A DNA stretch of 64,000 bases from Meiothermus ruber DSM 1279 (GTDB lineage: Bacteria > Deinococcota > Deinococci > Deinococcales > Thermaceae), in the NCBI RefSeq assembly GCF_000024425.1, contig NC_013946.1:992001-1056000 (forward strand). The letters are read 5' to 3'. The notes under the pieces are model-generated. The model was not told where the DNA came from, ran no database searches, and saw only the letters and a program-made list of their open reading frames with translations. Every line of letters starts with the position of its first letter. Position 1 is the first letter of the stretch. Of this stretch, positions 1-64,000 are shown one piece after another. The translations under genes were made by a program, and so were the position numbers.

Positions 1-698
1 ACCTCGGCCCGCCCGACAATGCTTATTAGTGCGTCGGTGGCGGTGTTGTCGGAGATGGAGATCATCTGGGTGGCGTACTGCTCGAGGCTCAGGGGGGTTC
101 CGTCGGGCAGGTTTTGCAGGGTGCCGCTGGGCAGGCTTTTCCACTCCGGGCGCAGCGGCACGGTATCGCTCCAGCGGCGCTGCCCGGCTTCGATCTGCTG
201 GCGCAGGGCTTCCAGCACGGCTAGTTTGAAGCTCGAGCCCACCGCCAGCGCGCGGTCGGCGTTCAGGCTCAGGCGCTCCTGGGGGCCTTCCAGCACCAGC
301 ACGCTGACCTCTCCCGGTAGCTTGCGGTACTCGGCCAGGAGCTGCTCGGGGGTCAGGGCGGCCTTGGGCTGGGGCGGCCTAAAGAACAGCCCCTGGATGC
401 GCCCCTCGCTGTCCAGCGCGATCTGTGCGGGCACCACGCCGCGCTCGAAGTTCACCCGAAAGTTGGGGCCGTCCGGCTCCACGCCCTCGTAGCGCCCCAG
501 CCCGCCCAGCAGTTGCTGGAGAATGGCTTCCACCTGGGCCAGCGGCACCTGCTGCAAGAAGGCCGGGGCAAACCACTCGGCCCTGGCCGGGCGCTCGGTG
601 AAGAGGCGCTCGAGAGCCGCTTTGGGGCTGAGGGGGGCCTGCGCTACCGCGAGTAGCAAACCAAACAGCAGCAGGGCCATAAAGCGAACCGGTTTCAT
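1..698 (-). CDS. Class A beta-lactamase-like serine hydrolase, 3' end cut by the window
   Basis: Partial gene; only the N-terminal 232 residues are in the window. Residues 1-20 form a signal peptide (Lys and Arg, then an Ala/Leu core ending AVAQA), so the protein is exported. A domain of about 90 residues precedes a penicillin-recognising fold with the SxxK motif SSFK at residues 155-158 and SDN at 216-218. These are the nucleophile and second active-site motif of class A beta-lactamases and related serine hydrolases; the KTG motif would lie beyond the edge. The start ATG at 698 puts the signal sequence at the N-terminus. Whether it hydrolyses beta-lactams or acts on peptidoglycan cannot be decided from the sequence. 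Upstream, at 732-740, lies a CGTTCATGG string (minus strand) also found before two lipoprotein genes. Confidence 0.85.
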   Translation of the reverse strand, partial: MKPVRFMALLLFGLLLAVAQAPLSPKAALERLFTERPARAEWFAPAFLQQVPLAQVEAILQQLLGGLGRYEGVEPDGPNFRVNFERGVVPAQIALDSEGRIQGLFFRPPQPKAALTPEQLLAEYRKLPGEVSVLVLEGPQERLSLNADRALAVGSSFKLAVLEALRQQIEAGQRRWSDTVPLRPEWKSLPSGTLQNLPDGTPLSLEQYATQMISISDNTATDALISIVGRAE

Positions 699-832
699 GC
701 CCTTACCATAGCAGGTCGGGAAGATAAAAGCCCATGAACGAAGGGCTCCCGCTCGGCTGTACCTCGCCTGGCCAGCTCCCACAGCTTAAAGGCTGACCGA
801 TGGTTTGCTGCGCTCAAGTGCTCAAAGCCGTG

Positions 833-3349
833 CTATACCTTCACCGGCTCTTCCACTACAGCTCCGGCCCACTTTACGAAAGTGACCTCGCGGGGGCTCG
901 AGAGTTCCGGGTGCGTCGCCACCACCCGCACCCCGTACTCGTAGCTGCCGGGGCGGGCCGGGTGGTAGCTGCCGGTGTAGAGCAGGGCGTCGTTCTCCTG
1001 GCCGGCGTGCTGGAGGGCCACCACTTCCAGATCGCCGCTGTTGCGCCGCACCACCAGTTCGACCCGTAGGGTCTTGGTAGGGACGCCGTAGGCCTGCACA
1101 AAGGCCCGCAGTTGCAGGGGCTGGTTGATGGTGGTGGAGGGGGCCTCCACCCAGACTTTTACGTTGTCCCAGGCGCTTTGCACCTGTTTTTTCCAGTCTG
1201 CTACTTCTTTGAGTGCTGCGGCGTTTTTCTCCAGAAGGTGCGCCGAGCGCTGGGCCAGCGGGGTATAGAACTTGCGGTGATACTCGTCCACCATGCGCTG
1301 GGCCGAGTAGGTGGGGCCACAGGTGCGGATGCTGTCGCGCACCATAGCCAGCCAGCCGCTGGGGGTGCCCACCGCGCCCCGGGCGTAGAACAGCGGGATG
1401 ATCTTGTACTGCAGGGTATCGTAGAAGCTCTGGGCGTCGGCGTAATCCTGGGCTTCTTCGGTGGCGTAGGTGCGACCGTCGCCAATGGCCCAGCCGTTGG
1501 TGGTGTTGAAAGCCTCGGCCCACCAGCCGTCCAGAACCGAGAAGTTCAAAGCGCCGTTCAGGGCCGCCTTCATGCCCGAGGTGCCCGAGGCCTCCATGGG
1601 GCGGCGGGGGGTGTTGAGCCAGACGTCCACCCCCTGCACCAGGGTGCGGGCCAGGCCTATGTCGTAATCCTCGAGCAGAATCATCTTGTCCTCGAGGCCC
1701 AGTCCCTTGATTTTCTCGGCCAGCTTCTTGATGAACTCCTTGCCGGGCTCGTCCTTGGGGTGGGCTTTACCGGCGAACACAAACTGCACCGGCAGGGGGC
1801 CATTCAAAATGGAGACCAGCCGATCGGGGTCGGTGAACATCAGGATGGCCCGCTTGTAGGTGGCAAAGCGGCGGGCAAAACCGATGGTCAGCACGGTTGG
1901 GTCGAGCACCTTTTCTGCCGCCCGCAGGCTGGCCGGGAGGTCGCCGTTGCGGCGGCGCTGCTCGAAGAGCCGGGCCCGCACCTCCTCGACCAGGTGTGCC
2001 CGCAGCTTGTTCCGAATATGCCAAAGCTCGCTCTCCTCGAGCCGTTCCACCGTCCACTGGCTGGGGTCGTGGAGCTGCTCGGCCCAGGTTTTGGGGAAGC
2101 TGCGCTCGTAGAGGGCGTGCATCTCGGGGTGCAGGAAGCTAAAGGTGTGAATGCCGTTGGTGATGTGCCCGATGGGAACTTCCTCGGGCTCGAGGCCCTT
2201 CCACAGGTGCTTGAACATCTCGCGCGAGACCTCGCCGTGCAGGGCCGAGACCCCCCCGGCGGCGCGGGAGGTGTGGAGGGCCAGGTTGGACATGCTGAAG
2301 ACCGGGCCGTAGCTTTTTTCCTCGCGGCCCAGGGCGATAAACTCCTCCTTGCTGATGCCCAGCTTGTTCCACCAGCCGTCCAGGTAGCGCTCCACCAGAT
2401 CCAGCGGGAAGCTGTCGTGGCCGGCGGGTACGGGGGTGTGGGTGGTGAAGAGCGCCCCTGCCGAGGTGGCCTCGAGGGCCTCGCCAAAGGAGCTTCCGGC
2501 AGCCACCATCTCGCGCATGCGCTCGAGGCCCAAAAAGGCCGCGTGGCCCTCGTTCATGTGCCAGACCTCGGGGGCCAGGCCCAGGGCCCGCAACAGCCGC
2601 ACCCCGCCAATACCCAGAATCATCTCCTGCTCAATGCGGATTTCCTGCCCGGGGGCGTAGAGCCTTGCGGTGAGGGCGCGGTCTTCGGGCCGGTTTTCGG
2701 GCAGGTTGGTGCTCATCAGGTAGACCGGAATGGTGCCTACCTGCGCCTTGTAAGCCATCACATATACGGTGCGTCCGGGAAACTCCACCCCCACCTTGAG
2801 GGGCTTGCCGTCCTTGCTGACCACCACCAGCGGTAGCTCTTCGGGCCGCAGGTCTTCGTAGATCTCGTGCTGCTGGCCCTCGGGGGTGAGCTGCTGGCGA
2901 AAGTAGCCCTCGTGGTAGAACATCCCGACAGCGGTCAGGTCGAGCCCCAGGTCGGAGGCGGCCTTGATGTGGTCGCCGGCCAGGATGCCCAGGCCGCCCG
3001 AGTAGATGGGCAGCGACTCGTGGAAGCCGTACTCCATCGAGAAATAAGCGATTCGTGGGGGCTTTTGGGGGCGGCTTTGCAGGTAGCGGTGGAAGCGGGC
3101 CAAGGTGGCCTCGACCGCGCCCACGTAGCCGGCGTTCTCGGCCAGGGCGGTCAGGCGCTCGGGCTCGGCTTCCAGCAAGGCCCGTACCGGATTAGCACGG
3201 AAGCGCTTCCACTGCGAAGGATTAATCTGCTCGAAGAGGTGCTGGGCTTCGGGGCTCCAGCTCCACCACAGGTTGTAGGCCAGCTCGCCGAGGCCCTTGA
3301 GGGCTTCGGGTAGGCTGGGCATGCTGACGATTCGGCCAATTACGTTCAT
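833..3349 (-). CDS. glgP: Alpha-glucan (maltodextrin/glycogen) phosphorylase, GT35
   Basis: Phosphorolysis of alpha-1,4-glucans to glucose 1-phosphate, using pyridoxal phosphate, in the cytoplasm. The 838-residue protein matches the shorter alpha-glucan phosphorylase class: an N-terminal LAYNLWWSW motif, the IAYFSMEYG and GGLGILAGDH segments, and the PLP-lysine region EASGTSGMKAALNGA with its lysine near residue 594. The reading frame is open to 3511, but family homology begins just after 3349 (MNVIGR), so that ATG is chosen; 3322 (MPSLPEA) is an alternative. No clear Shine-Dalgarno precedes either. It diverges from the Cys-cluster gene at 3453. No other glycogen gene is adjacent. The 133 bp between its stop and the serine hydrolase start hold no recognisable gene. 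Confidence 0.95.
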   Translation of the reverse strand: MNVIGRIVSMPSLPEALKGLGELAYNLWWSWSPEAQHLFEQINPSQWKRFRANPVRALLEAEPERLTALAENAGYVGAVEATLARFHRYLQSRPQKPPRIAYFSMEYGFHESLPIYSGGLGILAGDHIKAASDLGLDLTAVGMFYHEGYFRQQLTPEGQQHEIYEDLRPEELPLVVVSKDGKPLKVGVEFPGRTVYVMAYKAQVGTIPVYLMSTNLPENRPEDRALTARLYAPGQEIRIEQEMILGIGGVRLLRALGLAPEVWHMNEGHAAFLGLERMREMVAAGSSFGEALEATSAGALFTTHTPVPAGHDSFPLDLVERYLDGWWNKLGISKEEFIALGREEKSYGPVFSMSNLALHTSRAAGGVSALHGEVSREMFKHLWKGLEPEEVPIGHITNGIHTFSFLHPEMHALYERSFPKTWAEQLHDPSQWTVERLEESELWHIRNKLRAHLVEEVRARLFEQRRRNGDLPASLRAAEKVLDPTVLTIGFARRFATYKRAILMFTDPDRLVSILNGPLPVQFVFAGKAHPKDEPGKEFIKKLAEKIKGLGLEDKMILLEDYDIGLARTLVQGVDVWLNTPRRPMEASGTSGMKAALNGALNFSVLDGWWAEAFNTTNGWAIGDGRTYATEEAQDYADAQSFYDTLQYKIIPLFYARGAVGTPSGWLAMVRDSIRTCGPTYSAQRMVDEYHRKFYTPLAQRSAHLLEKNAAALKEVADWKKQVQSAWDNVKVWVEAPSTTINQPLQLRAFVQAYGVPTKTLRVELVVRRNSGDLEVVALQHAGQENDALLYTGSYHPARPGSYEYGVRVVATHPELSSPREVTFVKWAGAVVEEPVKV

Positions 3350-3452
3350 AATCCGAGATTTTACCACCATACCCCAGGGGTAGCGGTCAGGGAATTGGAT
3401 GACTTTGTTTTGGGGCGGATTTTTGGGACGGTATAGGGCTATCATTAAACCC

Positions 3453-4157
3453 ATGAGCCCTGAGTTGCGCCGGGCGGTGAGCAAAGCCCACGAACAACTC
3501 GAGCGCCGCACCGCGGCTTATCTGGCGGAGCGCGGGGTGCGGGTGAGCTGCGGCCCGGGCTGCAAGGCCTGCTGCTCGGCCTGGGTGGTGGTCGGACTGG
3601 CCGAGGCGGAGTACCTGCGGGAGGCGCTCGAGGCCCACCAGCCCGAGGCGCTGGCCCGCATCGAGGCCGAGGGCCGCAAACGACTGGCGCGCATTGCTCG
3701 ACAAAAGCACCTGTCCGACTTCCCCACCCGCTACTTCCTGGAAAACCGCCCATGCCCGCTGCTAACCCCGGAAGGGTTCTGCTCAACACACCCACACCGT
3801 CCTTTGGCCTGCCGCGGGCTGCTGACCAACCTCTCGGCCCGTTACTGCGTGCCAGGGGTGGTGCCGGCCCTTCGAGGCCGCGAAAAAACCGCATACAGAG
3901 CACAGCTAAGACCCTGGCATGGCCCCGAGCATTATCTGAAAGTGCCCTGGCTGCTCTCCGAGCGCACCGCCCAGAAACTCTGGGCCGCGGAGCAGCATAA
4001 GCGCGGTTTTGTGGTGATTGGAGAGCTGATCGGTTTGGTTTTTCTGCTGGGACAACACGATTTCCAGGAAGCCCTGCGAGGGGGGCTGGAAACGGTTCGG
4101 CAAACCCTGGAAAAACGCCGGCTGCTGGGAGGGGCCTATGGTTTTTGGGTGGGTTGA
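3453..4157 (+). CDS. YkgJ-type cysteine cluster protein
   Basis: A 234-residue cytoplasmic protein with the pattern of the UPF0153/YkgJ zinc- or iron-chelating family: C33-x3-C37-x2-C40-C41 early on, then a CPLL segment, an FCSTH segment and a LACRG segment in the middle. The Cys clusters probably bind a metal; no reaction is established for the family. The frame is open from 3399, but ATG 3453 lies just after a purine-poor spacer and starts the conserved helical N-terminus, so it is preferred. It diverges from glgP across 103 bp. The downstream gene at 4164-4571 converges on it with only 6 bp between the stops. Confidence 0.8.
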   Translation: MSPELRRAVSKAHEQLERRTAAYLAERGVRVSCGPGCKACCSAWVVVGLAEAEYLREALEAHQPEALARIEAEGRKRLARIARQKHLSDFPTRYFLENRPCPLLTPEGFCSTHPHRPLACRGLLTNLSARYCVPGVVPALRGREKTAYRAQLRPWHGPEHYLKVPWLLSERTAQKLWAAEQHKRGFVVIGELIGLVFLLGQHDFQEALRGGLETVRQTLEKRRLLGGAYGFWVG

Positions 4158-4163
4158 CGGGGG

Positions 4164-4571
4164 CTACTCCACCAAGCCGGCATCAATCATGCGTAGATAG
4201 GAAAAAAATAGGGTGACCTGGTCGCCAAAGTCGTGCACGAAGGCGTGGATGGCCTCTGGGGTAACCCCTTCCAGGCGCAGATCGCTTTCCAAAACGGGGT
4301 CGTTGTCGGCGTCGAAGTAGGCCTTGCTGAAGCGGTAGCGCCGGTTCCAGTTGAGCAGATGGCGCGGCTCTACCCGGTCGAAGCCCGAGAATCCGGCCCG
4401 CAATTGTAGGCTGCTCACATGCGAACCCCCATAGGTGATCAGGTGGCCTCGCAGGCCGTTGGGCAGTTCTAGGTTAAACAGGTCTTCTTTGACCTGCTCG
4501 GCATTGAGGCCGAACTGATCCAGAAGAATTCGCACCTCTTCGGTGGTAACTTCGCGCAGAACCGTATCCAT
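4164..4571 (-). CDS. YbjN domain-containing protein
   Basis: A 135-residue cytoplasmic protein. The central LLNWNRRYRFSKAY stretch followed by DADNDPVLESDLRLEGV is characteristic of the YbjN family, a small alpha-beta fold related to type III secretion chaperones. Function is not firmly known; the family is often annotated as a sensory transduction regulator. The start is ATG 4571. It converges with the Cys-cluster gene and lies downstream of the tRNA-Ser terminator. Confidence 0.75.
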   Translation of the reverse strand: MDTVLREVTTEEVRILLDQFGLNAEQVKEDLFNLELPNGLRGHLITYGGSHVSSLQLRAGFSGFDRVEPRHLLNWNRRYRFSKAYFDADNDPVLESDLRLEGVTPEAIHAFVHDFGDQVTLFFSYLRMIDAGLVE

Positions 4572-4618
4572 GGCTTATTTTAAACTCAGAAACCCCGGTG
4601 TGCGGTGACGATTGCAAC

Positions 4619-4647
4619 AAAAAAAACCTGCGGGCCGGGTAGCCCGC
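4619..4647 (-). terminator. Intrinsic terminator of tRNA-Ser
   Basis: On the minus strand a perfect 6-bp stem GCGGGC/GCCCGC (4642-4647 with 4630-4635) and 6-nt loop is followed within a few bases by eight T (4619-4626 read as A on the plus strand). It lies 13 bp past the 3' end of the tRNA. Confidence 0.85.
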
Positions 4648-4660
4648 TTGCAGCGTGTGT

Positions 4661-4752
4661 TGGCGGAGGAGGAGGGATTCGAACCCTCGATAGGGGGCAA
4701 CCCCTATACCGGTTTTCGAGACCGGCCCGTTCAACCACTCCGGCACCCCTCC
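4661..4752 (-). tRNA. tRNA-Ser (anticodon CGA)
   Basis: A 92-nt class II tRNA. The acceptor stem GGAGGGG pairs with CTCCTCC (one G-T), the discriminator is G and CCA is encoded. The anticodon stem GCCGGT/ACCGGT encloses the loop CTCGAAA, giving anticodon CGA for UCG codons. A long variable arm (a TAGGGG/CCCCTA stem) and the T arm GAGGG-TTCGAAT-CCCTC are present. An intrinsic terminator follows. Confidence 0.97.
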
Positions 4753-4823
4753 ATAGCCGCCAAACCGAACGGTTTGGTAGTGCCGAATAGAGACTTTAGC
4801 ACAACTTGCTGGCAAAGTCACCC

Positions 4824-6389
4824 TCAGGGCTGCACGCGCTTCTGGGAGAAGAAGTCCCGCAGCAGTTTAGCCGATTCGCGCTCGAGCCAGCCCCCTTCCC
4901 ACTCAAAGGGGGGTTTCATGCGATGCACCGTCACCGCCCCGGCCTTCAGGTTCTCCACCGCATACACCACCCGCCGCACCTGGGCTTCCATCAGCGCGCC
5001 GAAGCACATAGGGCAGGGCTCGAGGGTTACATACACGGTAGCGCCGGGCAGCACCTTGCTGTGCCGTTTGTGGAGGGCCTGCTGGAGGGCCAGCAGCTCG
5101 GCGTGGGCGGTGGCATCGCACTGCTGCTCGACCTGGTTGTGGGCCTCGGCCAGCACCTCACCATCCCAGACCACCACGGCCCCGATGGGCACTTCGCCTG
5201 CTTGCTGGGCCAGCCGGGCCTGCTCGAGGGCGCTGCGCATGTGCTCCAGATCCTCCGACTCGGGCCAGAGGTTCCAGACCTCACGCACCACGTTGCCCAC
5301 TGCGCGCACCGGCCAGTTCTGCTTAAGCTCGGGTGGGAGGCTGTGTTCGGTAAAGAAGTCCACCAGCCGCACCAGACCCTTGGGCAGGTCGATCAGATCG
5401 CCGGGCAGGGGGAGCCTCGAGCCCCGCCAGGGGGGGAAGGTGTCGATCACCGGGGGAATCAGAAACAGGGTGCCATCGCGCCGGCGCACCTGCCAGCCTT
5501 CGGGCAGGGTAAAGGCCTCGCCGTGCAGGGCCCGCTCGAGCTGCACCACCCAGCCCATCTCGGGGCGTAGCCTGAGGTGCTCGAGGATCTGCCGCAAAGC
5601 CCGCCGGCGCAGGCCGGTGGGGGCCTGTAGCAGTGGTGCGACGCGGTAGGCCGGGCAGGGCCAGCGCCGGTCGCGCAGCAGGAGCTGTTCGGCCAGGGGG
5701 TCGAGGGCTTCGTCGTCGAGCTGGGAGATGGCGGCGAAGCGGGCCAGAGCGGTCTGGGTCTGGGGAAAACGCGCTTTGAGCCGGGGGAAAATTTCGTGGC
5801 GAAGGAAGTTCCGATCCAGCGAGGTGTCGGCGTTGGAGATGTCCTCGAGCCAGTCCTGCTGCTTGCACCTCAGATAAGCCCGTAAGGTGCTGCGGCTGAG
5901 CTCGAGCAAGGGCCGCACCACCTTCCCCCGCTTGGGGCGCATGCCCAGACCCCTTCCGGTGCCCTGTAAAAGCTGCAGCAGCACCGTTTCGGCCTGATCG
6001 TCCTCGGTGTGGGCGGTCAGAATGGCCTGGGCCTGGTGCTTTTTGGCTACCTTAGCCAGAAAGCCGTAGCGCAGCTCGCGGGCGGTGGCCTCGAGGTTGC
6101 CCCCGCGCTCCGCAGCGATTTTGGCTACGTCCAGTTTTTCCGATTCAAAAGGATAGCCCAGGCGCTCGGCCAGGGCTTTGACCCACAGCGCGTCCTGGCC
6201 TGACTCAGGCCGCAATGAGTGATCGAGGTGGGCCACCACCACCTTGCGGGGGGTGGAGGTGAGCAAAAGCAAAAGCGCTACCGAGTCGCCCCCGCCCGAT
6301 ACGGCAGCAACCAGGCTGCCTTCGGGCACCATGCGGGTCAGGTGCGTAGCAAACTGGGCTTCAAGCTGGCTGGCCTCCTCCAACTCCAC
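4824..6389 (-). CDS. tilS-tadA: Fused tRNA(Ile)-lysidine synthetase / tRNA adenosine deaminase
   Basis: A 521-residue fusion of two enzymes that modify wobble position 34. The N-terminal part is TilS: the PP-loop SGGGDS at residues 31-36 binds ATP, followed by the TilS middle region. TilS makes lysidine-34 in tRNA-Ile(CAU). From about residue 380 the sequence is a TadA-type deaminase (A34 to inosine in tRNA-Arg), with the zinc motifs TAHAEL and TLEPCPMC. The frame is continuous across the junction, so this is not a frameshift artefact. The start is GTG 6389; truD diverges from 6408 with only 18 bp between the start codons, and no Shine-Dalgarno is visible. A leaderless start is likely. The two activities are inferred from the motifs. 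Confidence 0.93.
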   Translation of the reverse strand: MELEEASQLEAQFATHLTRMVPEGSLVAAVSGGGDSVALLLLLTSTPRKVVVAHLDHSLRPESGQDALWVKALAERLGYPFESEKLDVAKIAAERGGNLEATARELRYGFLAKVAKKHQAQAILTAHTEDDQAETVLLQLLQGTGRGLGMRPKRGKVVRPLLELSRSTLRAYLRCKQQDWLEDISNADTSLDRNFLRHEIFPRLKARFPQTQTALARFAAISQLDDEALDPLAEQLLLRDRRWPCPAYRVAPLLQAPTGLRRRALRQILEHLRLRPEMGWVVQLERALHGEAFTLPEGWQVRRRDGTLFLIPPVIDTFPPWRGSRLPLPGDLIDLPKGLVRLVDFFTEHSLPPELKQNWPVRAVGNVVREVWNLWPESEDLEHMRSALEQARLAQQAGEVPIGAVVVWDGEVLAEAHNQVEQQCDATAHAELLALQQALHKRHSKVLPGATVYVTLEPCPMCFGALMEAQVRRVVYAVENLKAGAVTVHRMKPPFEWEGGWLERESAKLLRDFFSQKRVQP

Positions 6390-6406
6390 GCCTATATGCT
6401 ATAGGC
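6390..6406. promoter_or_regulatory. Palindromic divergent promoter between tilS-tadA and truD
   Basis: The 18-bp gap is almost entirely a perfect inverted repeat, GCCTATA-TGC-TATAGGC. It contains -10-like hexamers on both strands, for example TATGCT at 6395-6400, which ends 7 nt before the truD ATG. Any -35 element must lie inside the opposing coding sequence. The spacing fits leaderless transcripts in both directions. Confidence 0.55.
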
Positions 6407-6407
6407 T

Positions 6408-7487
6408 ATGCCGGTATTGCCCAAGCTGCGTTTCGACTTCGATGCCTATCCGTACCTGACCCCAGACCTGCCGGGGGTGGACGGGGTGATTCGCCACCGG
6501 CCCCAGGATTTTCAGGTGGACGAGGTACCGGCCTACAGCCCGCTGGGCAGTGGGGAGCACCTTTTCGTGCGGATCGAGAAGGTGGGCCTGACCACCCGGG
6601 CCGTTGTGGAGTTCCTGCGCGACCGCCTGCAGATTAGCGAGGCCCAGATCGGGGTGGCCGGTCTCAAGGACAAGCACGCCCTGACCCGGCAGTGGTTCAG
6701 CATCCCGGCCCGTTACGAGGCGCGCCTGGAGGGGCTGGCCGGGCTGGAGGGGGTGCGGGTGCTGGAACAGGCCCGGCACCCGCACAAGCTCAAAGTGGGG
6801 CATCTGCGGGGCAACCGCTTCCGTATTCTGATCCGCAGCGGGGATGGGGCCGGCTTATCCCGGTTTCGAGCCGAGGCTATTTTGCGGGTGCTCGAGCACC
6901 AGGGGGTGCCCAACTACTACGGCCCCCAGCGCTTTGGCATCGGAGGATTGAACCCGCTCAAGGGCTATGAGCTGGTCAAGCAGGGTAAGGTGCACGCCCC
7001 CTCCTGGCTAAAGAAATTTCTGGTCTCGAGCCTGCAAAGCCTGCTCTTCAACGACTGGCTGGCCCTGCGCCTGCAGATGGGACTTTTTGGGCAGGTGATC
7101 GAAGGGGATGTAGCCAAAAAACACGACACCGGCGGAGAGTTTGTGGTGCAGGACGCAGAAGCCGAGAACCCTCGAGCCCTGCGCTTTGAAATCAGCGCCA
7201 CCGGGCCCCTCTACGGCAAAAAATACCGCGAGGCCCAGGGGCCGGCCCGCGCCCTGGAAGACCAGGTACTGCAGAAATACGAGCTCGAGCGCGGCCACTT
7301 CGCCTCGCGCCGGGGGGATCGCCGCCTGATCCGCTTTCCCCTTACCGAGTGGGGTGTGGAAGAAACCGCGGAAGGGCTCTGGGTGAGCTTCTTTCTGCCC
7401 AAGGGGGCCTACGCTACCGCCGTTTTGCGCGAGGTGATGAAGCGAAACCCCGAGGAGGGGGAGCTGGAAGCCGAAATGGAGGAGTAG
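6408..7487 (+). CDS. truD: tRNA pseudouridine(13) synthase TruD
   Basis: A 359-residue enzyme that isomerises U13 of tRNA to pseudouridine. TruD hallmarks are visible: an N-terminal segment with RPQDFQVDEVP, the catalytic-aspartate motif AGLKDKHALTRQ near residue 90, and the NYYGPQRFG segment near residue 170. ATG 6408 is the first start after the divergent promoter and has no ribosome binding site, as expected for a leaderless mRNA. The gene shares a tRNA modification theme with its divergent neighbour. Confidence 0.95.
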   Translation: MPVLPKLRFDFDAYPYLTPDLPGVDGVIRHRPQDFQVDEVPAYSPLGSGEHLFVRIEKVGLTTRAVVEFLRDRLQISEAQIGVAGLKDKHALTRQWFSIPARYEARLEGLAGLEGVRVLEQARHPHKLKVGHLRGNRFRILIRSGDGAGLSRFRAEAILRVLEHQGVPNYYGPQRFGIGGLNPLKGYELVKQGKVHAPSWLKKFLVSSLQSLLFNDWLALRLQMGLFGQVIEGDVAKKHDTGGEFVVQDAEAENPRALRFEISATGPLYGKKYREAQGPARALEDQVLQKYELERGHFASRRGDRRLIRFPLTEWGVEETAEGLWVSFFLPKGAYATAVLREVMKRNPEEGELEAEMEE

Positions 7488-7514
7488 GGGCCTCGGCCTC
7501 GAGCCGCCTTGATA

Positions 7515-7544
7515 TTGACACACTCAACCTTTTGCTGCTACCCT
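7515..7544 (+). promoter_or_regulatory. Sigma-70 type promoter for ffh
   Basis: TTGACA at 7515-7520, an 18-bp spacer, then TACCCT at 7539-7544. The 5' leader to the ffh ATG would be about 60 nt and contains a small GGCCT/AGGCC hairpin (7552-7570). Confidence 0.75.
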
Positions 7545-7612
7545 AGCGAGCGGCCTGCAAAACGTAGGCCAAAAATCGCAAAAACGCCTTTAGTGGTTTC
7601 TTGGGCATACTT

Positions 7613-8917
7613 ATGTTTGAAAGCCTCTCCCAACGCATCCGAGCCGCAGTTGACAAGCTGCGTGGGCGGGGGCGTATCACTGAAGCCGACCTCAAGGCCA
7701 CCCTGCGCGAGATCCGCATGTCGCTGCTGGAGGCCGATGTCAACTTCGAGGTGGCTAAAAACTTCGTAAACAAGGTGCAGGAGAAGACCCTGGGCCAGGC
7801 TGTGCTGGAGAGCCTGACCCCGGCGGAACAGATCCTGAGCGTGGTTTACGAAGAGCTGGTCGAGATGCTGGGTGGGGAGGCCAAACAGCCCCTGCTCAAG
7901 AACGAGGGCAACCTGTGGTTCATGGTGGGCTTGCAGGGCTCGGGAAAGACCACCACCTCGGGTAAGCTGGCCCACTTCTACAAGTCCAAAGGGCGGCGTC
8001 CGCTGCTGGTCGCGGCCGATACCCAGCGGCCCGCGGCCCGCGAGCAGCTCCGCATCCTGGGCGAAAAGATCGGGGTGCCGGTGCTGGAAGTGGCCGACGG
8101 TGAGCGCCCCGAGACCACCCGCGCGCGCTTGCAGCAGCACCTGACCTTCGACTACCGCGACCTGGTAATCGTCGATACGGCGGGCCGCCTCCAGATTGAC
8201 CAGGCCCTGATGGACGAGCTGGCCCAGCTCAAGCAGGTGATGGGCCCCTCCGAGACCCTGCTGGTGGTGGACAGCATGACCGGCCAGGAGGCTCTGAACG
8301 TCTCCAAAGCCTTTGACGAGCGCATCGGGGTAACCGGCCTGATTCTAACCAAACTGGATGGCGATGCCCGGGGCGGCGCGGCGCTTTCGGCCCGGTATGT
8401 GACCGGCAAACCCATCTACTTTGCGGGGGTTTCGGAAAAGGTCGAAGGCCTGGAGCCCTTCTACCCCGACCGGCTGGCCCAGCGCATCCTGGGCATGGGC
8501 GACCTGCAGACCCTTCTGGAAAAAGCCAGACAGGCCGAGCTCGAGGCCCCGCAAAAAGACCTCAAGGAGATCACCCTCGAGGACCTCATCACCCAGATGC
8601 GCCAGATGCGCAAGATGGGCAGCTTCACCGAGATCCTGGGCATGATACCGGGTATATCCAGAATGCTACCCCCCGGCTTCTCGGTGGACGAAAAGCAGGT
8701 TAATCGCATGGAGGCCATCGTGCTCTCCATGACCCCTAAAGAACGCCGCGACCCCCGCATTCTGAATGCCTCGCGCCGCAAGCGCATTGCGGCGGGTTCT
8801 GGCACGACGGTGCAGGAGGTTAACCGCCTCATCAAAACCTTCGAGGACACCAAGCAGATGCTGAAAACCCTGGCCAAGCAGCAGGCTCGAGGGGGGCGGG
8901 GTTTGTTCAGGAGATAG
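7613..8917 (+). CDS. ffh: Signal recognition particle protein
   Basis: A 434-residue SRP54 GTPase that binds 4.5S RNA and signal sequences and delivers ribosomes to FtsY at the membrane. N domain (MFESLSQRI), then the G domain with GLQGSGKTT (P-loop), DTAGR and TKLDG, then the methionine-rich M domain ([20 protein letters not shown]). ATG 7613 is preferred over the upstream in-frame ATG at 7601 because family members begin MFESL. The gene heads a translation operon with rpsP, khpA, rimM and trmD. Confidence 0.97.
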
Positions 8918-9001
8918 GTCTTGGGTTGCAGGCAGAAATACCAAAGCCTGTAACTGACAGTGCGTCCAGAGGGCGCTTCAGACAACACAAAGGAGTAGAA
9001 C

Positions 9002-9247
9002 ATGACCAAGATTCGTTTGTCCCGTTTCGGTTCCAAAGGCAACCCCCATTACCGCATTGTGGTGATGGACAGCCGTACCAAGCGCGATGGTGGCTACATC
9101 GAGCGCATCGGCTACTACGACCCGCGCAAGACCACCAAAGACTGGCTGAAGATCGACCAGGAGCGCCTTCAGTACTGGCTGGGGGTGGGTGCCCAGCCCA
9201 CCGATACCGTAAAAAAACTCATCAAGCAGGCCAACCCAGGGGCCTAA
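9002..9247 (+). CDS. rpsP: 30S ribosomal protein S16
   Basis: An 81-residue small-subunit protein beginning [20 protein letters not shown], the conserved S16 N-terminus, with the IGYYDPR motif in the middle. The length is normal. The Shine-Dalgarno AAAGGAG lies 7 nt before the ATG. The 84 bp after ffh hold no clear promoter, so cotranscription with ffh is plausible. Confidence 0.97.
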
Positions 9248-9260
9248 TAGCAACCCAGCA

Positions 9261-9296
9261 AAAGCCGAAGGCCCAAAACCCTGGGCTTTCGGCTTT
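9261..9296 (+). terminator. Strong 15-bp hairpin between rpsP and khpA (terminator or attenuator)
   Basis: Arms 9261-9275 and 9282-9296 pair over 15 bp with one G-T, enclosing a 6-nt loop; the stem begins with AAA and ends with TTT. The T-tract afterwards is short (TTTCGACTT), so it could terminate only partially or act as a processing signal. Confidence 0.6.
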
Positions 9297-9316
9297 CGAC
9301 TTAAGGCTTTAGGCTA

Positions 9317-9541
9317 ATGTTTATGAAAGACCTCGTGGAGTACCTGGCAAAAGCAGTGGTCGACCACCCGGCCTCGATTCGCGTGGATGAGCGCCGGGGC
9401 CGCGAAGGGTTGGTGTACTACATCGAGACCCACCCCGAGGACAAAGGCCGGATTATCGGCCGGCAGGGCCGCGTAATCGAGAGCATCCGCACGGTGGTGC
9501 GCTCGTTTGCCAAGGGCCGGGTTTCGGTGGAAGTACGCTGA
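9317..9541 (+). CDS. khpA: KH-domain RNA-binding protein KhpA
   Basis: A 74-residue single KH domain with the RNA-contact GxxG loop as IIGRQGRVIESI. KhpA-type proteins bind structured RNAs and are often encoded between rpsP and rimM, as here. ATG 9317 and ATG 9323 are both possible; the upstream Shine-Dalgarno is weak, so the first is given. A strong hairpin sits just before the gene and could set its level relative to rpsP. Confidence 0.92.
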   Translation: MFMKDLVEYLAKAVVDHPASIRVDERRGREGLVYYIETHPEDKGRIIGRQGRVIESIRTVVRSFAKGRVSVEVR

Positions 9542-9556
9542 GCGCTTCCGTACGGT

Positions 9557-10045
9557 ATGCGGCGCATCGAAATTGGACGCATCGGAAAAGCCTACGGCAT
9601 GGCGGGGGGCCTCAAGTTTCGGGGAGAGCCGGTGATTTTTGACCTCGAGCGCATCTACCTCGAGGGCCTGGGCTACCGCGCCATCGAAGAAATTGAAGAG
9701 CACAGCGGGGAAATCGTGCTGTTTCTAACGGGCGTGGAGGGCCGCCAGGAAGCCGAGCAACTGGTGGGTTTGCGGGTCTATGCCGATCAGGCCGACCTAC
9801 CCCCGCTGGAAGAGGGCGAGTACTACTACTTCGAGCTGATAGGCCGGCCGGTTTTTGTAGACGGACAGCCCTTCGGTGAAGTGGTGGATGTCGAAGATGG
9901 TGCGCAGGAACGGCTTATCATCAAAGCCAGGGGCGCTTCTTTACGAGCCCAGAGCAAAACCTATATGGTGCCCTTTCAGGCCCCATACGTGAAGGTGGAG
10001 GCCGATGGTATTTATATCGAATCCATCCCCGGGCTGCTCGATTAG
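9557..10045 (+). CDS. rimM: 16S rRNA processing protein RimM
   Basis: A 162-residue ribosome maturation factor that binds S19 and helps mature the 30S head. The N-terminal GRIGKAYGMAGGLKF and the central EGEYYYFELIG match RimM, and the C-terminal PRC-barrel ends in a MVPFQAPYV-type strand. It starts 15 bp after khpA and ends 9 bp before trmD, indicating one operon. Confidence 0.95.
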   Translation: MRRIEIGRIGKAYGMAGGLKFRGEPVIFDLERIYLEGLGYRAIEEIEEHSGEIVLFLTGVEGRQEAEQLVGLRVYADQADLPPLEEGEYYYFELIGRPVFVDGQPFGEVVDVEDGAQERLIIKARGASLRAQSKTYMVPFQAPYVKVEADGIYIESIPGLLD

Positions 10046-10054
10046 CTGCGCGCT

Positions 10055-10774
10055 ATGAAATACACCATCCTGACCCTGTTCCCCGATCTGGTGCGTCCCT
10101 GGACAGAAGAGTCTATCGTCCAGAAAGCCATCCAGAAGGGCCTGATTGAAGTAGATATCCGCGATATTAGGGCCTACACCGAGGACAAACACAAAACCGT
10201 GGACGATACCCCCTACGGGGGCGGTGCGGGTATGGTGATGCGGGTGGATGTGGTGGTGCGGGCCATCGAGGCTGCCGGCTCCGCCGACGAGGTCATACTG
10301 CTCACCCCCGCCGGCCAGCCCCTCACCCAGCGGCTGGTTGAAGAACTGGCCGGTAAGTCGCACCTGGTGCTGGTGTGCGGCCGCTACGAGGGCATTGACG
10401 CGCGCGTAGAGCACTTTGTGACTCGTGAGATCTCAATCGGCGACTACGTTTTGATGGGGGGTGAGCTGGGCGCGCTGGTGATCCTGGAAGCCACGGCCCG
10501 CCTGCTGCCGGGGGTCATCAAAGAGGCCGAGAGCCACCGGCAGGACTCCTTCTCTACGGGCTTGCTGGACTACCCCCACTACACCCGCCCACCGGTGTTC
10601 CGGGGCCTGGCGGTGCCGGAAATCCTCACCTCGGGGCACCATGCCAAAATTGCCGAGTGGCGGCGCAAACAGGCCCTCAAACGCACCAAAGCCCGCCGCC
10701 CCGACCTGCTCGAGCGGGCCGAGCTAACCCCCAAGGATCTGGTCTGGCTCGAGGAAAGCGACTTTGACAACTAG
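10055..10774 (+). CDS. trmD: tRNA (guanine-37-N1) methyltransferase
   Basis: A 239-residue SPOUT-class enzyme that forms m1G37 from S-adenosylmethionine and prevents +1 frameshifting. Seen directly: [12 protein letters not shown] at the start, [13 protein letters not shown], the [10 protein letters not shown] motif and the trefoil-knot segment [14 protein letters not shown]. The length is normal. Its last codons contain the -35 box of the rplS promoter. Confidence 0.97.
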
Positions 10775-10792
10775 TACCCTGGCTGCTAGAAT
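10764..10792 (+). promoter_or_regulatory. Promoter for rplS inside the end of trmD
   Basis: Consensus TTGACA (10764-10769), a 17-bp spacer, then TAGAAT (10787-10792). A start near 10799 gives rplS an untranslated leader of about 120 nt, long enough to carry an L19 autoregulatory structure. No particular fold is claimed. Confidence 0.8.
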
Positions 10793-10922
10793 CACAACTT
10801 GCTGACCTGTCCCGAGTATCTGCTGGGCGGATACGTTTGAGGGCAACCATCCATGAACCCGCAGTCTGGCCGCAATGGCAAAGGGCGCACAAGTAGGTTC
10901 CGCTGGAGCAAGGAGTCAGACC

Positions 10923-11366
10923 ATGAACCGTGGCGCATTGCTGAAAGTAGTCGAGAAGAAGTACACCCGTACCGATATCCCCCAGTTCAAGCCGGGTGAC
11001 ACCGTGCGGGTTAACTACAAGGTGGTCGAAGGCAACCGCACCCGTGTGCAGGCCTACGAAGGCGTGGTGATCAAGATTAAGCGCAACGGCTTCAACAGCG
11101 CTTTTACGGTGCGCAAAATCTCCTTTAACGAGGGCGTGGAACGCATTTTCCCTTTCAACTCGCCCCTAATCGAAAGCGTGCAGGTGGTGAGCCGCGGTAA
11201 GGTGCGCCGGGCCAAGCTGTACTACCTGCGCGAGCTGCGCGGCAAGGCTGCCCGCATTAAGGGCGACCGCAAGCGCCTCACCGAGGATGTTGAGGCCCGG
11301 GCGGCGGCTGCCAGGGAGGCCGCGGAAGCCAAAGCAGCCGCTGCGGCTGAGGAAAACAAGGAATAA
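10923..11366 (+). CDS. rplS: 50S ribosomal protein L19
   Basis: A 147-residue large-subunit protein at the 30S-50S interface. The core [13 protein letters not shown] and the [14 protein letters not shown] segment are diagnostic. An Ala/Glu/Lys-rich C-terminal tail of about 30 residues extends beyond the usual 115-residue length, as in Thermus L19. ATG 10923 follows AAGGAG (10909-10914); the frame is open from 10875 but the added residues have no family counterpart. The gene has its own promoter and an intrinsic terminator. Confidence 0.96.
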
Positions 11367-11386
11367 TCGGCCGGGATGCGCAAAAG

Positions 11387-11409
11387 CCGGGGAGGGGCGG
11401 CCTCCCCGG
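11387..11409 (+). terminator. Intrinsic terminator after rplS
   Basis: A perfect 9-bp stem CCGGGGAGG/CCTCCCCGG with a GGCGG loop, preceded by AAAAG and followed by TTTGTG, 20 bp after the rplS stop. Confidence 0.8.
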
Positions 11410-11433
11410 TTTGTGCTGTGGCTGTTTATCGGG

Positions 11434-11573
11434 TCATACGCATTTCGGTAGTATCGTTCACTTCGGCAAGCCTAAACGATACTACCGAAATGCTTTTCTA
11501 CTCCCCTCGGTCGGCTTGAATCCTTCACCTCTGACTTCGTTCAACGGTGAAGGATTCAAGCGGAAACGGTATC
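11434..11573 (+). repeat. Double-hairpin repeat, copy 1
   Basis: About 140 bp with two perfect inverted repeats. Hairpin A has 19-bp arms (11440-11458 with 11475-11493; key sequence CATTTCGGTAGTATCGTT). Hairpin B has 16-bp arms (11514-11529 with 11546-11561; key sequence GCTTGAATCCTTCACC). A near-identical copy lies inverted at 19070-19209; stems and the linker are conserved while the hairpin-B loop differs. The right end GGTATCA includes the stop codon of the next gene, read on the minus strand. Confidence 0.9.
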
Positions 11574-12195
11574 ACTCTGCCAGGAATACCCGGAAACCCT
11601 TCAGGGCGGGCCTGCCGCCGCTGGGGCGGAAGTTGACCAGCAGCTTATCGGGGGCCCCGATGGCCTCGAGCTTGGGGTTGGGCCCAAAGCGCAGGTTTAT
11701 AACCACCCCGTCGGCCTGGGGGATGTCGGTGTACTGCTCGCCAAAGCTGGCCGCGACCAGCTTGTTGTCCTGGCTGTCCAGAAGCTGGAAGCTATCGAAG
11801 CCAGCGAGGTTTTGCCGCTGGTCAGGTTGCGCACCTCCACCCGCACCACATACCCCGGCCCCGAGCCGAAGAAGGGGTTGGTGCCGGGCGCTACATCCAG
11901 CACCCGCAGCCGCCAGGTGCCGTTGGAGAGCCACTCGCCCTTTTTGCCCTCGAGCAGCAGGGCCTGCTGCTGCCCCCACCGGGATAAACTGCACCCGCAG
12001 CTCGTCTCCCTGCAGGCTGGCCTGGGCCCCGGCTTTTTGCAGGGCCTCGAGGGGTACGTAGGTTTTGCCGTTCACCACAATGGCCGGGGTGGCCTGGGCC
12101 TGCCCGTTGACGACGAGCCGATAGGTTCGCTGGGCGGCCTGGGCCAGCACCAGGGTCGAAAGGAAGATTCCCATGCCAACCAGTAGTTTGTTCAT
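11572..12195 (-). pseudogene. Secreted copper-amine-oxidase-N-type stalk domain protein, two compensating frameshifts
   Basis: ATG 12195 with AAGGAGG upstream opens a signal peptide (ending LVLAQAA) followed by a stalk-like repeat, VVNGKTYVPLEALQKAGA. The reading frame runs to 11572, but its middle is low-complexity Ala/Gly/Arg. A different frame there reads sensibly (LLLEGKKGEWLSNGTW, then LDVAPGTNPFFGSGPGYVV and VEVRNLTSGKT). The switch out of frame falls at a run of five C (11973-11977) and the return near 11805-11814, after which LAGFDSFQLLDSQ resumes. Two small indels in homopolymer-like runs explain this: either sequencing errors in an intact gene or a decayed one. The role is unknown; such stalk domains usually sit on cell-envelope proteins. 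The TGA stop is part of repeat copy 1. Confidence 0.65.
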
Positions 12196-12252
12196 GTTGC
12201 CTCCTTGCGGGGTTGAAAATTGTTGTAAGGCCCGGGGGGGATGTATGGGTCT

Positions 12253-12274
12253 GGAGGGCCCCGAAAGGCCCTCC
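12253..12274 (-). terminator. GC-rich hairpin downstream of the subtilase gene
   Basis: A perfect 8-bp stem GGAGGGCC/GGCCCTCC (12253-12260 with 12267-12274), 17 bp after the subtilase stop. There is no T-tract, so it may be a weak terminator or an mRNA 3'-end stabiliser. Confidence 0.5.
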
Positions 12275-12291
12275 AAAACATGCGTGAACTC

Positions 12292-14820
12292 CTAGATTAC
12301 GATGCAGCGGTATATCCGAATGGCGGCGAAACTCCGGGTGCTCTCGTGGCCCAGGGAATCGCGGGCGACCAGCTCGAGGCGCACCAGTTGGCCGTTATAG
12401 CAGGCGTTACCAAAGGTGGATTCATCACCTAGCAGATTGCTGGGGTTGTTGGTGCTCGGCGTCCAGCTCAGGTTGCCGCTGGTGGTGGAGGTGCTCAGCA
12501 CCACGTTGCTGCGCCAGACCACGCTATCGTTATCGGGGCGGTAGGAGGTGGCCCGCCAGATGTAGGTGATGGGGTTGTTGCCTTCGGGGTCGGTGGCACT
12601 GGCGGGGGCGGTAAAGGTGGTGTTCCAGGAGAATCCGCCAGAGTAGTTGGGTTCTGAAGGGGACAGCGGGCCGAAGGTGTTAATGTTGGGGGGCAGGTTG
12701 GCCGGCGGGAGCGTGATGTTGATGGTTACACTGGCAGTGCTGCTCAGGCCCTGCGGGTCGGTGGCCCGAAGCGTAAGGGTGCGCGAGCCGGTCGTGCTAA
12801 AGGTAACCGAGAGGTTGCAGCCGGTGCGGGGGAAACCGTCGGCGGCGCTGCCCTCCCAGCGGCACGCAATGGGGCCAGGGCCGGGGTCGGGGCCTTCGTT
12901 GAGGTCGGTGGCAGTGCCGACCAGGTTGACGGTCTGGCCCTGGTAGAACGAGTCGCCATTGGAGGGTGCGTCAATGCGAACCACCGGCGCGGTGTTGATG
13001 ACGGTGACCTCGCGCGTGGCGCTGCCCTCGCGGCCCAGCAGATCGCGGGTGGTCACCCGTATGGTGCGGCTCGCGGCAGTATTGAAGCGATAATAGGCGG
13101 TGTTGCCAACGGTTCGGGTTGGGGCTGGGTCAAAGGTTAGCGGGCAGAAGACAGGGAGGCAGTTGTTCCCGGCAAAGTCGGTAACGTTGGCGGTGATGCT
13201 CCACTCGCGGTTGAGGTCGGCAGTGCTGGCAGCGCTCAGGGCCACGCTAGGGCCGCTGCTGCCTACTTCCAGCGCCCTGGAGACCGCTGCAAAAGCGTTT
13301 ACCCGGCGCTCAAAGCCTCCGACCCCCACCCCCCCCACATGGGCGGTGTCGCGCAGAATAGCCCAGACCTGGCTGGCGCTCAAAGAGGGGTTGGCAGCCC
13401 AGACCAGCGCGGCTACGCCGGCCACGAAGGGAGAGGAGTAGCTGGTACCTGCTCGAAGCCGGGCCTCATTGGCAGGGCTCTCAGGATCCGGGCCGGCCCA
13501 TACCCAGAAAGGCCCATAGATGTCTACGCTGTTGTCATCTCGCTTGGTTCCGAAGTTGGAGCCAAGGTCGCGGGCGGTGCTGTCGTGGGCCATCCCGCCT
13601 ACGCAGATTACCGAGCGTAGTTCACAAGGGATATGGGTTGAACCCTCGATGCCACCACCGTTGTCTACGTCCTTACCCTCGTTGCCAGCAGCAGCAAAAA
13701 GGAGTTTGCCGGTTGCTGAAACTGCTACCGCAAAGCCATCCATCACCTCGCTGGGAGAGGGGCACAACCCTAAGCAAGCCACCTTAACTGCGATGTCCCA
13801 GCCCAGGTCAAGCTCAAAACCAAAGCTCATATTGATGATCTTGGGGTTCCCGAACAGGGTAGCGGTAATGATGCGCTCGAGGGTGGAGATGATACCAATA
13901 AAGTCTCCTTGAAAAGGAACTGCCAAAAGCTCTCCAACCGGGCCTGCTGGGCCAGCAACCCCGAAGCCATTGTCTGGACGACCCATGGCTGCGGTGGTGA
14001 CGTGCGTACCGTGCCAAGGGCAGGAGTTGCCCCCGGAGCACTGGAGTAGGCTGGACTCGTTCCAGCTCCCCACCACCTGACGGGTGGCGGGGAAGTCGTT
14101 GTTGAGTGCGAAGCCACCATCCAAAATCATGATGCGAACCCGGTTGCTCAAGCGTCCAGCCCGCTCTAACAGCCGCCAGGCCTCGCCCACCCCGATGTCC
14201 TGGGCGCTGCCCCGGTTCATGTAAGTCCAGTTGAAGGCGTTGGGGGTGTAGGGAATATCGGCGGGGGAAAGGCTCGAGCGGGTGGGGGCCTCGGCGGTGC
14301 TGCCGTCTGCAATGGCAGCAGGTAGCACCACAAAGTTAGGTGTGACGGTCATCTTTTCCTGGTTGGCTTCGCTCAGGGCTACTGCCAAAAGCTGGGCTGC
14401 TTCTGGGCTCGAGGTGCTAAACCTTCCCTTCAAATCTGGTAGCGACTGGTTGAGCCGCTGGAGTATGGCCTCCACCTGGGCACCGGAAGGGTTGAGGCGC
14501 ACTTGATATGTTTTGGGTGCGTCACCCACCTTTTCGGTCTCGCTCAGCACCTGCCCACCCCAGCGGCTAAGGAAGGCGTTGAGCTTGGCAGGGTCGTCGG
14601 TGCTGATTATCAGCTCTCCAAGAACAAAATCCATTGCGATACCACTCTCACCCACCATGCGGGCCACCGGGCGTGGGCCGTCCGGGCCGGGTATCGTAGC
14701 CTGGGTAGGTGTAAGGGTATTGTCTACGACAATCTGAGCGGTTCCGTTTGGCCTTTGCCCGTTGCAGGCTGCTATCAGCACAAGCACGCTTACCAGAGCC
14801 AACTTCCAAAGATGTTTCAT
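12292..14820 (-). CDS. Subtilase (S8) lipoprotein with C-terminal Ig/PKD-like domains
   Basis: An 842-residue serine protease anchored outside the cytoplasm by a lipid. The N-terminus has a lipobox ending in Cys19 (LIAAC). A propeptide-like region of roughly 150 residues comes first, then the S8 domain with all catalytic residues: Asp in RIMILDGGF, His in CPWHGTHVTTAAMG, Asn in AAAGNEG and Ser in AGTSYSSPFVAGVAAL. The final 300 residues look like repeated Ig/PKD-type beta domains (ADLNREWSITANVTDFAGN; LTLRATDPQGLSS). ATG 14820 is preferred to the upstream in-frame start because the signal sequence begins there and GAGGAGGA lies close before it. The substrate is unknown. It shares an upstream CGTTCATGG string with the next lipoprotein gene. 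Confidence 0.9.
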   Translation of the reverse strand: MKHLWKLALVSVLVLIAACNGQRPNGTAQIVVDNTLTPTQATIPGPDGPRPVARMVGESGIAMDFVLGELIISTDDPAKLNAFLSRWGGQVLSETEKVGDAPKTYQVRLNPSGAQVEAILQRLNQSLPDLKGRFSTSSPEAAQLLAVALSEANQEKMTVTPNFVVLPAAIADGSTAEAPTRSSLSPADIPYTPNAFNWTYMNRGSAQDIGVGEAWRLLERAGRLSNRVRIMILDGGFALNNDFPATRQVVGSWNESSLLQCSGGNSCPWHGTHVTTAAMGRPDNGFGVAGPAGPVGELLAVPFQGDFIGIISTLERIITATLFGNPKIINMSFGFELDLGWDIAVKVACLGLCPSPSEVMDGFAVAVSATGKLLFAAAGNEGKDVDNGGGIEGSTHIPCELRSVICVGGMAHDSTARDLGSNFGTKRDDNSVDIYGPFWVWAGPDPESPANEARLRAGTSYSSPFVAGVAALVWAANPSLSASQVWAILRDTAHVGGVGVGGFERRVNAFAAVSRALEVGSSGPSVALSAASTADLNREWSITANVTDFAGNNCLPVFCPLTFDPAPTRTVGNTAYYRFNTAASRTIRVTTRDLLGREGSATREVTVINTAPVVRIDAPSNGDSFYQGQTVNLVGTATDLNEGPDPGPGPIACRWEGSAADGFPRTGCNLSVTFSTTGSRTLTLRATDPQGLSSTASVTINITLPPANLPPNINTFGPLSPSEPNYSGGFSWNTTFTAPASATDPEGNNPITYIWRATSYRPDNDSVVWRSNVVLSTSTTSGNLSWTPSTNNPSNLLGDESTFGNACYNGQLVRLELVARDSLGHESTRSFAAIRIYRCIVI

Positions 14821-14961
14821 GGTCTTCCTCCTCAGGGGGCTTCGGGCTTCCCGAAGTTGCCCGAAGTGTAGAAGAGCCAGGTTGAACACCCCATGAACGG
14901 TTGTTGCCTAGCTCGGCTGTAGCAAAACAATGCCATGCGAGTGTTGCTAAATAACCAGCAA

Positions 14962-14978
14962 CCCCCGCAAAGCGGGGG
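14962..14978 (-). terminator. Hairpin after the beta-propeller lipoprotein gene
   Basis: A perfect 7-bp stem CCCCCGC/GCGGGGG with an AAA loop, about 50 bp past the stop at 15029. On the minus strand it is followed only by TT, so termination may be partial. Confidence 0.5.
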
Positions 14979-15028
14979 CCTTTGTGCTGGCTTGTGCTGA
15001 GCATGGCCGGATTTTCTCGTGACCGCTC

Positions 15029-16363
15029 CTAGGGCAACCTGTGGTAGAGCGGCAGATTCGCCGGGGCCGGGTAGAGGGCCAGGCCTCCGGCGCTACCGAT
15101 GCTGCTGCTGGTGATGATGCGTTCGGGGTTGGTGGGGCTGCCCGAGGTGCTGCTGGTGCCTAGCTGGGCAGGGGAGAGCCGGGCAAACGTGCCTGCCGAG
15201 TAGCTAATCCACAGCCCGCCGCCCTCGTCAAAGGCCATGCCCTCCAGTACAGCTGAAACCGGAACGCTCACCTGGATGGCTGGGGTAAGGGTCTTGCTGC
15301 CGCTGCCGCTTTGGTCGGTGGGCGTGAGCCGGTATAAGACGTTGGCCCCAAAAGCCATCACCCACAGGTTGCCGCTGGCGTCGAAGGCCAGCAGGTTGGC
15401 GTCCAGGGTGTTGATGACGGGTGAAGGCGTTTTAGACTCGATGGTCAGGTCGGGGCCGCTGGTGGAGGCACTCAGCCGGCTGGCGTTGAACCTGACCACC
15501 CGCTGGGCGCCTGCATTGGCAATCCACAGGTTGCTGCTGGCGTCGAAGGCCAGACCTTCCGGCGCGTTCAGGCCGGTGATCTCCACCCCCGGCGTAACCA
15601 TGCCCGAGGCGTCGAGCTGGCCGGCCGCTACCCGCACCACCTTGTTGGCGCAGGGGATGCTCACCCACAGGTTGCCGCTGGCGTCGAAGGCCAGCCGGGT
15701 GGGCCCAGGTGAGCAACTAAACCCACCAATGTTGATGCTGCGGTCGCGGGTCTTGCTGCCCGAACTGCCCAGGCTGCTGGCCGGGTAGCGCACCAGGTTG
15801 GGGTCTGCGGTGGTGCCCCCGATGCCCCAGAGGTTGCCGTCTTTGTCAAAGGTGAGGTCGCGCAGATTGACGGTGCCGGCGCTCACGCTGGGGCTTTGGG
15901 TGGCGGTGCTGCTCAGGAGCGAGGCCGTGAAGCCCAGCAAGGGCGAGCTTCCGCTGGGCGGGTTGCCGTTGACCATCCAGAGCTTGTTGCTGCTGGGAAT
16001 CTGGGCATAGCTCACGTTCACGGGGGTGGACTGGCCGTTGCGCACACAGGCCGGGCTGCTGCTGACGCTGGCGCTGTAGGCGGTGCGGATCAGGGGGTCG
16101 GTATTGGCTACTTTATCGGCTGTGACGGTGTAGGTGCCAGCAGCGATGGCGGTGAAGGTCTGGCTGCCGGTGAGGTTCTGATTGAAGCCCGAAGGGCCGG
16201 TTACGCTGACCTTGGCGTTCACCCCGCCCGGCAGTCCGCTCACGTTAACCACCAGGCCACCCGTGCCGTTGGGGTCGCACCCGGTTACGCTCCCGCCGCC
16301 CGGCCCGCACGCACTCATGAGCAAAGCCGCCGCACCTAGCAGTCCCATCCAGGTTCTTTTCAT
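15029..16363 (-). CDS. Lipoprotein with NHL-like beta-propeller repeats
   Basis: A 444-residue exported lipoprotein: signal peptide with lipobox ending at Cys19 (LMSAC), then a carboxypeptidase-regulatory or PEGA-like beta domain (GGLVVNVSGLPGGV). Five or more propeller blades follow, each carrying a variant of LAFDASGNLWV (LTFDKDGNLWG, LAFDASSNLWIA, MAFDEGGGLWIS). Such propellers usually bind ligands or partners rather than catalyse; no active site is seen. ATG 16363 follows GGAGGAAAAT. Being near the subtilase in the same direction suggests a shared envelope role, but a 209-bp gap with a hairpin separates them. Confidence 0.82.
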   Translation of the reverse strand: MKRTWMGLLGAAALLMSACGPGGGSVTGCDPNGTGGLVVNVSGLPGGVNAKVSVTGPSGFNQNLTGSQTFTAIAAGTYTVTADKVANTDPLIRTAYSASVSSSPACVRNGQSTPVNVSYAQIPSSNKLWMVNGNPPSGSSPLLGFTASLLSSTATQSPSVSAGTVNLRDLTFDKDGNLWGIGGTTADPNLVRYPASSLGSSGSKTRDRSINIGGFSCSPGPTRLAFDASGNLWVSIPCANKVVRVAAGQLDASGMVTPGVEITGLNAPEGLAFDASSNLWIANAGAQRVVRFNASRLSASTSGPDLTIESKTPSPVINTLDANLLAFDASGNLWVMAFGANVLYRLTPTDQSGSGSKTLTPAIQVSVPVSAVLEGMAFDEGGGLWISYSAGTFARLSPAQLGTSSTSGSPTNPERIITSSSIGSAGGLALYPAPANLPLYHRLP

Positions 16364-16571
16364 ATTTTCCTCCCCTTTTCAGTTAGTGTGCCATAACCGA
16401 GCACGCCCGGAGATTAACGAAACACCCCTTAACGCTCCATGAACGGTGTGAATACCTCATCCAGAAAGGTTGCCCTTGCACTTTCCAGGCAGCGCAACAC
16501 GTACTGACAGGCCCAAGAAAGGTGCGTCTTTATGGGCCGAAACCACAGGCTCCCAGCGCCTAAAGTTCGGG

Positions 16572-16649
16572 GTTGCACCCAGCCCTTGTCAGCGCGGGTA
16601 AGTTTTTTGAACCGGGTATGTGTTATGCGCCGCCTGGGTTGGGTGCAAC
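16572..16649. promoter_or_regulatory. Long-range inverted repeat in the 410-bp divergent intergenic region
   Basis: GTTGCACCCAGCCC (16572-16585) and GGGTTGGGTGCAAC (16636-16649) are complementary at 13 of 14 positions, separated by 50 bp. They lie between two divergent lipoprotein genes and could be paired operator half-sites or a stem in a leader RNA. The rest of 16364-16773 shows only the CGTTCATGG string (16437-16445, minus strand), a small palindrome at 16675 and the Shine-Dalgarno before 16774. Confidence 0.4.
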
Positions 16650-16674
16650 AGGGGAAGATGTAATGCGCGTTTAT

Positions 16675-16689
16675 TGTGGTCGTACCACA
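16675..16689. promoter_or_regulatory. FadR/GntR-like palindrome upstream of the 765-residue lipoprotein gene
   Basis: TGTGGT-CGT-ACCACA is a perfect 6-bp-arm palindrome containing the TGGTnnnACCA pattern typical of FadR-subfamily GntR operators. It lies 85 bp before the start codon. No GntR gene is in the window. Confidence 0.35.
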
Positions 16690-16773
16690 GCCTGGCGCTG
16701 GGTTTTTTGCGGTACGTGATGAGGTTCTGCATACTTTCCGCCCTTACCTCCATCACGCAAGAGGGGAGGGGGT

Positions 16774-19071
16774 ATGCGAACGTTAATCGCTTTGTTTCTG
16801 GCAGGAATTCTTGCAGCTTGCGGGAGGGGGCCTCAGGAGCCGACATTCATCGAGCCCAAAATTTCCCCGCAGACCCGGGTGCTGAGCCTCGAGACCCGCG
16901 AGAGCCTCGAGGGCCTGGTTATCAACAACCTGAACGAGTGCCTCGAGTACACCAACCAAAGCCGTCCGCGGTGCCAGGCCACCCTGACCTTTAAAGCGGG
17001 TAGCACACAGTTGGGGGAGCTCGAGGTCGGCCAGATTCTGGCCAGCGAGCCGGGCCCCAATGCGCCCTATGGCTTTTTGTTCAAGGTTAAGCAAATCACT
17101 GCGGGCAGCGAGCAGGTGGTGGTGGAGGCCGAGGAGGCCGGTCTGGCCGAGGCCATCACCGAGGGCGAGGCCAGCTTCCAGAAGAACCTGGGGGCCAGCG
17201 ATCTGGTGCAGGCTGAGGGCCTTTCTCCGGGGGTTCGGTTCGCCAACGGCCAGACCCGCTACCAGGCCCAGCCCGGCGTACAGCCCATGAATGTCCTCGA
17301 CTTTGCCTTCAACGAAATCATCTACGACGAAGACGGCAACCTTTCCACCACCCTGGATCAGGTGCGGGCCGAGGGCAAGGTATTTTTTGACTTACAAAAC
17401 GGCTTTTCGGCCAGTGTTACCTGGAAAAAGGCGCTGGGTATTCCGGTTTATCCAAACGGGGTCTACTTCAAGGCGGCTTTTGGCATCAAGCACAACACCA
17501 GCGTAAAGATCTTCTCCACCCTGGGCAAAACCATCAAGAAGGAGTACGAGCTTGCCAAGTACACCTTCAAGCCCATCACTGTGATGGTGGGGCCGGTGCC
17601 GGTGGTGTTTGTCCCCAACCTCTACATCACCATCAGCGCCGAGGGTACGGTCTCGGCCAACCTGGTGCTGGGGGCCAGCGAGGAACTCAATGCGCAGGCC
17701 TGCTTTGAGTACAAGGGGGGCTTTAGGAACTGCTCGAGCCTGAGTAAAAAGTTCGAGGCCGGCATCGCCCAGGCCAACAGCACCCTGAAGGTCACGGGCT
17801 CCATGAACGGCAAGGTGGATGTGTTGCTGTACGGCCTGGTGGGGCCCTATGCCAAACTGGGGGCGTACCTCGAGCTGAGCGCCACCGTGCCCGGCAACCC
17901 GGTCTGGAAGCTGGACGCCGGGGTCAAGGGCAGCATCGGCATTCACGCCGACCTCTGGCTCTTCCGCCTGGATACCGACCTCGAGATCTTCAACGAAAAA
18001 CTGGGCACCATCGCCCAGGCCCAGCCGGGCCCGCCCTCGGTGGTTTTTGGGGGTGGGAGTTTGGTTAATTTCGAGGGCGGCCCCTTTATCAACCGGCCCT
18101 ATTACATCTGTGCCACGGCTTTCGATCCGCAGGATGGTCCACTGCCGGTGCAGATAAGCTCGAGTTCGGATGGCTCCCTGGGCACCGCCCCCACCAGCAG
18201 TAAGTGCGTGTCCTACACCTTCTCTACCCTGGGCCCCCGCACCCTCACGGCCAGGGCCACCAACTCCCTGAACCTGAGCACCACCGCCACCACCACCCTG
18301 ACGGTGCAGGACATCCCCCCGCTGGCCCAGATCATCCAGCCGCTGCCCAGCCTCAACCCCACGCTTCCACAGGCCAAGGCCATACCCGCGGGCCGCTACC
18401 TGTTCTTGCAGGCCGTCTGGGAAGATAAATCGCTGAGCGTGCCCGACTGTACCCGCGGCGAGTGGCGAAGCCGCAACCGCGACACCAACGCCGATATGGG
18501 CGACGAAGTGCCCAGCCTCGGCTGCGCCACGCGCATGCGCCTGAGCAACCAGCCCGGCTGGCGGCGCATTACCTTCAAATACACCAACCCCCAGGGCGTG
18601 GCGGTGGAAAAGTTTGTGCTGGTGAATGTGGGAGATCCCGATCCGCGCGGCACCAACGAGCCGCCGCTGGCTAAAATCACCCGCCCGCTGCCGACTTTTT
18701 CCAAAGACAAAGCGGTCAACCCCACCGTTGGTAGTACCAACCTCGTGCTGGAGGGCACGGTTTTCGACGCCGATAACACGACCCTGAACTACGCCTGGTA
18801 CCTTGCCGAGGTGGTGGGGGGGTATCCCGGCCCCAAGAAAGCAGTGCCTGGCGGTTCGGGTAGCGTGAACGTTCCTGGCGATCTCAACGTGACCCTGCCC
18901 GGTGTTACCATCCCCAGCCTGGCCGCACTCTTCCCCTCGGTTAGCACCTGCCCTGGTTACAAGCAGCAGTTCGTGGCCTACCTCGAGGTCTCGGATGGGG
19001 TTGCTTCCAGCGCTCGGCCGCGGCCAGTCATCATGGCTCAGCGCTTCGAGCTTCCGGTGTGCATAAACTGA
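16774..19071 (+). CDS. Large lipoprotein of unknown function
   Basis: A 765-residue lipoprotein: lipobox ending at Cys16 (GILAAC), then a long beta-rich region with no family I recognise. Residues of about 420-765 look like PKD or Ig-like repeats (YYICATAFDPQDGPLPVQI; TLTARATNSLNLS), each carrying paired cysteines. ATG 16774 has a strong GGAGGGGG Shine-Dalgarno. It diverges from the propeller lipoprotein and ends exactly at repeat copy 2, whose first three bases provide the TGA stop. The Ig-like repeats resemble those of the subtilase lipoprotein, consistent with one envelope island. Function is not assigned. Confidence 0.75.
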   Translation: MRTLIALFLAGILAACGRGPQEPTFIEPKISPQTRVLSLETRESLEGLVINNLNECLEYTNQSRPRCQATLTFKAGSTQLGELEVGQILASEPGPNAPYGFLFKVKQITAGSEQVVVEAEEAGLAEAITEGEASFQKNLGASDLVQAEGLSPGVRFANGQTRYQAQPGVQPMNVLDFAFNEIIYDEDGNLSTTLDQVRAEGKVFFDLQNGFSASVTWKKALGIPVYPNGVYFKAAFGIKHNTSVKIFSTLGKTIKKEYELAKYTFKPITVMVGPVPVVFVPNLYITISAEGTVSANLVLGASEELNAQACFEYKGGFRNCSSLSKKFEAGIAQANSTLKVTGSMNGKVDVLLYGLVGPYAKLGAYLELSATVPGNPVWKLDAGVKGSIGIHADLWLFRLDTDLEIFNEKLGTIAQAQPGPPSVVFGGGSLVNFEGGPFINRPYYICATAFDPQDGPLPVQISSSSDGSLGTAPTSSKCVSYTFSTLGPRTLTARATNSLNLSTTATTTLTVQDIPPLAQIIQPLPSLNPTLPQAKAIPAGRYLFLQAVWEDKSLSVPDCTRGEWRSRNRDTNADMGDEVPSLGCATRMRLSNQPGWRRITFKYTNPQGVAVEKFVLVNVGDPDPRGTNEPPLAKITRPLPTFSKDKAVNPTVGSTNLVLEGTVFDADNTTLNYAWYLAEVVGGYPGPKKAVPGGSGSVNVPGDLNVTLPGVTIPSLAALFPSVSTCPGYKQQFVAYLEVSDGVASSARPRPVIMAQRFELPVCIN

Positions 19072-19209
19072 TACCGCTTTTGCTTGAATCCTTCACCGCC
19101 CTGCGTAGTCAAAGGTGAAGGATTCAAGCCGACCGAAGGGAGTAGAAAAGCCTTTCGGTAGTATCGTTTAGGCTTGCCACAGTGAACGATACTACCGAAA
19201 TGCGTATGA
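19070..19209 (-). repeat. Double-hairpin repeat, copy 2 (inverted relative to copy 1)
   Basis: Hairpin B arms are 19082-19097 and 19114-19129; hairpin A arms are about 19152-19168 and 19185-19200. Read on the minus strand it matches copy 1 almost base for base outside the loops. It begins at the TGA of the preceding gene and ends where the IS5-type element begins. Confidence 0.9.
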
Positions 19210-20036
19210 GAGACTGTCTTAATACTTTCTAGGAGGCCAATCTTCTGACCATAAGCCGGATCATTGCCGTGTAGATGAAGGTCTCTGAGCTCTCGGGTAG
19301 AAGCTCATAGTCCCGGTTCAGCCGGCGGCTGAAACTGAGCCAGGCAGGGCCAAGCAGACGTGCCTCCGTGTGCGGAGGCACGCTTGTCTGCGTAAGGTGC
19401 GCTCCACCACCCATCTGCGGGGAATCACCACAAACCCCCGATGCCCCCGCGTCCTCTTCCGAGGCTGGTCTTGAAGTTGGCATCCGGCCTGCGCACCACC
19501 TCCACCGTCCAGCTCAAGGTGCGCCGAACCCATTCCTCGAACCTGCGCTTGTAGCCCCCATCCACAAACAGACGCGATAACCGCTTCGACAGCCCCTGGG
19601 TATCCACCAGCAGATGCCGTTTGCGCCCCTTTACCTTCTTGCCCGCGTCATACCCCTGACCCCCCTTTTCCCAAGGTCTTCACGCGCTGGCTGTCCAGAA
19701 TCCCCGCACTGGGTTCAGGCAGGCGTCCTGCTTTGCGGCGGGTTTTCTCGCGCAGGGTGGTGTGTATCTGTTGCAGGAAACCAGATTTGCGCCACCAACG
19801 GAAGGGGCAGGTCGCAGGGCATCATGCGCCAGGCGCAACCGGCGCGGGTGATGTAGAAGAGGCCGTTCAGGATTTCCCGCCAGGGATGCTCCCTGGGGCG
19901 ATGGGGGGAGGCGGAGGGCTGAGGCATCAGGGGCGCCAGGATGGCCCATTCCTGGTCGGTCAGATCGCTGGGGTAGCGGCTTTCTCTGAGTTCCATGCGT
20001 GACTGTAGCATGAGGGAGGGTATTAAGACAGTCTCT
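19209..20036 (-). mobile_element. Decayed IS5-type insertion sequence
   Basis: About 830 bp bounded by matching terminal inverted repeats, AGAGACTGTCTTAATAC at 19209-19225 and its complement at 20020-20036. The enclosed transposase is broken. The element directly abuts repeat copy 2. No convincing target duplication is seen. Confidence 0.8.
19229..19996 (-). pseudogene. Remnant of an IS5-family transposase
   Basis: The start (MELRESRYPSDLTDQEW, then GLFYITRAGCAWRMMP) is the N-terminus of an IS5-family (IS427-like) DDE transposase. After DLP about ten residues are missing and the frame changes: RWWRKSGFLQQIHTTLREKT and LDSQRVKTLGK lie in another frame. A run of G near 19660 shifts it again to DAGKKVKGRKRHLLVDTQGL, and a further internal deletion joins to RLFVDGGYKRRFEEWVRR. 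The terminal ELLPESSETFIYTAMIRL is intact. With several indels and at least two deletions, no active transposase can be made, even by programmed frameshifting. Confidence 0.85.
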
Positions 20037-20142
20037 AAGAAGCCCCCTGGCGCGCAGCGAAAGGAGGGGGCGCCTAGAACACAGGGGGGCAAGAACCGCC
20101 CCGGCAAAAGCCCGGGCCGCGCCCGGGCTCAGAACCCCCCTC

Positions 20143-21252
20143 CTACCACCCCGCCGGCCAGAGCCAGGCCCGTTGCTGCGGGGTCATGGGGCCGTCGGGG
20201 GGCTGCTCGCGCCTGCTGGTGCGGAAGGCATCAAACCAGGCGATGGCCGCCGGGTCGGTGATCTCGTCCAGCCGCCACTCCCCGAACTCGCAGCGCACGC
20301 TCCCGTCGGGGTTCAGGAAGGCCCCCGCCCCCCGCCCGGCCAGGCGGAAGTAGCGCTTCTCCCAGGACTTGGGGTAGGGCCCCACCCCGTCGGCGTAGGA
20401 GAGCAGGATCACCTCGTGGGTGCGGTTGGAGAGGGAGGGGAAGCGGGGGTTGTACTGGATGCCGTTGGTGATGTATATCGGATTGGAGTTGCTGGTGGCC
20501 ACGTAGGCCTCGTACTCCCCGTCAATCCAGTACCAGTTGCGGGTATAGCTCCACGGCGGATTCCCCGGCCCCGGCCAGGTCACGTCCACATCCTCGTCCC
20601 GCCACTGGATCACCCCCCGGTGCCAGGAAGCGATGTAGATGCCCTTCTTAGCGTTGAAGATGCCGGGTACGTCCTCCTGCAAGCAGCCGATGAAGGGGGG
20701 CGCGCCGATGGGGGAGGTGGCGATCGCGTTGTGAAGAAAAAGGTTTCTGGTATCAATGATAGCGGCCTGCACCCCCGGCTCCCACGGAAACCGCTCCAGC
20801 ACCTCGAACTCCACCGGCCCGATGGGGGCCTCGAAGCGCCAGGGGTTCTCCTGGGTGTGCAGCTTGAAGCGGTACTTCCAGCGGAACTTGCGCCCGCCGT
20901 AGATCTTGTTGAGCGTCTGGTCCAGCCCGTAGTGCACCAGGTAGCCCTCGGTGGTGACCAGGCCCTGCACGCGGTAGAAGGCGGGGGCGACCTTGTTATC
21001 GTAAGGCAGGGTGGGCAGGGTCATGACCCGCCAGCTGCCATCCAGGCCCTCCACGTAGGTATGGAGCCCAATGCCGAACGCATTGTCCTTATACCAGTAG
21101 TCCAGATACCCCTCCGCCGCGTCGTACTTGAAGACCAGCGGCCCGTCCGTGGGCGGATCGATCACCGGCGGGGGCGGCGGGGCAGCGGGGCGGTTGTTGC
21201 AGCTGGTACCGAGCAGTAAAGCGGCCATGGTGAGAAGCAGCAATCGTTTCAT
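20143..21252 (-). CDS. Exported protein of unknown function, probable lipoprotein
   Basis: A 369-residue protein starting MKRLLLLTMAALLLGTSC, a signal peptide with a near-lipobox Cys at residue 18, then a Pro-rich linker (PAAPPPPPVIDPP). The rest is rich in Trp, Tyr and Pro (GYLDYWYKDNAFGIGLHTYV; SYTRNWYWIDGEYEAYV) and resembles no family I know. ATG 21252 is chosen over 21276 because it opens the signal peptide; GGGAGG lies upstream and a TACAAT -10-like hexamer at 21262-21267. The gene lies between two insertion sequences in a stretch without CTCGAG, suggesting it was acquired with them. Confidence 0.6.
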   Translation of the reverse strand: MKRLLLLTMAALLLGTSCNNRPAAPPPPPVIDPPTDGPLVFKYDAAEGYLDYWYKDNAFGIGLHTYVEGLDGSWRVMTLPTLPYDNKVAPAFYRVQGLVTTEGYLVHYGLDQTLNKIYGGRKFRWKYRFKLHTQENPWRFEAPIGPVEFEVLERFPWEPGVQAAIIDTRNLFLHNAIATSPIGAPPFIGCLQEDVPGIFNAKKGIYIASWHRGVIQWRDEDVDVTWPGPGNPPWSYTRNWYWIDGEYEAYVATSNSNPIYITNGIQYNPRFPSLSNRTHEVILLSYADGVGPYPKSWEKRYFRLAGRGAGAFLNPDGSVRCEFGEWRLDEITDPAAIAWFDAFRTSRREQPPDGPMTPQQRAWLWPAGW

Positions 21253-21343
21253 CAGCTTTATTGTAGCCTCCCGCATACCGCCCGTTCCTCATCAATGAGA
21301 ACTCATAAGAAATCTCCAAGACTCTTTCTACTAAAATGGAGCC

Positions 21344-21856
21344 ATGCAACTGGCCCAACATCAGCGCCGCCCCCGGTTGGAACTCCAACTGCGACACCAT
21401 CCGGATCACCTCCACGCCCTCTACCGGGAGTCCCAAGACCAGACCGAACGCGCCCGCTGGCACGCTCTCTGGCTGCTGGCCAGGGGTCAGAGCATCCCCG
21501 AGGTAGCCAGGAATCTGGGCTATACCGATCGCTGGGTGCGTCAGGTGATCCACCGCTACAATCAGGGCCTGCCTATGAAGAATCTGCGGCACGAGAACAA
21601 AGGCCGGGCCCCCCTCGTACCGCCCGAACTCCAGGAACCCTTCCGCCAGGCCCTCCTCCAGCCCCATCCCAGGGACGGGCTTTGGAGCATACGCCACGCG
21701 GCGGAGTGGCTGGCTGAAAGGCTGGGACGTCCGGTGGATGGGCGGCGGGCCTGGTACTGGATGCGTCGCCTGGGCCTGGCCCCGCTGCGCCCCCGGCCGC
21801 GCCACCGGGAGGCGGATGCGAAGCGGCAGGAGGCTTTCAAAAAAAGCTCTTTCTGA
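21344..21856 (+). CDS. IS630 transposase, N-terminal frame (DNA-binding part)
   Basis: 170 residues with helix-turn-helix segments (ARGQSIPEVARNLGYTDRWV), then a second winged-helix-like part (DGLWSIRHAAEWLAERLG). This is the DNA-binding half of an IS630 transposase. It ends just after a run of seven A (21839-21845), where a -1 slip would enter the catalytic frame. Alone it probably lacks catalytic activity. Confidence 0.85.
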   Translation: MQLAQHQRRPRLELQLRHHPDHLHALYRESQDQTERARWHALWLLARGQSIPEVARNLGYTDRWVRQVIHRYNQGLPMKNLRHENKGRAPLVPPELQEPFRQALLQPHPRDGLWSIRHAAEWLAERLGRPVDGRRAWYWMRRLGLAPLRPRPRHREADAKRQEAFKKSSF

Positions 21857-22416
21857 TGGTTTTCCTGTTCAGGCTGCTCTTTCCTGAACTGGAGTTGGAG
21901 GTGTGGGGCTTTGATGAGCACCGAATAGGGCTGAAGCCCATCCGCCGACGGGTATGGGCCTTGCGAGGGAGGACGCCGCTAGCGCAGGAGCGGCCCCGCT
22001 ATCGCTGGCTGTATGTGTACGCCTTCATAAGGCCGGGTACGGGGGAAAGCGAGTACTGGCTGCTGCCCTCGGTCTCGGTGGAGGGGTTCCAGTTGGTGTT
22101 GGAGGCCTTTGCCCGGCTACGGGGGGCGGGGGCGGGCAAGCTGGTACTGGTGGTGCTGGATCAGGCTGGCTGGCACACCTCGGGGCGGGTGGAGCCAGCC
22201 AGGGGCTTGGGGCTGTGTTATCTGCCATCCTACTCGCCCGAGTTGCAGCCGGTAGAACGAGTCTGGGGGCTCATCGACGCGGTCGTGGCCAATGGGCAGG
22301 TGCAGGATGAAGAGGAGCTGTGGGCCAAGGTGGAAGCCCGGTGCGCTTACCTACAAACCCAGCCCGCGCTTATCCAGAGCTACACCCTATTTCACTGGTG
22401 GCCGGGGGGATGTTAG
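21856..22416 (+). CDS. IS630 transposase, C-terminal DDE frame
   Basis: 186 residues carrying the DDE catalytic triad: Asp in WGFDEHRIG, Asp in LVVLDQAGWH, and Glu in LQPVERVWG. It lies in the -1 frame relative to the upstream ORF; its ATG overlaps the upstream stop (TGATG at 21854-21858). Read through the A7 run, the frames join as FKK followed by LFLMVFLF and give a full-length transposase of about 355 residues, normal for IS630. The catalytic motifs are intact, so the element may be active. Confidence 0.85.
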   Translation: MVFLFRLLFPELELEVWGFDEHRIGLKPIRRRVWALRGRTPLAQERPRYRWLYVYAFIRPGTGESEYWLLPSVSVEGFQLVLEAFARLRGAGAGKLVLVVLDQAGWHTSGRVEPARGLGLCYLPSYSPELQPVERVWGLIDAVVANGQVQDEEELWAKVEARCAYLQTQPALIQSYTLFHWWPGGC

Positions 22417-22468
22417 GGGAATGAATCAAAAGGATTTCATATGATACCGGTTTGTTGAACCCAGGCTG

Positions 22469-22525
22469 GGTTCGGCAAATGCGAACCGCAGGCCGGGGTG
22501 GGTGTTCCCCTATCCACCCCGGCCT
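22469..22525 (-). terminator. Tandem hairpins after the ABC transporter operon
   Basis: Two perfect stems: 12 bp AGGCCGGGGTGG/CCACCCCGGCCT (22490-22501 with 22514-22525), directly after the ATPase stop at 22530, and 6 bp GGTTCG/CGAACC (22469-22474 with 22482-22487). No T-tract follows on the minus strand. Confidence 0.55.
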
Positions 22526-22529
22526 GGCA

Positions 22530-23843
22530 TCAACTAGCCGCTGGGCTGGCGACCTCCTCGCTTCTGGAGAGCAGGCCGGTGTTGTAGTCGTACTCGAACA
22601 GCTCGGCGTAGCGCCCCCAGTCGATGGCCGTGGCCAGCACCTTTTCGGCGTCCTCGGTGGACATGTAGTCTTCCAGCTCGCGCAGGAAGCGCTCCTCGGG
22701 GGCCCGCCCGGTGGGGCGCGTGTTTAGCACCCGGTGGATGTGCCCGACCAGAGGAACCTGCTGGAGCAGGCGCTCGGCGAAGATGCGCTTGCGCCCCTCC
22801 AGGCCGGCCTTTACAAAGCGCTGGCCTTCGGCGGTGAGCTGGATATCGCCGGCCTGCAGCACGGCCAGGCCCAGCAGCTCGGCGGCGTCCAGCAAGGGGA
22901 AGAGGTCGTCTACTTCCAGGTGCATCTCCTCGGCCAGGCGGGGCAGGTCTTCCTTGCCGTAATCGGGGCCTTCGGCCACCCGTTCTAAGAGCCCGGCGAG
23001 GGCCCCCACCGGGGCCTGGGGCAAGCGGTGGCCCAGCGTGAGGGGCTCGGGCGTGGCCCGCTCGGGGGCCGGGCGGGTGGTCAGGATGCGGTAGATCTCC
23101 TCGACCAGCTCCTGGAAGGCGGGGTCTTCGCGCTCCCGCGGATGCCCCAGGGTGACCGCTATCTCGGCCCGGATGCGGCCGGGGTTGCTCGAGAGCACCA
23201 GGATGCGGTCGGCCAGCAGCACCGCCTCCTCGATGTTGTGGGTGACCAGCAGGATGCCCTTGAGGGGGAGGCGCCCGCTCTGCCAGAGGTTCAAAAGCTC
23301 GAGGCGCAAAGTCTCGGCGGTGAGCACATCCAGGGCGCTCATGGGCTCGTCCATAAAGAGCACCTCGGGCTGTGTGACCAGGGCCCGGGCAAAGCCCACC
23401 CGCTGGCGCATGCCGCCGGAGAGCTCCTTGGGGAAGGCTTTCTCGAAGCCGTCCAGCCCCACCAGGTCAATGGCCTCCAGGGCTTTCTGGCGGCGCTGGG
23501 GGGCGGGGATGCCCATTGCCTCCAGGCCCAGCTCCACGTTTTGCTGCACGGTGAGCCAGGGGAAGAGGGCAAAGCTCTGGAAGACCATGGCCATGCCCGG
23601 CATGGGCCCCTGCACCGGCTGGCCCCGGTAGCGCACCTCGCCTGCCGAGGGCCGCAACAGCCCGCTCAGGCAGCGCAAAAGAGTGCTCTTGCCCGAGCCG
23701 CTGCGGCCCAAGAGGGCTACGATCTCGCCCTCCTGGAGCTCGAGGTGGATGCCCTCGAGCACGGTGAAGGGTTTGCCCTCGGGGGTGGTGAAGGTTTTGG
23801 TCAGGTTTCTGGCCTCTAGCAAGGTTTTGCGGTTGGATTGCAT
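22530..23843 (-). CDS. ABC transporter ATP-binding protein with C-terminal AAA-associated domain
   Basis: A 437-residue ATPase energising the permease encoded just upstream. The nucleotide-binding domain (about 1-250) has Walker A LGRSGSGKST, signature LSGGMRQRVGFARAL and Walker B VLFMDEPMSALD, closest in style to nitrate/sulfonate/taurine importers. From about residue 290 a second domain (LPRLAEEMHLEVDDLFPLLDAA) corresponds to the AAA-associated C-terminal domain found on a subset of these ATPases. ATG 23843 follows GGAGGTATCC; the longer open frame upstream is antisense to nothing useful and overlaps the permease. The gap to the permease stop is 14 bp. The substrate is unknown. Confidence 0.9.
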   Translation of the reverse strand: MQSNRKTLLEARNLTKTFTTPEGKPFTVLEGIHLELQEGEIVALLGRSGSGKSTLLRCLSGLLRPSAGEVRYRGQPVQGPMPGMAMVFQSFALFPWLTVQQNVELGLEAMGIPAPQRRQKALEAIDLVGLDGFEKAFPKELSGGMRQRVGFARALVTQPEVLFMDEPMSALDVLTAETLRLELLNLWQSGRLPLKGILLVTHNIEEAVLLADRILVLSSNPGRIRAEIAVTLGHPREREDPAFQELVEEIYRILTTRPAPERATPEPLTLGHRLPQAPVGALAGLLERVAEGPDYGKEDLPRLAEEMHLEVDDLFPLLDAAELLGLAVLQAGDIQLTAEGQRFVKAGLEGRKRIFAERLLQQVPLVGHIHRVLNTRPTGRAPEERFLRELEDYMSTEDAEKVLATAIDWGRYAELFEYDYNTGLLSRSEEVASPAAS

Positions 23844-23857
23844 GGATACCTCCGGGA

Positions 23858-25873
23858 TTAGTCCAGCCGGTAGCGTTCCTCGGCCAACTGGTAGAGCCGC
23901 TGCCAGATCAGCCGGTTGTAGGCCAGCACCCACAGGCCCATCACCAGCATCCCTAGCCCCACGTGGGGGTTGAACTCGCCGGTGCTCCAGCGGGCGATGT
24001 AGGCCCCCAGGCCGGTGGCGACCAGGGTGGTATCGCCCCACTGCACCACCTCGGCCACGATGCTGGCGTTCCAGCTACCCCCGGTCGCGGTGATGCCCCC
24101 GGTTACGAAAGCGGGGAAAATGGCCGGCAGGATCAGCCGCCGCCAGCGGTTCCACCCCCGCAGGCCATAGAGGCGGGCGGCCTCTTTGAGGTCGTTGGGG
24201 ATGGCCGCGCTGCCCGCGATGGCGTTGAACAGGATGTACCACTGCCCCCCCAGCACCATCAGGGGTGAGACCCAGATCTCAGGGTTGAGCCGGAAGTGCG
24301 CGATGGCCACCACAAAGAGGGGGAAGAGCAGGTTGGCCGGGAAGGCCGCGCCAAACTGGGCCAGGGGCTGCACCCACTGGGTGAGGCGGGGCCGCAGGCC
24401 CACGTAGACCCCGATGGGCAGCCAGATCAGCGTGACCAGCAGCACGAAGAAGGTCACCCGCAGGGCGGTGAAGAAGCCCAGCTTGAACACCTCGAGCACC
24501 TCCGGCCAGGCCACCTTGCCCGCCGGGGCCAGCGGGGCCTGGCAGGCCGCCGCCAGGTTGGCCGGGGCCCAGACCCCTGGCGTCTCCAGAAGGGCCTTGA
24601 GGCCGCTGCTCAGCGCCTGTCCGTCCCTGCTGGCCGCGCACAACTGGGAGAGCCAGACGCTCCCGTCGGCGCCGGGGGCGATGCCCAGGGCCGCGAAGCG
24701 CTGGGCGATCTCGGGCGATAGCTGGGTGTTGAGGTTGGGGTTGGGCCGTAGCATCTGCCCATTCCCAAAGCCCAGGCCGGGGCCCAGCAGGTAGCCCAGG
24801 AGCCCGCCCACCAGCGCCAGCGAGCCCAGGGCAATGAGCAGGTTGAACCCCAGGTCGGCCAGGTGGGAACGCAACCGTGGCTTTGGGGGCGGCTCGAGGG
24901 CCACCCCAGGCCGGTGGCCGCGGGCGCTTTTGAGCCACAGCCACTCCCAGAGGGGTTGGGGCAGCCGGGCGATGCGCTGGGAGAAGCGGGCCCGCTGCAG
25001 GAGGGTCAGCACCCAGGACTGGGCGGTGTCGCTGGACTCGGACTGCTCGAACTTGAACTTCTCGGCCCAGGCCACCACCGGGCGGAAGAGGAGCTGGTCG
25101 TAGAGCAGCACCAACAAGAACAGCGTGAGCCCGGCCCAGAGCATGGCCTGGGCGTCGGCCTGCTGGATGGCCAGGGCGATGTAGGCCCCCACCCCTGGCA
25201 GGTACTGATCCTGGTCGCGCCCCACCACGCTGATCACCTCCGAGGCCACCACGAAAAACCAGCCCCCCGAGACCGACATCATGGCGTTCCAGACCAGGTT
25301 GGGCAGGCCGAAGGGCACCTCCAGCTTCCAGAAGCGCTGCCAGGGGGAGAGCCGGAGCATGGCCGCGGCCTCCTGCAGCTCCCTGGGCACCGTGCGCAGC
25401 GAGGCATAAAAGCTGAAGGTCATGTTCCAGACCTGGGAAGTAAAGATGGCGAAGATGCTGGCGGCCTCGAGGCCGAACAGGTTCCCCCGGAACAGCCCCA
25501 AAAAGATGGCGGTGGTGGCGGTAAGGAAGCCCAGGATGGGCAGCGACTGCAAAAAGTCCAGAAGGGGGATGAGCACCCGCTCGGTGCGCGGCACCTTGGC
25601 GGCGATGGTGGCGTAGACCAGGGTAAAGGCCAGCGAGAGCAGGAGGGCGGCCAGCATCCGCAGCAGGGTGCGCAGGCCGTAGTAGGGCAGGTGGGCCGGG
25701 TTCAGGCTCACCGTGAGGTCGGGGGTGTTGGGGCCATAGGGGGCGGTGGCCCCCCGCAGGGCCAGGGTGAGCAGGAGCAGGAGCACCAAGACCCCCGGAA
25801 TCACCACCAGATCCCAGCGCGAGAAGGGTGCGCGGGGCCGCAAGACCTCGGGGGAGGGGAAGACCCGCCTCAT
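23858..25873 (-). CDS. ABC transporter permease, two fused membrane domains
   Basis: A 671-residue inner-membrane protein with two tandem binding-protein-dependent permease domains. The two EAA loops are visible: EAAAMLRLSPWQRFWKLEVP in the first half and EAARLYGLRGWNRWRRLIL in the second. A soluble linker of about 150 residues lies between them. The two halves would form both transmembrane subunits of one importer, paired with the ATPase downstream. Its start overlaps the kinase stop by 4 bp. No substrate-binding protein gene is nearby, so the periplasmic component is either encoded elsewhere or replaced by the linker. Confidence 0.9.
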   Translation of the reverse strand: MRRVFPSPEVLRPRAPFSRWDLVVIPGVLVLLLLLTLALRGATAPYGPNTPDLTVSLNPAHLPYYGLRTLLRMLAALLLSLAFTLVYATIAAKVPRTERVLIPLLDFLQSLPILGFLTATTAIFLGLFRGNLFGLEAASIFAIFTSQVWNMTFSFYASLRTVPRELQEAAAMLRLSPWQRFWKLEVPFGLPNLVWNAMMSVSGGWFFVVASEVISVVGRDQDQYLPGVGAYIALAIQQADAQAMLWAGLTLFLLVLLYDQLLFRPVVAWAEKFKFEQSESSDTAQSWVLTLLQRARFSQRIARLPQPLWEWLWLKSARGHRPGVALEPPPKPRLRSHLADLGFNLLIALGSLALVGGLLGYLLGPGLGFGNGQMLRPNPNLNTQLSPEIAQRFAALGIAPGADGSVWLSQLCAASRDGQALSSGLKALLETPGVWAPANLAAACQAPLAPAGKVAWPEVLEVFKLGFFTALRVTFFVLLVTLIWLPIGVYVGLRPRLTQWVQPLAQFGAAFPANLLFPLFVVAIAHFRLNPEIWVSPLMVLGGQWYILFNAIAGSAAIPNDLKEAARLYGLRGWNRWRRLILPAIFPAFVTGGITATGGSWNASIVAEVVQWGDTTLVATGLGAYIARWSTGEFNPHVGLGMLVMGLWVLAYNRLIWQRLYQLAEERYRLD

Positions 25874-26541
25874 GGGCGCCCTCCCTGGCTCTGGTGTTTG
25901 AGCAGGGCCAGCACGGCCTCCTCGGCACCTGGTTCATCGGCGGCGATGATGGGGATGCGGTGGAGGCGTGCCCGGCGCTCGAGGGCCTCCTGCAAAGCCC
26001 TTACCTGGCTGAAGTGAGCCAGCGCCTCGCCGGCATCGCGCCGGGTCGTCTGTGCGCGCTGCTTCAGGCGGCGCAGGTGCTCCTGGGGTGAGCGCACCAC
26101 CAACAAAACCGTAACGTTGAGGGGGTATCCGGCCCGGATGGGGTGGCCGGGCAGCAGGTGAACACCCTCGAGCACGAGCGAGCGGCCCTCCCGGGCCACC
26201 CGGCTGGCTACGGCCTGCACGCCTTTTTCCAGCAGACGGGCCTGGGTTTGTAGCCCCTGGAAGACCTTCGGGGTTTTGAGCCCATTTTGCGGTAGCAGCC
26301 GCCAGGCAGTGTAGGAGTGCGCGTGTAGCTCCGGGTAGAACTCCGCCGGGTAGGCGGTGCGCAGGGCCTCGCGCAGGTGGTCGGTGGTCTCGAGGTGGGC
26401 GCCGAGCCTTTGGGCTAGTTGTCCGGCCAGCGCGGATTTCCCCACCCCACTCACCCCGCCCACCATCAGGCAAAACGGTGGGAGTGGGAAGGAGGTACCA
26501 ATGGGGTTGGCTAGAAGGTGCTGCTTCAGGATGCTGAGCAT
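25870..26541 (-). CDS. P-loop kinase, 2-phosphoglycerate-kinase-like
   Basis: A 223-residue P-loop protein: Walker A GGVSGVGKSALA near residues 28-39, then TTDHLREALR and LVLEGVHLLPG, the layout of archaeal 2-phosphoglycerate kinases and related small-molecule kinases. The phosphate acceptor cannot be read from the sequence. It is the first gene of the operon with the ABC permease (4-bp overlap) and ATPase, hinting that it phosphorylates the imported compound or a related metabolite. Its ribosome binding site AAGGAGG lies inside a terminator hairpin that ends 7 nt before the ATG, so translation and transcription are probably controlled by the leader. Confidence 0.7.
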   Translation of the reverse strand: MLSILKQHLLANPIGTSFPLPPFCLMVGGVSGVGKSALAGQLAQRLGAHLETTDHLREALRTAYPAEFYPELHAHSYTAWRLLPQNGLKTPKVFQGLQTQARLLEKGVQAVASRVAREGRSLVLEGVHLLPGHPIRAGYPLNVTVLLVVRSPQEHLRRLKQRAQTTRRDAGEALAHFSQVRALQEALERRARLHRIPIIAADEPGAEEAVLALLKHQSQGGRP

Positions 26542-26542
26542 G

Positions 26543-26580
26543 AAAAAACCTCCTTGGGTTCGGCGGTGTCCCCAAGGAGG
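26543..26580 (-). terminator. Terminator hairpin enclosing the Shine-Dalgarno of the kinase operon
   Basis: On the minus strand CCTCCTTGGG (26571-26580) pairs perfectly over 10 bp with CCCAAGGAGG (26549-26558), loop of 12 nt, followed at once by six T (26543-26548) and the ATG at 26541. The 3' arm contains the ribosome binding site AAGGAGG. The structure would stop transcription and also hide the ribosome binding site. Confidence 0.85.
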
Positions 26581-26602
26581 CTGGCCGGGCGGGCCTATGG
26601 CA

Positions 26603-26678
26603 GGAGCACGGCACCCCCAGGGGGACTTGGCTTGGGACTGTAACTACCAGCGTCTTCCATCTGGGGTGCGTCGGCTCC
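26603..26678 (-). ncRNA. Candidate riboswitch aptamer in the kinase-ABC operon leader
   Basis: In the transcript a 5-bp stem GGAGC/GCTCC (26674-26678 with 26603-26607) and a GCACCCC-AG/CTGGGGGTGC stem (26661-26669 with 26611-26620) are joined by an asymmetric CGAC/CGT internal loop and cap a 40-nt apical region containing a possible CTG/CAG hairpin. It lies between a consensus promoter and a terminator that contains the ribosome binding site, the usual riboswitch order. I cannot match it to a known class by eye. Confidence 0.5.
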
Positions 26679-26714
26679 TTTCTTTAGGGGTTTCGAGGCT
26701 TTGAGCCCTGGGCG

Positions 26715-26743
26715 ATTATGGGCGGCGCTGGGCCGGTTGTCAA
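26715..26743 (-). promoter_or_regulatory. Consensus promoter of the kinase-ABC operon
   Basis: TTGACA (26738-26743), a 17-bp spacer, then CATAAT (26715-26720), read on the minus strand. Transcription would start near 26708, giving a 167-nt leader. Confidence 0.85.
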
Positions 26744-26775
26744 GGGCTGCTGGTAGAACTCACCAGGGGGCTGTG

Positions 26776-29700
26776 TCAGGCAAGCTGGACATCCATTGCG
26801 AGCTGGTAGGCCTGCTCGAGGCTCGAGGCCGGGATCTGCTCGTCGGTGCCCAGGGCCTCCCGGGCCTGCTGGATGTACGCCTCGAGGTTCCGCCGGGTTT
26901 GTGGGGGTAGCTTGGTTGGGGCCTGCTGATCCCAGCGCTGCACCGAGGCTGCAATTTGCAGGGCCAGGGCCGGCTGCTGCAGGGCCAGCAGGGCCTGCGC
27001 GCAGCTTGCGAGCGCCAGGGCCAGCGAGGCCACCTGGCCCATCTGCCGGAAGAGAAAAAGGCTTTCCATCAGCAGCGGCCAGGCCTCAAGGGGGCGCCCG
27101 CCTTGCAGCAAGCGGCCGGCGATGTTGGTGTAGGCGTTGGCGATGCCCTGCTGATCCCCGAGCCGCCGCTTGATTGCGAGGCTTTCGTACAGCCAGCGCA
27201 GGGCTTCCTCAGAGCTTTCACTGACCACCGCCAGGTTGCCCAGGGCGTAGGCGACGCCTTTTTCATCGCCGATTTGCCGCTTGACCTCGAGGCTACGCAG
27301 AAAGTAGGCCCTGGCTGCGCGGTCCTGTCCTTGCAGCCCGTGGACGATACCGATGTCGTTAAGGGTGGTGGACTCGCCATAGCGGTCGCCAATTTCCTGC
27401 CTGAGGGCCAGGGCTTCCTCGAAGGCTGCCAGCGCCTGCGCGAACTCGCCCGATTCGCGCAGCAGCAGCCCTTTCATGTGCAGGGCCTCGGCCAGCAGCC
27501 AGGGGTCGTGCAGGGCCCGGCTGGTCTGGAGGCTTTGCTCCAGCAGGGCCATGCTCTGGGCCCAAAGCCCCAGGTTCTTGAGCTGCAAGGCCAGCGACTG
27601 CTGGGTTCGGGCCTGTACCGCCGGGGGAACCGGCCCAGGCATCTCCAGAAAAACCTGGTGCCAGTGGGCGGTTTCGCGGTAGAAGCCGTGCCAGGCGTAG
27701 AAATGGCTGAGCCAAGTAGCCATCTGTTGGCCCTGGGTAGCCCGGCCCAGGTTGCGCAGGGTGGAAAAAGCCAGCCGCAGGTTATCGAACTCGAGCTTCA
27801 TGCGCCGCACCCAGCGGCTCTGCTCAGGGCCCTGCAGGGCGGGCTCGGCCCGCTGGGCCAGGCCCCAGAAGTACTCGGCGTGTGCGGCCAGGCTGTGCTC
27901 GAGCGCTTCTGGAGACAGCCTCTCGAGAGCGAATTGCCGCAGCAGCTCGTGCATCAGGTAGCGCCCCTCGTGGTGGGGGTCGCGCTGCACGAGCGAGAGG
28001 TTGACCAGCCCCAGCAGGCCCGAGACCGAAGCCCCGGCCACCGGCGCCGCCCCCTCGCGGTCGAAGCCGCCGCGGAAGACCGAGAGCCGGGCTAGGATGT
28101 GCTGTTCCTCGGGGTGCAGTAGCTTCCACGACGACTCGAACACCGCTTGCAGCGAGCGGTGGCGCTCGGGACGGGCCTCGTCGCCCTCGGGCGAGGCCAG
28201 GAAGCCCAGGTTCGTCTCGATCTCCTGGGCGATCTCGCCCAGGCTAAGCACCTTGGCCCAGGCCGCGGCCAGCTCCAGCCCCAGCGGCAGGCCCTCCACC
28301 ACCCGGCAGATCCGACGCGCGGCCTCGAGCTCGCTTTGGCTCAGGTGCAGGCCGGGGTTGACCCGTCGGATGGCCTGTAGCAGCAGCCGCAGGGCTGCCG
28401 AATGACCCCCTTCCCCCTCCAGCGCCAGCCCCTCCAGCGGCAAGACCCATTCTTCTGAAAGCCCCAGGCGCTCGCGCGAGGTCACCAGCAGGGTAAGGCC
28501 GGGCAGGGCCTGTAAGAGGGCGCGCAGGAACTCGCCCGCCTCGAGCAGGTGCTCGAAGTTGTCCAGCACCCACAGCACCTGGCGGCCTGTGAAGTGCTGT
28601 ACCAGGCTTTCCTGGGGGTCGCCCGTGGCCTTGAGTCCGAACTCCTGCACCAGCCGGCTCGGCAAGTCCTGGGCCCGATCCAGGCCGGCCAGGGCCACGA
28701 AGTAGGCGCCGTCGCGGTAGAGGTGGGCCACCTCGAGCGCGGCCTGCATGGCCAGGTGGGTCTTGCCCATGCCCCCCGGGGCCACCAGCGTGACCAGGCG
28801 GCGCTCGCCCAGCAGTTGCTTGAGCTCCAGCAACTCACGGTCGCGTCCGATCAGGCTGTGCTTGGGGGTGGGCAGGGCCGGTGCGGGCAAGGGCAGCGGC
28901 TCGGCCTCCTCGAGCCTTCGGGCAAAGTCGGGGCTGAGGCTGTAGCCTTTGCTGCCCATGCGCAAGACCCCGCTGCGCTCAGCCTGCTCCAGCCGCGCCA
29001 GCAAGGGCCCGGGCCAGCCGCCCGAAGCCTGCCAGAGCCACTGCACGAAGGCCTCGGGGCCCTCCCAGCGCAGGCGGCTGCGTAACAGGATGCGGGCCGA
29101 CTCGAGCGAGAGGGCCGGTAGCGGTAGCTCCTCGACCAGCGGGGGCACCGGCCACTCGATCCCGCTCTCAACCACAGCCACACCCATCACCGGCCCCTGC
29201 GGGTCGGCCAGCAGCTCGGCGATCACCTTGCGGCTGGCCGCGTCAAGCTCCGCTGGCCGATCTACCAGCCACAGCACCGCCCCCTCCAGCGCCCGCAGGG
29301 CCGCGCTGCCCCGCTGGATCACCGCCTCGGTGAGCTCGAGGCCTGCTCCATCCAGCAGCGCGCCGTAAGGGTGGGTGGCGTAGGCCCGCCGGCCCGTGAG
29401 CCAGAAGGTGCGGTAGCCCAGCAGCTGGGCCTGGCGCTGGACTTCCTCGAGGAAGCGGGTATGCCCGGCCCCGCTGGGGCCCAGCGATCGCAACAAACCG
29501 CGGTGGTGTTTGGGTAGGGTGCGCAGGAAGTGTTGTAAACCGAGCTGCACGGCCTCGCGCTCGAGCCAGCGGGTGGAGGGGGCCTCCTCCGCGCCCTGGG
29601 CCTCGGCCAGCCGGGCGCGCCCCTGCCGCTTGGCAGCCAGCAGGTTCTGGTCGGCCCGCGCAAAAAGCGTCTCGGGGCTGTCGGCTCCAGCCGGGCTGGT

Positions 29701-30090
29701 CGCCAGCCCAATGCTCAGGGTTAGGGAAAGGGGTGGGTCGCCCGCGAAAGGCCGTGACTGAACCACGCTCAGAAGCCGCTCGGCCAGCAGAGCGGCCTGG
29801 GTGTGTTCGGTGCCGGGCAGCAGCAGCACGAACTCGTCGCCACCGTAGCGAAAAAGGAGGTCGCCCGTACGGATTGCGCCCTGGATGCGCTCAACCAGCT
29901 CCCGCAGGATGGCGTCGCCGCGCGGGTGGCCGAAGGCGTCGTTGATACTCTTGAAGTGGTCGAGATCCAGCACCAGCAGGGCGGTCTCCTCGCCGGTCAG
30001 CTGGGCTGCGTGGAGGGTGGCCTCGAGGGTGGGGAACAGCGCGGCCCGGCTCAGCGCCCCGGTCAAAGGGTCGAACTGCGGCGAGATCAT
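26776..30090 (-). CDS. GGDEF diguanylate cyclase fused to STAND-type ATPase and TPR repeats
   Basis: A 1104-residue cytoplasmic protein. Residues 1-165 form a GGDEF domain with the catalytic GGDEF at 83-87 and, five residues before it, an RTGD (74-77) inhibitory-site motif, so it should make cyclic di-GMP with product feedback. A first P-loop-like region follows (GPSGAGHT at 204-211, with His replacing the catalytic Lys). A second, intact one has Walker A APGGMGKTH near 437-445, then VLWVLDNFEHLL (Walker B-like) and LLVTSRERL, an NB-ARC/MalT-like STAND module. The last 300 residues are TPRs (GDRYGESTTLNDIGIVHGLQ; GDEKGVAYALGNLAVV). ATG 30090 starts the GGDEF fold. The input signal is unknown; STAND-TPR parts usually sense a ligand by oligomerising. 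A TAGAAT at 30114-30119 may be its -10. Confidence 0.88.
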   Translation of the reverse strand: MISPQFDPLTGALSRAALFPTLEATLHAAQLTGEETALLVLDLDHFKSINDAFGHPRGDAILRELVERIQGAIRTGDLLFRYGGDEFVLLLPGTEHTQAALLAERLLSVVQSRPFAGDPPLSLTLSIGLATSPAGADSPETLFARADQNLLAAKRQGRARLAEAQGAEEAPSTRWLEREAVQLGLQHFLRTLPKHHRGLLRSLGPSGAGHTRFLEEVQRQAQLLGYRTFWLTGRRAYATHPYGALLDGAGLELTEAVIQRGSAALRALEGAVLWLVDRPAELDAASRKVIAELLADPQGPVMGVAVVESGIEWPVPPLVEELPLPALSLESARILLRSRLRWEGPEAFVQWLWQASGGWPGPLLARLEQAERSGVLRMGSKGYSLSPDFARRLEEAEPLPLPAPALPTPKHSLIGRDRELLELKQLLGERRLVTLVAPGGMGKTHLAMQAALEVAHLYRDGAYFVALAGLDRAQDLPSRLVQEFGLKATGDPQESLVQHFTGRQVLWVLDNFEHLLEAGEFLRALLQALPGLTLLVTSRERLGLSEEWVLPLEGLALEGEGGHSAALRLLLQAIRRVNPGLHLSQSELEAARRICRVVEGLPLGLELAAAWAKVLSLGEIAQEIETNLGFLASPEGDEARPERHRSLQAVFESSWKLLHPEEQHILARLSVFRGGFDREGAAPVAGASVSGLLGLVNLSLVQRDPHHEGRYLMHELLRQFALERLSPEALEHSLAAHAEYFWGLAQRAEPALQGPEQSRWVRRMKLEFDNLRLAFSTLRNLGRATQGQQMATWLSHFYAWHGFYRETAHWHQVFLEMPGPVPPAVQARTQQSLALQLKNLGLWAQSMALLEQSLQTSRALHDPWLLAEALHMKGLLLRESGEFAQALAAFEEALALRQEIGDRYGESTTLNDIGIVHGLQGQDRAARAYFLRSLEVKRQIGDEKGVAYALGNLAVVSESSEEALRWLYESLAIKRRLGDQQGIANAYTNIAGRLLQGGRPLEAWPLLMESLFLFRQMGQVASLALALASCAQALLALQQPALALQIAASVQRWDQQAPTKLPPQTRRNLEAYIQQAREALGTDEQIPASSLEQAYQLAMDVQLA

Positions 30091-30209
30091 GGGCGGCCCT
30101 CGATCATGAAGCCATTCTACCGACGAAAGAGCCGGTTTCTTGTGATGCGCTTTGCTCGAGCCGCTTATTGTGTTTTCGCCTGGGCTTTGGATCCGGCCCA
30201 GCACCAAAG

Positions 30210-30233
30210 GGACTGCCTCGAGCGAGGCAGTCC
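30210..30233 (-). terminator. Perfect 11-bp inverted repeat between tatA and the GGDEF gene
   Basis: GGACTGCCTCG/CGAGGCAGTCC with a 2-nt centre. It lies 67 bp past the tatA stop and upstream of the GGDEF gene, so it is probably the tatA-side terminator. Its compactness would also suit an operator. Confidence 0.5.
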
Positions 30234-30299
30234 ATGATTGGTTTTTGGCGCTCAACAGGACGGCTTGATCGGAGTGCTGTGCTTGAAGGCCATCTCTAC

Positions 30300-30485
30300 C
30301 TATCGGGGATTTTGCTGTGCGCCCAGGTCAAGCGGCTTTGCTTCCTCGTGAATGGCGCTGGCTCCTTTCTTGAACTCTCTAATCGCTTCCCCCAAGCCCC
30401 GGGCCAGCTCAGGTAGTTTGCGCGGGCCGAAGAGCAGCAGGGCCACCAGCAGGATAACAGCCATCTCGGGAAATCCGAGGTTCAC
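30300..30485 (-). CDS. tatA: Twin-arginine translocase TatA/E-type subunit
   Basis: A 61-residue membrane protein: an N-terminal transmembrane helix with PEMAVILLVALLLFGPRKLPEL, the hallmark FGPxKLPEL hinge, then an amphipathic helix (LGEAIREFKKGA) and a short tail. It forms the pore-like component of the Tat pathway for folded proteins. The start is GTG 30485, placed by a GAGGAGG Shine-Dalgarno. No tatC or tatB is adjacent. It follows the ComEA-like gene by 45 bp in the same direction. Confidence 0.9.
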   Translation of the reverse strand: MNLGFPEMAVILLVALLLFGPRKLPELARGLGEAIREFKKGASAIHEEAKPLDLGAQQNPR

Positions 30486-30530
30486 GCGTTTCCTCCTCGC
30501 ACGCCGTGGAAGGGGCGCTGACCGACGGGC

Positions 30531-30842
30531 TTAGTTGAACAGCACGTGGGGAGCGATCTTCTTCCAGAGTGAGGGACTGATGCCCTTGACCTTGCTCTGA
30601 AGGTCGTGGGCATTCTTGTAGGGCCGGTGCTTGATGATCTCCTGGGCCAGCTTGGGCCCGATGCCGGGCAGGGTCTCGAGCTGCGCCAGGGTGGCGGTGT
30701 TGATGTGCACAGGGGCGATCTTTGCGGCCACCGTGGTCTTGCTAGCCGCCGTTGCGCTTCCCGAGGAAGCGAAGGCCATCAGCGAGCCGCCCACCACGGT
30801 TAGTGCAGCCAAAAGCAAACCCAGAGACTTTTTCAGACGCAT
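30531..30842 (-). CDS. ComEA-like helix-hairpin-helix protein
   Basis: A 103-residue exported protein. A signal peptide or membrane anchor (LGLLLAALTVVGGSLMAFA) precedes one helix-hairpin-helix motif, INTATLAQLETLPGIGPKLA, typical of ComEA-type DNA-binding domains used in natural transformation. ATG 30842 is placed by AAGGAGAGG. The protein could bind incoming DNA at the membrane; competence genes are not otherwise adjacent, so that role is inferred from the fold. Confidence 0.8.
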   Translation of the reverse strand: MRLKKSLGLLLAALTVVGGSLMAFASSGSATAASKTTVAAKIAPVHINTATLAQLETLPGIGPKLAQEIIKHRPYKNAHDLQSKVKGISPSLWKKIAPHVLFN

Positions 30843-30947
30843 AATCCTCTCCTTCTGTGACCCAGGCACGACATGTGGTAAAGATAGGTCACGGTCGATA
30901 CTGTGAGGCCAGGGCGTGAAGGCAGAATGAATTGCCTGCGCTGAAAC

Positions 30948-31466
30948 TTAGCGGTTGCGGCTCGACTTGATGTGGCGCACCTTGTGTACGGTGGGCTCCT
31001 GGGAGGGCACCACCGAGATGGTGCCGTCGATCTCCAGCACGGCCGAGGCCACCTGCTCGGTTCGGCTGACCCCGTGCTCGCGCAAAGCCGCCTCGAGCTC
31101 CTCGAGCTTGATCCCCTCGCGCCGCAGGGCCTCGTGGAGGATCTGGCCGTTCTGGATAAGCAGGGTGGGGCGGCCCTCGAGGTGCTGGCGCAGGGGGCTG
31201 CTGGCCACCGCGCGGTTGAGCAGGAGCAGGATGGCCGCGGCCAGCAAGCCGCCGGTGAGGCTGTTGTCGGGGCCGATCATGGCGTTCTGTACCGCGTTGG
31301 ACAGCAGCAGCAGGGTGAGCAGGTCGAAGGGGGTCATCTGGCCCAGGGTGCGCTTGCCGGCCAGCCGCAACAGCAGCAGCAACCCCACATAGACCACCGC
31401 CACCCGCAAGGCGGTGAACAGCAGCGTCACGCCGTCGCCCAGGGTTTGTATCAGTGCTTCGTTCAT
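30948..31466 (-). CDS. DUF421/YetF-type membrane protein
   Basis: A 172-residue protein with two to three N-terminal transmembrane helices (VAVVYVGLLLLLRLAGKRTLGQMTP), then a soluble YetF domain (GRPTLLIQNGQILHEALRREG). The RLAGKRTLGQMTPFDLL segment is diagnostic of the DUF421 family, whose function is not settled. ATG 31466 follows AAGGAG and overlaps the GNAT stop by 4 bp, so the two genes are translationally coupled. A longer open frame (to 31829) is antisense-like and lacks family similarity. Confidence 0.85.
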   Translation of the reverse strand: MNEALIQTLGDGVTLLFTALRVAVVYVGLLLLLRLAGKRTLGQMTPFDLLTLLLLSNAVQNAMIGPDNSLTGGLLAAAILLLLNRAVASSPLRQHLEGRPTLLIQNGQILHEALRREGIKLEELEAALREHGVSRTEQVASAVLEIDGTISVVPSQEPTVHKVRHIKSSRNR

Positions 31467-32089
31467 GCCAGCTCCTTGACCATTACCAGATGCACCGCGT
31501 CGCGCCCCAGCCAGGGGCGCCACAGGGGGCTGCGGGCCTCGCGCCAGATGCAAAAGCCCATGCGCTCGTAGAGCCGCAGCGCCGCCGCATTCTCGCGCGT
31601 GGTGGAAAGCTGCACCCCGGGCAGGCCCTGCTGGCGCAGGGCCTCGAGGTGGGCGTGCAAAAGCGCCTGGCCCAGCCCCCGGCCCCGCCCCTCGGGCAGC
31701 AGGTTGATGTGCAACTGAACGGGATAGGCAGCGGTGGGGGCGTGGGGTAGGGCATAGCGGAGCAGGCGCCCCAGGTAGGCCAGCGAAGGCCACAACTGCG
31801 GATAATCGCCCCGCAGCGCCCGCCTGCAAAGCCAGGGCAGGGCGTGCAGCAAGTGACGGCGGTAGGCGCTGAGGCGGGCACCCAGGATATAGCCCACCGG
31901 TGCCTCCTCGGCAAAGGCTATAAAGCTCCCCAGGCCCGCCGGGCCCAGGTAGGGCCGCACCCAGAGGTCGGTGAAGAGGGTGGCATCGGGGAAGAAGCGT
32001 CGGGCGCTCTCGCCGAAAAAGCCTGTTGCGTAGGCGATATGGCCGAGGGCCTCGAGGTCTTCCATGCGGACTTCACGGATTTTATCCAT
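31463..32089 (-). CDS. GNAT-family N-acetyltransferase
   Basis: A 208-residue acetyl-CoA-dependent transferase. It starts IREVRMEDLEAL; the acetyl-CoA motif A is seen as LLPEGRGRGLGQALL and the C-terminal motif B as NAAALRLYERMGFCIW. The substrate is unknown. The start ATG 32089 lies 10 bp from the divergent PIG-L gene start; both appear leaderless. It is coupled to the DUF421 gene downstream. Confidence 0.87.
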   Translation of the reverse strand: MDKIREVRMEDLEALGHIAYATGFFGESARRFFPDATLFTDLWVRPYLGPAGLGSFIAFAEEAPVGYILGARLSAYRRHLLHALPWLCRRALRGDYPQLWPSLAYLGRLLRYALPHAPTAAYPVQLHINLLPEGRGRGLGQALLHAHLEALRQQGLPGVQLSTTRENAAALRLYERMGFCIWREARSPLWRPWLGRDAVHLVMVKELA

Positions 32090-32099
32090 AATAGCTCAC

Positions 32100-33029
32100 G
32101 TGCGCCGGTGGATCAGAAAGCGGTATGTGCTGTTGACAGTTTTGCTGGTGGCAGCGGTGGTGATCAATGCGCCGTCCATGGTGGCCCGGGGCTATGGTTT
32201 TTATTATCGCCTTACCGTGAACCGCCTGCCCCAGATGACCCTGGCGGGGGAGCGGCTGCTGGTGCTTTCGCCCCACCCCGACGACGAGAGCCTGTGCTGT
32301 GCGGGGGCCATCCAGCAGGTGCTGAAGCGCGGGGGGGAGGTCTGGGTGCTGTGGTTTACCAGCGGGGACGGCTTCGAGTGGGACGCCGCGCTGCTGCAGG
32401 ATACCCTCAGGCCGCAAGGCCGGGCCTCCCTCGAGCTGGGGCAGCGTCGCATGGGCGAGGCCCGCCTGGCTGCCCGCCGTCTGGGGGTGCCCCCGGATCA
32501 CCTGATCTTTCTGGGCTACCCCGACCGGGGCCTGCGGGCTCTGCTCGAGCGCCATCCCCAGGGCACGCCCTATCGCTCCCGCCTGACCCTGGTTAGCCAT
32601 GTGCCCTACGCCGATGCGCTCTCGCCCGGCGCCCCCTACACCGGCGAGTCGCTGCGGCGCGACTTCCGACGGGTGCTCGAGCGGGTGCAGCCCACTCTGG
32701 TGCTGGCCCCTTCCCCCAGGGATGCCCACGCCGATCACCGCGCTGTGGGTCTGCTGGCCCAGCAGGAGGTCGCTGCCGGGCGGCTGCGCTTCTGGATTGT
32801 GCACGGCGGGCTGGAATGGCCCCTGCCCAAGGGCTTGCACCCGCAGTTGCCCCTCGAGCCCGCCCCGCGGGGCAAGGGCCTGCCCTGGCAGCGCCTGCCC
32901 CTGAGCCCCGAGGAGCGTACGGCTAAGCTCGAGGCGCTGCAGGCCCACGCCAGCCAGATGCGGCTGCTGGCCCGCTTTATGCAGGCTTTTGTGCGCCAAA
33001 ACGAGCTCTTTAGCCCTCGAGGTGAGTAG
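32100..33029 (+). CDS. PIG-L family N-acetyl deacetylase, membrane-anchored
   Basis: A 309-residue protein: a positively charged N-terminus (VRRWIRKRYVLL) and one transmembrane helix, then a zinc-dependent deacetylase domain with the metal motif SPHPDDESLCCAGA and the later APSPRDAHADHRAV. PIG-L enzymes remove acetyl groups from GlcNAc-linked substrates such as bacillithiol or glycolipid precursors. GTG 32100 is preferred to ATG 32064, which would overlap the GNAT gene: CATAAT at 32087-32092 lies 7 nt before it, fitting a leaderless start. The N-terminal charge then sits right before the helix. Confidence 0.85.
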   Translation: MRRWIRKRYVLLTVLLVAAVVINAPSMVARGYGFYYRLTVNRLPQMTLAGERLLVLSPHPDDESLCCAGAIQQVLKRGGEVWVLWFTSGDGFEWDAALLQDTLRPQGRASLELGQRRMGEARLAARRLGVPPDHLIFLGYPDRGLRALLERHPQGTPYRSRLTLVSHVPYADALSPGAPYTGESLRRDFRRVLERVQPTLVLAPSPRDAHADHRAVGLLAQQEVAAGRLRFWIVHGGLEWPLPKGLHPQLPLEPAPRGKGLPWQRLPLSPEERTAKLEALQAHASQMRLLARFMQAFVRQNELFSPRGE

Positions 33030-33040
33030 CGCTCACCTCC

Positions 33041-34045
33041 TTACTCACCGGCCCAGGTATAGGCGGCCTTGGGGCCATCGGGGATGAAGCCATAGCGCGC
33101 ATAAAGCTGGTAACCGGCGCGGATTTGCTGGCGGGCGGCCTCGAGCTGCCCCTGCTTGCGGTAGACCAGCCCCAGCACGTACACCGCCAGGGGGTTGCCC
33201 GGCTCTAAGCGCACCGCCTGCTGCAAAAAGCCGGCCGAGGCCGCCAGGCCTTGAGGCGTAGAAGGGCCGATGAAGCCGTTGGGCGCACGTTCGCCCCGGT
33301 AGTAGTAGAACTGCGATTGCAGGTAGCGCAGGCCGAGCGGCGCGATCTCGCCCACCGGGGCTTCGTGCCCGTTGCCGACCAGGCGATAGGCCTGAATTTC
33401 GTGGTCGGGCGCAAAGCGGGGCTCGAGGAAGCGGTAATCGCCCACAGCGGCGTCCCAGGTGAAGAGGCCCTGGTGCTCGGGGAAGGGCTCGGGCTCCGAG
33501 GCGTCGACCAACAGGTCGTGGCCGTCGGAAAGGCGCAGCAAAGTGCTCACGTGTCCGAGGTTGCTAACCTGCCCGTGCAGGTTCTTCCAGACCATCACCG
33601 CGCCTGCCCTCAGCCCGATGCGCTGGAGCATCCCGGCGATGAGCACCGACTGCAACAGGCACTGCCGCTCCCCGTTGCGCACCGCGTAGGCGAACTCGTA
33701 ACCGCGCTCGAGGCTGAAATGGGGGATCAGGGCTTTGACCGTGCGGTAGGCCCAGATCGCGCTCTGTCGCTCGAAGGCGGCTTTCTGGGAGGGCCGTAGC
33801 CGGCTGTAGGTTCGTCGGCGGGCCTCGAGGCTCTGCCGCAGACCCTCCCCCGCGTAACGCGCGTAGGCTGCCTCGAACCAAGGATAAAAAGGTTCCAGCC
33901 CTTTAGCCCCGGTCAGCCGGTAGGACTCCTCCACCAGATGGCTGAAAGCCGTGGAGCCATAGGCGTAGGCGTCCTCAGGCGGACGGGCATGGGCTGGGAG
34001 TGCAAGGCTGAGGAGTAGCAGGACTGGCAAAACTTGGCGCCACAT
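33041..34045 (-). CDS. Exported transglutaminase-like protein with TPR tail
   Basis: A 334-residue exported protein with a clear signal peptide (LPVLLLLSLALPAHA). The middle has a transglutaminase/papain-like arrangement: Cys in NGERQCLLQSVLIAGML, His in NLGHVSTLL and Asp in DLLVDASEP. A C-terminal TPR (AVYVLGLVYRKQGQLEAARQQ) follows. Similar folds act as peptidases or are inactive; this triad looks complete. It starts 5 bp after the histidine kinase stop, so it is in an operon with it and could be its target or sensor partner. Confidence 0.65.
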   Translation of the reverse strand: MWRQVLPVLLLLSLALPAHARPPEDAYAYGSTAFSHLVEESYRLTGAKGLEPFYPWFEAAYARYAGEGLRQSLEARRRTYSRLRPSQKAAFERQSAIWAYRTVKALIPHFSLERGYEFAYAVRNGERQCLLQSVLIAGMLQRIGLRAGAVMVWKNLHGQVSNLGHVSTLLRLSDGHDLLVDASEPEPFPEHQGLFTWDAAVGDYRFLEPRFAPDHEIQAYRLVGNGHEAPVGEIAPLGLRYLQSQFYYYRGERAPNGFIGPSTPQGLAASAGFLQQAVRLEPGNPLAVYVLGLVYRKQGQLEAARQQIRAGYQLYARYGFIPDGPKAAYTWAGE

Positions 34046-34050
34046 TTTTG

Positions 34051-35298
34051 TTACCCTCCCGTGTGCGGCCGGTACTGGGGTAGGCGCAGCCGCACCTGGC
34101 TCCCCTGGTGCTGCTTGATCTGCAGCTCCCCATCCAGGGCCTGGGCCACCGCCCGCGCCACCCGCAGGCCCAGCCCCTCGTGGGCGTCCTTGTGGAAGCC
34201 GGGGCCGGTGTCGGCCACCTCGAGCCAGGCCCAGCCCTCCTCCAGGCCGCTTTTTAGCAGCACGCTGCCTTTGCTGGTGTAGCGCAGGGCGTTGTGCACC
34301 AGGTTGTTGAGGGCCTGCTCGAGCAGGCGGGGATCGGCATGGACGGGGGCGGGTTGGGCCTCGAGGCCCAGCTCCAGACCCCGCTCCAGGGCCAGCGGTT
34401 GGAAGCGGTCGAAGGCCTCGGAGACCAGGTCGGCCAGATCCAGGGGCTGCCCCCGCACCTCCCCGCTCTCGGCCCGCGAGAGGGCCAGCAGGTTCTGGGC
34501 CAGGGTCTCCAGCCGCAAGGCCTCGCGGTGCAGGCGGCTGAGCTGCTCTGGCCCCATCTGGCCCTGAAGTCCGGCGGCCTCGAGGCTGGCCCGGAAGGCC
34601 GAAAGCGGCGTGCGCAGCTCGTGCGCCGCGTAGGCCAGAAACTGCTGCTCCCGCTCGCGCTGATCCTTGAGCCGGTCGAGCAGGCTGGCAAAGGAGCGGG
34701 CCAGGCTGGCCACCTCGTCCTGGCCGGAGATCTGCGGTACCGGCTCCCCCTGCTCAAAGCGAGCCGCCGCTCGGGTGAGGCGCTCGAGGGGCCGCACCGC
34801 CAGCCCGGCCGCCCCGTAGGCCAGCCCTGCCGAGAGCAGGGCCAGCAGCAAAGCGATGGGAACAGCGACCTCTACAAAGCGCTCCAGGGTCTCGCGCAAC
34901 AGCCACAGCGATTCGCTGAGCTGCACGCTCAAATCCCCCTGGCTCAGGGTGTATACTCGCAGCCCCCGCACCTCGCTGGGGCCCTGCCGACCCAGCATGC
35001 CTGCGTCGAAAGGTAGATCGGAGGTGAAGGTGCCGCCTTCCCAAATCTTTTGTAGCCCACGGTAAACCTGCGCTGACTGTACGCGGTTGTCCTGCGAAAG
35101 CGCGTCGGCCAGGCTGTCGGGTATGGGCTGGCCGCTAAGCGCTGCTTGCAATACTATGCTGGCCTGTAGCTTGAGCTCCCGGTCGAGGTCGGCCAGGCGG
35201 CTGCGCTCCAGGATCTGATAGGTCAGGAGCAGGCCCAGGCCCAGGCCCAGAAGGGTCAGGCTGAAGGTGATGAGCGCCAGACGCAGCCGAAGGTTCAT
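34051..35298 (-). CDS. Sensor histidine kinase
   Basis: A 415-residue membrane kinase: TM helix 1 near residues 8-28, a periplasmic sensor of about 130 residues, TM helix 2 (VAVPIALLLALLSAGLAYGA), a HAMP linker, the HisKA phosphoacceptor segment AYAAHELRTPLSAF, and the HATPase domain with NLVHNALRYTSKG, DTGPGF and GLGLRVARAVA. ATG 35298 begins the first helix. No response regulator is adjacent on this strand; the nearest candidate is at 38654 on the other strand. Confidence 0.9.
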   Translation of the reverse strand: MNLRLRLALITFSLTLLGLGLGLLLTYQILERSRLADLDRELKLQASIVLQAALSGQPIPDSLADALSQDNRVQSAQVYRGLQKIWEGGTFTSDLPFDAGMLGRQGPSEVRGLRVYTLSQGDLSVQLSESLWLLRETLERFVEVAVPIALLLALLSAGLAYGAAGLAVRPLERLTRAAARFEQGEPVPQISGQDEVASLARSFASLLDRLKDQREREQQFLAYAAHELRTPLSAFRASLEAAGLQGQMGPEQLSRLHREALRLETLAQNLLALSRAESGEVRGQPLDLADLVSEAFDRFQPLALERGLELGLEAQPAPVHADPRLLEQALNNLVHNALRYTSKGSVLLKSGLEEGWAWLEVADTGPGFHKDAHEGLGLRVARAVAQALDGELQIKQHQGSQVRLRLPQYRPHTGG

Positions 35299-35499
35299 AG
35301 GGTTGGAGGGTTTCTCGAGGTCGTGGTTGTTTGCATAAATCGCCGGATGGAGGTGCACAGGGGGCTGGAGGCCCGAACTATAGGTTCCATAGTACCCCTG
35401 ACCAGAAGGCTAGGTCGGAGGGGTGAATCTGGGATGAAGAGCTGGAAGGGGCCTCAATTGTTTCAGACCCCCTTCATCTGCTGGGCGATGCTAGAGGGT

Positions 35500-36726
35500 A
35501 TGAGGCCTTGGGTATGCTTACTGCCGTGGGCGTTGGGGCTGGTGCTGGCCCAGCCGAGCAGCCCGACGCCGCTTCCCCCGGTGCAGGCCATTCCGCCCGG
35601 CGAGATGCAGCCGCTGGCACCCGGTCAGCGGCCAGCGCCCACACTACCCCAGATCGTTCTCAACCCGCCCATCCGCTTCGTGGAGCGGATCGCCTGGGCC
35701 TCCAACGGTTTTGTGGAAGCGGCCGAGGCCCTGGTGCTGATTCCGGAGGCCTCCACCACCCCTAGCTTTATGCTCACCAAGGCCCAGCGGGTGGTGGCCG
35801 AGACCTTTGCGGCCCGGCCCTCCCTGAGCTATGTGGATGTCTCGATTTATAGCCGGAGGGAGTACGCGGGCTTTGGAGGCCCCTTGCCCCGTTTTACCGC
35901 TTCGGTCTCGCGGGCCAGGCTCAACGAGTTTTTGCGCCTGAACCTGAGCAACTTTTTGCAGTTTGACCACCTCTGGATCAAGCCGCAGGACGCTTTTTAT
36001 GGCCCACCCGCGCCCGTAACCGACGAGCTCGAGCTCACCCCCCAGTTCCAGGGCACCCGGGCCCAGCTCCGCGCCCAGCAGCTCGAGCAGACCGTGGCCA
36101 GCCAGCAGGGCGGGGTGGTGGGCAACCGCCTTTTTCACGGCGACCCCAGGCAGCGCGTGGTGGCCCTGACCTTCGACGATGCGCCCCACCCCCTGTTCGA
36201 GCCGCTGCTCCTCGACACCCTGCGCCGGGCGGGTGTGCGGGCCACCTTCTTCTGCATTGGCCGCAACGCCGAGGCCTACCCCTACTTCGTACGGGATATG
36301 GTGCAGCAAGGGCACGAGGTCGCCAACCACACCTACCACCATGTCCGCCTCAACGGCCTCGACGAGGCCAGTGTGACCGCCGAGATCGTCCAGGCCAACC
36401 AGGTGCTTCAGGCCATCACCGGCAAGCCCATCGTCTACTTTCGCCCGCCCGGGGGTCGCTTCTCACCCACGGTGCTCGAGGTGATGCGACGGCTAAACAT
36501 GACGGTGGTCTTCTGGACGGACGATCCAGGCGACTTCGACAACATCGGGCAGGGCCCCCTCGAGGCCCGGTTGCTGCGGCGGCTGCGCCCCGGTGGTATC
36601 GTGCTGTTGCACGACAACGTGCTCCAGACCATCGCGGTGCTGCCGCGCTTTCTGGCTTTGGCAGGACAGCAGGGCTACCGGCTGGGCACGGTGGGTGGGC
36701 TGGTGCAGGGGGTGGATCGGAGGTAG
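35500..36726 (+). CDS. Exported polysaccharide deacetylase (CE4)
   Basis: A 408-residue exported protein with a signal peptide (VCLLPWALGLVLA), a Pro-rich region and an N-terminal domain of about 190 residues, then a NodB domain with all metal and catalytic motifs: TFDDAP (Asp), HTYHH (His pair), RPPGGRFSP and LLHDNV. CE4 enzymes deacetylate chitin-like or peptidoglycan sugars. ATG 35500 is preceded by a weak AGAGGG; ATG 35488 is an alternative. The frame is open upstream to 35323 but would place residues before the signal peptide. Confidence 0.88.
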   Translation: MRPWVCLLPWALGLVLAQPSSPTPLPPVQAIPPGEMQPLAPGQRPAPTLPQIVLNPPIRFVERIAWASNGFVEAAEALVLIPEASTTPSFMLTKAQRVVAETFAARPSLSYVDVSIYSRREYAGFGGPLPRFTASVSRARLNEFLRLNLSNFLQFDHLWIKPQDAFYGPPAPVTDELELTPQFQGTRAQLRAQQLEQTVASQQGGVVGNRLFHGDPRQRVVALTFDDAPHPLFEPLLLDTLRRAGVRATFFCIGRNAEAYPYFVRDMVQQGHEVANHTYHHVRLNGLDEASVTAEIVQANQVLQAITGKPIVYFRPPGGRFSPTVLEVMRRLNMTVVFWTDDPGDFDNIGQGPLEARLLRRLRPGGIVLLHDNVLQTIAVLPRFLALAGQQGYRLGTVGGLVQGVDRR

Positions 36727-36780
36727 GGTAGGGGTATTCCGGTGGGTGAGCAAGGGCAGGCAGAGCGTGGGAAAGGGGCG

Positions 36781-37980
36781 ATGATGATAGCCCAACCGAG
36801 CACCGCCATAGCGGTGGAATCCAAAAATAAAGCAACGCCAGCTGGGGCCCGGCTGCTGGCTTTGGACGGGCTGCGGGGCTTGACGGTTTTCTTGATGCTT
36901 TTGGTCAACAACCTCGCGCTTCAGGAGGCCACGCCCGACCAGCTCGTGCACGCCCCGTTTGGCGGGGTGACACTGGCCGATCTGGTGTTCCCGTGGTTCC
37001 TGTTCTGCATGGGGGCGGCCATCCCGTATGCGGCCTCGAGCTTCGATAAACAAAAGCTTCCGTTGTGGCGCAGGCTGCTTCGCATCCTCAGGCGCACGAG
37101 CCTGATTTTTTTGCTGGGCCTCTTCCTGACCAGCGCCCTGGCCCGCACCCCGGTCTTCGCGCTGGGGGTCTTGCAGCTCATCGCGCTGGCCTACTGCCTG
37201 GCCGCGCTTTTTTACCTGATCTCCCCCCGGCCTGCCTTCCTGTTTGCGGTCGCAGCAGGGCTTTTGGTGGGCTACTGGGCGGCCATCCGCTTTGTTCCCA
37301 TCCCCGGCGCGGGGCCGGGCATCTTCGAGGAAGACCGCAACCTGTTGCTGCACCTGAACAGGACCTACCTCGAGCCCCTTGGTCTGCGCGGGCTGCTTTC
37401 GACCATACCCACAGCGGCGCTGGCCCTGCTGGGGGCGATGGTGGCGCAGGTGCTAAGAAACGGGGGAAAGGACCCAGTGGAAGTTAAGCGGCCAGGCCCC
37501 CGGTCTGCTGGCTTTCGGGAAGCCCTGGCTGCCTACCGTCCGCTGCTCCAGCTCCTCTTGCTGGGCAGCGCAATGACCGGGCTGGGGTATGGCTGGAGCC
37601 TCGAGCTGCCCTTCTCCAAAGCCTTCTGGACACCACCCTACATCCTTTTTAGCGCCGGGCTGGCGACGCTTTTGATCGGGGCGTTTTACCTGCTGTTCGA
37701 CCTCAGGAGATGGACATGGCTGGCCTTCCCGTTCTTGGTATTCGGGTCGAACGCGCTGCTGGCCTATATCCTGCCGATTTTGTTCAAGGTCTGGGTGTTG
37801 CAGGGCTGGACGGTCTCGCTGAACGGAGCGCGGGTCAGCCTGCAGGAGGCCTGGCTCAACTGGCACGTGGCCCACAGCGGGGTGGTGGTGGGGGGGTGGA
37901 CGTACACGCTGCTCTTCATCCTGGCCTGGTGGCTGGTGTTCTGGTGGTTTTACGCCCGCAAAATTTTCTTTAAAGTCTAG
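36781..37980 (+). CDS. DUF5009/HGSNAT-like membrane acyltransferase
   Basis: A 399-residue polytopic membrane protein with around ten helices. The N-terminal LLALDGLRGLTVFLMLLVNN and LADLVFPWFLFCMGA match the heparan-alpha-glucosaminide acetyltransferase-like group, which moves acetyl groups across membranes to sugar amines. The start is ATG 36781 or 36784, after AAAGGGG. It follows the polysaccharide deacetylase by 54 bp in the same direction, so the pair could adjust acetylation of an envelope glycan. That link is inference. Confidence 0.75.
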   Translation: MMIAQPSTAIAVESKNKATPAGARLLALDGLRGLTVFLMLLVNNLALQEATPDQLVHAPFGGVTLADLVFPWFLFCMGAAIPYAASSFDKQKLPLWRRLLRILRRTSLIFLLGLFLTSALARTPVFALGVLQLIALAYCLAALFYLISPRPAFLFAVAAGLLVGYWAAIRFVPIPGAGPGIFEEDRNLLLHLNRTYLEPLGLRGLLSTIPTAALALLGAMVAQVLRNGGKDPVEVKRPGPRSAGFREALAAYRPLLQLLLLGSAMTGLGYGWSLELPFSKAFWTPPYILFSAGLATLLIGAFYLLFDLRRWTWLAFPFLVFGSNALLAYILPILFKVWVLQGWTVSLNGARVSLQEAWLNWHVAHSGVVVGGWTYTLLFILAWWLVFWWFYARKIFFKV

Positions 37981-38008
37981 CCCCCTGGGCGTTCACTCCA
38001 TCGCCCCT

Positions 38009-38368
38009 TCAGCGGCGCAGCAAAAGCTGGAGTGCGACCAGGATCAGCAGGATGGCAAAGCCCCGGCGCAGCACGGCCTCCGGCAGCGTCAGGGCCACGC
38101 GAGAACCAAAATAAGTGCCCACCAGCAACCCCAGTGCCAGCAGGCCCGCCACCGGCAGGTTGACCGCCCCCACCCGGTAGTAGTTGAGCACGCCCAGAAT
38201 CCCCACCGGCAGTAGCAGCGCTGCCAGCGAGGTGGCGGTGGCCTGGAGCTGGCTCAGGCCCAGCAGCAAAACCAGGGCAGGCACCACCACGACCCCGCCC
38301 CCAATGCCAAAAAAGCCCGATAGGACACCTGCTGCTGTGCCGATCAAGAGTGCTAACAAAAAGTCCAC
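38009..38368 (-). CDS. Half-size TauE/SafE-type membrane permease
   Basis: A 119-residue protein with four hydrophobic helices. LSGFFGIGGGVVVVPALVLL is the TauE/SafE signature (the first half-repeat of these 240-residue exporters of sulfite or organosulfur anions). A single repeat could dimerise to make a full-size pore. The start is GTG 38368 with GAGGTG seven bases before. It converges with the acyltransferase gene (28 bp between stops). Confidence 0.8.
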   Translation of the reverse strand: MDFLLALLIGTAAGVLSGFFGIGGGVVVVPALVLLLGLSQLQATATSLAALLLPVGILGVLNYYRVGAVNLPVAGLLALGLLVGTYFGSRVALTLPEAVLRRGFAILLILVALQLLLRR

Positions 38369-38414
38369 GGTAACACCTCAAGGGGCTGGACACGCCCGCT
38401 ACAGTCTACGGCCA

Positions 38415-38443
38415 TTGGCCGCACGGATATGCGATTTCATACT
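38415..38443 (+). promoter_or_regulatory. Promoter for candidate RNA upstream of the response regulator
   Basis: TTGGCC (38415-38420), a 17-bp spacer, then CATACT (38438-38443), reading away from the TauE gene. Its -35 is imperfect. Confidence 0.5.
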
Positions 38444-38449
38444 GGCTTC

Positions 38450-38538
38450 ACCTAAGGGAAACAACATAAACCCGCACAGACCATTGCTGTGCCTTACCTC
38501 CCCCCAAGCTGCGGCCTCACCCACCGCAGCTTAATTTT
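38450..38538 (+). ncRNA. Candidate small RNA or attenuator leader with two hairpins and a C-rich link
   Basis: About 89 nt. Hairpin 1 is GCACAG/CTGTGC (38474-38479 with 38487-38492). Hairpin 2 is AAGCTGCGG/CCGCAGCTT (38506-38514 with 38524-38532), followed by AATTTTT, a good intrinsic terminator on the plus strand. The single-stranded link between them contains ACCTCCCCCC, complementary to Shine-Dalgarno sequences. No plus-strand gene ends here, so the terminator belongs to an RNA starting in this gap: either a free small RNA or an attenuator of the response regulator gene 116 bp downstream. Confidence 0.5.
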
Positions 38539-38653
38539 TGGCGCGGCCGGCTAAGGCCAGGCCATCCGCTTCACCCTGCCTTCAGGGGATGGTATTAGCA
38601 TCGCAAGAATGTGCCCGCTAGCCGATTATCCAGGGGCCGAGATAAGCTTAGGT

Positions 38654-39313
38654 GTGCGTTTGTTAATCGTCGAAGACGAGCCCAGCCTGGCCTCCACCCT
38701 GAAGGAAAGCCTCTCGGCCCAGGGCTTCCAGGTTACCCTGGCGGCTTCCAGGTCTGAAGCCGAGGCCCTGGTGTGGGAGCAGCCCTTTGACCTGCTTTTA
38801 TTCGACGTGATGCTGCCCGAGGGGCCGGAGGCCGGCTTTGAGCTGGCCCAGGCCTTGCGCGAGTCGGGCTTTCATCAGCCCATTCTCTTCCTCACCGCCC
38901 GCGAGGCCCTGCCCGACCGGGTGCGGGGCCTCGAGTGGGGCGACGATTACCTGCCCAAGCCCTTTGCCCTGGCCGAGTTGGTGGCCCGCCTTAAGGCCCT
39001 GGGGCGGCGTGGGGAGATCAAGCCGCAGGTTTTGCAAATTTCACCCCAGGTCGAACTGGCCCTGGAGCACCGCCAGGTGCGGCGACAGGGTGAGCTGGTG
39101 CGCCTTACCGCAAAGGAATACCTGGTCTTGGAGCTGCTGGCCCTCAACAAGGGCCGGGTCTTTACCCGTGAGGAGATCCTCGAGCGCATTTGGGGGCCGG
39201 GCTTCGAGGCCGACTCCAACCTTATAGATGTGTACGTCAAGAACCTTCGCAAACGCCTTGGTGAGGATGTCATCGAGACGGTGCGAGGAGTAGGATATCG
39301 ACTGGGAGAGTGA
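38654..39313 (+). CDS. OmpR-type response regulator
   Basis: A 219-residue two-domain regulator. Receiver: acidic pair in VEDEP, phosphoacceptor Asp51 (LLLFDVMLPEG), Thr81 and Lys102. One residue appears missing from the usual GADDYL loop (WGDDYLPKPF). C-terminal winged helix: LTAKEYLVLELLALNKGRVF, then NLIDVYVKNLRKRLG, and VRGVGYRLG. GTG 38654 is preferred to ATG 38609 because the receiver fold starts there. The cognate kinase may be the gene at 34051-35298; the genes are not adjacent. A candidate attenuator lies upstream. Confidence 0.88.
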   Translation: MRLLIVEDEPSLASTLKESLSAQGFQVTLAASRSEAEALVWEQPFDLLLFDVMLPEGPEAGFELAQALRESGFHQPILFLTAREALPDRVRGLEWGDDYLPKPFALAELVARLKALGRRGEIKPQVLQISPQVELALEHRQVRRQGELVRLTAKEYLVLELLALNKGRVFTREEILERIWGPGFEADSNLIDVYVKNLRKRLGEDVIETVRGVGYRLGE

Positions 39314-39449
39314 GTGCTGTTGAGAGCCCTGGGGCAGGATGAGTGGTTTGAAAGGCATTTTGCCACCGAGAACCAAGCGGGCAGCCCCTCATCACCTGCA
39401 CAGCCTTTAGCTGGCCTGCACTCAGTACAAACCGGATTGGTAGCGATTT

Positions 39450-41603
39450 ATGTCAGTTAAGCAGCACCCGGCCCGCCCTATTTCCAGCCGCTTACAACAC
39501 TGGCTGCTCGAGGGAGCTCCCAAACCCTCTGAGGGCTACTACAAGCAACCGACCGCCGCCCACTCGAGCCACCCCTGGTGGCGGGTGATGTGCCTGACCG
39601 GGGTGGACTACTTCTCCACCCTGGGCTACCAGCCCGGCATTGCAGCGCTGGCCGCGGGGGCGCTCTCGCCCATTGCCACCCTGGTGCTGGTGTCGCTCAC
39701 CCTGTTTGGAGCCCTTCCCATGTACCGCCGGGTTGCCGGGGAAAGCCCGCACGGCGACGGCTCAATCTCGATGCTCGAGCGCCTGCTCAAGGGCTGGACG
39801 GGCAAGTTTGTGGTGCTGACCCTGATTGGTTTTGTGGCAACCGGCTTTGTCATCACCATTACCCTCTCGGCGGCGGACGCGGCCAAGCACATTGTTGAGA
39901 ACCCCCTCGCGCCGGACTGGCTGAACAGCCAGATTGGTCTGACGCTCCTGTTGGTGGGCCTCCTGGGTGCGGTCTTCCTGCGCGGCTTTAAGGAGGCCAT
40001 CGGCATCGCGGTGGTGCTGGTGGTCGTCTACATCGGCCTAAACCTGGTGGTGATTGGTCAAGGGATCAGCCTAATCGCACAGAACCCTGGCCTTCTGGCC
40101 GAGTGGACGGGGCGCATCGCCCTCGACTACGCCACCCCCGCTGCTGTGGTGGTGGCCGCCCTGGTGGTTTTTCCCAAGCTGGCCCTGGGCCTCTCCGGCT
40201 TCGAGACCGGAGTGGTGGTAATGCCGCTGGTGCGGGGCTGGCCCGGCGATTCGCCCCAGCACCCCGTGGGACGGATTGCCAATTCACGTAAACTGCTCAC
40301 CACGGCGGCCCTAATTATGAGCGTGATGCTGCTCAGCAGCTCGCTGGTGACCACCCTGCTCATTCCACCCAGCGAATTCTGGCCCGAGACCACCGCCCAA
40401 CGCGAGCTGCGCGGCCAGGCCCGTACCATCGATGTGCCGCTGGGCAACGGCGACGTGTACACCTACCATGTGCCCGAGCGCACGGGAAGCTTTACCGAGC
40501 GGATTCAGCTCGAGGGGAAGCAGGGCACCATACACCTCGAGGTGACGGTTACCCCCACCCCGGGCGGTCGGCTGGTGCAGGTGACCAAGGAGGGCGGCGC
40601 GGCCAACGGGCGGGCCCTGGCTTTCCTGGCCCACCAGAACCTGGGTGAGTGGTTTGGCAGCCTTTACGACCTCTCCACCATTCTGATCCTGTGGTTCGCG
40701 GGTGCGAGCGCCATGGCCGGGCTGCTCAACATTACCCCGCGGTATCTGCCCCGGTATGGTATGGCGCCCGACTGGGCCCGGGCGGTGCGTCCGTTGGTGC
40801 TTATCTTCACCGGGGTCTGCGTGCTGGTTACCCTGATCTTTCGGGCCGACGTCAATGCCCAGGCCGGGGCCTATGCCACCGGGGTGCTGGCCCTGATGAC
40901 CTCAGCGGCCTTTGCAGTCATGCTCTCCGCCCTCGCCAAGCGCCAGCTTTGGGCCGCGCTGGGTTTTGGGCTGGTTACGGCCATCTTTATTTACACCGCT
41001 ACCGTGACGGTGCTGGCCGACCTCGATGGCCTGGTGATAGCCGCCTTCTTCATCGCTGCGATTGTGGTGGTCTCGCTGATCTCACGCGTCTTCCGCTCGA
41101 CCGAGCTGCGCGCCGAGCGGGTTCAGGCCGACCTCGAGGCCCAGGCCATCATCCGAAGGCTGGCCCTGGGTGAGATTCGCCTAGTTGCCAACCACCGCGA
41201 CTCCGGCAGTCCTTTCGAGTACACGCAAAAGCAGGAACGGATGCACCGGCGCACCCACCTGCCCAACCGCGATCCAGTGGCCTTCCTCGAGGTCTCCGTC
41301 CCCGACGCCTCCGACTTCTCCGATACCCTCTACGTGCATGGGGTGGAGGTGGGGGAACACCAGGTGCTGCGGGTGCAGGGCACCTCCATTCCCAACGCCA
41401 TTGCCGCCTTGCTCTTGTATATACGCGACACCACCGGCAAGCTCCCGCATGTCTATTTCGAGTGGAGCGAGCGCCCCCTTCTGCGCTCAGCCCTCGACTT
41501 CATCCTCTACGGCGAGGGTGATGTCCCCAGCCTCACCCACGAGGTGCTGCGCAAGGCCGAGCCCGACCCAAAGCGCAGGCCGGTGGTGCATGTGGGGGGC
41601 TGA
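39450..41603 (+). CDS. APC-family amino acid/polyamine permease with cytoplasmic C-terminal domain
   Basis: A 717-residue membrane protein. An N-terminal cytoplasmic segment leads to [34 protein letters not shown], characteristic of an APC-superfamily subgroup, then about twelve helices with an extracytoplasmic insert of about 80 residues after helix 7 ([17 protein letters not shown]). After residue 570 a soluble domain follows. The substrate is unresolved. ATG 39450 has no strong Shine-Dalgarno. The gene follows the response regulator in the same direction after 136 bp, so control by it is possible. Confidence 0.75.
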
Positions 41604-41784
41604 GCTTGGATTTGCGATTTTACGAGTTTACTGTGGGGTTGTATTGATCAAACTCAGGCCAGGACACGTTTTTTGCAAAGATGTGAATTTACCGTTATGG
41701 TCAAATATCACAACCGATTTTCAGAGGTGTTCCATTATGTATTAAAGTCTTTCTGCCTTCGGGAGCGGGAAAGTGAGGTGAGCT

Positions 41785-42180
41785 ATGCGTACAAATGGTT
41801 TTACCCTGATTGAGTTGGCCATCGTTATTGTGATCATTGGTGTTCTGGCAGCCGTGGCGGTGCCCCGTTACATCGACATGACCACCCAGGCCCGCCAGGC
41901 CCAACGCGAGGCGACCCTATCCAGTATTCGTTCAGCTTACGCGATTTATCTAGCGCGGAACGGTGGCAATCCGCCCAACTGGACGCAGCTGGTGGCCAAT
42001 CTGGATGCCAACACCCAGTTAAAGTTTAATGGCGGTAGCGCTTACATGGACTACGATAACAACAACGCTGTGGCCACCACTGGCGAACGGGTAGCCCTGC
42101 TTTATAGCAACGACACCTGCACGACGCTGGTTACCAACGCTACGACTCCCATCCGTTGCGTACGCAATGGTATCAACTAA
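41785..42180 (+). CDS. Type IV pilin-like protein, major candidate
   Basis: A 131-residue prepilin. The leader MRTNG is followed by the prepilin peptidase site G-FTLIEL, with Glu at mature position 5 and the hydrophobic alpha-1N helix (AIVIVIIGVLAAVAVPRYI). A pair of cysteines near the C-terminus (SNDTC; IRCVRN) could form the usual disulfide loop. It starts a tight operon of filament genes and may be its most abundant subunit. GAGGTGAG provides the Shine-Dalgarno. The 181 bp upstream are AT-rich, with no convincing -35; TATTAA at 41740-41745 could be a -10. Confidence 0.9.
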   Translation: MRTNGFTLIELAIVIVIIGVLAAVAVPRYIDMTTQARQAQREATLSSIRSAYAIYLARNGGNPPNWTQLVANLDANTQLKFNGGSAYMDYDNNNAVATTGERVALLYSNDTCTTLVTNATTPIRCVRNGIN

Positions 42181-42640
42181 GCCTAGCAAAGGCTATATCC
42201 TGATCAGCCTTGCAGTAGCCCTGGTTTTGCTAGGGCTACTTCTTGTCCCATTGGGTTTGCTCACTTGGCAGAACGCCACACGTAAGACCTCAGAAACCCA
42301 GGCACTACAAGCCCTGTATCTGGCAGAGGGGGGTGCGGAACAGGCTGTTGCCCACATCCGGCTTAGCCCGCTTGTGCCCCTTTTTGCCGCTCAGCCTATT
42401 CTGATCTGCCGCACTTCCAGCTCCTGTACCCCTAGCAGCCCGGATTACGTGGGTCGGTATTGTTTTAGCAGCGGCAGCTTAGGAGGTTTGGCTTGCAGCG
42501 CCACGCGCAGCCTGGCTGGTGGTAAGGTGCGCTGGACGATTTATGCCGTGGGTGAGGAGCGGGGTGGGGTAACCCGGCGGCTGCGCTGGGTGTACAACGC
42601 CACAGATGGGGTGGTCGAACAGAGGGTAGTGGATCCGTGA
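42167..42640 (+). CDS. PilX-like minor filament protein
   Basis: A 157-residue protein with a cytoplasmic start (MVSTKPSKG), a single hydrophobic helix (YILISLAVALVLLGLLLVPLGLL), then QALYLAEGGAEQAVAHIR, the LAEGGAE-type pattern of PilX proteins. It overlaps the pilin by 14 bp. It lacks Glu5 after the leader. Probably an assembly-initiating minor pilin. Confidence 0.8.
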   Translation: MVSTKPSKGYILISLAVALVLLGLLLVPLGLLTWQNATRKTSETQALQALYLAEGGAEQAVAHIRLSPLVPLFAAQPILICRTSSSCTPSSPDYVGRYCFSSGSLGGLACSATRSLAGGKVRWTIYAVGEERGGVTRRLRWVYNATDGVVEQRVVDP

Positions 42641-42966
42641 ACTCTCGAGGATTCAATCTGTTGGAGGTGGTGGTGGCCCTGCTGCTGATGGGCGTGGCTG
42701 CTACGGGGGTGCTGGCTGTGTCGCAGGTTTTGCAGAGCAGCCAGGAGCCGGATCTGCAAACCGGGGCCGCATTAGAGACCCTTCTGGAGGCCTCCCCGGC
42801 AACCATTGCGGCCTGTCCCAACCATACCTCCATTCTTCTAGGTAACCATACGTTTTCCGTCTGCCGCGAAAGTATTGTGCAGAACGGATTGGGGTACACT
42901 CGTATGGTAACCACCCTGCGGTCGGGGCCGTACCATCTGACCCGGATTCGTGTGACCAACCCCTAG
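42637..42966 (+). CDS. PilV-like minor pseudopilin
   Basis: A 109-residue prepilin with leader MNSRG and processing site G-FNLLEV (Glu at +5), followed by the helix VVALLLMGVAATGVLAVSQ. Short for a pilin; three cysteines are visible. It overlaps the previous stop by 4 bp. PilV-type proteins form part of the initiation complex at filament tips. Confidence 0.82.
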   Translation: MNSRGFNLLEVVVALLLMGVAATGVLAVSQVLQSSQEPDLQTGAALETLLEASPATIAACPNHTSILLGNHTFSVCRESIVQNGLGYTRMVTTLRSGPYHLTRIRVTNP

Positions 42967-42977
42967 AATGAGGCTAT

Positions 42978-43466
42978 ATGCGCCTGATTGAACTGGCAGT
43001 GGTACTGGCTCTAGCCGGATTTTTGGCTCTGGCAGCTAGTGCTCTGCTGTTTTATGGCAGCGAGGCTTCTAGAGAGGCCCGTTTGCGCTTGGGCGCCGAG
43101 ATAGCCTACGATGAACTCCGGGCTCGGCTGGGACGCGATATGCGTGAGGCGTTGCAGATTAGTAGCCTTGTGGCCAGTGAATTACGTCTTGTCGTGGCTG
43201 GAGGATGTGTTGTGTACCGGCTCCAGAGCGGCCAGCTTTTTCGTCAGGCCTGGGTGGGTGGCTGTGCGGTTGTATCGGGGGTGCCGGTGCGCCTTCTGGA
43301 AGATACCAGCCTCCCTTTGGCGCGTTTCTGTAGTGACCCTGCATTGCGCCGGATGGGTCTGTTTGATGTTTGCCCCTCGAACTGGAACTCTGTTGGGGGA
43401 GGGCTGACCCTGCGCCAGAATAATCAAGATCAGGTTTTTGCGCCTCCGGTGGTCTCGCTTCGTTGA
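42978..43466 (+). CDS. PilW-like pseudopilin lacking a leader peptide
   Basis: A 162-residue protein beginning MRLIELAVVLALAGFLALAA. The residues match a mature pilin numbered from 1: Leu3, Ile4, Glu5, Leu6, with Met in place of the usual Phe and no leader or Gly before it. An upstream in-frame TGA (42969-42971) excludes a longer N-terminus in this frame. Later sequence carries four cysteines. It follows the PilV-like gene by 11 bp. If the start is correct, the protein would bypass prepilin peptidase. Confidence 0.75.
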   Translation: MRLIELAVVLALAGFLALAASALLFYGSEASREARLRLGAEIAYDELRARLGRDMREALQISSLVASELRLVVAGGCVVYRLQSGQLFRQAWVGGCAVVSGVPVRLLEDTSLPLARFCSDPALRRMGLFDVCPSNWNSVGGGLTLRQNNQDQVFAPPVVSLR

Positions 43467-43468
43467 TT

Positions 43469-44644
43469 ATGCGCCTGGCTTTCCTTACCCGCGAGCACCT
43501 GTTGGTATGGGATAAGCGTCGGCTATCTCGCTTCATCCTGGATGGCCTCCTGGATGGCGAGGGACGTTTCCAATTGCACAAGCTTCCGTTGCTGCTGAAA
43601 GCCGCACGCAATCTGGATTACTTAGCCGTGGGGCCAGAGTTGGCTTTGTTGCGCACTGGATTGTTTCCCAATCTACCAGGTTTCCCCCTGGACGAGGCGG
43701 TGCTGGCGGAGGCTGAGCGCAGCCCTCTGTTGGAGGGACAGTCGTTAACGGTTGCACACCTACCACTGGGTTTTGAAGAGCGTAAAACCCGGCTGCTGTA
43801 TGCAGCCATGCCCGAGAAGGTTACCGAGCTGTTGAGTCGCAGTCTACGACTAAAGGCTCTGGAACCTCTTCCACTTTTTTTCTGGCGGCATATACGCAGC
43901 CTGAGTAAAGCGCGCCGCTTCCTCGTTTTAGAGAACCTGAGCCATACCATTGCTTATTTCGAAGATGGTGGGTTGGTAGGTTTTCGTTATTTAAGCTTGC
44001 CTGCTGATCAAGCCTCCCCGGCCCTTGCCGATGAGGTGGTGCGGTCTATAGGGCTGTTTGGAGGTGTTGGAGCGATAGAAGAAGCCTGGCTGGTGGGTCT
44101 GCCGGAGGCCTTCGATCCCCCGCCGGGCCTACCGGTGGAGCAGGTATATCGCCTGGATAAGATCATGCCGGAGTACGCTCTGACTGGAGAACCCTATCTG
44201 AACCTGAGGCATAGGCCGCAGCGCATTGGGGAGGGTTTGTCACGGCAGGTACAGGTTATTTTGCTGGCAAGCGCGGTTGTTGCCACCATGGGTTTGCTGG
44301 CCCATACCTATTTACAAACCAATGTGCAACGACTAGAACGGCTGTATAACCAGCTTAAGTCTGAGCAGGCAGTGGTGGCTGTGCCGAAAACCGAAACGCC
44401 CCAGGGGGTGGGCCTGGAGGGTCTGCTCAGTAGCATATCGGCGCGCCCGGATCGCCTTTGGTTTACACGTTTTGAGGCCAGCCGCGAACAGATGCGCTTG
44501 CAAGGAGAGGCCATGAACCCCTATGCCCCCCTCGAGCTGGCCCAGGCCCTGGGTGCCCGGCTGGTGCTCCTAGAGGAAAAGGGGGGGGCTCGAGCTGGTC
44601 TTTACACCTGGGAGGTGCAACTTGGAGAAACTCAAGCTCGGTGA
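43469..44644 (+). CDS. GspL-like (PilM-PilN fusion-like) assembly platform protein
   Basis: A 391-residue protein. The N-terminal 260 residues are cytoplasmic and compatible with an actin-like PilM/GspL fold (LDYLAVGPELALLRTG; HTIAYFEDGGLVGF). One transmembrane helix follows (VILLASAVVATMGLLAHTYL), then a periplasmic PilN-like domain with coiled coil (VQRLERLYNQLKSEQ). The arrangement matches T2SS GspL, which links the ATPase to the platform. ATG 43469 is favoured over TTG 43463; it overlaps nothing. It overlaps the ATPase gene start by 23 bp. Confidence 0.72.
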   Translation: MRLAFLTREHLLVWDKRRLSRFILDGLLDGEGRFQLHKLPLLLKAARNLDYLAVGPELALLRTGLFPNLPGFPLDEAVLAEAERSPLLEGQSLTVAHLPLGFEERKTRLLYAAMPEKVTELLSRSLRLKALEPLPLFFWRHIRSLSKARRFLVLENLSHTIAYFEDGGLVGFRYLSLPADQASPALADEVVRSIGLFGGVGAIEEAWLVGLPEAFDPPPGLPVEQVYRLDKIMPEYALTGEPYLNLRHRPQRIGEGLSRQVQVILLASAVVATMGLLAHTYLQTNVQRLERLYNQLKSEQAVVAVPKTETPQGVGLEGLLSSISARPDRLWFTRFEASREQMRLQGEAMNPYAPLELAQALGARLVLLEEKGGARAGLYTWEVQLGETQAR

Positions 44645-46265
44645 GCTGCTGGTTAGGCTGGGAAAGCTCACGCCAGAGCAGCTTTCCATGGCCCTGGAGG
44701 AGCAGCAAAGGCGGCAGGAACCATTGGGGCAGGTGTTGCTCCAGAAGGGCTGGATACGCGAATCCGAGCTGTACCAGGTTTTGGCTGATCAACAGCGAGC
44801 GCCGTTGATTAGCCTTGAGGCGGTCGAAATACAGCCGGAAGCCCTAAACCTTCTGGATCGGCGTTTTGCTCGTGAGAAGCAGGTGCTGCCTCTGCGCCTG
44901 GATGGGGCTCGCCTACACGTGGCGATGGCCCACCCTGCCGACCTGGCTTTGCTGGATGAGCTGCGCTTTCGTACCGGTAAGGAGATCGTGCCTTACCTAG
45001 CCTCTGACCGGGAAATTTTGCAGACACTGGACGATTTGTTGCAACCCCAGCAGTCCCTCGGTGCCGTGCAAATGGAGGCTCGACCAGGCCCCGATCTGAC
45101 CATCGAGCAAGCGCCCGCGATCGAGCTGGCCGATGAGCTGGTGCGCAAGGCCCTGGGTGCGCGGGCCAGTGATTTGCACTTAGAGCCCCAGGAAAGCTAT
45201 GTCCGGGTGCGTATCCGGGTGGACGGGGTTTTGCAGGAGATTCACAGGCTGGATAAGGGGTTGGAGGCCCCCCTGGTGGCCCGCTTCAAGGTGCTGGCTG
45301 GTATGGATATTGCAGAAAAGCGGCGGCCGCAGGATGGGCACTTTACCTACACCTTCGGCAATCGCCGCCATGAACTGCGCATAGCCAGCGTGGGCACACT
45401 TTTTGGCGAACGTCTGACGGTGCGCATTATCTACCCCGATGCGGTGCGGCGGGGGTTGGCCGATCTGGGGATGCTACCGGAGGATCTGAAGCGCTTTGAA
45501 GGGCTGCTGCGTTCCACCAGCGGTATTCTGCTGGTGACCGGCCCCACCGGCAGCGGCAAGACCACCACCCTCTACGCCGCTATGCAGCACCTGTACACTT
45601 CGGAGAAGTGTTTTCTGACCATTGAAGATCCGGTCGAGGTGCCCCTCGAGGGAATCAGCCAGATTCCTGTACAACCCAAGATCGATCTGGATTTTGGTGA
45701 AGCACTGCGTTCGGTGCTGCGGCAGGATCCGGATGTTATCTTGGTGGGAGAAATTCGCGACCGCACAACCATTGACACGGCACTGCGAGCGGCCCTTACC
45801 GGGCACCTGGTGCTGGCTACCTTGCACGCCAACGATGCCCTGTCCACCCCCATCCGGCTGCTCGAGATGGGGGCTGAGCCTTATTTGGTGGGTGCAACCT
45901 TACTGGGAGTGGTGGCACAGCGATTGGTTCGCCAGGTCTGTCCCCAGTGTGCTGAGGCCTGCCCGACTCCTACTGAGGCCCGCTTGCTTTGGGGCGAGGC
46001 TGCGCCGGTGCATGAATATCGAGGCCAAGGTTGTGCCTATTGTCGCGGCACTGGGTTTTCTGGTCGGATGGGACTTTACGAGATCTATAGCCTGGATCAG
46101 GAAGCACGCCACCTGATTGCCTCGGGGGGATCGCTGGCCGAGCTACAGGCGCGGGCAGCCAGCAGCCAGCATAAAGACCTTTGGGCCAAGGCGCTGGTGG
46201 CGGTGCGCGATGGGCGCACCACCACCTCCGAGGTTTTGCGAGCCCTGGGCTGGCGGGAGGTGTGA
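44622..46265 (+). CDS. Type IV filament assembly ATPase (GspE/PilB type) with one MshEN domain
   Basis: A 547-residue hexameric secretion ATPase. Residues 1-60 fit the c-di-GMP-binding MshEN motif: LGELLVRLGKLTPEQLSMAL, then QEPLGQVLLQKGWIRESELY. The core has Walker A TGPTGSGKTTT, the Asp box near DPDVILVGEIRD, the His box LATLHANDA, and a zinc motif with CPQC and CAYC near the C-terminus. It powers filament extension. The start TTG 44622 is placed by GGAGGTG. The Thermus competence ATPase PilF has three such N-terminal domains; this one has a single copy. Confidence 0.92.
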   Translation: MEKLKLGELLVRLGKLTPEQLSMALEEQQRRQEPLGQVLLQKGWIRESELYQVLADQQRAPLISLEAVEIQPEALNLLDRRFAREKQVLPLRLDGARLHVAMAHPADLALLDELRFRTGKEIVPYLASDREILQTLDDLLQPQQSLGAVQMEARPGPDLTIEQAPAIELADELVRKALGARASDLHLEPQESYVRVRIRVDGVLQEIHRLDKGLEAPLVARFKVLAGMDIAEKRRPQDGHFTYTFGNRRHELRIASVGTLFGERLTVRIIYPDAVRRGLADLGMLPEDLKRFEGLLRSTSGILLVTGPTGSGKTTTLYAAMQHLYTSEKCFLTIEDPVEVPLEGISQIPVQPKIDLDFGEALRSVLRQDPDVILVGEIRDRTTIDTALRAALTGHLVLATLHANDALSTPIRLLEMGAEPYLVGATLLGVVAQRLVRQVCPQCAEACPTPTEARLLWGEAAPVHEYRGQGCAYCRGTGFSGRMGLYEIYSLDQEARHLIASGGSLAELQARAASSQHKDLWAKALVAVRDGRTTTSEVLRALGWREV

Positions 46266-47465
46266 ATGGGTCTGCGCTTCACCTACGAGGCCACCGATGC
46301 CGAGGGTAGAGAGATCTACCGGGGGGTTGTGGAAGCCGCTTCTTTGCGGGAGGCCCGCACGCGGATACGGGCTATGGGGCTTTTTCCACTGCGCCTTACA
46401 CAGGCTCCCCAACGACCTTTGCGCAAGGTGCCGTTGCCAGAGCTGGTTATTCTGACCGAACAGCTCGCCACAATGGTGCGGGCCGGGGTGCCGCTTGTGC
46501 AGGCCTTGCACACCCTGAGCCTGCAAGCGGGTAGCCCTTCCTTGCGCGAGGCTCTGCGAGGGCTGCGGGAACGGATTGAGGCCGGGCAGGGATTGGCCCG
46601 TGCCATGGAGGACTATCCTCAGGTGTTTCCACCCTTGATGCGCCACCTGGTGGCGGCGGGGGAGTTGGGCGGTAGCCTGGAGGTAGTGCTGCAACGCCTG
46701 GCGGAGTATCTCGACAAAAGCTATGAACTGCAAGAGAAAACCCGCACCGCTTTGTTTTATCCCTGTTTTGTGCTGGGGGTGCTGGGGGTGGTGGTGGCGG
46801 TGCTGCTGGTGTTTGTGATCCCAGTTTTTGCTCAGCTATACCGCGAAACAGGGGTGGCGCTGCCTGGGCCTACCCAGTTTCTACTCAGCAGTTCAGCCTT
46901 TTTTCGCCAGAACGGCTGGTGGTTGTTATTGATTAGCCTGCTGCTAGGATACGGGCTGAGGTTGTACTGGCGCACCCCGGGGGGGGCGGTGCAGATGGAT
47001 GGCTGGTTGTTGCGCATACCCCTAATGGGTTCAATTCTGCTCAAGGCTGGACTGGCCCGCTTTGCCCGTACCCTGGCTACCCTATACGCTGGAGGGATTC
47101 GGATTACCGAGGCCCTCGAGGCAAGCCGTAAAGTGGTGGGCAACGCCGCCCTGGCGGAGTCTATTCTCCGGGTAGAGCAATCCGTGCAGCGCGGGGAAGC
47201 CTTGGCTACCGGACTGGCCCGTGAGCCCCTTTTCCTCCCTCTTTTTGTCAGAATGGTTTTGGTGGGGGAGGAGGCAGGGCGGCTCGAGGGGATGCTCAAC
47301 GAAATTGCTTTTCACCTCGAGCGAGAGGTGGACTATAGCCTCAAGCGGCTTTCCAGCAGCATTGAGCCGGTGCTAACCCTCATCCTTGGGGGGGTGGTCT
47401 TGGTGGTAGCTTTAGCCCTGTACCTTCCACTATTTGATCTATCTCGTGTAATCAGAATGCGATGA
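46266..47465 (+). CDS. Platform membrane protein (GspF/PilC type)
   Basis: A 399-residue inner-membrane protein with two repeated F domains (VILTEQLATMVRAGVPLVQAL and LARFARTLATLYAGGIRITEAL) and three long hydrophobic helices. It couples ATPase rotation to pilin insertion. The ATG directly follows the ATPase stop (GTGTGAATG). No frameshift or oddity. Confidence 0.93.
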   Translation: MGLRFTYEATDAEGREIYRGVVEAASLREARTRIRAMGLFPLRLTQAPQRPLRKVPLPELVILTEQLATMVRAGVPLVQALHTLSLQAGSPSLREALRGLRERIEAGQGLARAMEDYPQVFPPLMRHLVAAGELGGSLEVVLQRLAEYLDKSYELQEKTRTALFYPCFVLGVLGVVVAVLLVFVIPVFAQLYRETGVALPGPTQFLLSSSAFFRQNGWWLLLISLLLGYGLRLYWRTPGGAVQMDGWLLRIPLMGSILLKAGLARFARTLATLYAGGIRITEALEASRKVVGNAALAESILRVEQSVQRGEALATGLAREPLFLPLFVRMVLVGEEAGRLEGMLNEIAFHLEREVDYSLKRLSSSIEPVLTLILGGVVLVVALALYLPLFDLSRVIRMR

Positions 47466-47893
47466 GAACGAGCTTGCTCTGGCTATTTCCTGGCCTGCTT
47501 TTGGGGCTAATCTTGCTGTGGTTGCAAGGCAGCTATGAGCGGATGCGCGTCTTGCAGATGCAGGTAAGCCAGCTTCAACGTGAGCTGGACACCTTTACAC
47601 CACCCCAGGCTGCAAGCAGGCCGCCTGTTAAGCCAGAGGCCTTACCCCAGGTTTACACCTGGTTGGTGCGCCAGGCAGAGCAGCAAGGCCTACGGTTGGT
47701 GCGTCTGGAGCCCCAGGATGCTATGGCTCGACTGGTGCTGGAAGGGGGCTTTGCCTCCGTGTTCCAATTTTTGAAAAGCATGGAGCGCCCCCCGTTTGCC
47801 CTGTGGGTAGAGCGGTATAGCCTTATTCCTACGGTGCAATCGGCGCAGGAGTTGCAGCTGGAAATTCTGGTTGGGGTGGAGATACAGAGGTAA
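47462..47893 (+). CDS. GspM/PilO-like assembly protein
   Basis: A 143-residue bitopic protein: an N-terminal TM helix (LLWLFPGLLLGLILLWLQG), a coiled coil (RVLQMQVSQLQRELDTF), a Pro-rich link and a small alpha-beta domain (YTWLVRQAEQQGLRLVRL). This is the PilO/GspM architecture that partners GspL. It overlaps the GspF-like stop by 4 bp and ends the operon. Confidence 0.75.
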   Translation: MRTSLLWLFPGLLLGLILLWLQGSYERMRVLQMQVSQLQRELDTFTPPQAASRPPVKPEALPQVYTWLVRQAEQQGLRLVRLEPQDAMARLVLEGGFASVFQFLKSMERPPFALWVERYSLIPTVQSAQELQLEILVGVEIQR

Positions 47894-47985
47894 CGCTAAA
47901 GTTCAGAGTAGGTCGATTTGCTCTGGGAAAATAACTTGCTGGTAAACGCAAACCCCTGGTGGGCCCGGCCTGTATGAATGGCCTA

Positions 47986-48030
47986 GCACATTCGATGGTA
48001 TCGTTGAGGCTTGATATTACCGGAATGTGC
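47986..48030. repeat. Possible diverged copy of hairpin A
   Basis: An imperfect stem-loop: GCACATTC-GATGGTATC at 47986-48002 pairs with GATATTACCGGAATGTGC. The left arm resembles GCATTTCGGTAGTATCGTT of the 11.4 and 19.1 kb repeats, and GATACTGTC lies nearby. It could be a decayed relative, or the terminator of the filament operon (93 bp past the last stop). Confidence 0.3.
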
Positions 48031-48082
48031 ATTATGCGCTGATACTGTCGAAACAGCTTACCCGGCGAGTTGTTGCACATGA

Positions 48083-48122
48083 AGCAATAAATATTGCTCA
48101 TAGGTCAAATGAATGTTAAACT
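48083..48122 (+). promoter_or_regulatory. Promoter and overlapping palindromic operator of the amino acid operon
   Basis: TTGCTC (48094-48099), a 17-bp spacer and TAAACT (48117-48122) form a plausible promoter. The perfect palindrome AGCAATA-AA-TATTGCT (48083-48098) covers the -35 element, as expected of a repressor site. The XRE-cupin protein encoded in the operon is the obvious candidate, but this is inference. GGAGG precedes the first gene. Confidence 0.5.
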
Positions 48123-48168
48123 GCTCCCACCGTCATTGCCGTGATGCGGTGTGAGTTAGGAGGAAACT

Positions 48169-48912
48169 ATGCGCAAAGGGATCGTTGTGATGGTCTTGGT
48201 GGGGCTGTTGGGGGTTTCGGGTGCCCTGGCCCAGAGCTGTCTGGCTAATGTGAGGGCCAACGGTTTGACCGTGGGTACCAGCCCCGACTACCCGCCGTTT
48301 GAATCGCTCGATAAGAACAATAAAATCATCGGCTTTGATGTGGATCTGCTAAACCTCATCGGGGCTGAGCTGGGCGTTAAGGTCAACTTCATTGGGCAGA
48401 GCTTTGATGGTCTAATCCCTGCGCTGCTCACCAAAAAAATCGACCTGATTGCCGCCGGGCTGACCATTACCGAGGAGCGCAAGAAGTCGGTGGATTTCAC
48501 CCGGCCCTATATCTCCGGCCCCAACGTGATCATCACCCGCAAGGAGACCACCGGGATCAGCAAGCTCGAGGATCTCGCCGGTAAGAAAGTGGCGGTACAG
48601 ATCGGTAGCGCCCAGGAGAAAATCGCCAGCGGCGTGAAGGGGGCCGAGGTCAAGTCCTACAACCTCTACACCGACGCGGCCCTGGCCGTGAACACCCGCC
48701 AGGCCGACGCGCTCATCGTGCACCGCTTTGTCGGCCGGGCCTTTCTCAAGCAGTACCCCGACCTCAAGATCGTGGCTGAGCTCAACCAGGTGGACACCGG
48801 GCTGGCCCTGCGCAAAGAGTGCAGCGATCTGCGTCGGGCCATTGACGCGGCCATCGAGAAGCTGGAGAAGAACGGCAAGATGGACGAGCTGGCGGCCAAG
48901 TGGTTCAAGTAA
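48169..48912 (+). CDS. Polar amino acid ABC transporter substrate-binding protein
   Basis: A 247-residue exported binding protein: a signal peptide ending SGALA, then the family-3 solute-binding fold with VGTSPDYPPFESLDKN, IIGFDVDLLNLIG and LIAAGLTITEERKKSVDFTRPYI. The closest types bind Lys/Arg/His or Gln, and the ureohydrolase in the operon makes a guanidino compound or arginine plausible. It is the first gene of the operon and has GGAGG at the right distance. The ligand is inferred only. Confidence 0.9.
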   Translation: MRKGIVVMVLVGLLGVSGALAQSCLANVRANGLTVGTSPDYPPFESLDKNNKIIGFDVDLLNLIGAELGVKVNFIGQSFDGLIPALLTKKIDLIAAGLTITEERKKSVDFTRPYISGPNVIITRKETTGISKLEDLAGKKVAVQIGSAQEKIASGVKGAEVKSYNLYTDAALAVNTRQADALIVHRFVGRAFLKQYPDLKIVAELNQVDTGLALRKECSDLRRAIDAAIEKLEKNGKMDELAAKWFK

Positions 48913-48934
48913 ACCCTAGTTTGCGCCCTGCCTT

Positions 48935-49585
48935 ATGGATTTTGGTCTGATCCGCGAAAGCCTGCCGTTCTTGCTCCAGGGGGCCTGGGTGACGCTGCGC
49001 ATCACCGCCCTCTCGCTGGTGTTTGGCATTCTCCTGGGCACCCTGGTGGCGCTGGCCCGCATGTCCCCGCTGCGCTGGCTTTCGGGGCTGACCCTGGGCT
49101 ACATCGAGCTGCTGCGCGGCACCCCGTTGCTGGTGCAAATTTTCCTGATTTTCTTCGGGATTCCCCAGCTTACCCAGCAGCAGATCAACGAGTTTGCGGC
49201 CGGGGTGATTGCCTTCAGCATCAACTCCAGTGCCTACGTGGCCGAAATCCTGCGCGCGGGGATCCAGAGCATCCCCAAGGGGCAGCGGGAGGCGGCGCTT
49301 TCCCTGGGCTTCAGCCCCACCCAAACCCTGCGCTACATCATCCTGCCCCAGGCCTTTACCCGGGTGATTCCCCCGCTGGTCAACGAGGGCATCACCCTGC
49401 TCAAAAACTCCTCGCTGCTCTCGGCGATTGCGGTGGTGGAGCTGACCCGTGCCGGCCAGCTCATCTCGGCCCGTACCTTCAAACCCTTTGAGATGTACCT
49501 GGCGGTCTCGCTGATCTACCTGACTATGACCCTGGTGCTGAGCTTTGTGGCGCGGCGGCTCGAGCGCCGCTGGCAGGTTCGTTAA
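48935..49585 (+). CDS. Polar amino acid ABC transporter permease
   Basis: A 216-residue permease of the HisM/GlnP type: five hydrophobic helices, an N-terminal LLQGAWVTLRITALSL helix and the EAA loop EAALSLGFSPTQTLRYIILPQA. One subunit probably homodimerises. It lies 22 bp after the binding protein gene and ends 1 bp before the regulator gene. Confidence 0.93.
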   Translation: MDFGLIRESLPFLLQGAWVTLRITALSLVFGILLGTLVALARMSPLRWLSGLTLGYIELLRGTPLLVQIFLIFFGIPQLTQQQINEFAAGVIAFSINSSAYVAEILRAGIQSIPKGQREAALSLGFSPTQTLRYIILPQAFTRVIPPLVNEGITLLKNSSLLSAIAVVELTRAGQLISARTFKPFEMYLAVSLIYLTMTLVLSFVARRLERRWQVR

Positions 49586-49586
49586 G

Positions 49587-50147
49587 ATGCCCCGCACCGA
49601 CCCTTCGCCTTCTGTGCCCATCGGCCCGCGGCTGCGAGCGGCCCGCCTGGCTAAGGGCCTCACCCTGGAGCAGGTGGCCCAGCGCAGCGGGCTGGACAAA
49701 TCCTTTATCAGCCGCCTCGAGCGCAACGCCACCGCCGCCTCGGTGGCCTCGCTCCTGAAGGTCTGCGCGGCGCTGGACATCCAGCCGGGGTCGCTTTTCG
49801 ACCCCCCCAGCACCAACCTGGTGCGCTCTGGAGAGGCCCCCAGCGCCCACTTTGGTGGCTGGGGGGTGCGCGACTTCATCCTCTCGCGGGGCCTCCGTGG
49901 GGAGCTGATGCTTCTGCGCACCGAGATCGAGCCGGGGGGGCATGGCGGCAAGGAGCCCTACAGCTTTCCCAGCGACACCGACGTGGTCACGGTGCTGGAG
50001 GGCAGCCTGGAGTTCACCATTGGCGAGACCCGCTACACCTTATACCCGGGCGATAGCCTGACCTTTTCCGGGAAGGAGCCCCACACCTGGCGCAACCCGG
50101 GCAAAAGCCGGGCGGTGGTGCTGTGGGTGCTGAGCCCGGCCCCTTAG
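49587..50147 (+). CDS. XRE-family regulator with C-terminal cupin
   Basis: A 186-residue cytoplasmic regulator. The helix-turn-helix lies at about residues 14-65 (GLTLEQVAQRSGLDKSFISRLE), and a cupin barrel at about 110-180 (TVLEGSLEFTIGETRYTLYPGDSLTFS) could bind the effector. This design is common for regulators of amine, amino acid and polyamine uptake. It is cotranscribed with the transport genes, suggesting feedback control on the palindrome near 48083. ATG 49587 begins right after the permease stop. Confidence 0.88.
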   Translation: MPRTDPSPSVPIGPRLRAARLAKGLTLEQVAQRSGLDKSFISRLERNATAASVASLLKVCAALDIQPGSLFDPPSTNLVRSGEAPSAHFGGWGVRDFILSRGLRGELMLLRTEIEPGGHGGKEPYSFPSDTDVVTVLEGSLEFTIGETRYTLYPGDSLTFSGKEPHTWRNPGKSRAVVLWVLSPAP

Positions 50148-50158
50148 CGGAGGAAAAC

Positions 50159-51106
50159 GTGAGATACCAACCCGCCGACTCCCTCGAGTCCCCCCGCTTT
50201 GCTGGGGTGCGCACCTTCATGCGCCTGCCCCATGTCCGTACCCTGGAGAACGTTGACTTTGTGGTGCTGGGCATCCCCTGGGACGATGCCACCACCCACC
50301 GGCCCGGGGCCCGCTTTGGCCCCGAGGGCATCCGCCGGGTCTCGATCATGCTCAGGCCCTGGAACCCCTACTGGGATGTGAAGATATTCGACTACCTTTC
50401 CGGGGTGGACTACGGCGACGTGCCGGTGGTACCGGGCTACATCGAGGACACCTACGCCCGCATCGAGGCGGAGTTCGAGAGGATTGCCCGGGCCGGGGTC
50501 ACGCCCATCGCCATGGGGGGGGATCACTCCGTCACCCTGGGTGAGCTGCGTGGCCTGGCCAAGGTGCACGGCCCGCTGGCCCTGGTGCACATCGACGCGC
50601 ACCTGGACACCCTGGACCAGTACTTTGGGCGCAAGTACAACCACGGTACCCCCTTCCGCCGCGCGGTGGAGGAGGGCCTGGTGGATCCGCACCGTTCCAT
50701 TCAGGTGGGCATCCGCGGCTCCAATTACGGCCCCGAGGATTACCAGGGCACCCGCGACCTGGGCTACGAACTCATCACCATGTACGAGCTGCAGGAGATC
50801 GGCCTTGAGGCCACCCTCGAGCGCATCCACCGCCGGGTGGGCCCGGCCCCCTGCTTTATCAGCATCGACATCGACGCGGTGGATCCGGCCTACGCCCCCG
50901 GCACCGGCACCCCCGAGGTGGACGGCTTCACCAGCCGGGAGATCCTGAGATTGGTGCGGGGCCTTAAGGGTCTGAACTTCAAGGCCGCCGATGTGGTCGA
51001 GGTGCTACCCGCCCTCGACCCCGGGGAGATCACCGCCTACCTGGGGGGCAACCTAATCTACGAACTCATCTCGCTGCTGGCCTTGCGCAAGAAGGAGGGC
51101 CGATGA
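50159..51106 (+). CDS. Ureohydrolase (agmatinase/arginase family)
   Basis: A 315-residue binuclear manganese enzyme that releases urea from a guanidino compound. Metal ligands are all visible: [14 protein letters not shown] and [14 protein letters not shown], plus the agmatinase-like [11 protein letters not shown]. The family includes agmatinase, guanidinobutyrase and guanidine hydrolases, and the substrate cannot be chosen from motifs. GTG 50159 is used, with GGAGGAAAAC just before; the upstream ATG at 50123 overlaps the regulator. It overlaps the ABC ATPase gene by 4 bp. Confidence 0.88.
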
Positions 51107-51840
51107 GCGAGGTTATTATCCGGATCCGGGGCCTCAACAAATGGTTCGGTAAGCTGCAGGTGCTGCGGGAGGTGAACCTCGAGGTCGCCGCAGGCGAAAA
51201 GGTGGTGATCGTAGGGCCCTCGGGTTCGGGCAAGTCCACCCTGATTCGCTGCATCAACCGGCTGGAGGACTTCCAGCAGGGCGAGGTGATTGTGGACGGC
51301 ATCTCCCTGAGCTCGGCCCGGAACCTCGAGGCGGTGCGGCGCGAGGTGGGGATGGTCTTCCAGCAGTTCAACCTCTTTCCCCACATGACCGTACTAGAGA
51401 ACGTGGCCCTGGCCCCGCAAAAGGTGCGCGGCTGGCCCCGGGCCAAAGCCGAGCAGAAGGCGGTGGAGCTGCTGGAGCGGGTGGGCATCGCCGACCAGGC
51501 CCACAAACACCCCGGGCAGCTCTCCGGTGGGCAGCAGCAGCGGGTGGCCATCGCCCGGGCCCTGGCCATGGAGCCCAAGATCATGCTCTTCGACGAGCCC
51601 ACCAGCGCGCTGGATCCCGAGATGGTGGGGGAGGTGCTGGACGTGATGCGCGACCTGGCCCGGGGCGGCATGACCATGCTGGTGGTCACCCACGAGATGG
51701 GCTTCGCCAAGGAGGTGGCCGATCGGGTGGTGGTGATGGACCAGGGACAGATCCTTGAGCAGGCCCCGCCCGAGGTGATCTTCCAGAACCCCACCCACGA
51801 GCGCACCCGCAGCTTTTTGCAGCGGGTTCTGCACCACTAA
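51103..51840 (+). CDS. Polar amino acid ABC transporter ATP-binding protein
   Basis: A 245-residue ATPase of the GlnQ/HisP type: Walker [15 protein letters not shown]-loop [13 protein letters not shown], signature [15 protein letters not shown] and Walker [15 protein letters not shown]. It energises the permease at 48935. It overlaps the ureohydrolase by 4 bp, so the transporter and the enzyme are coupled translationally. Confidence 0.95.
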
Positions 51841-51847
51841 AAAACTT

Positions 51848-53017
51848 ATGCCAGAAGCACCCAAGCCTACGCTCGACGTGACCCAGACCCGCATCCCGGA
51901 AGGGGTGATCGACCTGGGGGTGGGGCATCCCAGCCTGGAACTCCTCCCGCTCGAGGAACTCCGCCAGGCAGCGCAGCACCGCCTATCCCAGGGTGACCCC
52001 TCGTTTTTACAGTACGGCGCGGAGCTGGGGGACGCGCGCTTTCGGGCCGAGCTGGCCCGCTTTCTGGGTGCGCACTACGGTTTTGCCGTCGCGCCCGAGA
52101 CCCTTTTCGTCACTGCCGGGGTATCGCAGGCCCTGGATTTAATCTGCACCACCTTCACCCGGCCCGGCCAGGTGGTTCTGGTTGAGGAGCCCACCTACTT
52201 TCTGTCGCTGGGCATCTTCCAGGGTCATCACCTGCAGGTGGTTCCCATCCCCACCGACGAACAGGGCTTGGACGTGGAGGCGCTGGAGGCCGCCCTGCGC
52301 CAGCAGCGGGCGGCGCTGCTCTACACCATCCCCACCTTCCAGAACCCCACCGGAACGACCCTGAGCCAAAAGCGGCGGGAGCGGCTGGTGGAGCTGAGCC
52401 AGCAACACGGCTTCCTGATCGTGGCTGACGAGGTCTACCAACTCCTGGGCTACCAGGCGGCCCCGCCCCCCTCCATGGCCCGCTACCTGGACACCGGGTT
52501 GGTGCTCAGCCTGGGCTCATTCTCCAAAATCCTGGCCCCGGGTTTACGCCTGGGCTGGATTCAGGCCGCGCCCCGGCTGCTGCAAAAGCTCACCCAGAAC
52601 GGCATGGTAGTAAGCGGGGGCGGGCTCAACCCCTTTACCTCGAGCATCGTGCGCAGCGCCCTGGAGCTGGGCTGGCAGGAACGGTACCTGCAAAAGCTTC
52701 GCCACACCTACCGGGGTCGCCTGGAGGTGCTGCTGGAGGCCCTGTCCCAAAACGGCCTCCGGCCCCGCTACCGGCCGGAGGGGGGCTATTTTGTCTGGCT
52801 CGAGCTAGACCCCGCTATCAACAGCCAGGCCTTGCTGGAACGGGCCCTGCAGACCGGGGTGCGCTTTCAGCCCGGCCACCGGTTCTCCAGCCAGGGCCGC
52901 CTGGCCCATGCGCTCAGGCTCTGTTTTGCTTACTACGAACCCCCCGAGCTGGTCGAGGGGGTGCACCGATTGGCGCGGGCCCTGCAAGGGTACCCAGGGG
53001 AAGCGGCCGGCGCATAG
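51848..53017 (+). CDS. PLP-dependent aminotransferase, class I/II
   Basis: A 389-residue fold-type I aminotransferase resembling 2-aminoadipate/MocR-type enzymes without the DNA-binding domain. The PLP lysine lies in LSLGSFSKILAPGLRLGW; YTIPTFQNPTGTTLS and VADEVYQLLGY are conserved. It could transaminate the product of the ureohydrolase or the imported amino acid. It is the last gene of the operon, 7 bp after the ATPase stop. No terminator is visible in the 157 bp that follow. Confidence 0.9.
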   Translation: MPEAPKPTLDVTQTRIPEGVIDLGVGHPSLELLPLEELRQAAQHRLSQGDPSFLQYGAELGDARFRAELARFLGAHYGFAVAPETLFVTAGVSQALDLICTTFTRPGQVVLVEEPTYFLSLGIFQGHHLQVVPIPTDEQGLDVEALEAALRQQRAALLYTIPTFQNPTGTTLSQKRRERLVELSQQHGFLIVADEVYQLLGYQAAPPPSMARYLDTGLVLSLGSFSKILAPGLRLGWIQAAPRLLQKLTQNGMVVSGGGLNPFTSSIVRSALELGWQERYLQKLRHTYRGRLEVLLEALSQNGLRPRYRPEGGYFVWLELDPAINSQALLERALQTGVRFQPGHRFSSQGRLAHALRLCFAYYEPPELVEGVHRLARALQGYPGEAAGA

Positions 53018-53174
53018 CTTTCCAGGCCCAGGTGTGGTTTGCGCCAGTCGCCTGGATGATTTTGTGCTGAATCCACCATTAAGGTAAGGCTGGTGCAAAT
53101 CACCATCGGCTCAACATTCAGCCAGCTATAGTTTTTCATGAGGTAGCAGCAACTCGAATCGGTTCCGGTATTTC

Positions 53175-56100
53175 GTGGAGCAAACTACAGTGAGTTCGGG
53201 CATACTCGAAAGACTGCTAGGGGCGCTGGGCCAGGCCCTGAGGCCGGGGGGAGACCCCCAGTCCCTGGCCCGGCGGGGCCTCAGCGCCCTGGTTCAGACC
53301 CTGGATGCCTGCGGGGCCTGGTTGCGGCTGCGTGAAAACGGGCTGAGCCTGCTGGCTGCGGTGGGGGTCGAGCCGCCGGAGGAGGCCCATCTAACCCCAC
53401 AAGAAGCCGAGGCCCTGGCCGCTGGCCATGTGCTGGTCTACCGCCTGCCCGAGGAGGCCACCGGCCCAGCCAGCGCAGGCTGGGGGGCGCTGGGGTACCA
53501 GGGGTTGATACTGGCTCCGCTGCATGGCGGTGGGGAGTTGCTTGGGACGCTGGCCCTGCTCTTTGCCGAGAGGCCACCCCCGGTGGCCCGGGCCCTCGAG
53601 GAGGTACTGCCCCTGTTTGGACTGCTGCTCGAGCGGGCCCGCGCAGAGGAGGAACTCGTCCGCCGGCAGCGGCTGCTTGAGGCCCTGCACCAACTGGATC
53701 GGGCTATGCTGGAGGAAAAAAGCCTGCTCGAGGTGGCCCGGATTGGGGCCGAGGCGGCCCAGGGGCTCCTCAAGGCGCAGGCGGTAGCGGTTTCTCTGGT
53801 GGAAAAGGAAGGACACCGCCTGGTGGCGGCGGTGGGGGGGGCGCTCGAGCCCCTGGTGGGCCAGCTTGCGCCCCTGGGGGAGGGGTTCTACCACCAGGCC
53901 TGGCGCAGCGGAGAGCCAGCCCTGCTGCCTGAAATTCCCGGTCAGGGGATGTCCGGCTGGCTTTTGGCGCTGGCTCCGTTCAAGAATGCCCTCATACTGC
54001 CTCTGAAGCCCGATGGCACCACACTGGGGTTTGTGGGGCTGTACGGCCTGGGCGATCCCGATGCGGCCAGGCCCCTGGCGCAGTCCTTTGCGGCGCAGCT
54101 ATCGCTGGCCTTGCTGCACGAGCAAAACCGCGAGGCCCTGTTCCAGCGGGCTCGAGAGCAGGAGGTGCTGCTGCGGGCGCTCGAGGCCCTGGGTGAGGCC
54201 GCCAACCCCGAAGAGGCCGCCCGGCGCCTGGGGGCGCTTGCCCTGGAGCTGCTGCCTTCGGAGTGGGCCGCGGTGCTGCTCCTGGAACAGGGTGTGCTGC
54301 GGGTGGCGGCCGCCAGCGGGGCCATGGCTGGGTCGCTTGGCCTGCGAATCCCGCCCGATCAGGGGCTCTCCTGGGCGGCTCTTCGCCAGGGCACCCAGGT
54401 GGTAGCGGACACAACGAAAGATCCCCGGGTCTACACCCCCCCGGAGTTTCCGACCCCTCTTGTCGGCAGCGAGGTCGTCACCCCCCTGCCGGGATCCCAT
54501 GGGGAGGCCCTGGGCGTGCTGATAGTTTTCCGCTCAACCCTTCCCTACACCCCGCAGGAGGCCCGGCTGGTGGAGGCGCTGGCCCAGGCCGGCGCCACCG
54601 CGTTGCAGCGCGCACAGCACAACCTGGAAGCCCGCCTGATGCTGGAAGGGGCCTTGCTGGTTGCACAAGAACCGGCCCCTGAGAGCCTAATCCAGGGCTT
54701 CGCCCAGCTTATGGCACAGGTGGTGGGGGGTGGCCGGGCGGCCATCTGGGCCCACCCGGAGGGGCGGCGGCCCTGGCGGTTGCTGGGGGTGGCCGGGGTG
54801 GGCGCCGAAGCGGCCTCCTTTTTTGAAGCCCGCCTTGACCCGGAGGCTGGGGGCTGGACAGGCTGGATCTACCGGCAACAGAGGCCCCTGGTGATAGAGG
54901 ATGTGGCCTCGCCGCCAGTGGAGCCCGCCCCGGTGGAGGCTTCGGGCCTCAGGCTATATGGCGTGCAGAGCGTTCTGGGTGTAGCGGTGGGCAATTTTGG
55001 GGTGGCCTACGCCGAGCCGGGCAGCCGGGGTAAGTTTTTTGCAAGCTTCGAAGTAACGCTGCTCGAGCGCCTGGCCGGGATGCTGGCGGGGGGACTGGAG
55101 CGGCACCGGCTGGCTGTGGCCGAGCAGCGGGTGCGCCGGGCGCTGGAGCGGCTGGCCCAGGTGCCCCCGGGCGACCTCGAGGCGCTGGTGCGGGCCCTGG
55201 GGGAGAGCCTGGGGGTGCGCTGGGCTTTTATCGACCGACTGATCACGCCCGAGCGGGCCCTGGCGGTAGCGGTCTATGGCGGGGCCTCCTTTGAGTACGA
55301 CCTGCCAGGCACCCCATGCGCCGATGTTTTTGCTGGCAATTTCTGTGAGTACCCGCGGGGGGTCACGGCCTGTTTTCCGGAGGATCGGCTGGCTGCCGAA
55401 ATGGGGGCGGAGGCCTACCTTGGGGTTCCTCTGCGCGGTGAGGGCGGGCGGGTGCTGGGCATCCTGGTGGCCATGCACGACGCCCCGCTACCCGAGGACG
55501 AACGCGACCTGCGACGGGAAATTGTACTGGCCTACGCCCAGCGGGCTGCGCTGGAGCTGGGGCAACAGGAGAACCGCGCCCGCCTCGAGGCCACCGCCCG
55601 GGTGCACAGCCTGCTGCGCCCGGCCCAGAACAGCCAGGAGGTGATTCAGATCGCTGTGGAGGCCGTGCTGCGGGAGACCCGGGCCACCACCGCCCTGCTC
55701 TCGCTGTACCGTGAGAACGGGGACTATCTGGAAGTGGTGGCGGCGGCGGGCTACCTGGCCGAGGTCGCGCGGGGACGGCGGATGGAACGGGGAATGGGCT
55801 TGTCCTGGCGGGTGTTTGAAGAGGAGAAGCCCCTTTACTTCGAGGACGCCTCGCAAACATCCCAGGCCATTTTCTTTTCTGGAAAGCCCAGCCGGGCGGC
55901 CTACCTGGGGGTTCCGCTGCGCGATGCGCAGGGGCGAATTCTGGGGGTGCTATCCGCCGATACCGCTGAGCAAGGCGGCGTGTTGTTCCCCGAGGATCGC
56001 CACTTTCTGGTGGCCCTGGCCGAGGCCACCGGGGCGGCCATGGCCCGCCTGGACGCGCTGCACCAGGCCCAGATGGAGGCCCGACGCTTCCGGGTTCTGG

Positions 56101-57131
56101 CCGAGCTCTCGGCCCGGCTGGAGGGATTGGAGGCCCCCAAAGAGATCCTGGAGGAGGCCCTGGAAGCCCTGTACCGCATCAGCGGCTTCCAGGTGGCCTG
56201 TTTTCATGAGGTTGCCCCGGAAGGCCTGCGGCTTTTGATGGTGGCTGGAGAGCCCTCGGAGGACTGGCTCCAGCGGGCCTGGCATGAGACATACCCCCCC
56301 GGCCACGGACTGCGGGGCCGGGTGCTGCTAACCGGGGAAGCCCTGTACGTTCCGCACTATCCGGATCACCCCCTGGCCCTGGCTGCTTCGGTGGCGATGG
56401 GGCTCAAGTGCGCTGCTTATGCACCGGTGCGTTTTTCCGAGCGGACGGTGGGGGTGTTGAGCCTGCTGGATTTCCGTACGGCCTACCTCGAGGATCCGCT
56501 GCCCTTGCTCAATTTCGCGGCCCGCCGGCTGGCCAACGCCCTGGAGAAAGCGGAAAACCTGCAACAGCTCCGCACCACCCGTGAAGAGGCCCTTAAGGCC
56601 CTGGGTCTGGCGCTGGAGTACCGCGACCTCGAGACCGCCGGGCACACCGAGCGGGTAACGCGGCTGGCCCTGGAGCTGGCCGAGGGGATGGGCCTGAGCG
56701 AGCCAACCCTCACGCATCTGCGCTGGGGGGCCTATCTGCACGACCTGGGTAAGCTCGCTATCCCCGATGGCATCCTGAAGAAGCCGGAAAAACTGACGCT
56801 TGAGGAGTGGGAGCAGATGAAGGCCCACACCGTTCTGGGTGAGGAGATGGCCCGGCGCATGGGCTTCCTACCCCCGGCCACCCTAGCGGTTATTCGCCAT
56901 CACCACGAGCGCTGGGACGGCTCGGGCTACCCCGACGGGCTGGCCGGGGAGGCCATCCCCTTGCTGGCCCGCATCTTTGCCCTGGCCGACGTGTACGACG
57001 CGCTCACCTCCCAGCGGCCCTACAAACGGGCCTGGCGCCCCGAAGAGGCCCTGGCCGAGATCGCAGCCCAGGCTGGGCGGCACTTCGACCCAACGCTGTG
57101 CCGGATCTTCCTCCAGCGGGTGGGGGGCTAA
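53175..57131 (+). CDS. Seven-GAF domain HD-GYP protein (c-di-GMP phosphodiesterase)
   Basis: A 1318-residue cytoplasmic signalling protein. Seven GAF-like domains can be counted by their repeated hydrophobic pattern (for example the sixth, around 805-955, VEAVLRETRATTALLSLY then YLGVPLRDAQGRILGVLS). They are followed at about 1130-1315 by an HD-GYP domain with GHTERVTRLA, LHDLGKLAIP, IRHHHERWDGSGYPDGL and ADVYDALTSQRPYK, all metal and GYP residues present. GAFs probably sense small ligands or redox; HD-GYP hydrolyses cyclic di-GMP. No TM segment is seen. The start is GTG 53175 (GTG 53190 possible). The gene stands alone. Confidence 0.9.
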   Translation: MEQTTVSSGILERLLGALGQALRPGGDPQSLARRGLSALVQTLDACGAWLRLRENGLSLLAAVGVEPPEEAHLTPQEAEALAAGHVLVYRLPEEATGPASAGWGALGYQGLILAPLHGGGELLGTLALLFAERPPPVARALEEVLPLFGLLLERARAEEELVRRQRLLEALHQLDRAMLEEKSLLEVARIGAEAAQGLLKAQAVAVSLVEKEGHRLVAAVGGALEPLVGQLAPLGEGFYHQAWRSGEPALLPEIPGQGMSGWLLALAPFKNALILPLKPDGTTLGFVGLYGLGDPDAARPLAQSFAAQLSLALLHEQNREALFQRAREQEVLLRALEALGEAANPEEAARRLGALALELLPSEWAAVLLLEQGVLRVAAASGAMAGSLGLRIPPDQGLSWAALRQGTQVVADTTKDPRVYTPPEFPTPLVGSEVVTPLPGSHGEALGVLIVFRSTLPYTPQEARLVEALAQAGATALQRAQHNLEARLMLEGALLVAQEPAPESLIQGFAQLMAQVVGGGRAAIWAHPEGRRPWRLLGVAGVGAEAASFFEARLDPEAGGWTGWIYRQQRPLVIEDVASPPVEPAPVEASGLRLYGVQSVLGVAVGNFGVAYAEPGSRGKFFASFEVTLLERLAGMLAGGLERHRLAVAEQRVRRALERLAQVPPGDLEALVRALGESLGVRWAFIDRLITPERALAVAVYGGASFEYDLPGTPCADVFAGNFCEYPRGVTACFPEDRLAAEMGAEAYLGVPLRGEGGRVLGILVAMHDAPLPEDERDLRREIVLAYAQRAALELGQQENRARLEATARVHSLLRPAQNSQEVIQIAVEAVLRETRATTALLSLYRENGDYLEVVAAAGYLAEVARGRRMERGMGLSWRVFEEEKPLYFEDASQTSQAIFFSGKPSRAAYLGVPLRDAQGRILGVLSADTAEQGGVLFPEDRHFLVALAEATGAAMARLDALHQAQMEARRFRVLAELSARLEGLEAPKEILEEALEALYRISGFQVACFHEVAPEGLRLLMVAGEPSEDWLQRAWHETYPPGHGLRGRVLLTGEALYVPHYPDHPLALAASVAMGLKCAAYAPVRFSERTVGVLSLLDFRTAYLEDPLPLLNFAARRLANALEKAENLQQLRTTREEALKALGLALEYRDLETAGHTERVTRLALELAEGMGLSEPTLTHLRWGAYLHDLGKLAIPDGILKKPEKLTLEEWEQMKAHTVLGEEMARRMGFLPPATLAVIRHHHERWDGSGYPDGLAGEAIPLLARIFALADVYDALTSQRPYKRAWRPEEALAEIAAQAGRHFDPTLCRIFLQRVGG

Positions 57132-57271
57132 AGGCTGAATAGCGCCCAGCGCCTGGTGTGGGCCGCAGTTGGTTATGGCTTGCGTCGAAGCGCTTTTCTT
57201 CACGGCGGCTACGGGTGTGCGGATGGATCGAGCCTTCCAAAGGTAACGCTGCATGTAGCGCTCCGGTTCCG

Positions 57272-57277
57272 TACACT
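57272..57277 (+). promoter_or_regulatory. -10 element for a leaderless BTAD regulator gene
   Basis: TACACT lies 6 nt before the ATG at 57284, with no Shine-Dalgarno in between, fitting a leaderless transcript. No clear -35 is seen. Confidence 0.45.
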
Positions 57278-57283
57278 GTAGCT

Positions 57284-59662
57284 ATGCTGCACACGCTGGG
57301 GGGGTTGCGGCTGGCCGGGAGCAACTTTGGGCGTGAGAAGCCCCTGTTGCTGCTGGCCTACCTGGCCCTGGAGGGCCCCAAGCCCCGGCGGTTTCTGGCC
57401 GAGCTGTTCTGGTCGGAGGCCGCCGACCCCCTGAACTCGCTGGCGGTGGCACTGGCTAAGCTGCGCAAGCTGGGGGTGGCCTACAGCGATGAGAGCCGGG
57501 CCTGGGTAGACCTCGAGTGCGACGCCCTGGCTTTACAGGACGCGCTACGGGCGGGCCGTTGGGAGGAGGGCATCGCCCTGTACAAGGGGCCCTTTGCCGA
57601 GGGGTTGCGATCGGGCGAGGTGGGGAGCGAGCTCGAGGAGTGGGTCTACGAGGTGCGCGAGCGCCTGGCCCGCGAGGTGCGCCAGGCCTGCTTGGTGCTG
57701 GCTGAGAAAGCGGCTACCCAGGCCAACTTTGCCGAGGCCGCGGGCTATGCTGAGCAGGCCTACCGGGTGGCTGGAGCGCCGCCCCTGGAGCCCGAGGAGC
57801 TGCCCAGGGTCTACCGCTTGCTGCTGGCGGGCGAGCACCCCCTGGCCGAGACCCTCGAGCGCGAGGCCAGGGAACTGGGGATTACCCTGGGGGGCTCGAG
57901 CCAGGCCGCGCGGGGCCGTCTGCGCCAGGAGCTGGTGGGGCGGGAGCGCGAGCTGGCGGCCCTGCTGGCCCTGGAGGAGGGGGCCTGGGCCTGGGTGCGG
58001 GGTGGGGCGGGGCTGGGTAAAACCGCTTTGCTGCGCGAGCTCGAGGTGCGCACGGGCTGGCTTTACCTGCCGGCCCGGTCTGGGCTGCCCTATGCCACCC
58101 TCGAGCCCCTGCTGGAAAACCCGCAGGGCGGCGAGGAGGCTTTGCTGCGGCGGGCAGTGCAGTTGCGCGAAAACCTTTTGCTCGACGACTGGGAGCAGAT
58201 GGATAGCGAAAGCCAGCGGATATTGACCCGTTTGCGCGGCCTGCGTCCCCCCATACGGGTGGTGATGGCGGGTCAGGACGCGCCGCCTTTTGCCATAGAT
58301 AAGCTGGTAGAGCTGGAACCGCTCACCGCCGAAGAACTGGCTGGTTTTCCCGGTGCCCTCGAGGCCACCGGGGGCATCCCGGCCTTGGTGGGGGCCTGGT
58401 TGCGGGGAGAACCCATCCAGACCGCACTGGAAGCCCGCCTCCTGGGCCTAAGCGAGCAGGCCCGCCAGGTCTATATGAGCTTGGCGCTGCTGGAAACTCC
58501 AGATCTCTTTTTGGTGCGGCAAGCCCTCAATCTGAGCGCCAGTGAGATGGCCCAGGCCGTAGACACCCTCCTCTCAGCCGGCCTGATTGACCTCAGCGGG
58601 GCTGTGTTCGGGCGCGAGGCGGCCCAGCGCTACATCGCCGAGCGCCCCACCCTCGAGGCCAGACTCAGCCTGGGGCTGGCCCGCCTGCTCAAGCCCCAAC
58701 AGGCCCTCCCGCTTTACCGCCGCGCCAAGGCCCTGCTTGAAGATGCCGACCTACCCCGGCTTCAGCAGGCCTATATCACCTGGGCCCAGGAGCTGATTTG
58801 CCGGGGTTTCCCCAGGCGTGCTGCCGAAGAACTGAAGGAAGCACCCAACCACCCCGAGATCACCCTGCTGCGGGCCCGCGCCTTCGAGCGAGCAGGCCTG
58901 TACAAAGAAGCCCTGGAAGTGATGCGCTTCATGCCGGATACTCCCGAGCACCTGGCCCTCAAAGCCACCCTCTACCATCGTTTGGGCCGGGCCGACGAGG
59001 CCCAGGCCTGCGCCGAGCGAGCCCTGTCGGGTGGAATTGAGGCCAGGGCTGAGGCGCAGAACACGCTGGGCTTGATTTTTCATGCCCGGGGCGATTTCCA
59101 GAATGCTGCGTCTGCATTTCGTCGTGCGGCTGCACTCTGGCTGGCTTTGGGGGATGAAAACCGGCGTTTGGGCGCATTGAACAACCTGGCTGTGGTGCGT
59201 TCAAGAATGGGAGAAGATGTTGAGCAGGTCTACCGGGAAGTATTTGAGATAGCAAAAGACAACCCAAGAGTCCAAGCCCAAATACTGATTAACCTTGGGA
59301 AAGAGTTCGAGCGACAAAAGCGTTTTGTGGAAGCGCTGGAAAGTTACCAGCAAGCCGAGCGGGTTGCCCAGGAATCGGGCAACCTAAGACAGGCTGCTTT
59401 GGCTCAGAACAACATAGGCGTTGTTTTTCACATTACAAAAGAAGTGGACAGTGCCCGCATTTATTATCACCGGGCTATTCAAGCTGCACGTGAAGCCGGG
59501 GAGGTCAACGTATTGGCGATGGCCCTGGGTAACTTGGCCGAACTGGATGGCGATGTTGAAGTCTGGAAGGAAGCCATCGCCGTCTCGGAGAACGCAGGCA
59601 ACTACGATCTAGCCCAACAACACAAGGATCTCTTGCGGGCGTTCATGGAGCGTTCAGGCTAG
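57284..59662 (+). CDS. SARP/BTAD-type regulator with STAND ATPase and TPR repeats
   Basis: A 792-residue protein. Residues 1-65 look like the winged helix of SARP-type activators, shortened (REKPLLLLAYLALEGPKPRR). Residues 70-185 fit the bacterial transcriptional activation domain (EWVYEVRERLAREVRQACLV). A nucleotide-binding module has Walker A RGGAGLGKTALL near 239-250, and TPRs fill the C-terminal half (ARAEAQNTLGLIFHARGDF; LAQNNIGVVFHITKEVDSA). It probably binds DNA and is switched by ligand-driven assembly. The subtilase lipoprotein gene starts 67 bp later and could be a target. ATG 57284 fits the fold and the -10. Confidence 0.78.
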   Translation: MLHTLGGLRLAGSNFGREKPLLLLAYLALEGPKPRRFLAELFWSEAADPLNSLAVALAKLRKLGVAYSDESRAWVDLECDALALQDALRAGRWEEGIALYKGPFAEGLRSGEVGSELEEWVYEVRERLAREVRQACLVLAEKAATQANFAEAAGYAEQAYRVAGAPPLEPEELPRVYRLLLAGEHPLAETLEREARELGITLGGSSQAARGRLRQELVGRERELAALLALEEGAWAWVRGGAGLGKTALLRELEVRTGWLYLPARSGLPYATLEPLLENPQGGEEALLRRAVQLRENLLLDDWEQMDSESQRILTRLRGLRPPIRVVMAGQDAPPFAIDKLVELEPLTAEELAGFPGALEATGGIPALVGAWLRGEPIQTALEARLLGLSEQARQVYMSLALLETPDLFLVRQALNLSASEMAQAVDTLLSAGLIDLSGAVFGREAAQRYIAERPTLEARLSLGLARLLKPQQALPLYRRAKALLEDADLPRLQQAYITWAQELICRGFPRRAAEELKEAPNHPEITLLRARAFERAGLYKEALEVMRFMPDTPEHLALKATLYHRLGRADEAQACAERALSGGIEARAEAQNTLGLIFHARGDFQNAASAFRRAAALWLALGDENRRLGALNNLAVVRSRMGEDVEQVYREVFEIAKDNPRVQAQILINLGKEFERQKRFVEALESYQQAERVAQESGNLRQAALAQNNIGVVFHITKEVDSARIYYHRAIQAAREAGEVNVLAMALGNLAELDGDVEVWKEAIAVSENAGNYDLAQQHKDLLRAFMERSG

Positions 59663-59729
59663 CTCTGCAAGCATTTACCCATGCCATTGAGCGCGTACCT
59701 ACTGGACGAAATACTCTGGCTGGAGGTAG

Positions 59730-61367
59730 ATGATGCGATGGGGAATTCACATGTTTTTGCTGATGAGCTTGCTTGGCTGTGGCCCTACTGGGGAGATGGC
59801 TGGGCCACCCGTTACGGGTACTGTCTACCCCTCACCCCGCAGGGCTACCTGGATGGAAGAGGTGAGGGTAACCATCCCCTGGACATCGCGTTCGACCCCG
59901 GCAGCGAAGCTGGCGGAGGTTCCGCTGGAAGTGCGCACTGAGCCCGCTCCTTCGGGAGCAGGCAGCGTGGTGATTTTCAAAGTGCCCGACAACTTTTGGG
60001 GGGGGCCGCAGAATTTTGAAATTGTGGAAGGGGCCAACCGGGTGACCGGAAGTCTCACCGTGCTGGGCCAGACTGTGTTCGAACAACCCGAACCCGAAGC
60101 CCTGGCCGTTATTCAACCCTCGGTTCCTGATAGCGGTTTCGAACAGAAAATCGCAGATGGCGGTTTGCGGGTCGTTCCGTTTTCGGGGGGGAGTAAATCG
60201 GTTCCGCTGGGTGGCCGATCGGGCCCCTGTGCCGGTAGGTTGGTTAGGGTAGCGCGCGACCCAGCCAGGCTGACCAGCCCTGTTTCCATCGGGGCCTTGC
60301 TCGAGCGGCTCGAGCAGAGCGGGGGGAGTTCTGTGGTGGATGTGGATGGGGTTTTAGGGATTGATCCGGTTTCTGGACATGATCTCGACCCCACCATCCT
60401 AACCGACCCTTCCCCAAATACCAAACCCATCAACGCCCGCACAGCCGTAAAAGCGCGGCAGGGAAGCAACTATACCGGGGTGGGAGCCACCATCGCGGTG
60501 GTGGATTCCGGTGTTAGTAACTTGACCGGCTTGACCCTGCGGAGCGGCGGGGCCGACTTTGTCAATCCAGACACACCCAACCCCCTGCAAGACGAGTACA
60601 CCCAGGGCGGGGTGGTGGTGGGCCACGGCACCGCGGCGGCGGTGCTGGCCGCGCACGCGACCTACGGCATCGCCCCAGGGGCCGGCATCCTGCCGATTAA
60701 GAGTTGCGACAAAGACGGGAAGTGTCGGCTCGAGGCGGTCATCCGGGGCATCTGCCACGCGGTGGCCTATGCAGAGAAGAACCCCCAGGAGCAGCTGGTG
60801 CTCAACCTGAGCCTGGGCAGTGACACCCCCAGTGAGATTGTCTACATCATCCTCAAGGATGCCCTGATGAAGCGTGGTGTAAACGGGATCTCGGTGGTGG
60901 CGGCAGCGGGCAACGACTGGGCCATCCGCAGCAGCAAGAGCGGGGTGCTGCACCACTTTCCGGCTTCTTTTGGCGGCAACCGGGGGCTTTCCGTGCGGCG
61001 CGAGCCGGGGCGCTCCATGGCCGTGCTCAAGGGGCTGTTCAGCGTGGGGGCGGTGGGGGATTACTCCGGCACCTTGCGGGTGAGCGGGTTTAGCGGCCAG
61101 GGCGACTTTGTAGACCTGGTGGCCCCCGGCGAGCGGGTCTTGAGCCTGAGCCCTGCGGGCAGCCCGAGGGAGTATACCGGCACCTCGTTCGCCGCGCCCA
61201 TTGTGAGTGGGGCGGTGGCGGTTATTCGGCAGGCCACCAGCCTGGTGCCCCTTACCCCGGAGGCGCTCGAGCTCGCTTTTCTTGCCAACTACACCAACCC
61301 AACCACCCTTGGTGCACCCGAAGAGGCCCAGGGCCGGGGCCTGCTGGACTTGACTCGAGCTCCCTAG
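59730..61367 (+). CDS. Subtilase (S8) lipoprotein
   Basis: A 545-residue exported serine protease. Lipobox ending LLGC with Cys at residue 17, then an N-terminal beta domain and propeptide-like region of about 220 residues, then the S8 core: Asp in TIAVVDSGVS, His in VVGHGTAAAV, Asn in VVAAAGNDW and Ser in GTSFAAPIVSGAV. Unlike the protease at 12292 it has no long C-terminal domains. The start is ATG 59730 or 59733, both after TGGAGG. It lies 67 bp after the BTAD-ATPase regulator. Its stop overlaps the stop of prs in the opposite direction (CTAG). Confidence 0.88.
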   Translation: MMRWGIHMFLLMSLLGCGPTGEMAGPPVTGTVYPSPRRATWMEEVRVTIPWTSRSTPAAKLAEVPLEVRTEPAPSGAGSVVIFKVPDNFWGGPQNFEIVEGANRVTGSLTVLGQTVFEQPEPEALAVIQPSVPDSGFEQKIADGGLRVVPFSGGSKSVPLGGRSGPCAGRLVRVARDPARLTSPVSIGALLERLEQSGGSSVVDVDGVLGIDPVSGHDLDPTILTDPSPNTKPINARTAVKARQGSNYTGVGATIAVVDSGVSNLTGLTLRSGGADFVNPDTPNPLQDEYTQGGVVVGHGTAAAVLAAHATYGIAPGAGILPIKSCDKDGKCRLEAVIRGICHAVAYAEKNPQEQLVLNLSLGSDTPSEIVYIILKDALMKRGVNGISVVAAAGNDWAIRSSKSGVLHHFPASFGGNRGLSVRREPGRSMAVLKGLFSVGAVGDYSGTLRVSGFSGQGDFVDLVAPGERVLSLSPAGSPREYTGTSFAAPIVSGAVAVIRQATSLVPLTPEALELAFLANYTNPTTLGAPEEAQGRGLLDLTRAP

Positions 61368-62359
61368 ATGAGCACGCTCACCGACTGGTTGGTATGCACC
61401 CGCCGGATGGCCTGGGCTAGCAGGGGGGCGGTGGGCAGGATGGTATAGCCTAGGGCCGGATTAAGTGCGATGGTATCAGTAAAAACCACCTCGCGGATGG
61501 CAGGGTGGGCCAGGTTCTCGCGGGCGTTGCCCACCAGCACGGCGTGTGAGGCCATTACAATCACTTCCGGGGCCGCGCCCGCGGCAAGCAGGGCCTCCAC
61601 TCCGCGCCGGATGGTGCCGCCGGTGGAGATGATGTCGTCAATAATCAGGGGACGCTTGCCCGCCACGTCCCCAATCACATAGCTCACCTGGGTTTCGCGG
61701 GGGCCGGTGCGGCGTTTGGCCAGGATGGCCAGCGGCAGGTTCAGGCGCTCGGAGAGCCGTCGGGCCTGCTCGGCCCGCCCCGAGTCGGGCGAGACCACCA
61801 CCGCGTTTTCGGTGAGGTTCTGACGCTCCAGATACTCAGCAAAAAGCCGCACCGCCGAGAGCTCGTCCACCGGTTGATAAAAGAAGCCCTGAATCTGTGG
61901 GGCGTGCAGGTCTACGGTGATCACCCGGTGGATGCCCACGTGCTCCAAAAGCCCCGCCACCAGGCGCGCGGTGATGGGCTCGCGCCCCTGGGTCTGTTTG
62001 TCCTGACGGGCGTAGCCGAAATAAGGAATCACCGCGTTGATGCGCCCCGCGCTGCTGCGGCGCGCTGCGTCGGCTAGCACCAGAAGTTCCATCAGGTGGT
62101 CGTTGACTGGAGGGGCGGTGGACTGCAGCAGATACACGTCGTCGCCGCGGATGCTCTCCAAAAGCCGCACCTGCACCTCGCCGTCGGGGAAGCGTTCTAC
62201 GGTGGCCTTGCCGAGCGAGATGCCCAGGGCCCGGGCCACCGCCTCGGCCAAGGGACGGTTGGCGTTGCCGCAAAACAATTTGACCTGCCCACCGTTGGCG
62301 TGCCGTATTTCTTCTGCCTGTTCTGATCCCAGCCACTCTGTTATCGATGCGCCCCCCAT
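61364..62359 (-). CDS. prs: Ribose-phosphate pyrophosphokinase
   Basis: A 331-residue enzyme making PRPP from ribose 5-phosphate and ATP. Motifs: KLFCGNANRPLAEAVA near residue 28, FPDGEVQVRLLESIRG, YFGYARQDKQTQGREPITA (flexible loop), VDLHAPQIQGFF (metal and ATP contact), and the PRPP-binding loop LIIDDIISTGGTI. The N-terminus carries about 24 extra residues over the usual 315. ATG 62359 follows GAGGAGG. Converges with the subtilase. TATACT at 62417-62422 (minus strand) may be its -10. Confidence 0.96.
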   Translation of the reverse strand: MGGASITEWLGSEQAEEIRHANGGQVKLFCGNANRPLAEAVARALGISLGKATVERFPDGEVQVRLLESIRGDDVYLLQSTAPPVNDHLMELLVLADAARRSSAGRINAVIPYFGYARQDKQTQGREPITARLVAGLLEHVGIHRVITVDLHAPQIQGFFYQPVDELSAVRLFAEYLERQNLTENAVVVSPDSGRAEQARRLSERLNLPLAILAKRRTGPRETQVSYVIGDVAGKRPLIIDDIISTGGTIRRGVEALLAAGAAPEVIVMASHAVLVGNARENLAHPAIREVVFTDTIALNPALGYTILPTAPLLAQAIRRVHTNQSVSVLI

Positions 62360-62416
62360 GCTGTCTCCTCCTCGAGTACTAGCAAGCCGACCCCATCTGC
62401 TCTATCTGGTGTTTTC

Positions 62417-62422
62417 AGTATA
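62417..62422 (-). promoter_or_regulatory. -10 element upstream of prs
   Basis: TATACT on the minus strand, 58 bp before the prs start, with no strong -35. The 196-bp gap to the nucleosidase gene otherwise holds a CTGGT-CAA-ACCAG palindrome. Confidence 0.35.
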
Positions 62423-62483
62423 CCTTGGGTAACTGACCCCAAAACCCTGGCAGCCCCCGGAACTGGCCTTAATCAAAGGCATC

Positions 62484-62496
62484 CTGGTCAAACCAG
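62484..62496. promoter_or_regulatory. FadR/GntR-like palindrome upstream of prs
   Basis: CTGGT-CAA-ACCAG, perfect 5-bp arms, contains the same TGGTnnnACCA pattern as the site at 16675. The two may be chance. Confidence 0.3.
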
Positions 62497-62555
62497 CCTG
62501 AGAGGAGCATTGCTGCGGGGTCTGACTGCCAGAGCGAGAAGCGCTTGGCCCCTAC

Positions 62556-63239
62556 CTAACTGCTTAGAACCTGGCTGATTAACTGAGCCAGACGTTCGGA
62601 GGCCCTTTCTAAAAAGGTCTCGAATGCGATGGGGGCCTCGCTGCCTGCCTGGTCGGTAATGGCCCGCAGAAGGGCCATGGGCAAGCCCAAGCGTCTGGCT
62701 GTCCACAAAGCAGCGGCCCCCTCCATCTCCACGGCATCGGCGGCGAATACCCGGCGCACCTCTTCGGCCTCACCGCGGTGGGCCAGGAAGCGGTCGGCGC
62801 TGGCAATTCGCCCTAGTTGAATGGGTAGGCCCATGGCCTGGGCAGTACGCAACACCTTTGAGGTGAGCCCGGCGTCGGCGGGGATGAAGCGCTCACCGGT
62901 GGCCAGCTCGCCTGGGGCACGCCCGAAAGCCGTGATGTCCACATCGTACTGCACAGCGTCCTGGGCCAGTATGAGATCCATTGTTTTGAGTGTGGGGTTC
63001 AAAGCCCCAGCAACCCCTACCCAGAAGGCCTGCGCAGGGTTAAATCGAACCTTGGCATAGGCCACCGCGGCGGAGGCGGCCACCTTGCCCACCCCGGTTT
63101 CCACCAGCACCACGGGATAGCGCCCCAGCGATCCTTGGTGAATGATCCAGGGGCCGTCCAAAGTCTCTTTTAGGCTCAATAAGCGGCGCAAAGCCTGGGC
63201 CTCGAGGCCCTCGGCAGCGAACAGGGCAACCATGGGCAT
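62556..63239 (-). CDS. MTA/SAH nucleosidase-type (or futalosine hydrolase-type) purine nucleosidase
   Basis: A 227-residue member of the nucleoside phosphorylase family. VALFAAEGLEAQALRRLL at the start, VGVAGALNPTLK in the middle, VEMEGAAALWTARRLGLPM and the catalytic Asp in AITDQAG are seen. MTAN cleaves methylthioadenosine and S-adenosylhomocysteine; futalosine hydrolase acts in menaquinone synthesis, and the two cannot be told apart here. It lies upstream of prs in the same direction, and both touch nucleotide salvage. TAGTCT near the start could be a -10. Confidence 0.85.
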   Translation of the reverse strand: MPMVALFAAEGLEAQALRRLLSLKETLDGPWIIHQGSLGRYPVVLVETGVGKVAASAAVAYAKVRFNPAQAFWVGVAGALNPTLKTMDLILAQDAVQYDVDITAFGRAPGELATGERFIPADAGLTSKVLRTAQAMGLPIQLGRIASADRFLAHRGEAEEVRRVFAADAVEMEGAAALWTARRLGLPMALLRAITDQAGSEAPIAFETFLERASERLAQLISQVLSS

Positions 63240-63433
63240 ACCAGGCTAGACTAACATTCACCACCGGCCTATGCCAGCGCGCTGAGCCCGCTTGCTGCAT
63301 CACCATAGCCCCCTGTGGGGTTCTAAGATACTTTTTGATCTAAGTATAGAGTTTATTGTGAAATTTGCACCAAAAATGCAGCCAGTGCAGTTATGCCAAG
63401 TAACACGAGGCCCCTATCCGGGGGGTGCTTAAT

Positions 63434-63462
63434 TGGGGTGACTTATGCCAATCTGTACTTAA
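63434..63462 (+). promoter_or_regulatory. Promoter for the PilX-like gene
   Basis: TTGGGG (63434-63439), a 17-bp spacer, TACTTA (63457-63462). The surrounding 63300-63480 is unusually AT-rich for the window. GGAGAGG (63475-63481) is the ribosome binding site. Confidence 0.45.
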
Positions 63463-63483
63463 GACGCATAAACGGAGAGGACT

Positions 63484-64000
63484 ATGAAGATAGGTCGTAT
63501 TAAACCAATAGGGCTGAGACCCGCTGGGAATGCACTTGTCATCACAGTCTTGGTGGCTCTGATTATGGTTATTTCGCTGCTTTCCATTACCACCAGCCTG
63601 ACCGTGAGCAACCGCCAAGTGGCAACCAACCAGGGGCTGGCTAACCGCGCACAGTTTGCCGCCGAGTCTGGGTTGCTTAGGGGGCTACAGAGCTACCAGA
63701 TGGCCCTTAATTACCTGAAAGGAATCAGGGTAGATCTGTCCGGGGGCAACGCGGCGGCTGTGCGCGCGGCTTATGTGCAAGCGCTGTATCGCTTCTGCTA
63801 TGGCAACAGCACCGCTGGGCCCTCCTTGAGCGCTTTCGAGAACACCCTAAATACCATGCAGACCGGCACCTTGTGCGAGGCTTTACCCATAGACCCCACC
63901 CTTTCCCCGGCTGAGGTCGGCAACGAGCGCCTGGCCATCCTCATCAATCCCTTGCTATTCGACAACACTGTTTACAACGGCCAGGTGAGCAACCCAGCAG
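63484..64000 (+). CDS. PilX-like type IV pilus assembly protein, 3' end cut by the window
   Basis: The first 172 residues are present. A basic cytoplasmic start (MKIGRIKPIGLRPAG) leads to a TM helix (ALVITVLVALIMVISLLSITTSL) and NRAQFAAESGLLRGLQSY, the AAESG pattern of PilX-type minor pilins. It may begin a second pilus gene cluster beyond the edge. The protein is longer than the PilX-like protein at 42167. ATG 63484 has a strong Shine-Dalgarno. Confidence 0.75.
   Translation, partial: MKIGRIKPIGLRPAGNALVITVLVALIMVISLLSITTSLTVSNRQVATNQGLANRAQFAAESGLLRGLQSYQMALNYLKGIRVDLSGGNAAAVRAAYVQALYRFCYGNSTAGPSLSAFENTLNTMQTGTLCEALPIDPTLSPAEVGNERLAILINPLLFDNTVYNGQVSNPA

Follow-up and report, generated by a model that had tools for sequence, protein, structure and literature searches.

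A probable leader-peptide attenuator upstream of an orphan ABC transporter operon in Meiothermus ruber and other Thermaceae

The leader of an ABC transporter operon in Meiothermus ruber DSM 1279, encoded on the minus strand of the 64,000-nucleotide stretch analysed here (the window), is probably a translational attenuator whose state is set by a ribosome on a leader peptide of 21 codons, as modelled from its alternative pairings. The basis of this reading was obtained by comparison and computation, and consists of the upstream reading frame (uORF) encoding the peptide, a hairpin over the ribosome binding site of the next gene (hairpin 3:4), an alternative helix (2:3) and the distribution of the element at a single operon. 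An initial annotation had called the region a riboswitch-like leader and overlooked the short uORF, which has its own Shine-Dalgarno (SD) sequence. That claim is replaced here by a testable uORF attenuator in Thermaceae. The cause of ribosome arrest on the leader peptide should indicate the physiological signal, and hence the role of the transporter.

The leader lies behind a sigma-70-type promoter (26715-26743, minus strand) with TTGACA at 26743-26738, a 17-nt spacer and CATAAT at 26720-26715. It agrees with the consensus at 11 of 12 positions (0.0 +/- 0.2 expected in shuffles). Hexamers resembling this promoter also occur upstream of the leader in the relative G017, and TTGACA is found in G014 and G053. 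From the promoter to the ORF at 26541 (minus strand) the leader measures about 167 nt; both promoter and length had been given correctly in the initial annotation. The leader folds more strongly than its shuffles (z -3.1; 0 of 200 as good).

The first gene of the operon, ORF2 (25870-26541, minus strand; ATG at 26541), encodes a 223-aa P-loop kinase related to 2-phosphoglycerate kinase (PRK12337, E 1.1e-41, far below the model cut-off). Its stop codon overlaps the start (ATGA) of a fused double permease with two BPD_transp_1 domains (23858-25873, minus strand; 671 aa), for which orthologs were found. The permease is followed by an ABC ATPase with a C-terminal AAA_assoc_C domain (22530-23843, minus strand; ATG at 23843; PF09821, E 2.8e-46). 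The kinase, fused permease and AAA-associated ATPase thus lie downstream as first described, but the leader goes with the transporter rather than with the kinase. DNA and pattern searches placed it directly 5' of this permease gene in further Thermaceae, some of which have no kinase, and because it adjoins the permease there, it is assigned to the transporter. Orthologs of the kinase were found only in three Meiothermus genomes, and short ORFs replace it elsewhere.

In relatives that lack the kinase, an ORF of 13-43 codons follows the same SD and ends with the same overlap of the permease start. The N-terminus of the short ORF in G002 (MLDIL...) resembles that of the kinase (MLSIL...). These sequences suggest an in-frame insertion of the kinase into a short ORF that served for coupling. 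In Meiothermus taiwanensis (G021; L112 302-835, L124 3471-4004), the kinase lacks residues in its P-loop (GGVSGVGKS to GGVGKS) and about 40 residues further on, which suggests a kinase that is decaying while its coupling role stays. G006 also carries an additional, incomplete copy of the permease gene (contig C47, L104; the match begins at 2522 of the reverse complement). It is without the uORF and hairpin, and only an SD and a short ORF are kept.

The uORF (26595-26660, minus strand) encodes the peptide MEDAGSYSPKPSPPGGAVLLP in 21 codons. Its SD, AAAGGAG (26675-26681, minus strand), lies 14 nt before the ATG, and a purine-rich SD is kept in 10 of 10 orthologs. The uORF was found in ten Thermales loci, each ahead of the same fused-permease/AAA_assoc_C-ATPase operon, also where the kinase is absent, and peptide matches with E < 1e-3 were confined to this operon. 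The orthologous peptides are MEDAGSYSPKPSPLGGAVLLS (G017), MEDADSYSPKPSPHGGAVPLL (G021), MEDAGSYNPKPSPPGGSALP (G002), MEDTGSYSSKPSPPGGCALP (G004) and MEDSGSHRLKPGSRVVRARF (G014), together with the GTG-initiated MESPGSCRLKPAPGGFYLAS (G006a) and MDNSSSYRSRRAPGALLGF (G011). The most distant, MEPGPSSETARSQTAWLLGVPAA (G053), begins MEPGP, and in G001 (MEDSGSYSPKPSPPEG...) the early stop has been lost. The start codon thus varies between ATG and GTG, while the frame is the same in all ten loci and the stop positions are similar except in G001. The missing stop in G001 raised the idea of a programmed frameshift across the hairpin, which was rejected, since no shifted frame is consistently open. The leaders of two named plasmid loci, those of M. 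taiwanensis and Allomeiothermus silvanus, are identical to G021 and G001 respectively.

The reading frame was tested on an ungapped alignment of the first 14-15 codons, in which the mean pairwise BLOSUM62 score was compared with 2000 column shuffles in four species sets. Frame 0 was equalled by only 0-2 of 2000 shuffles, and frames +1 and +2 were not significant. On this comparative evidence the uORF is under protein-level selection. Residue 2 is acidic in all ten peptides and residue 3 is Asp in seven. Codon 6 (26645-26643, minus strand) is Ser AGT in 10 of 10 leaders, a codon that makes up 5% of Ser codons counted within the 64-kb window. This is stricter than the protein needs. The codon sits in the loop of stem 1:2 (see below), and its invariance could point to ribosome pausing there or to a constraint on the RNA itself.

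The conserved output of the leader is a hairpin over the SD of the downstream ORF. Its arms are CCTCCTTGGG (26580-26571) and CCCAAGGAGG (26558-26549, minus strand); the latter, segment 4, is the kinase SD. Segment 3, the anti-SD arm GCCTCCTTGGGGAC (26568-26581, minus strand), is computed to pair either with segment 4 (OFF) or with segment 2 (ON). A run of TTTTTT (26543-26548, minus strand) follows, then C and the ATG at 26541. The 10-bp hairpin with the SD in its 3' arm and six T behind it is therefore as originally described. The SD is paired in every ortholog, with hairpin 3:4 reaching z -1.4 to -5.3 against shuffles in ten orthologs. Covariation was scored on a hand-registered alignment of the arms with a dummy loop: two-sided changes occur in 5 of 13 pairs, none of 500 shuffles attained the score, and the signal collapses when the register is slid.

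It had also been proposed that this one hairpin blocks both elongation and initiation. Hiding of the SD is conserved, but a dual block could apply at most in the five loci with a T-run. The run is present in the window (G000), G017, G021, G001 and G002 and absent from G004, G014, G006a, G011 and G053. Since half of the orthologs lack it and keep the SD pairing, the role of the hairpin that is conserved is concealment of the SD and not termination. The same distribution makes it improbable that the leader works by transcription attenuation, with hairpin 3:4 and the six T as an intrinsic terminator and helix 2:3 as antiterminator. In the window and four close relatives the stem has 10-12 bp and a T-run behind it, in keeping with such a device, and helix 2:3 would serve equally well as an antiterminator; the hairpin loop, however, is long for a terminator. 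In the M. ruber clade, termination may act as a further level of control, the T-run being a possible terminator in the closest relatives only.

Upstream of this hairpin, segment 1 (GGAGCCGACGCACCCCAG; 26661-26678, minus strand) shares bases with the uORF SD and forms stem 1:2 with the last part of the uORF (26678-26661 with 26620-26603, minus strand). This is the stem that had been taken for an aptamer-like nested stem (26603-26678). A metabolite riboswitch would use it as aptamer and the RBS hairpin as expression platform, and the strong stem of the window (z -3.4) next to an SD-sequestering hairpin, together with the few stem-loop nucleotides that are stricter than the protein needs (AGT codon 6), would fit that arrangement. 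The stem is indeed present, but its structure is not conserved beyond close relatives. The z score is about -3.4 in G000 and G017 and not significant in G002, G006a, G011 and G053, and RNAalifold did not recover the stem on the leader alignment. Comparison of homologous leaders showed covariation in hairpin 3:4, whereas the stem loses significance with distance. Conservation in the region tracks one reading frame, with SD and start codon kept, so that the conserved sequence behaves as codons. Searches of the leader against the Rfam covariance models, at gathering and relaxed thresholds, gave nothing above chance, in agreement with the initial view that no known class could be assigned. A riboswitch is accordingly quite unlikely, although the structured leader and the sequestered RBS of the original proposal are upheld by conservation and covariation. 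The stem is better read as the 1:2 pairing of an attenuator than as an aptamer.

The attenuator model depends on a third pairing. Segment 2 (GTCCCCCTGGGGGT; 26613-26626, minus strand) covers codons 12-16 of the uORF, and two alternative partners are computed for it: the anti-SD arm and, for part of its length, segment 1. In folding of the transcript at the point where the SD is about to emerge, the later half of the uORF (26626-26613) is joined to the anti-SD arm (26581-26568) as helix 2:3. This pairing was predicted in 10 of 10 orthologs with differing sequences; the outer parts are GUCCUC/GAGGAU in G004, CCCCGAGG/CCUCGGGG in G001, GCUCCCG/CGGGAGC in G014 and GCUGCUC/GAGCAGC in G053. The duplex energy is better than that of dinucleotide shuffles in all ten (z -1.8 to -4.3) and, on average, better than that of synonymously recoded uORFs (summed z -4.8, eight species), combined statistics that overstate independence, as the ten orthologs are related.

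The effect of a ribosome was modelled with a footprint of -13 to +15 at 37 and 60 C, and two other footprint sizes gave similar results. With the P site on codons 1-4, the anti-SD arm is predicted to pair with the uORF at a probability of 0.5-1.0 in 10 of 10 orthologs. By codons 9-13 helix 2:3 is lost in nine of ten, its probability having fallen below about 0.2 in most; in G014 this occurs only at about codon 17-18, and in G004 and G006a a probability of 0.2-0.3 remains at some later codons at 60 C. Against shuffled uORFs, which reach average 2:3 probabilities of 0.13-0.49, the value with the ribosome at codon 2 is extreme in 6 of 10 (0-2 of 200) and not significant in G002, G014, G011 and G053. 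Helix 2:3 is predicted in several species even without a ribosome, so that the M. ruber clade and G006a show the clearest dependence on the ribosome.

At equilibrium, the complete RNA prefers hairpin 3:4 to the open state by 4-13 kcal/mol, also when a ribosome occupies codon 2, and folding of the full leader with a stalled ribosome did not consistently open the SD at any codon position. Because the closed state wins at equilibrium, the switch must be decided during transcription, by kinetic trapping. A decision during transcription is usual for attenuators. The need for kinetic trapping is the weakest link of the attenuator model. The dominance of 3:4 in all orthologs would also be expected if translation were constitutively low, the hairpin merely weakening initiation of ORF2 or acting as a thermometer, and the uORF only delivering ribosomes. 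The recurrence of the 2:3 alternative with different sequences in divergent orthologs and the conservation of the leader peptide argue against this explanation, which is given little credence, and a thermometer is unlikely because the SD is computed to remain closed at 60 C.

For the preferred attenuator, the following sequence of events is proposed. Without a ribosome, and also once the transcript is complete, 1:2 and/or 3:4 would form, and 3:4 would bury the SD of the next ORF (OFF). During transcription, a ribosome on the first codons, where it may be delayed or lost, would cover segment 1, so that segment 2 could capture the anti-SD arm (2:3) and leave the SD free (ON). If the ribosome advanced into segment 2, 2:3 would be blocked and 3:4 would win (OFF). 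Because ORF2 (the kinase here, and in other species a short coupling peptide) runs into the start of the permease gene, translational coupling would carry the switch on to the transporter. If a ribosome stalled at the Pro-rich codons 13-14, segment 2 would be covered and the OFF state would result; limitation of proline or of EF-P would therefore repress.

Attenuators of the antibiotic-inducible ermC type work by four-segment translational attenuation through a ribosome on a leader peptide. The present leader shares the four-segment layout and the leader peptide; unlike ermC, it has no resistance gene downstream, and no antibiotic-arrest motif was recognized in its peptide. Closer parallels are found in Salmonella, where the mgtQ-mgtB system contains a short ORF with Asp2 and Glu5 and 1:2, 2:3 and 3:4 helices (PMC8092293). 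A ribosome on region 1 favours 2:3 over 3:4 and thereby frees the RBS of the transporter gene, and control depends on ribosome-destabilizing acidic residues (PMC8092293). Similarly, the leader modelled here has acidic residues near the ORF start, mutually exclusive 1:2, 2:3 and 3:4 pairings and the RBS of a transporter operon in 3:4. In contrast to mgtQ, this uORF lies in a 5' leader and not between genes, has 21 rather than 8 codons, encodes an unrelated peptide and belongs to a different phylum. The mgtL leader of mgtA carries an EPDP motif that leads to drop-off in low Mg2+ (PMC11282234). The present peptides resemble it in their acidic or Pro-containing N-termini (MED- here, MEPGP in G053). 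However, mgtL acts via Rho-dependent termination (PMC11282234), whereas the conserved output here is SD sequestration.

An early pause or intrinsic ribosome destabilization, as at mgtQ and mgtL, is the leading candidate for the trigger, though a tentative one drawn by analogy. It is favoured because of the acidic position 2, the Asp at position 3 and the rare Ser AGT at codon 6. Leaders of the mgtL/mgtQ type control a Mg2+ transporter and respond to low Mg2+, and such a response is only a candidate here. That the signal is a divalent cation is a guess, and a doubtful one. Under it, the M-E-D/P nascent peptide would make the ribosome sense ions such as Mg2+ or Mn2+, and the leader would be a thermophile counterpart of mgtL and mgtQ that evolved independently outside Enterobacteria, which is likewise rather unlikely. 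If it were so, the orphan fused-permease/AAA_assoc_C ABC system would take part in divalent-cation homeostasis. In T. thermophilus and Mycolicibacterium, genes for divalent metal transporters adjoin homologs of the transporter, but the neighbourhoods of other homologs differ. The link to cations is a lead and not a finding.

A covariance model of the element found nine sites in 111 Deinococcota genomes, one per genome and all at this operon; beyond these, only weak matches were obtained, many to the hairpin part alone. Pattern matches L093, L094, L102 and L103 were rejected as further leaders, as they sit in unrelated genes or regions. The leader peptides had no match in Pfam or NCBIfam, a literature search found no earlier description of the peptide or the leader, and no described leader-peptide attenuator of such a type was found in Thermaceae. 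The leader is probably a real, undescribed leader-peptide attenuator of a type that is already known.

The transporter family under its control is widespread and has no assigned substrate (PMC3688454). In a survey of Ca. Liberibacter it was listed as a possible novel ABC system without a binding protein (PMC3688454). The present system resembles that Nrt/Ssu/Tau-like system in its double TMD protein, its PF09821-domain ATPase and the lack of a binding protein (PMC3688454). The uORF sets it apart, as none was seen at the more distant homologs examined in Thermus, Proteobacteria, Nostoc and Mycolicibacterium, which lie outside the long-permease Thermales clade.

Two neighbours of the operon were also recorded. 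A YetF/DUF421 membrane protein is encoded nearby in several Thermaceae, namely in the window (30951-31493, minus strand), M. taiwanensis, G004 and T. thermophilus (L124 656-1174, L126 1261-1779 and L110 1544-2119), and is a possible functional partner of the transporter. Just upstream of the leader, the window encodes an unusual 1159-aa protein (26776-30255, minus strand), in which a STAND/NACHT-like ATPase region and TPR repeats come after a GGDEF domain.
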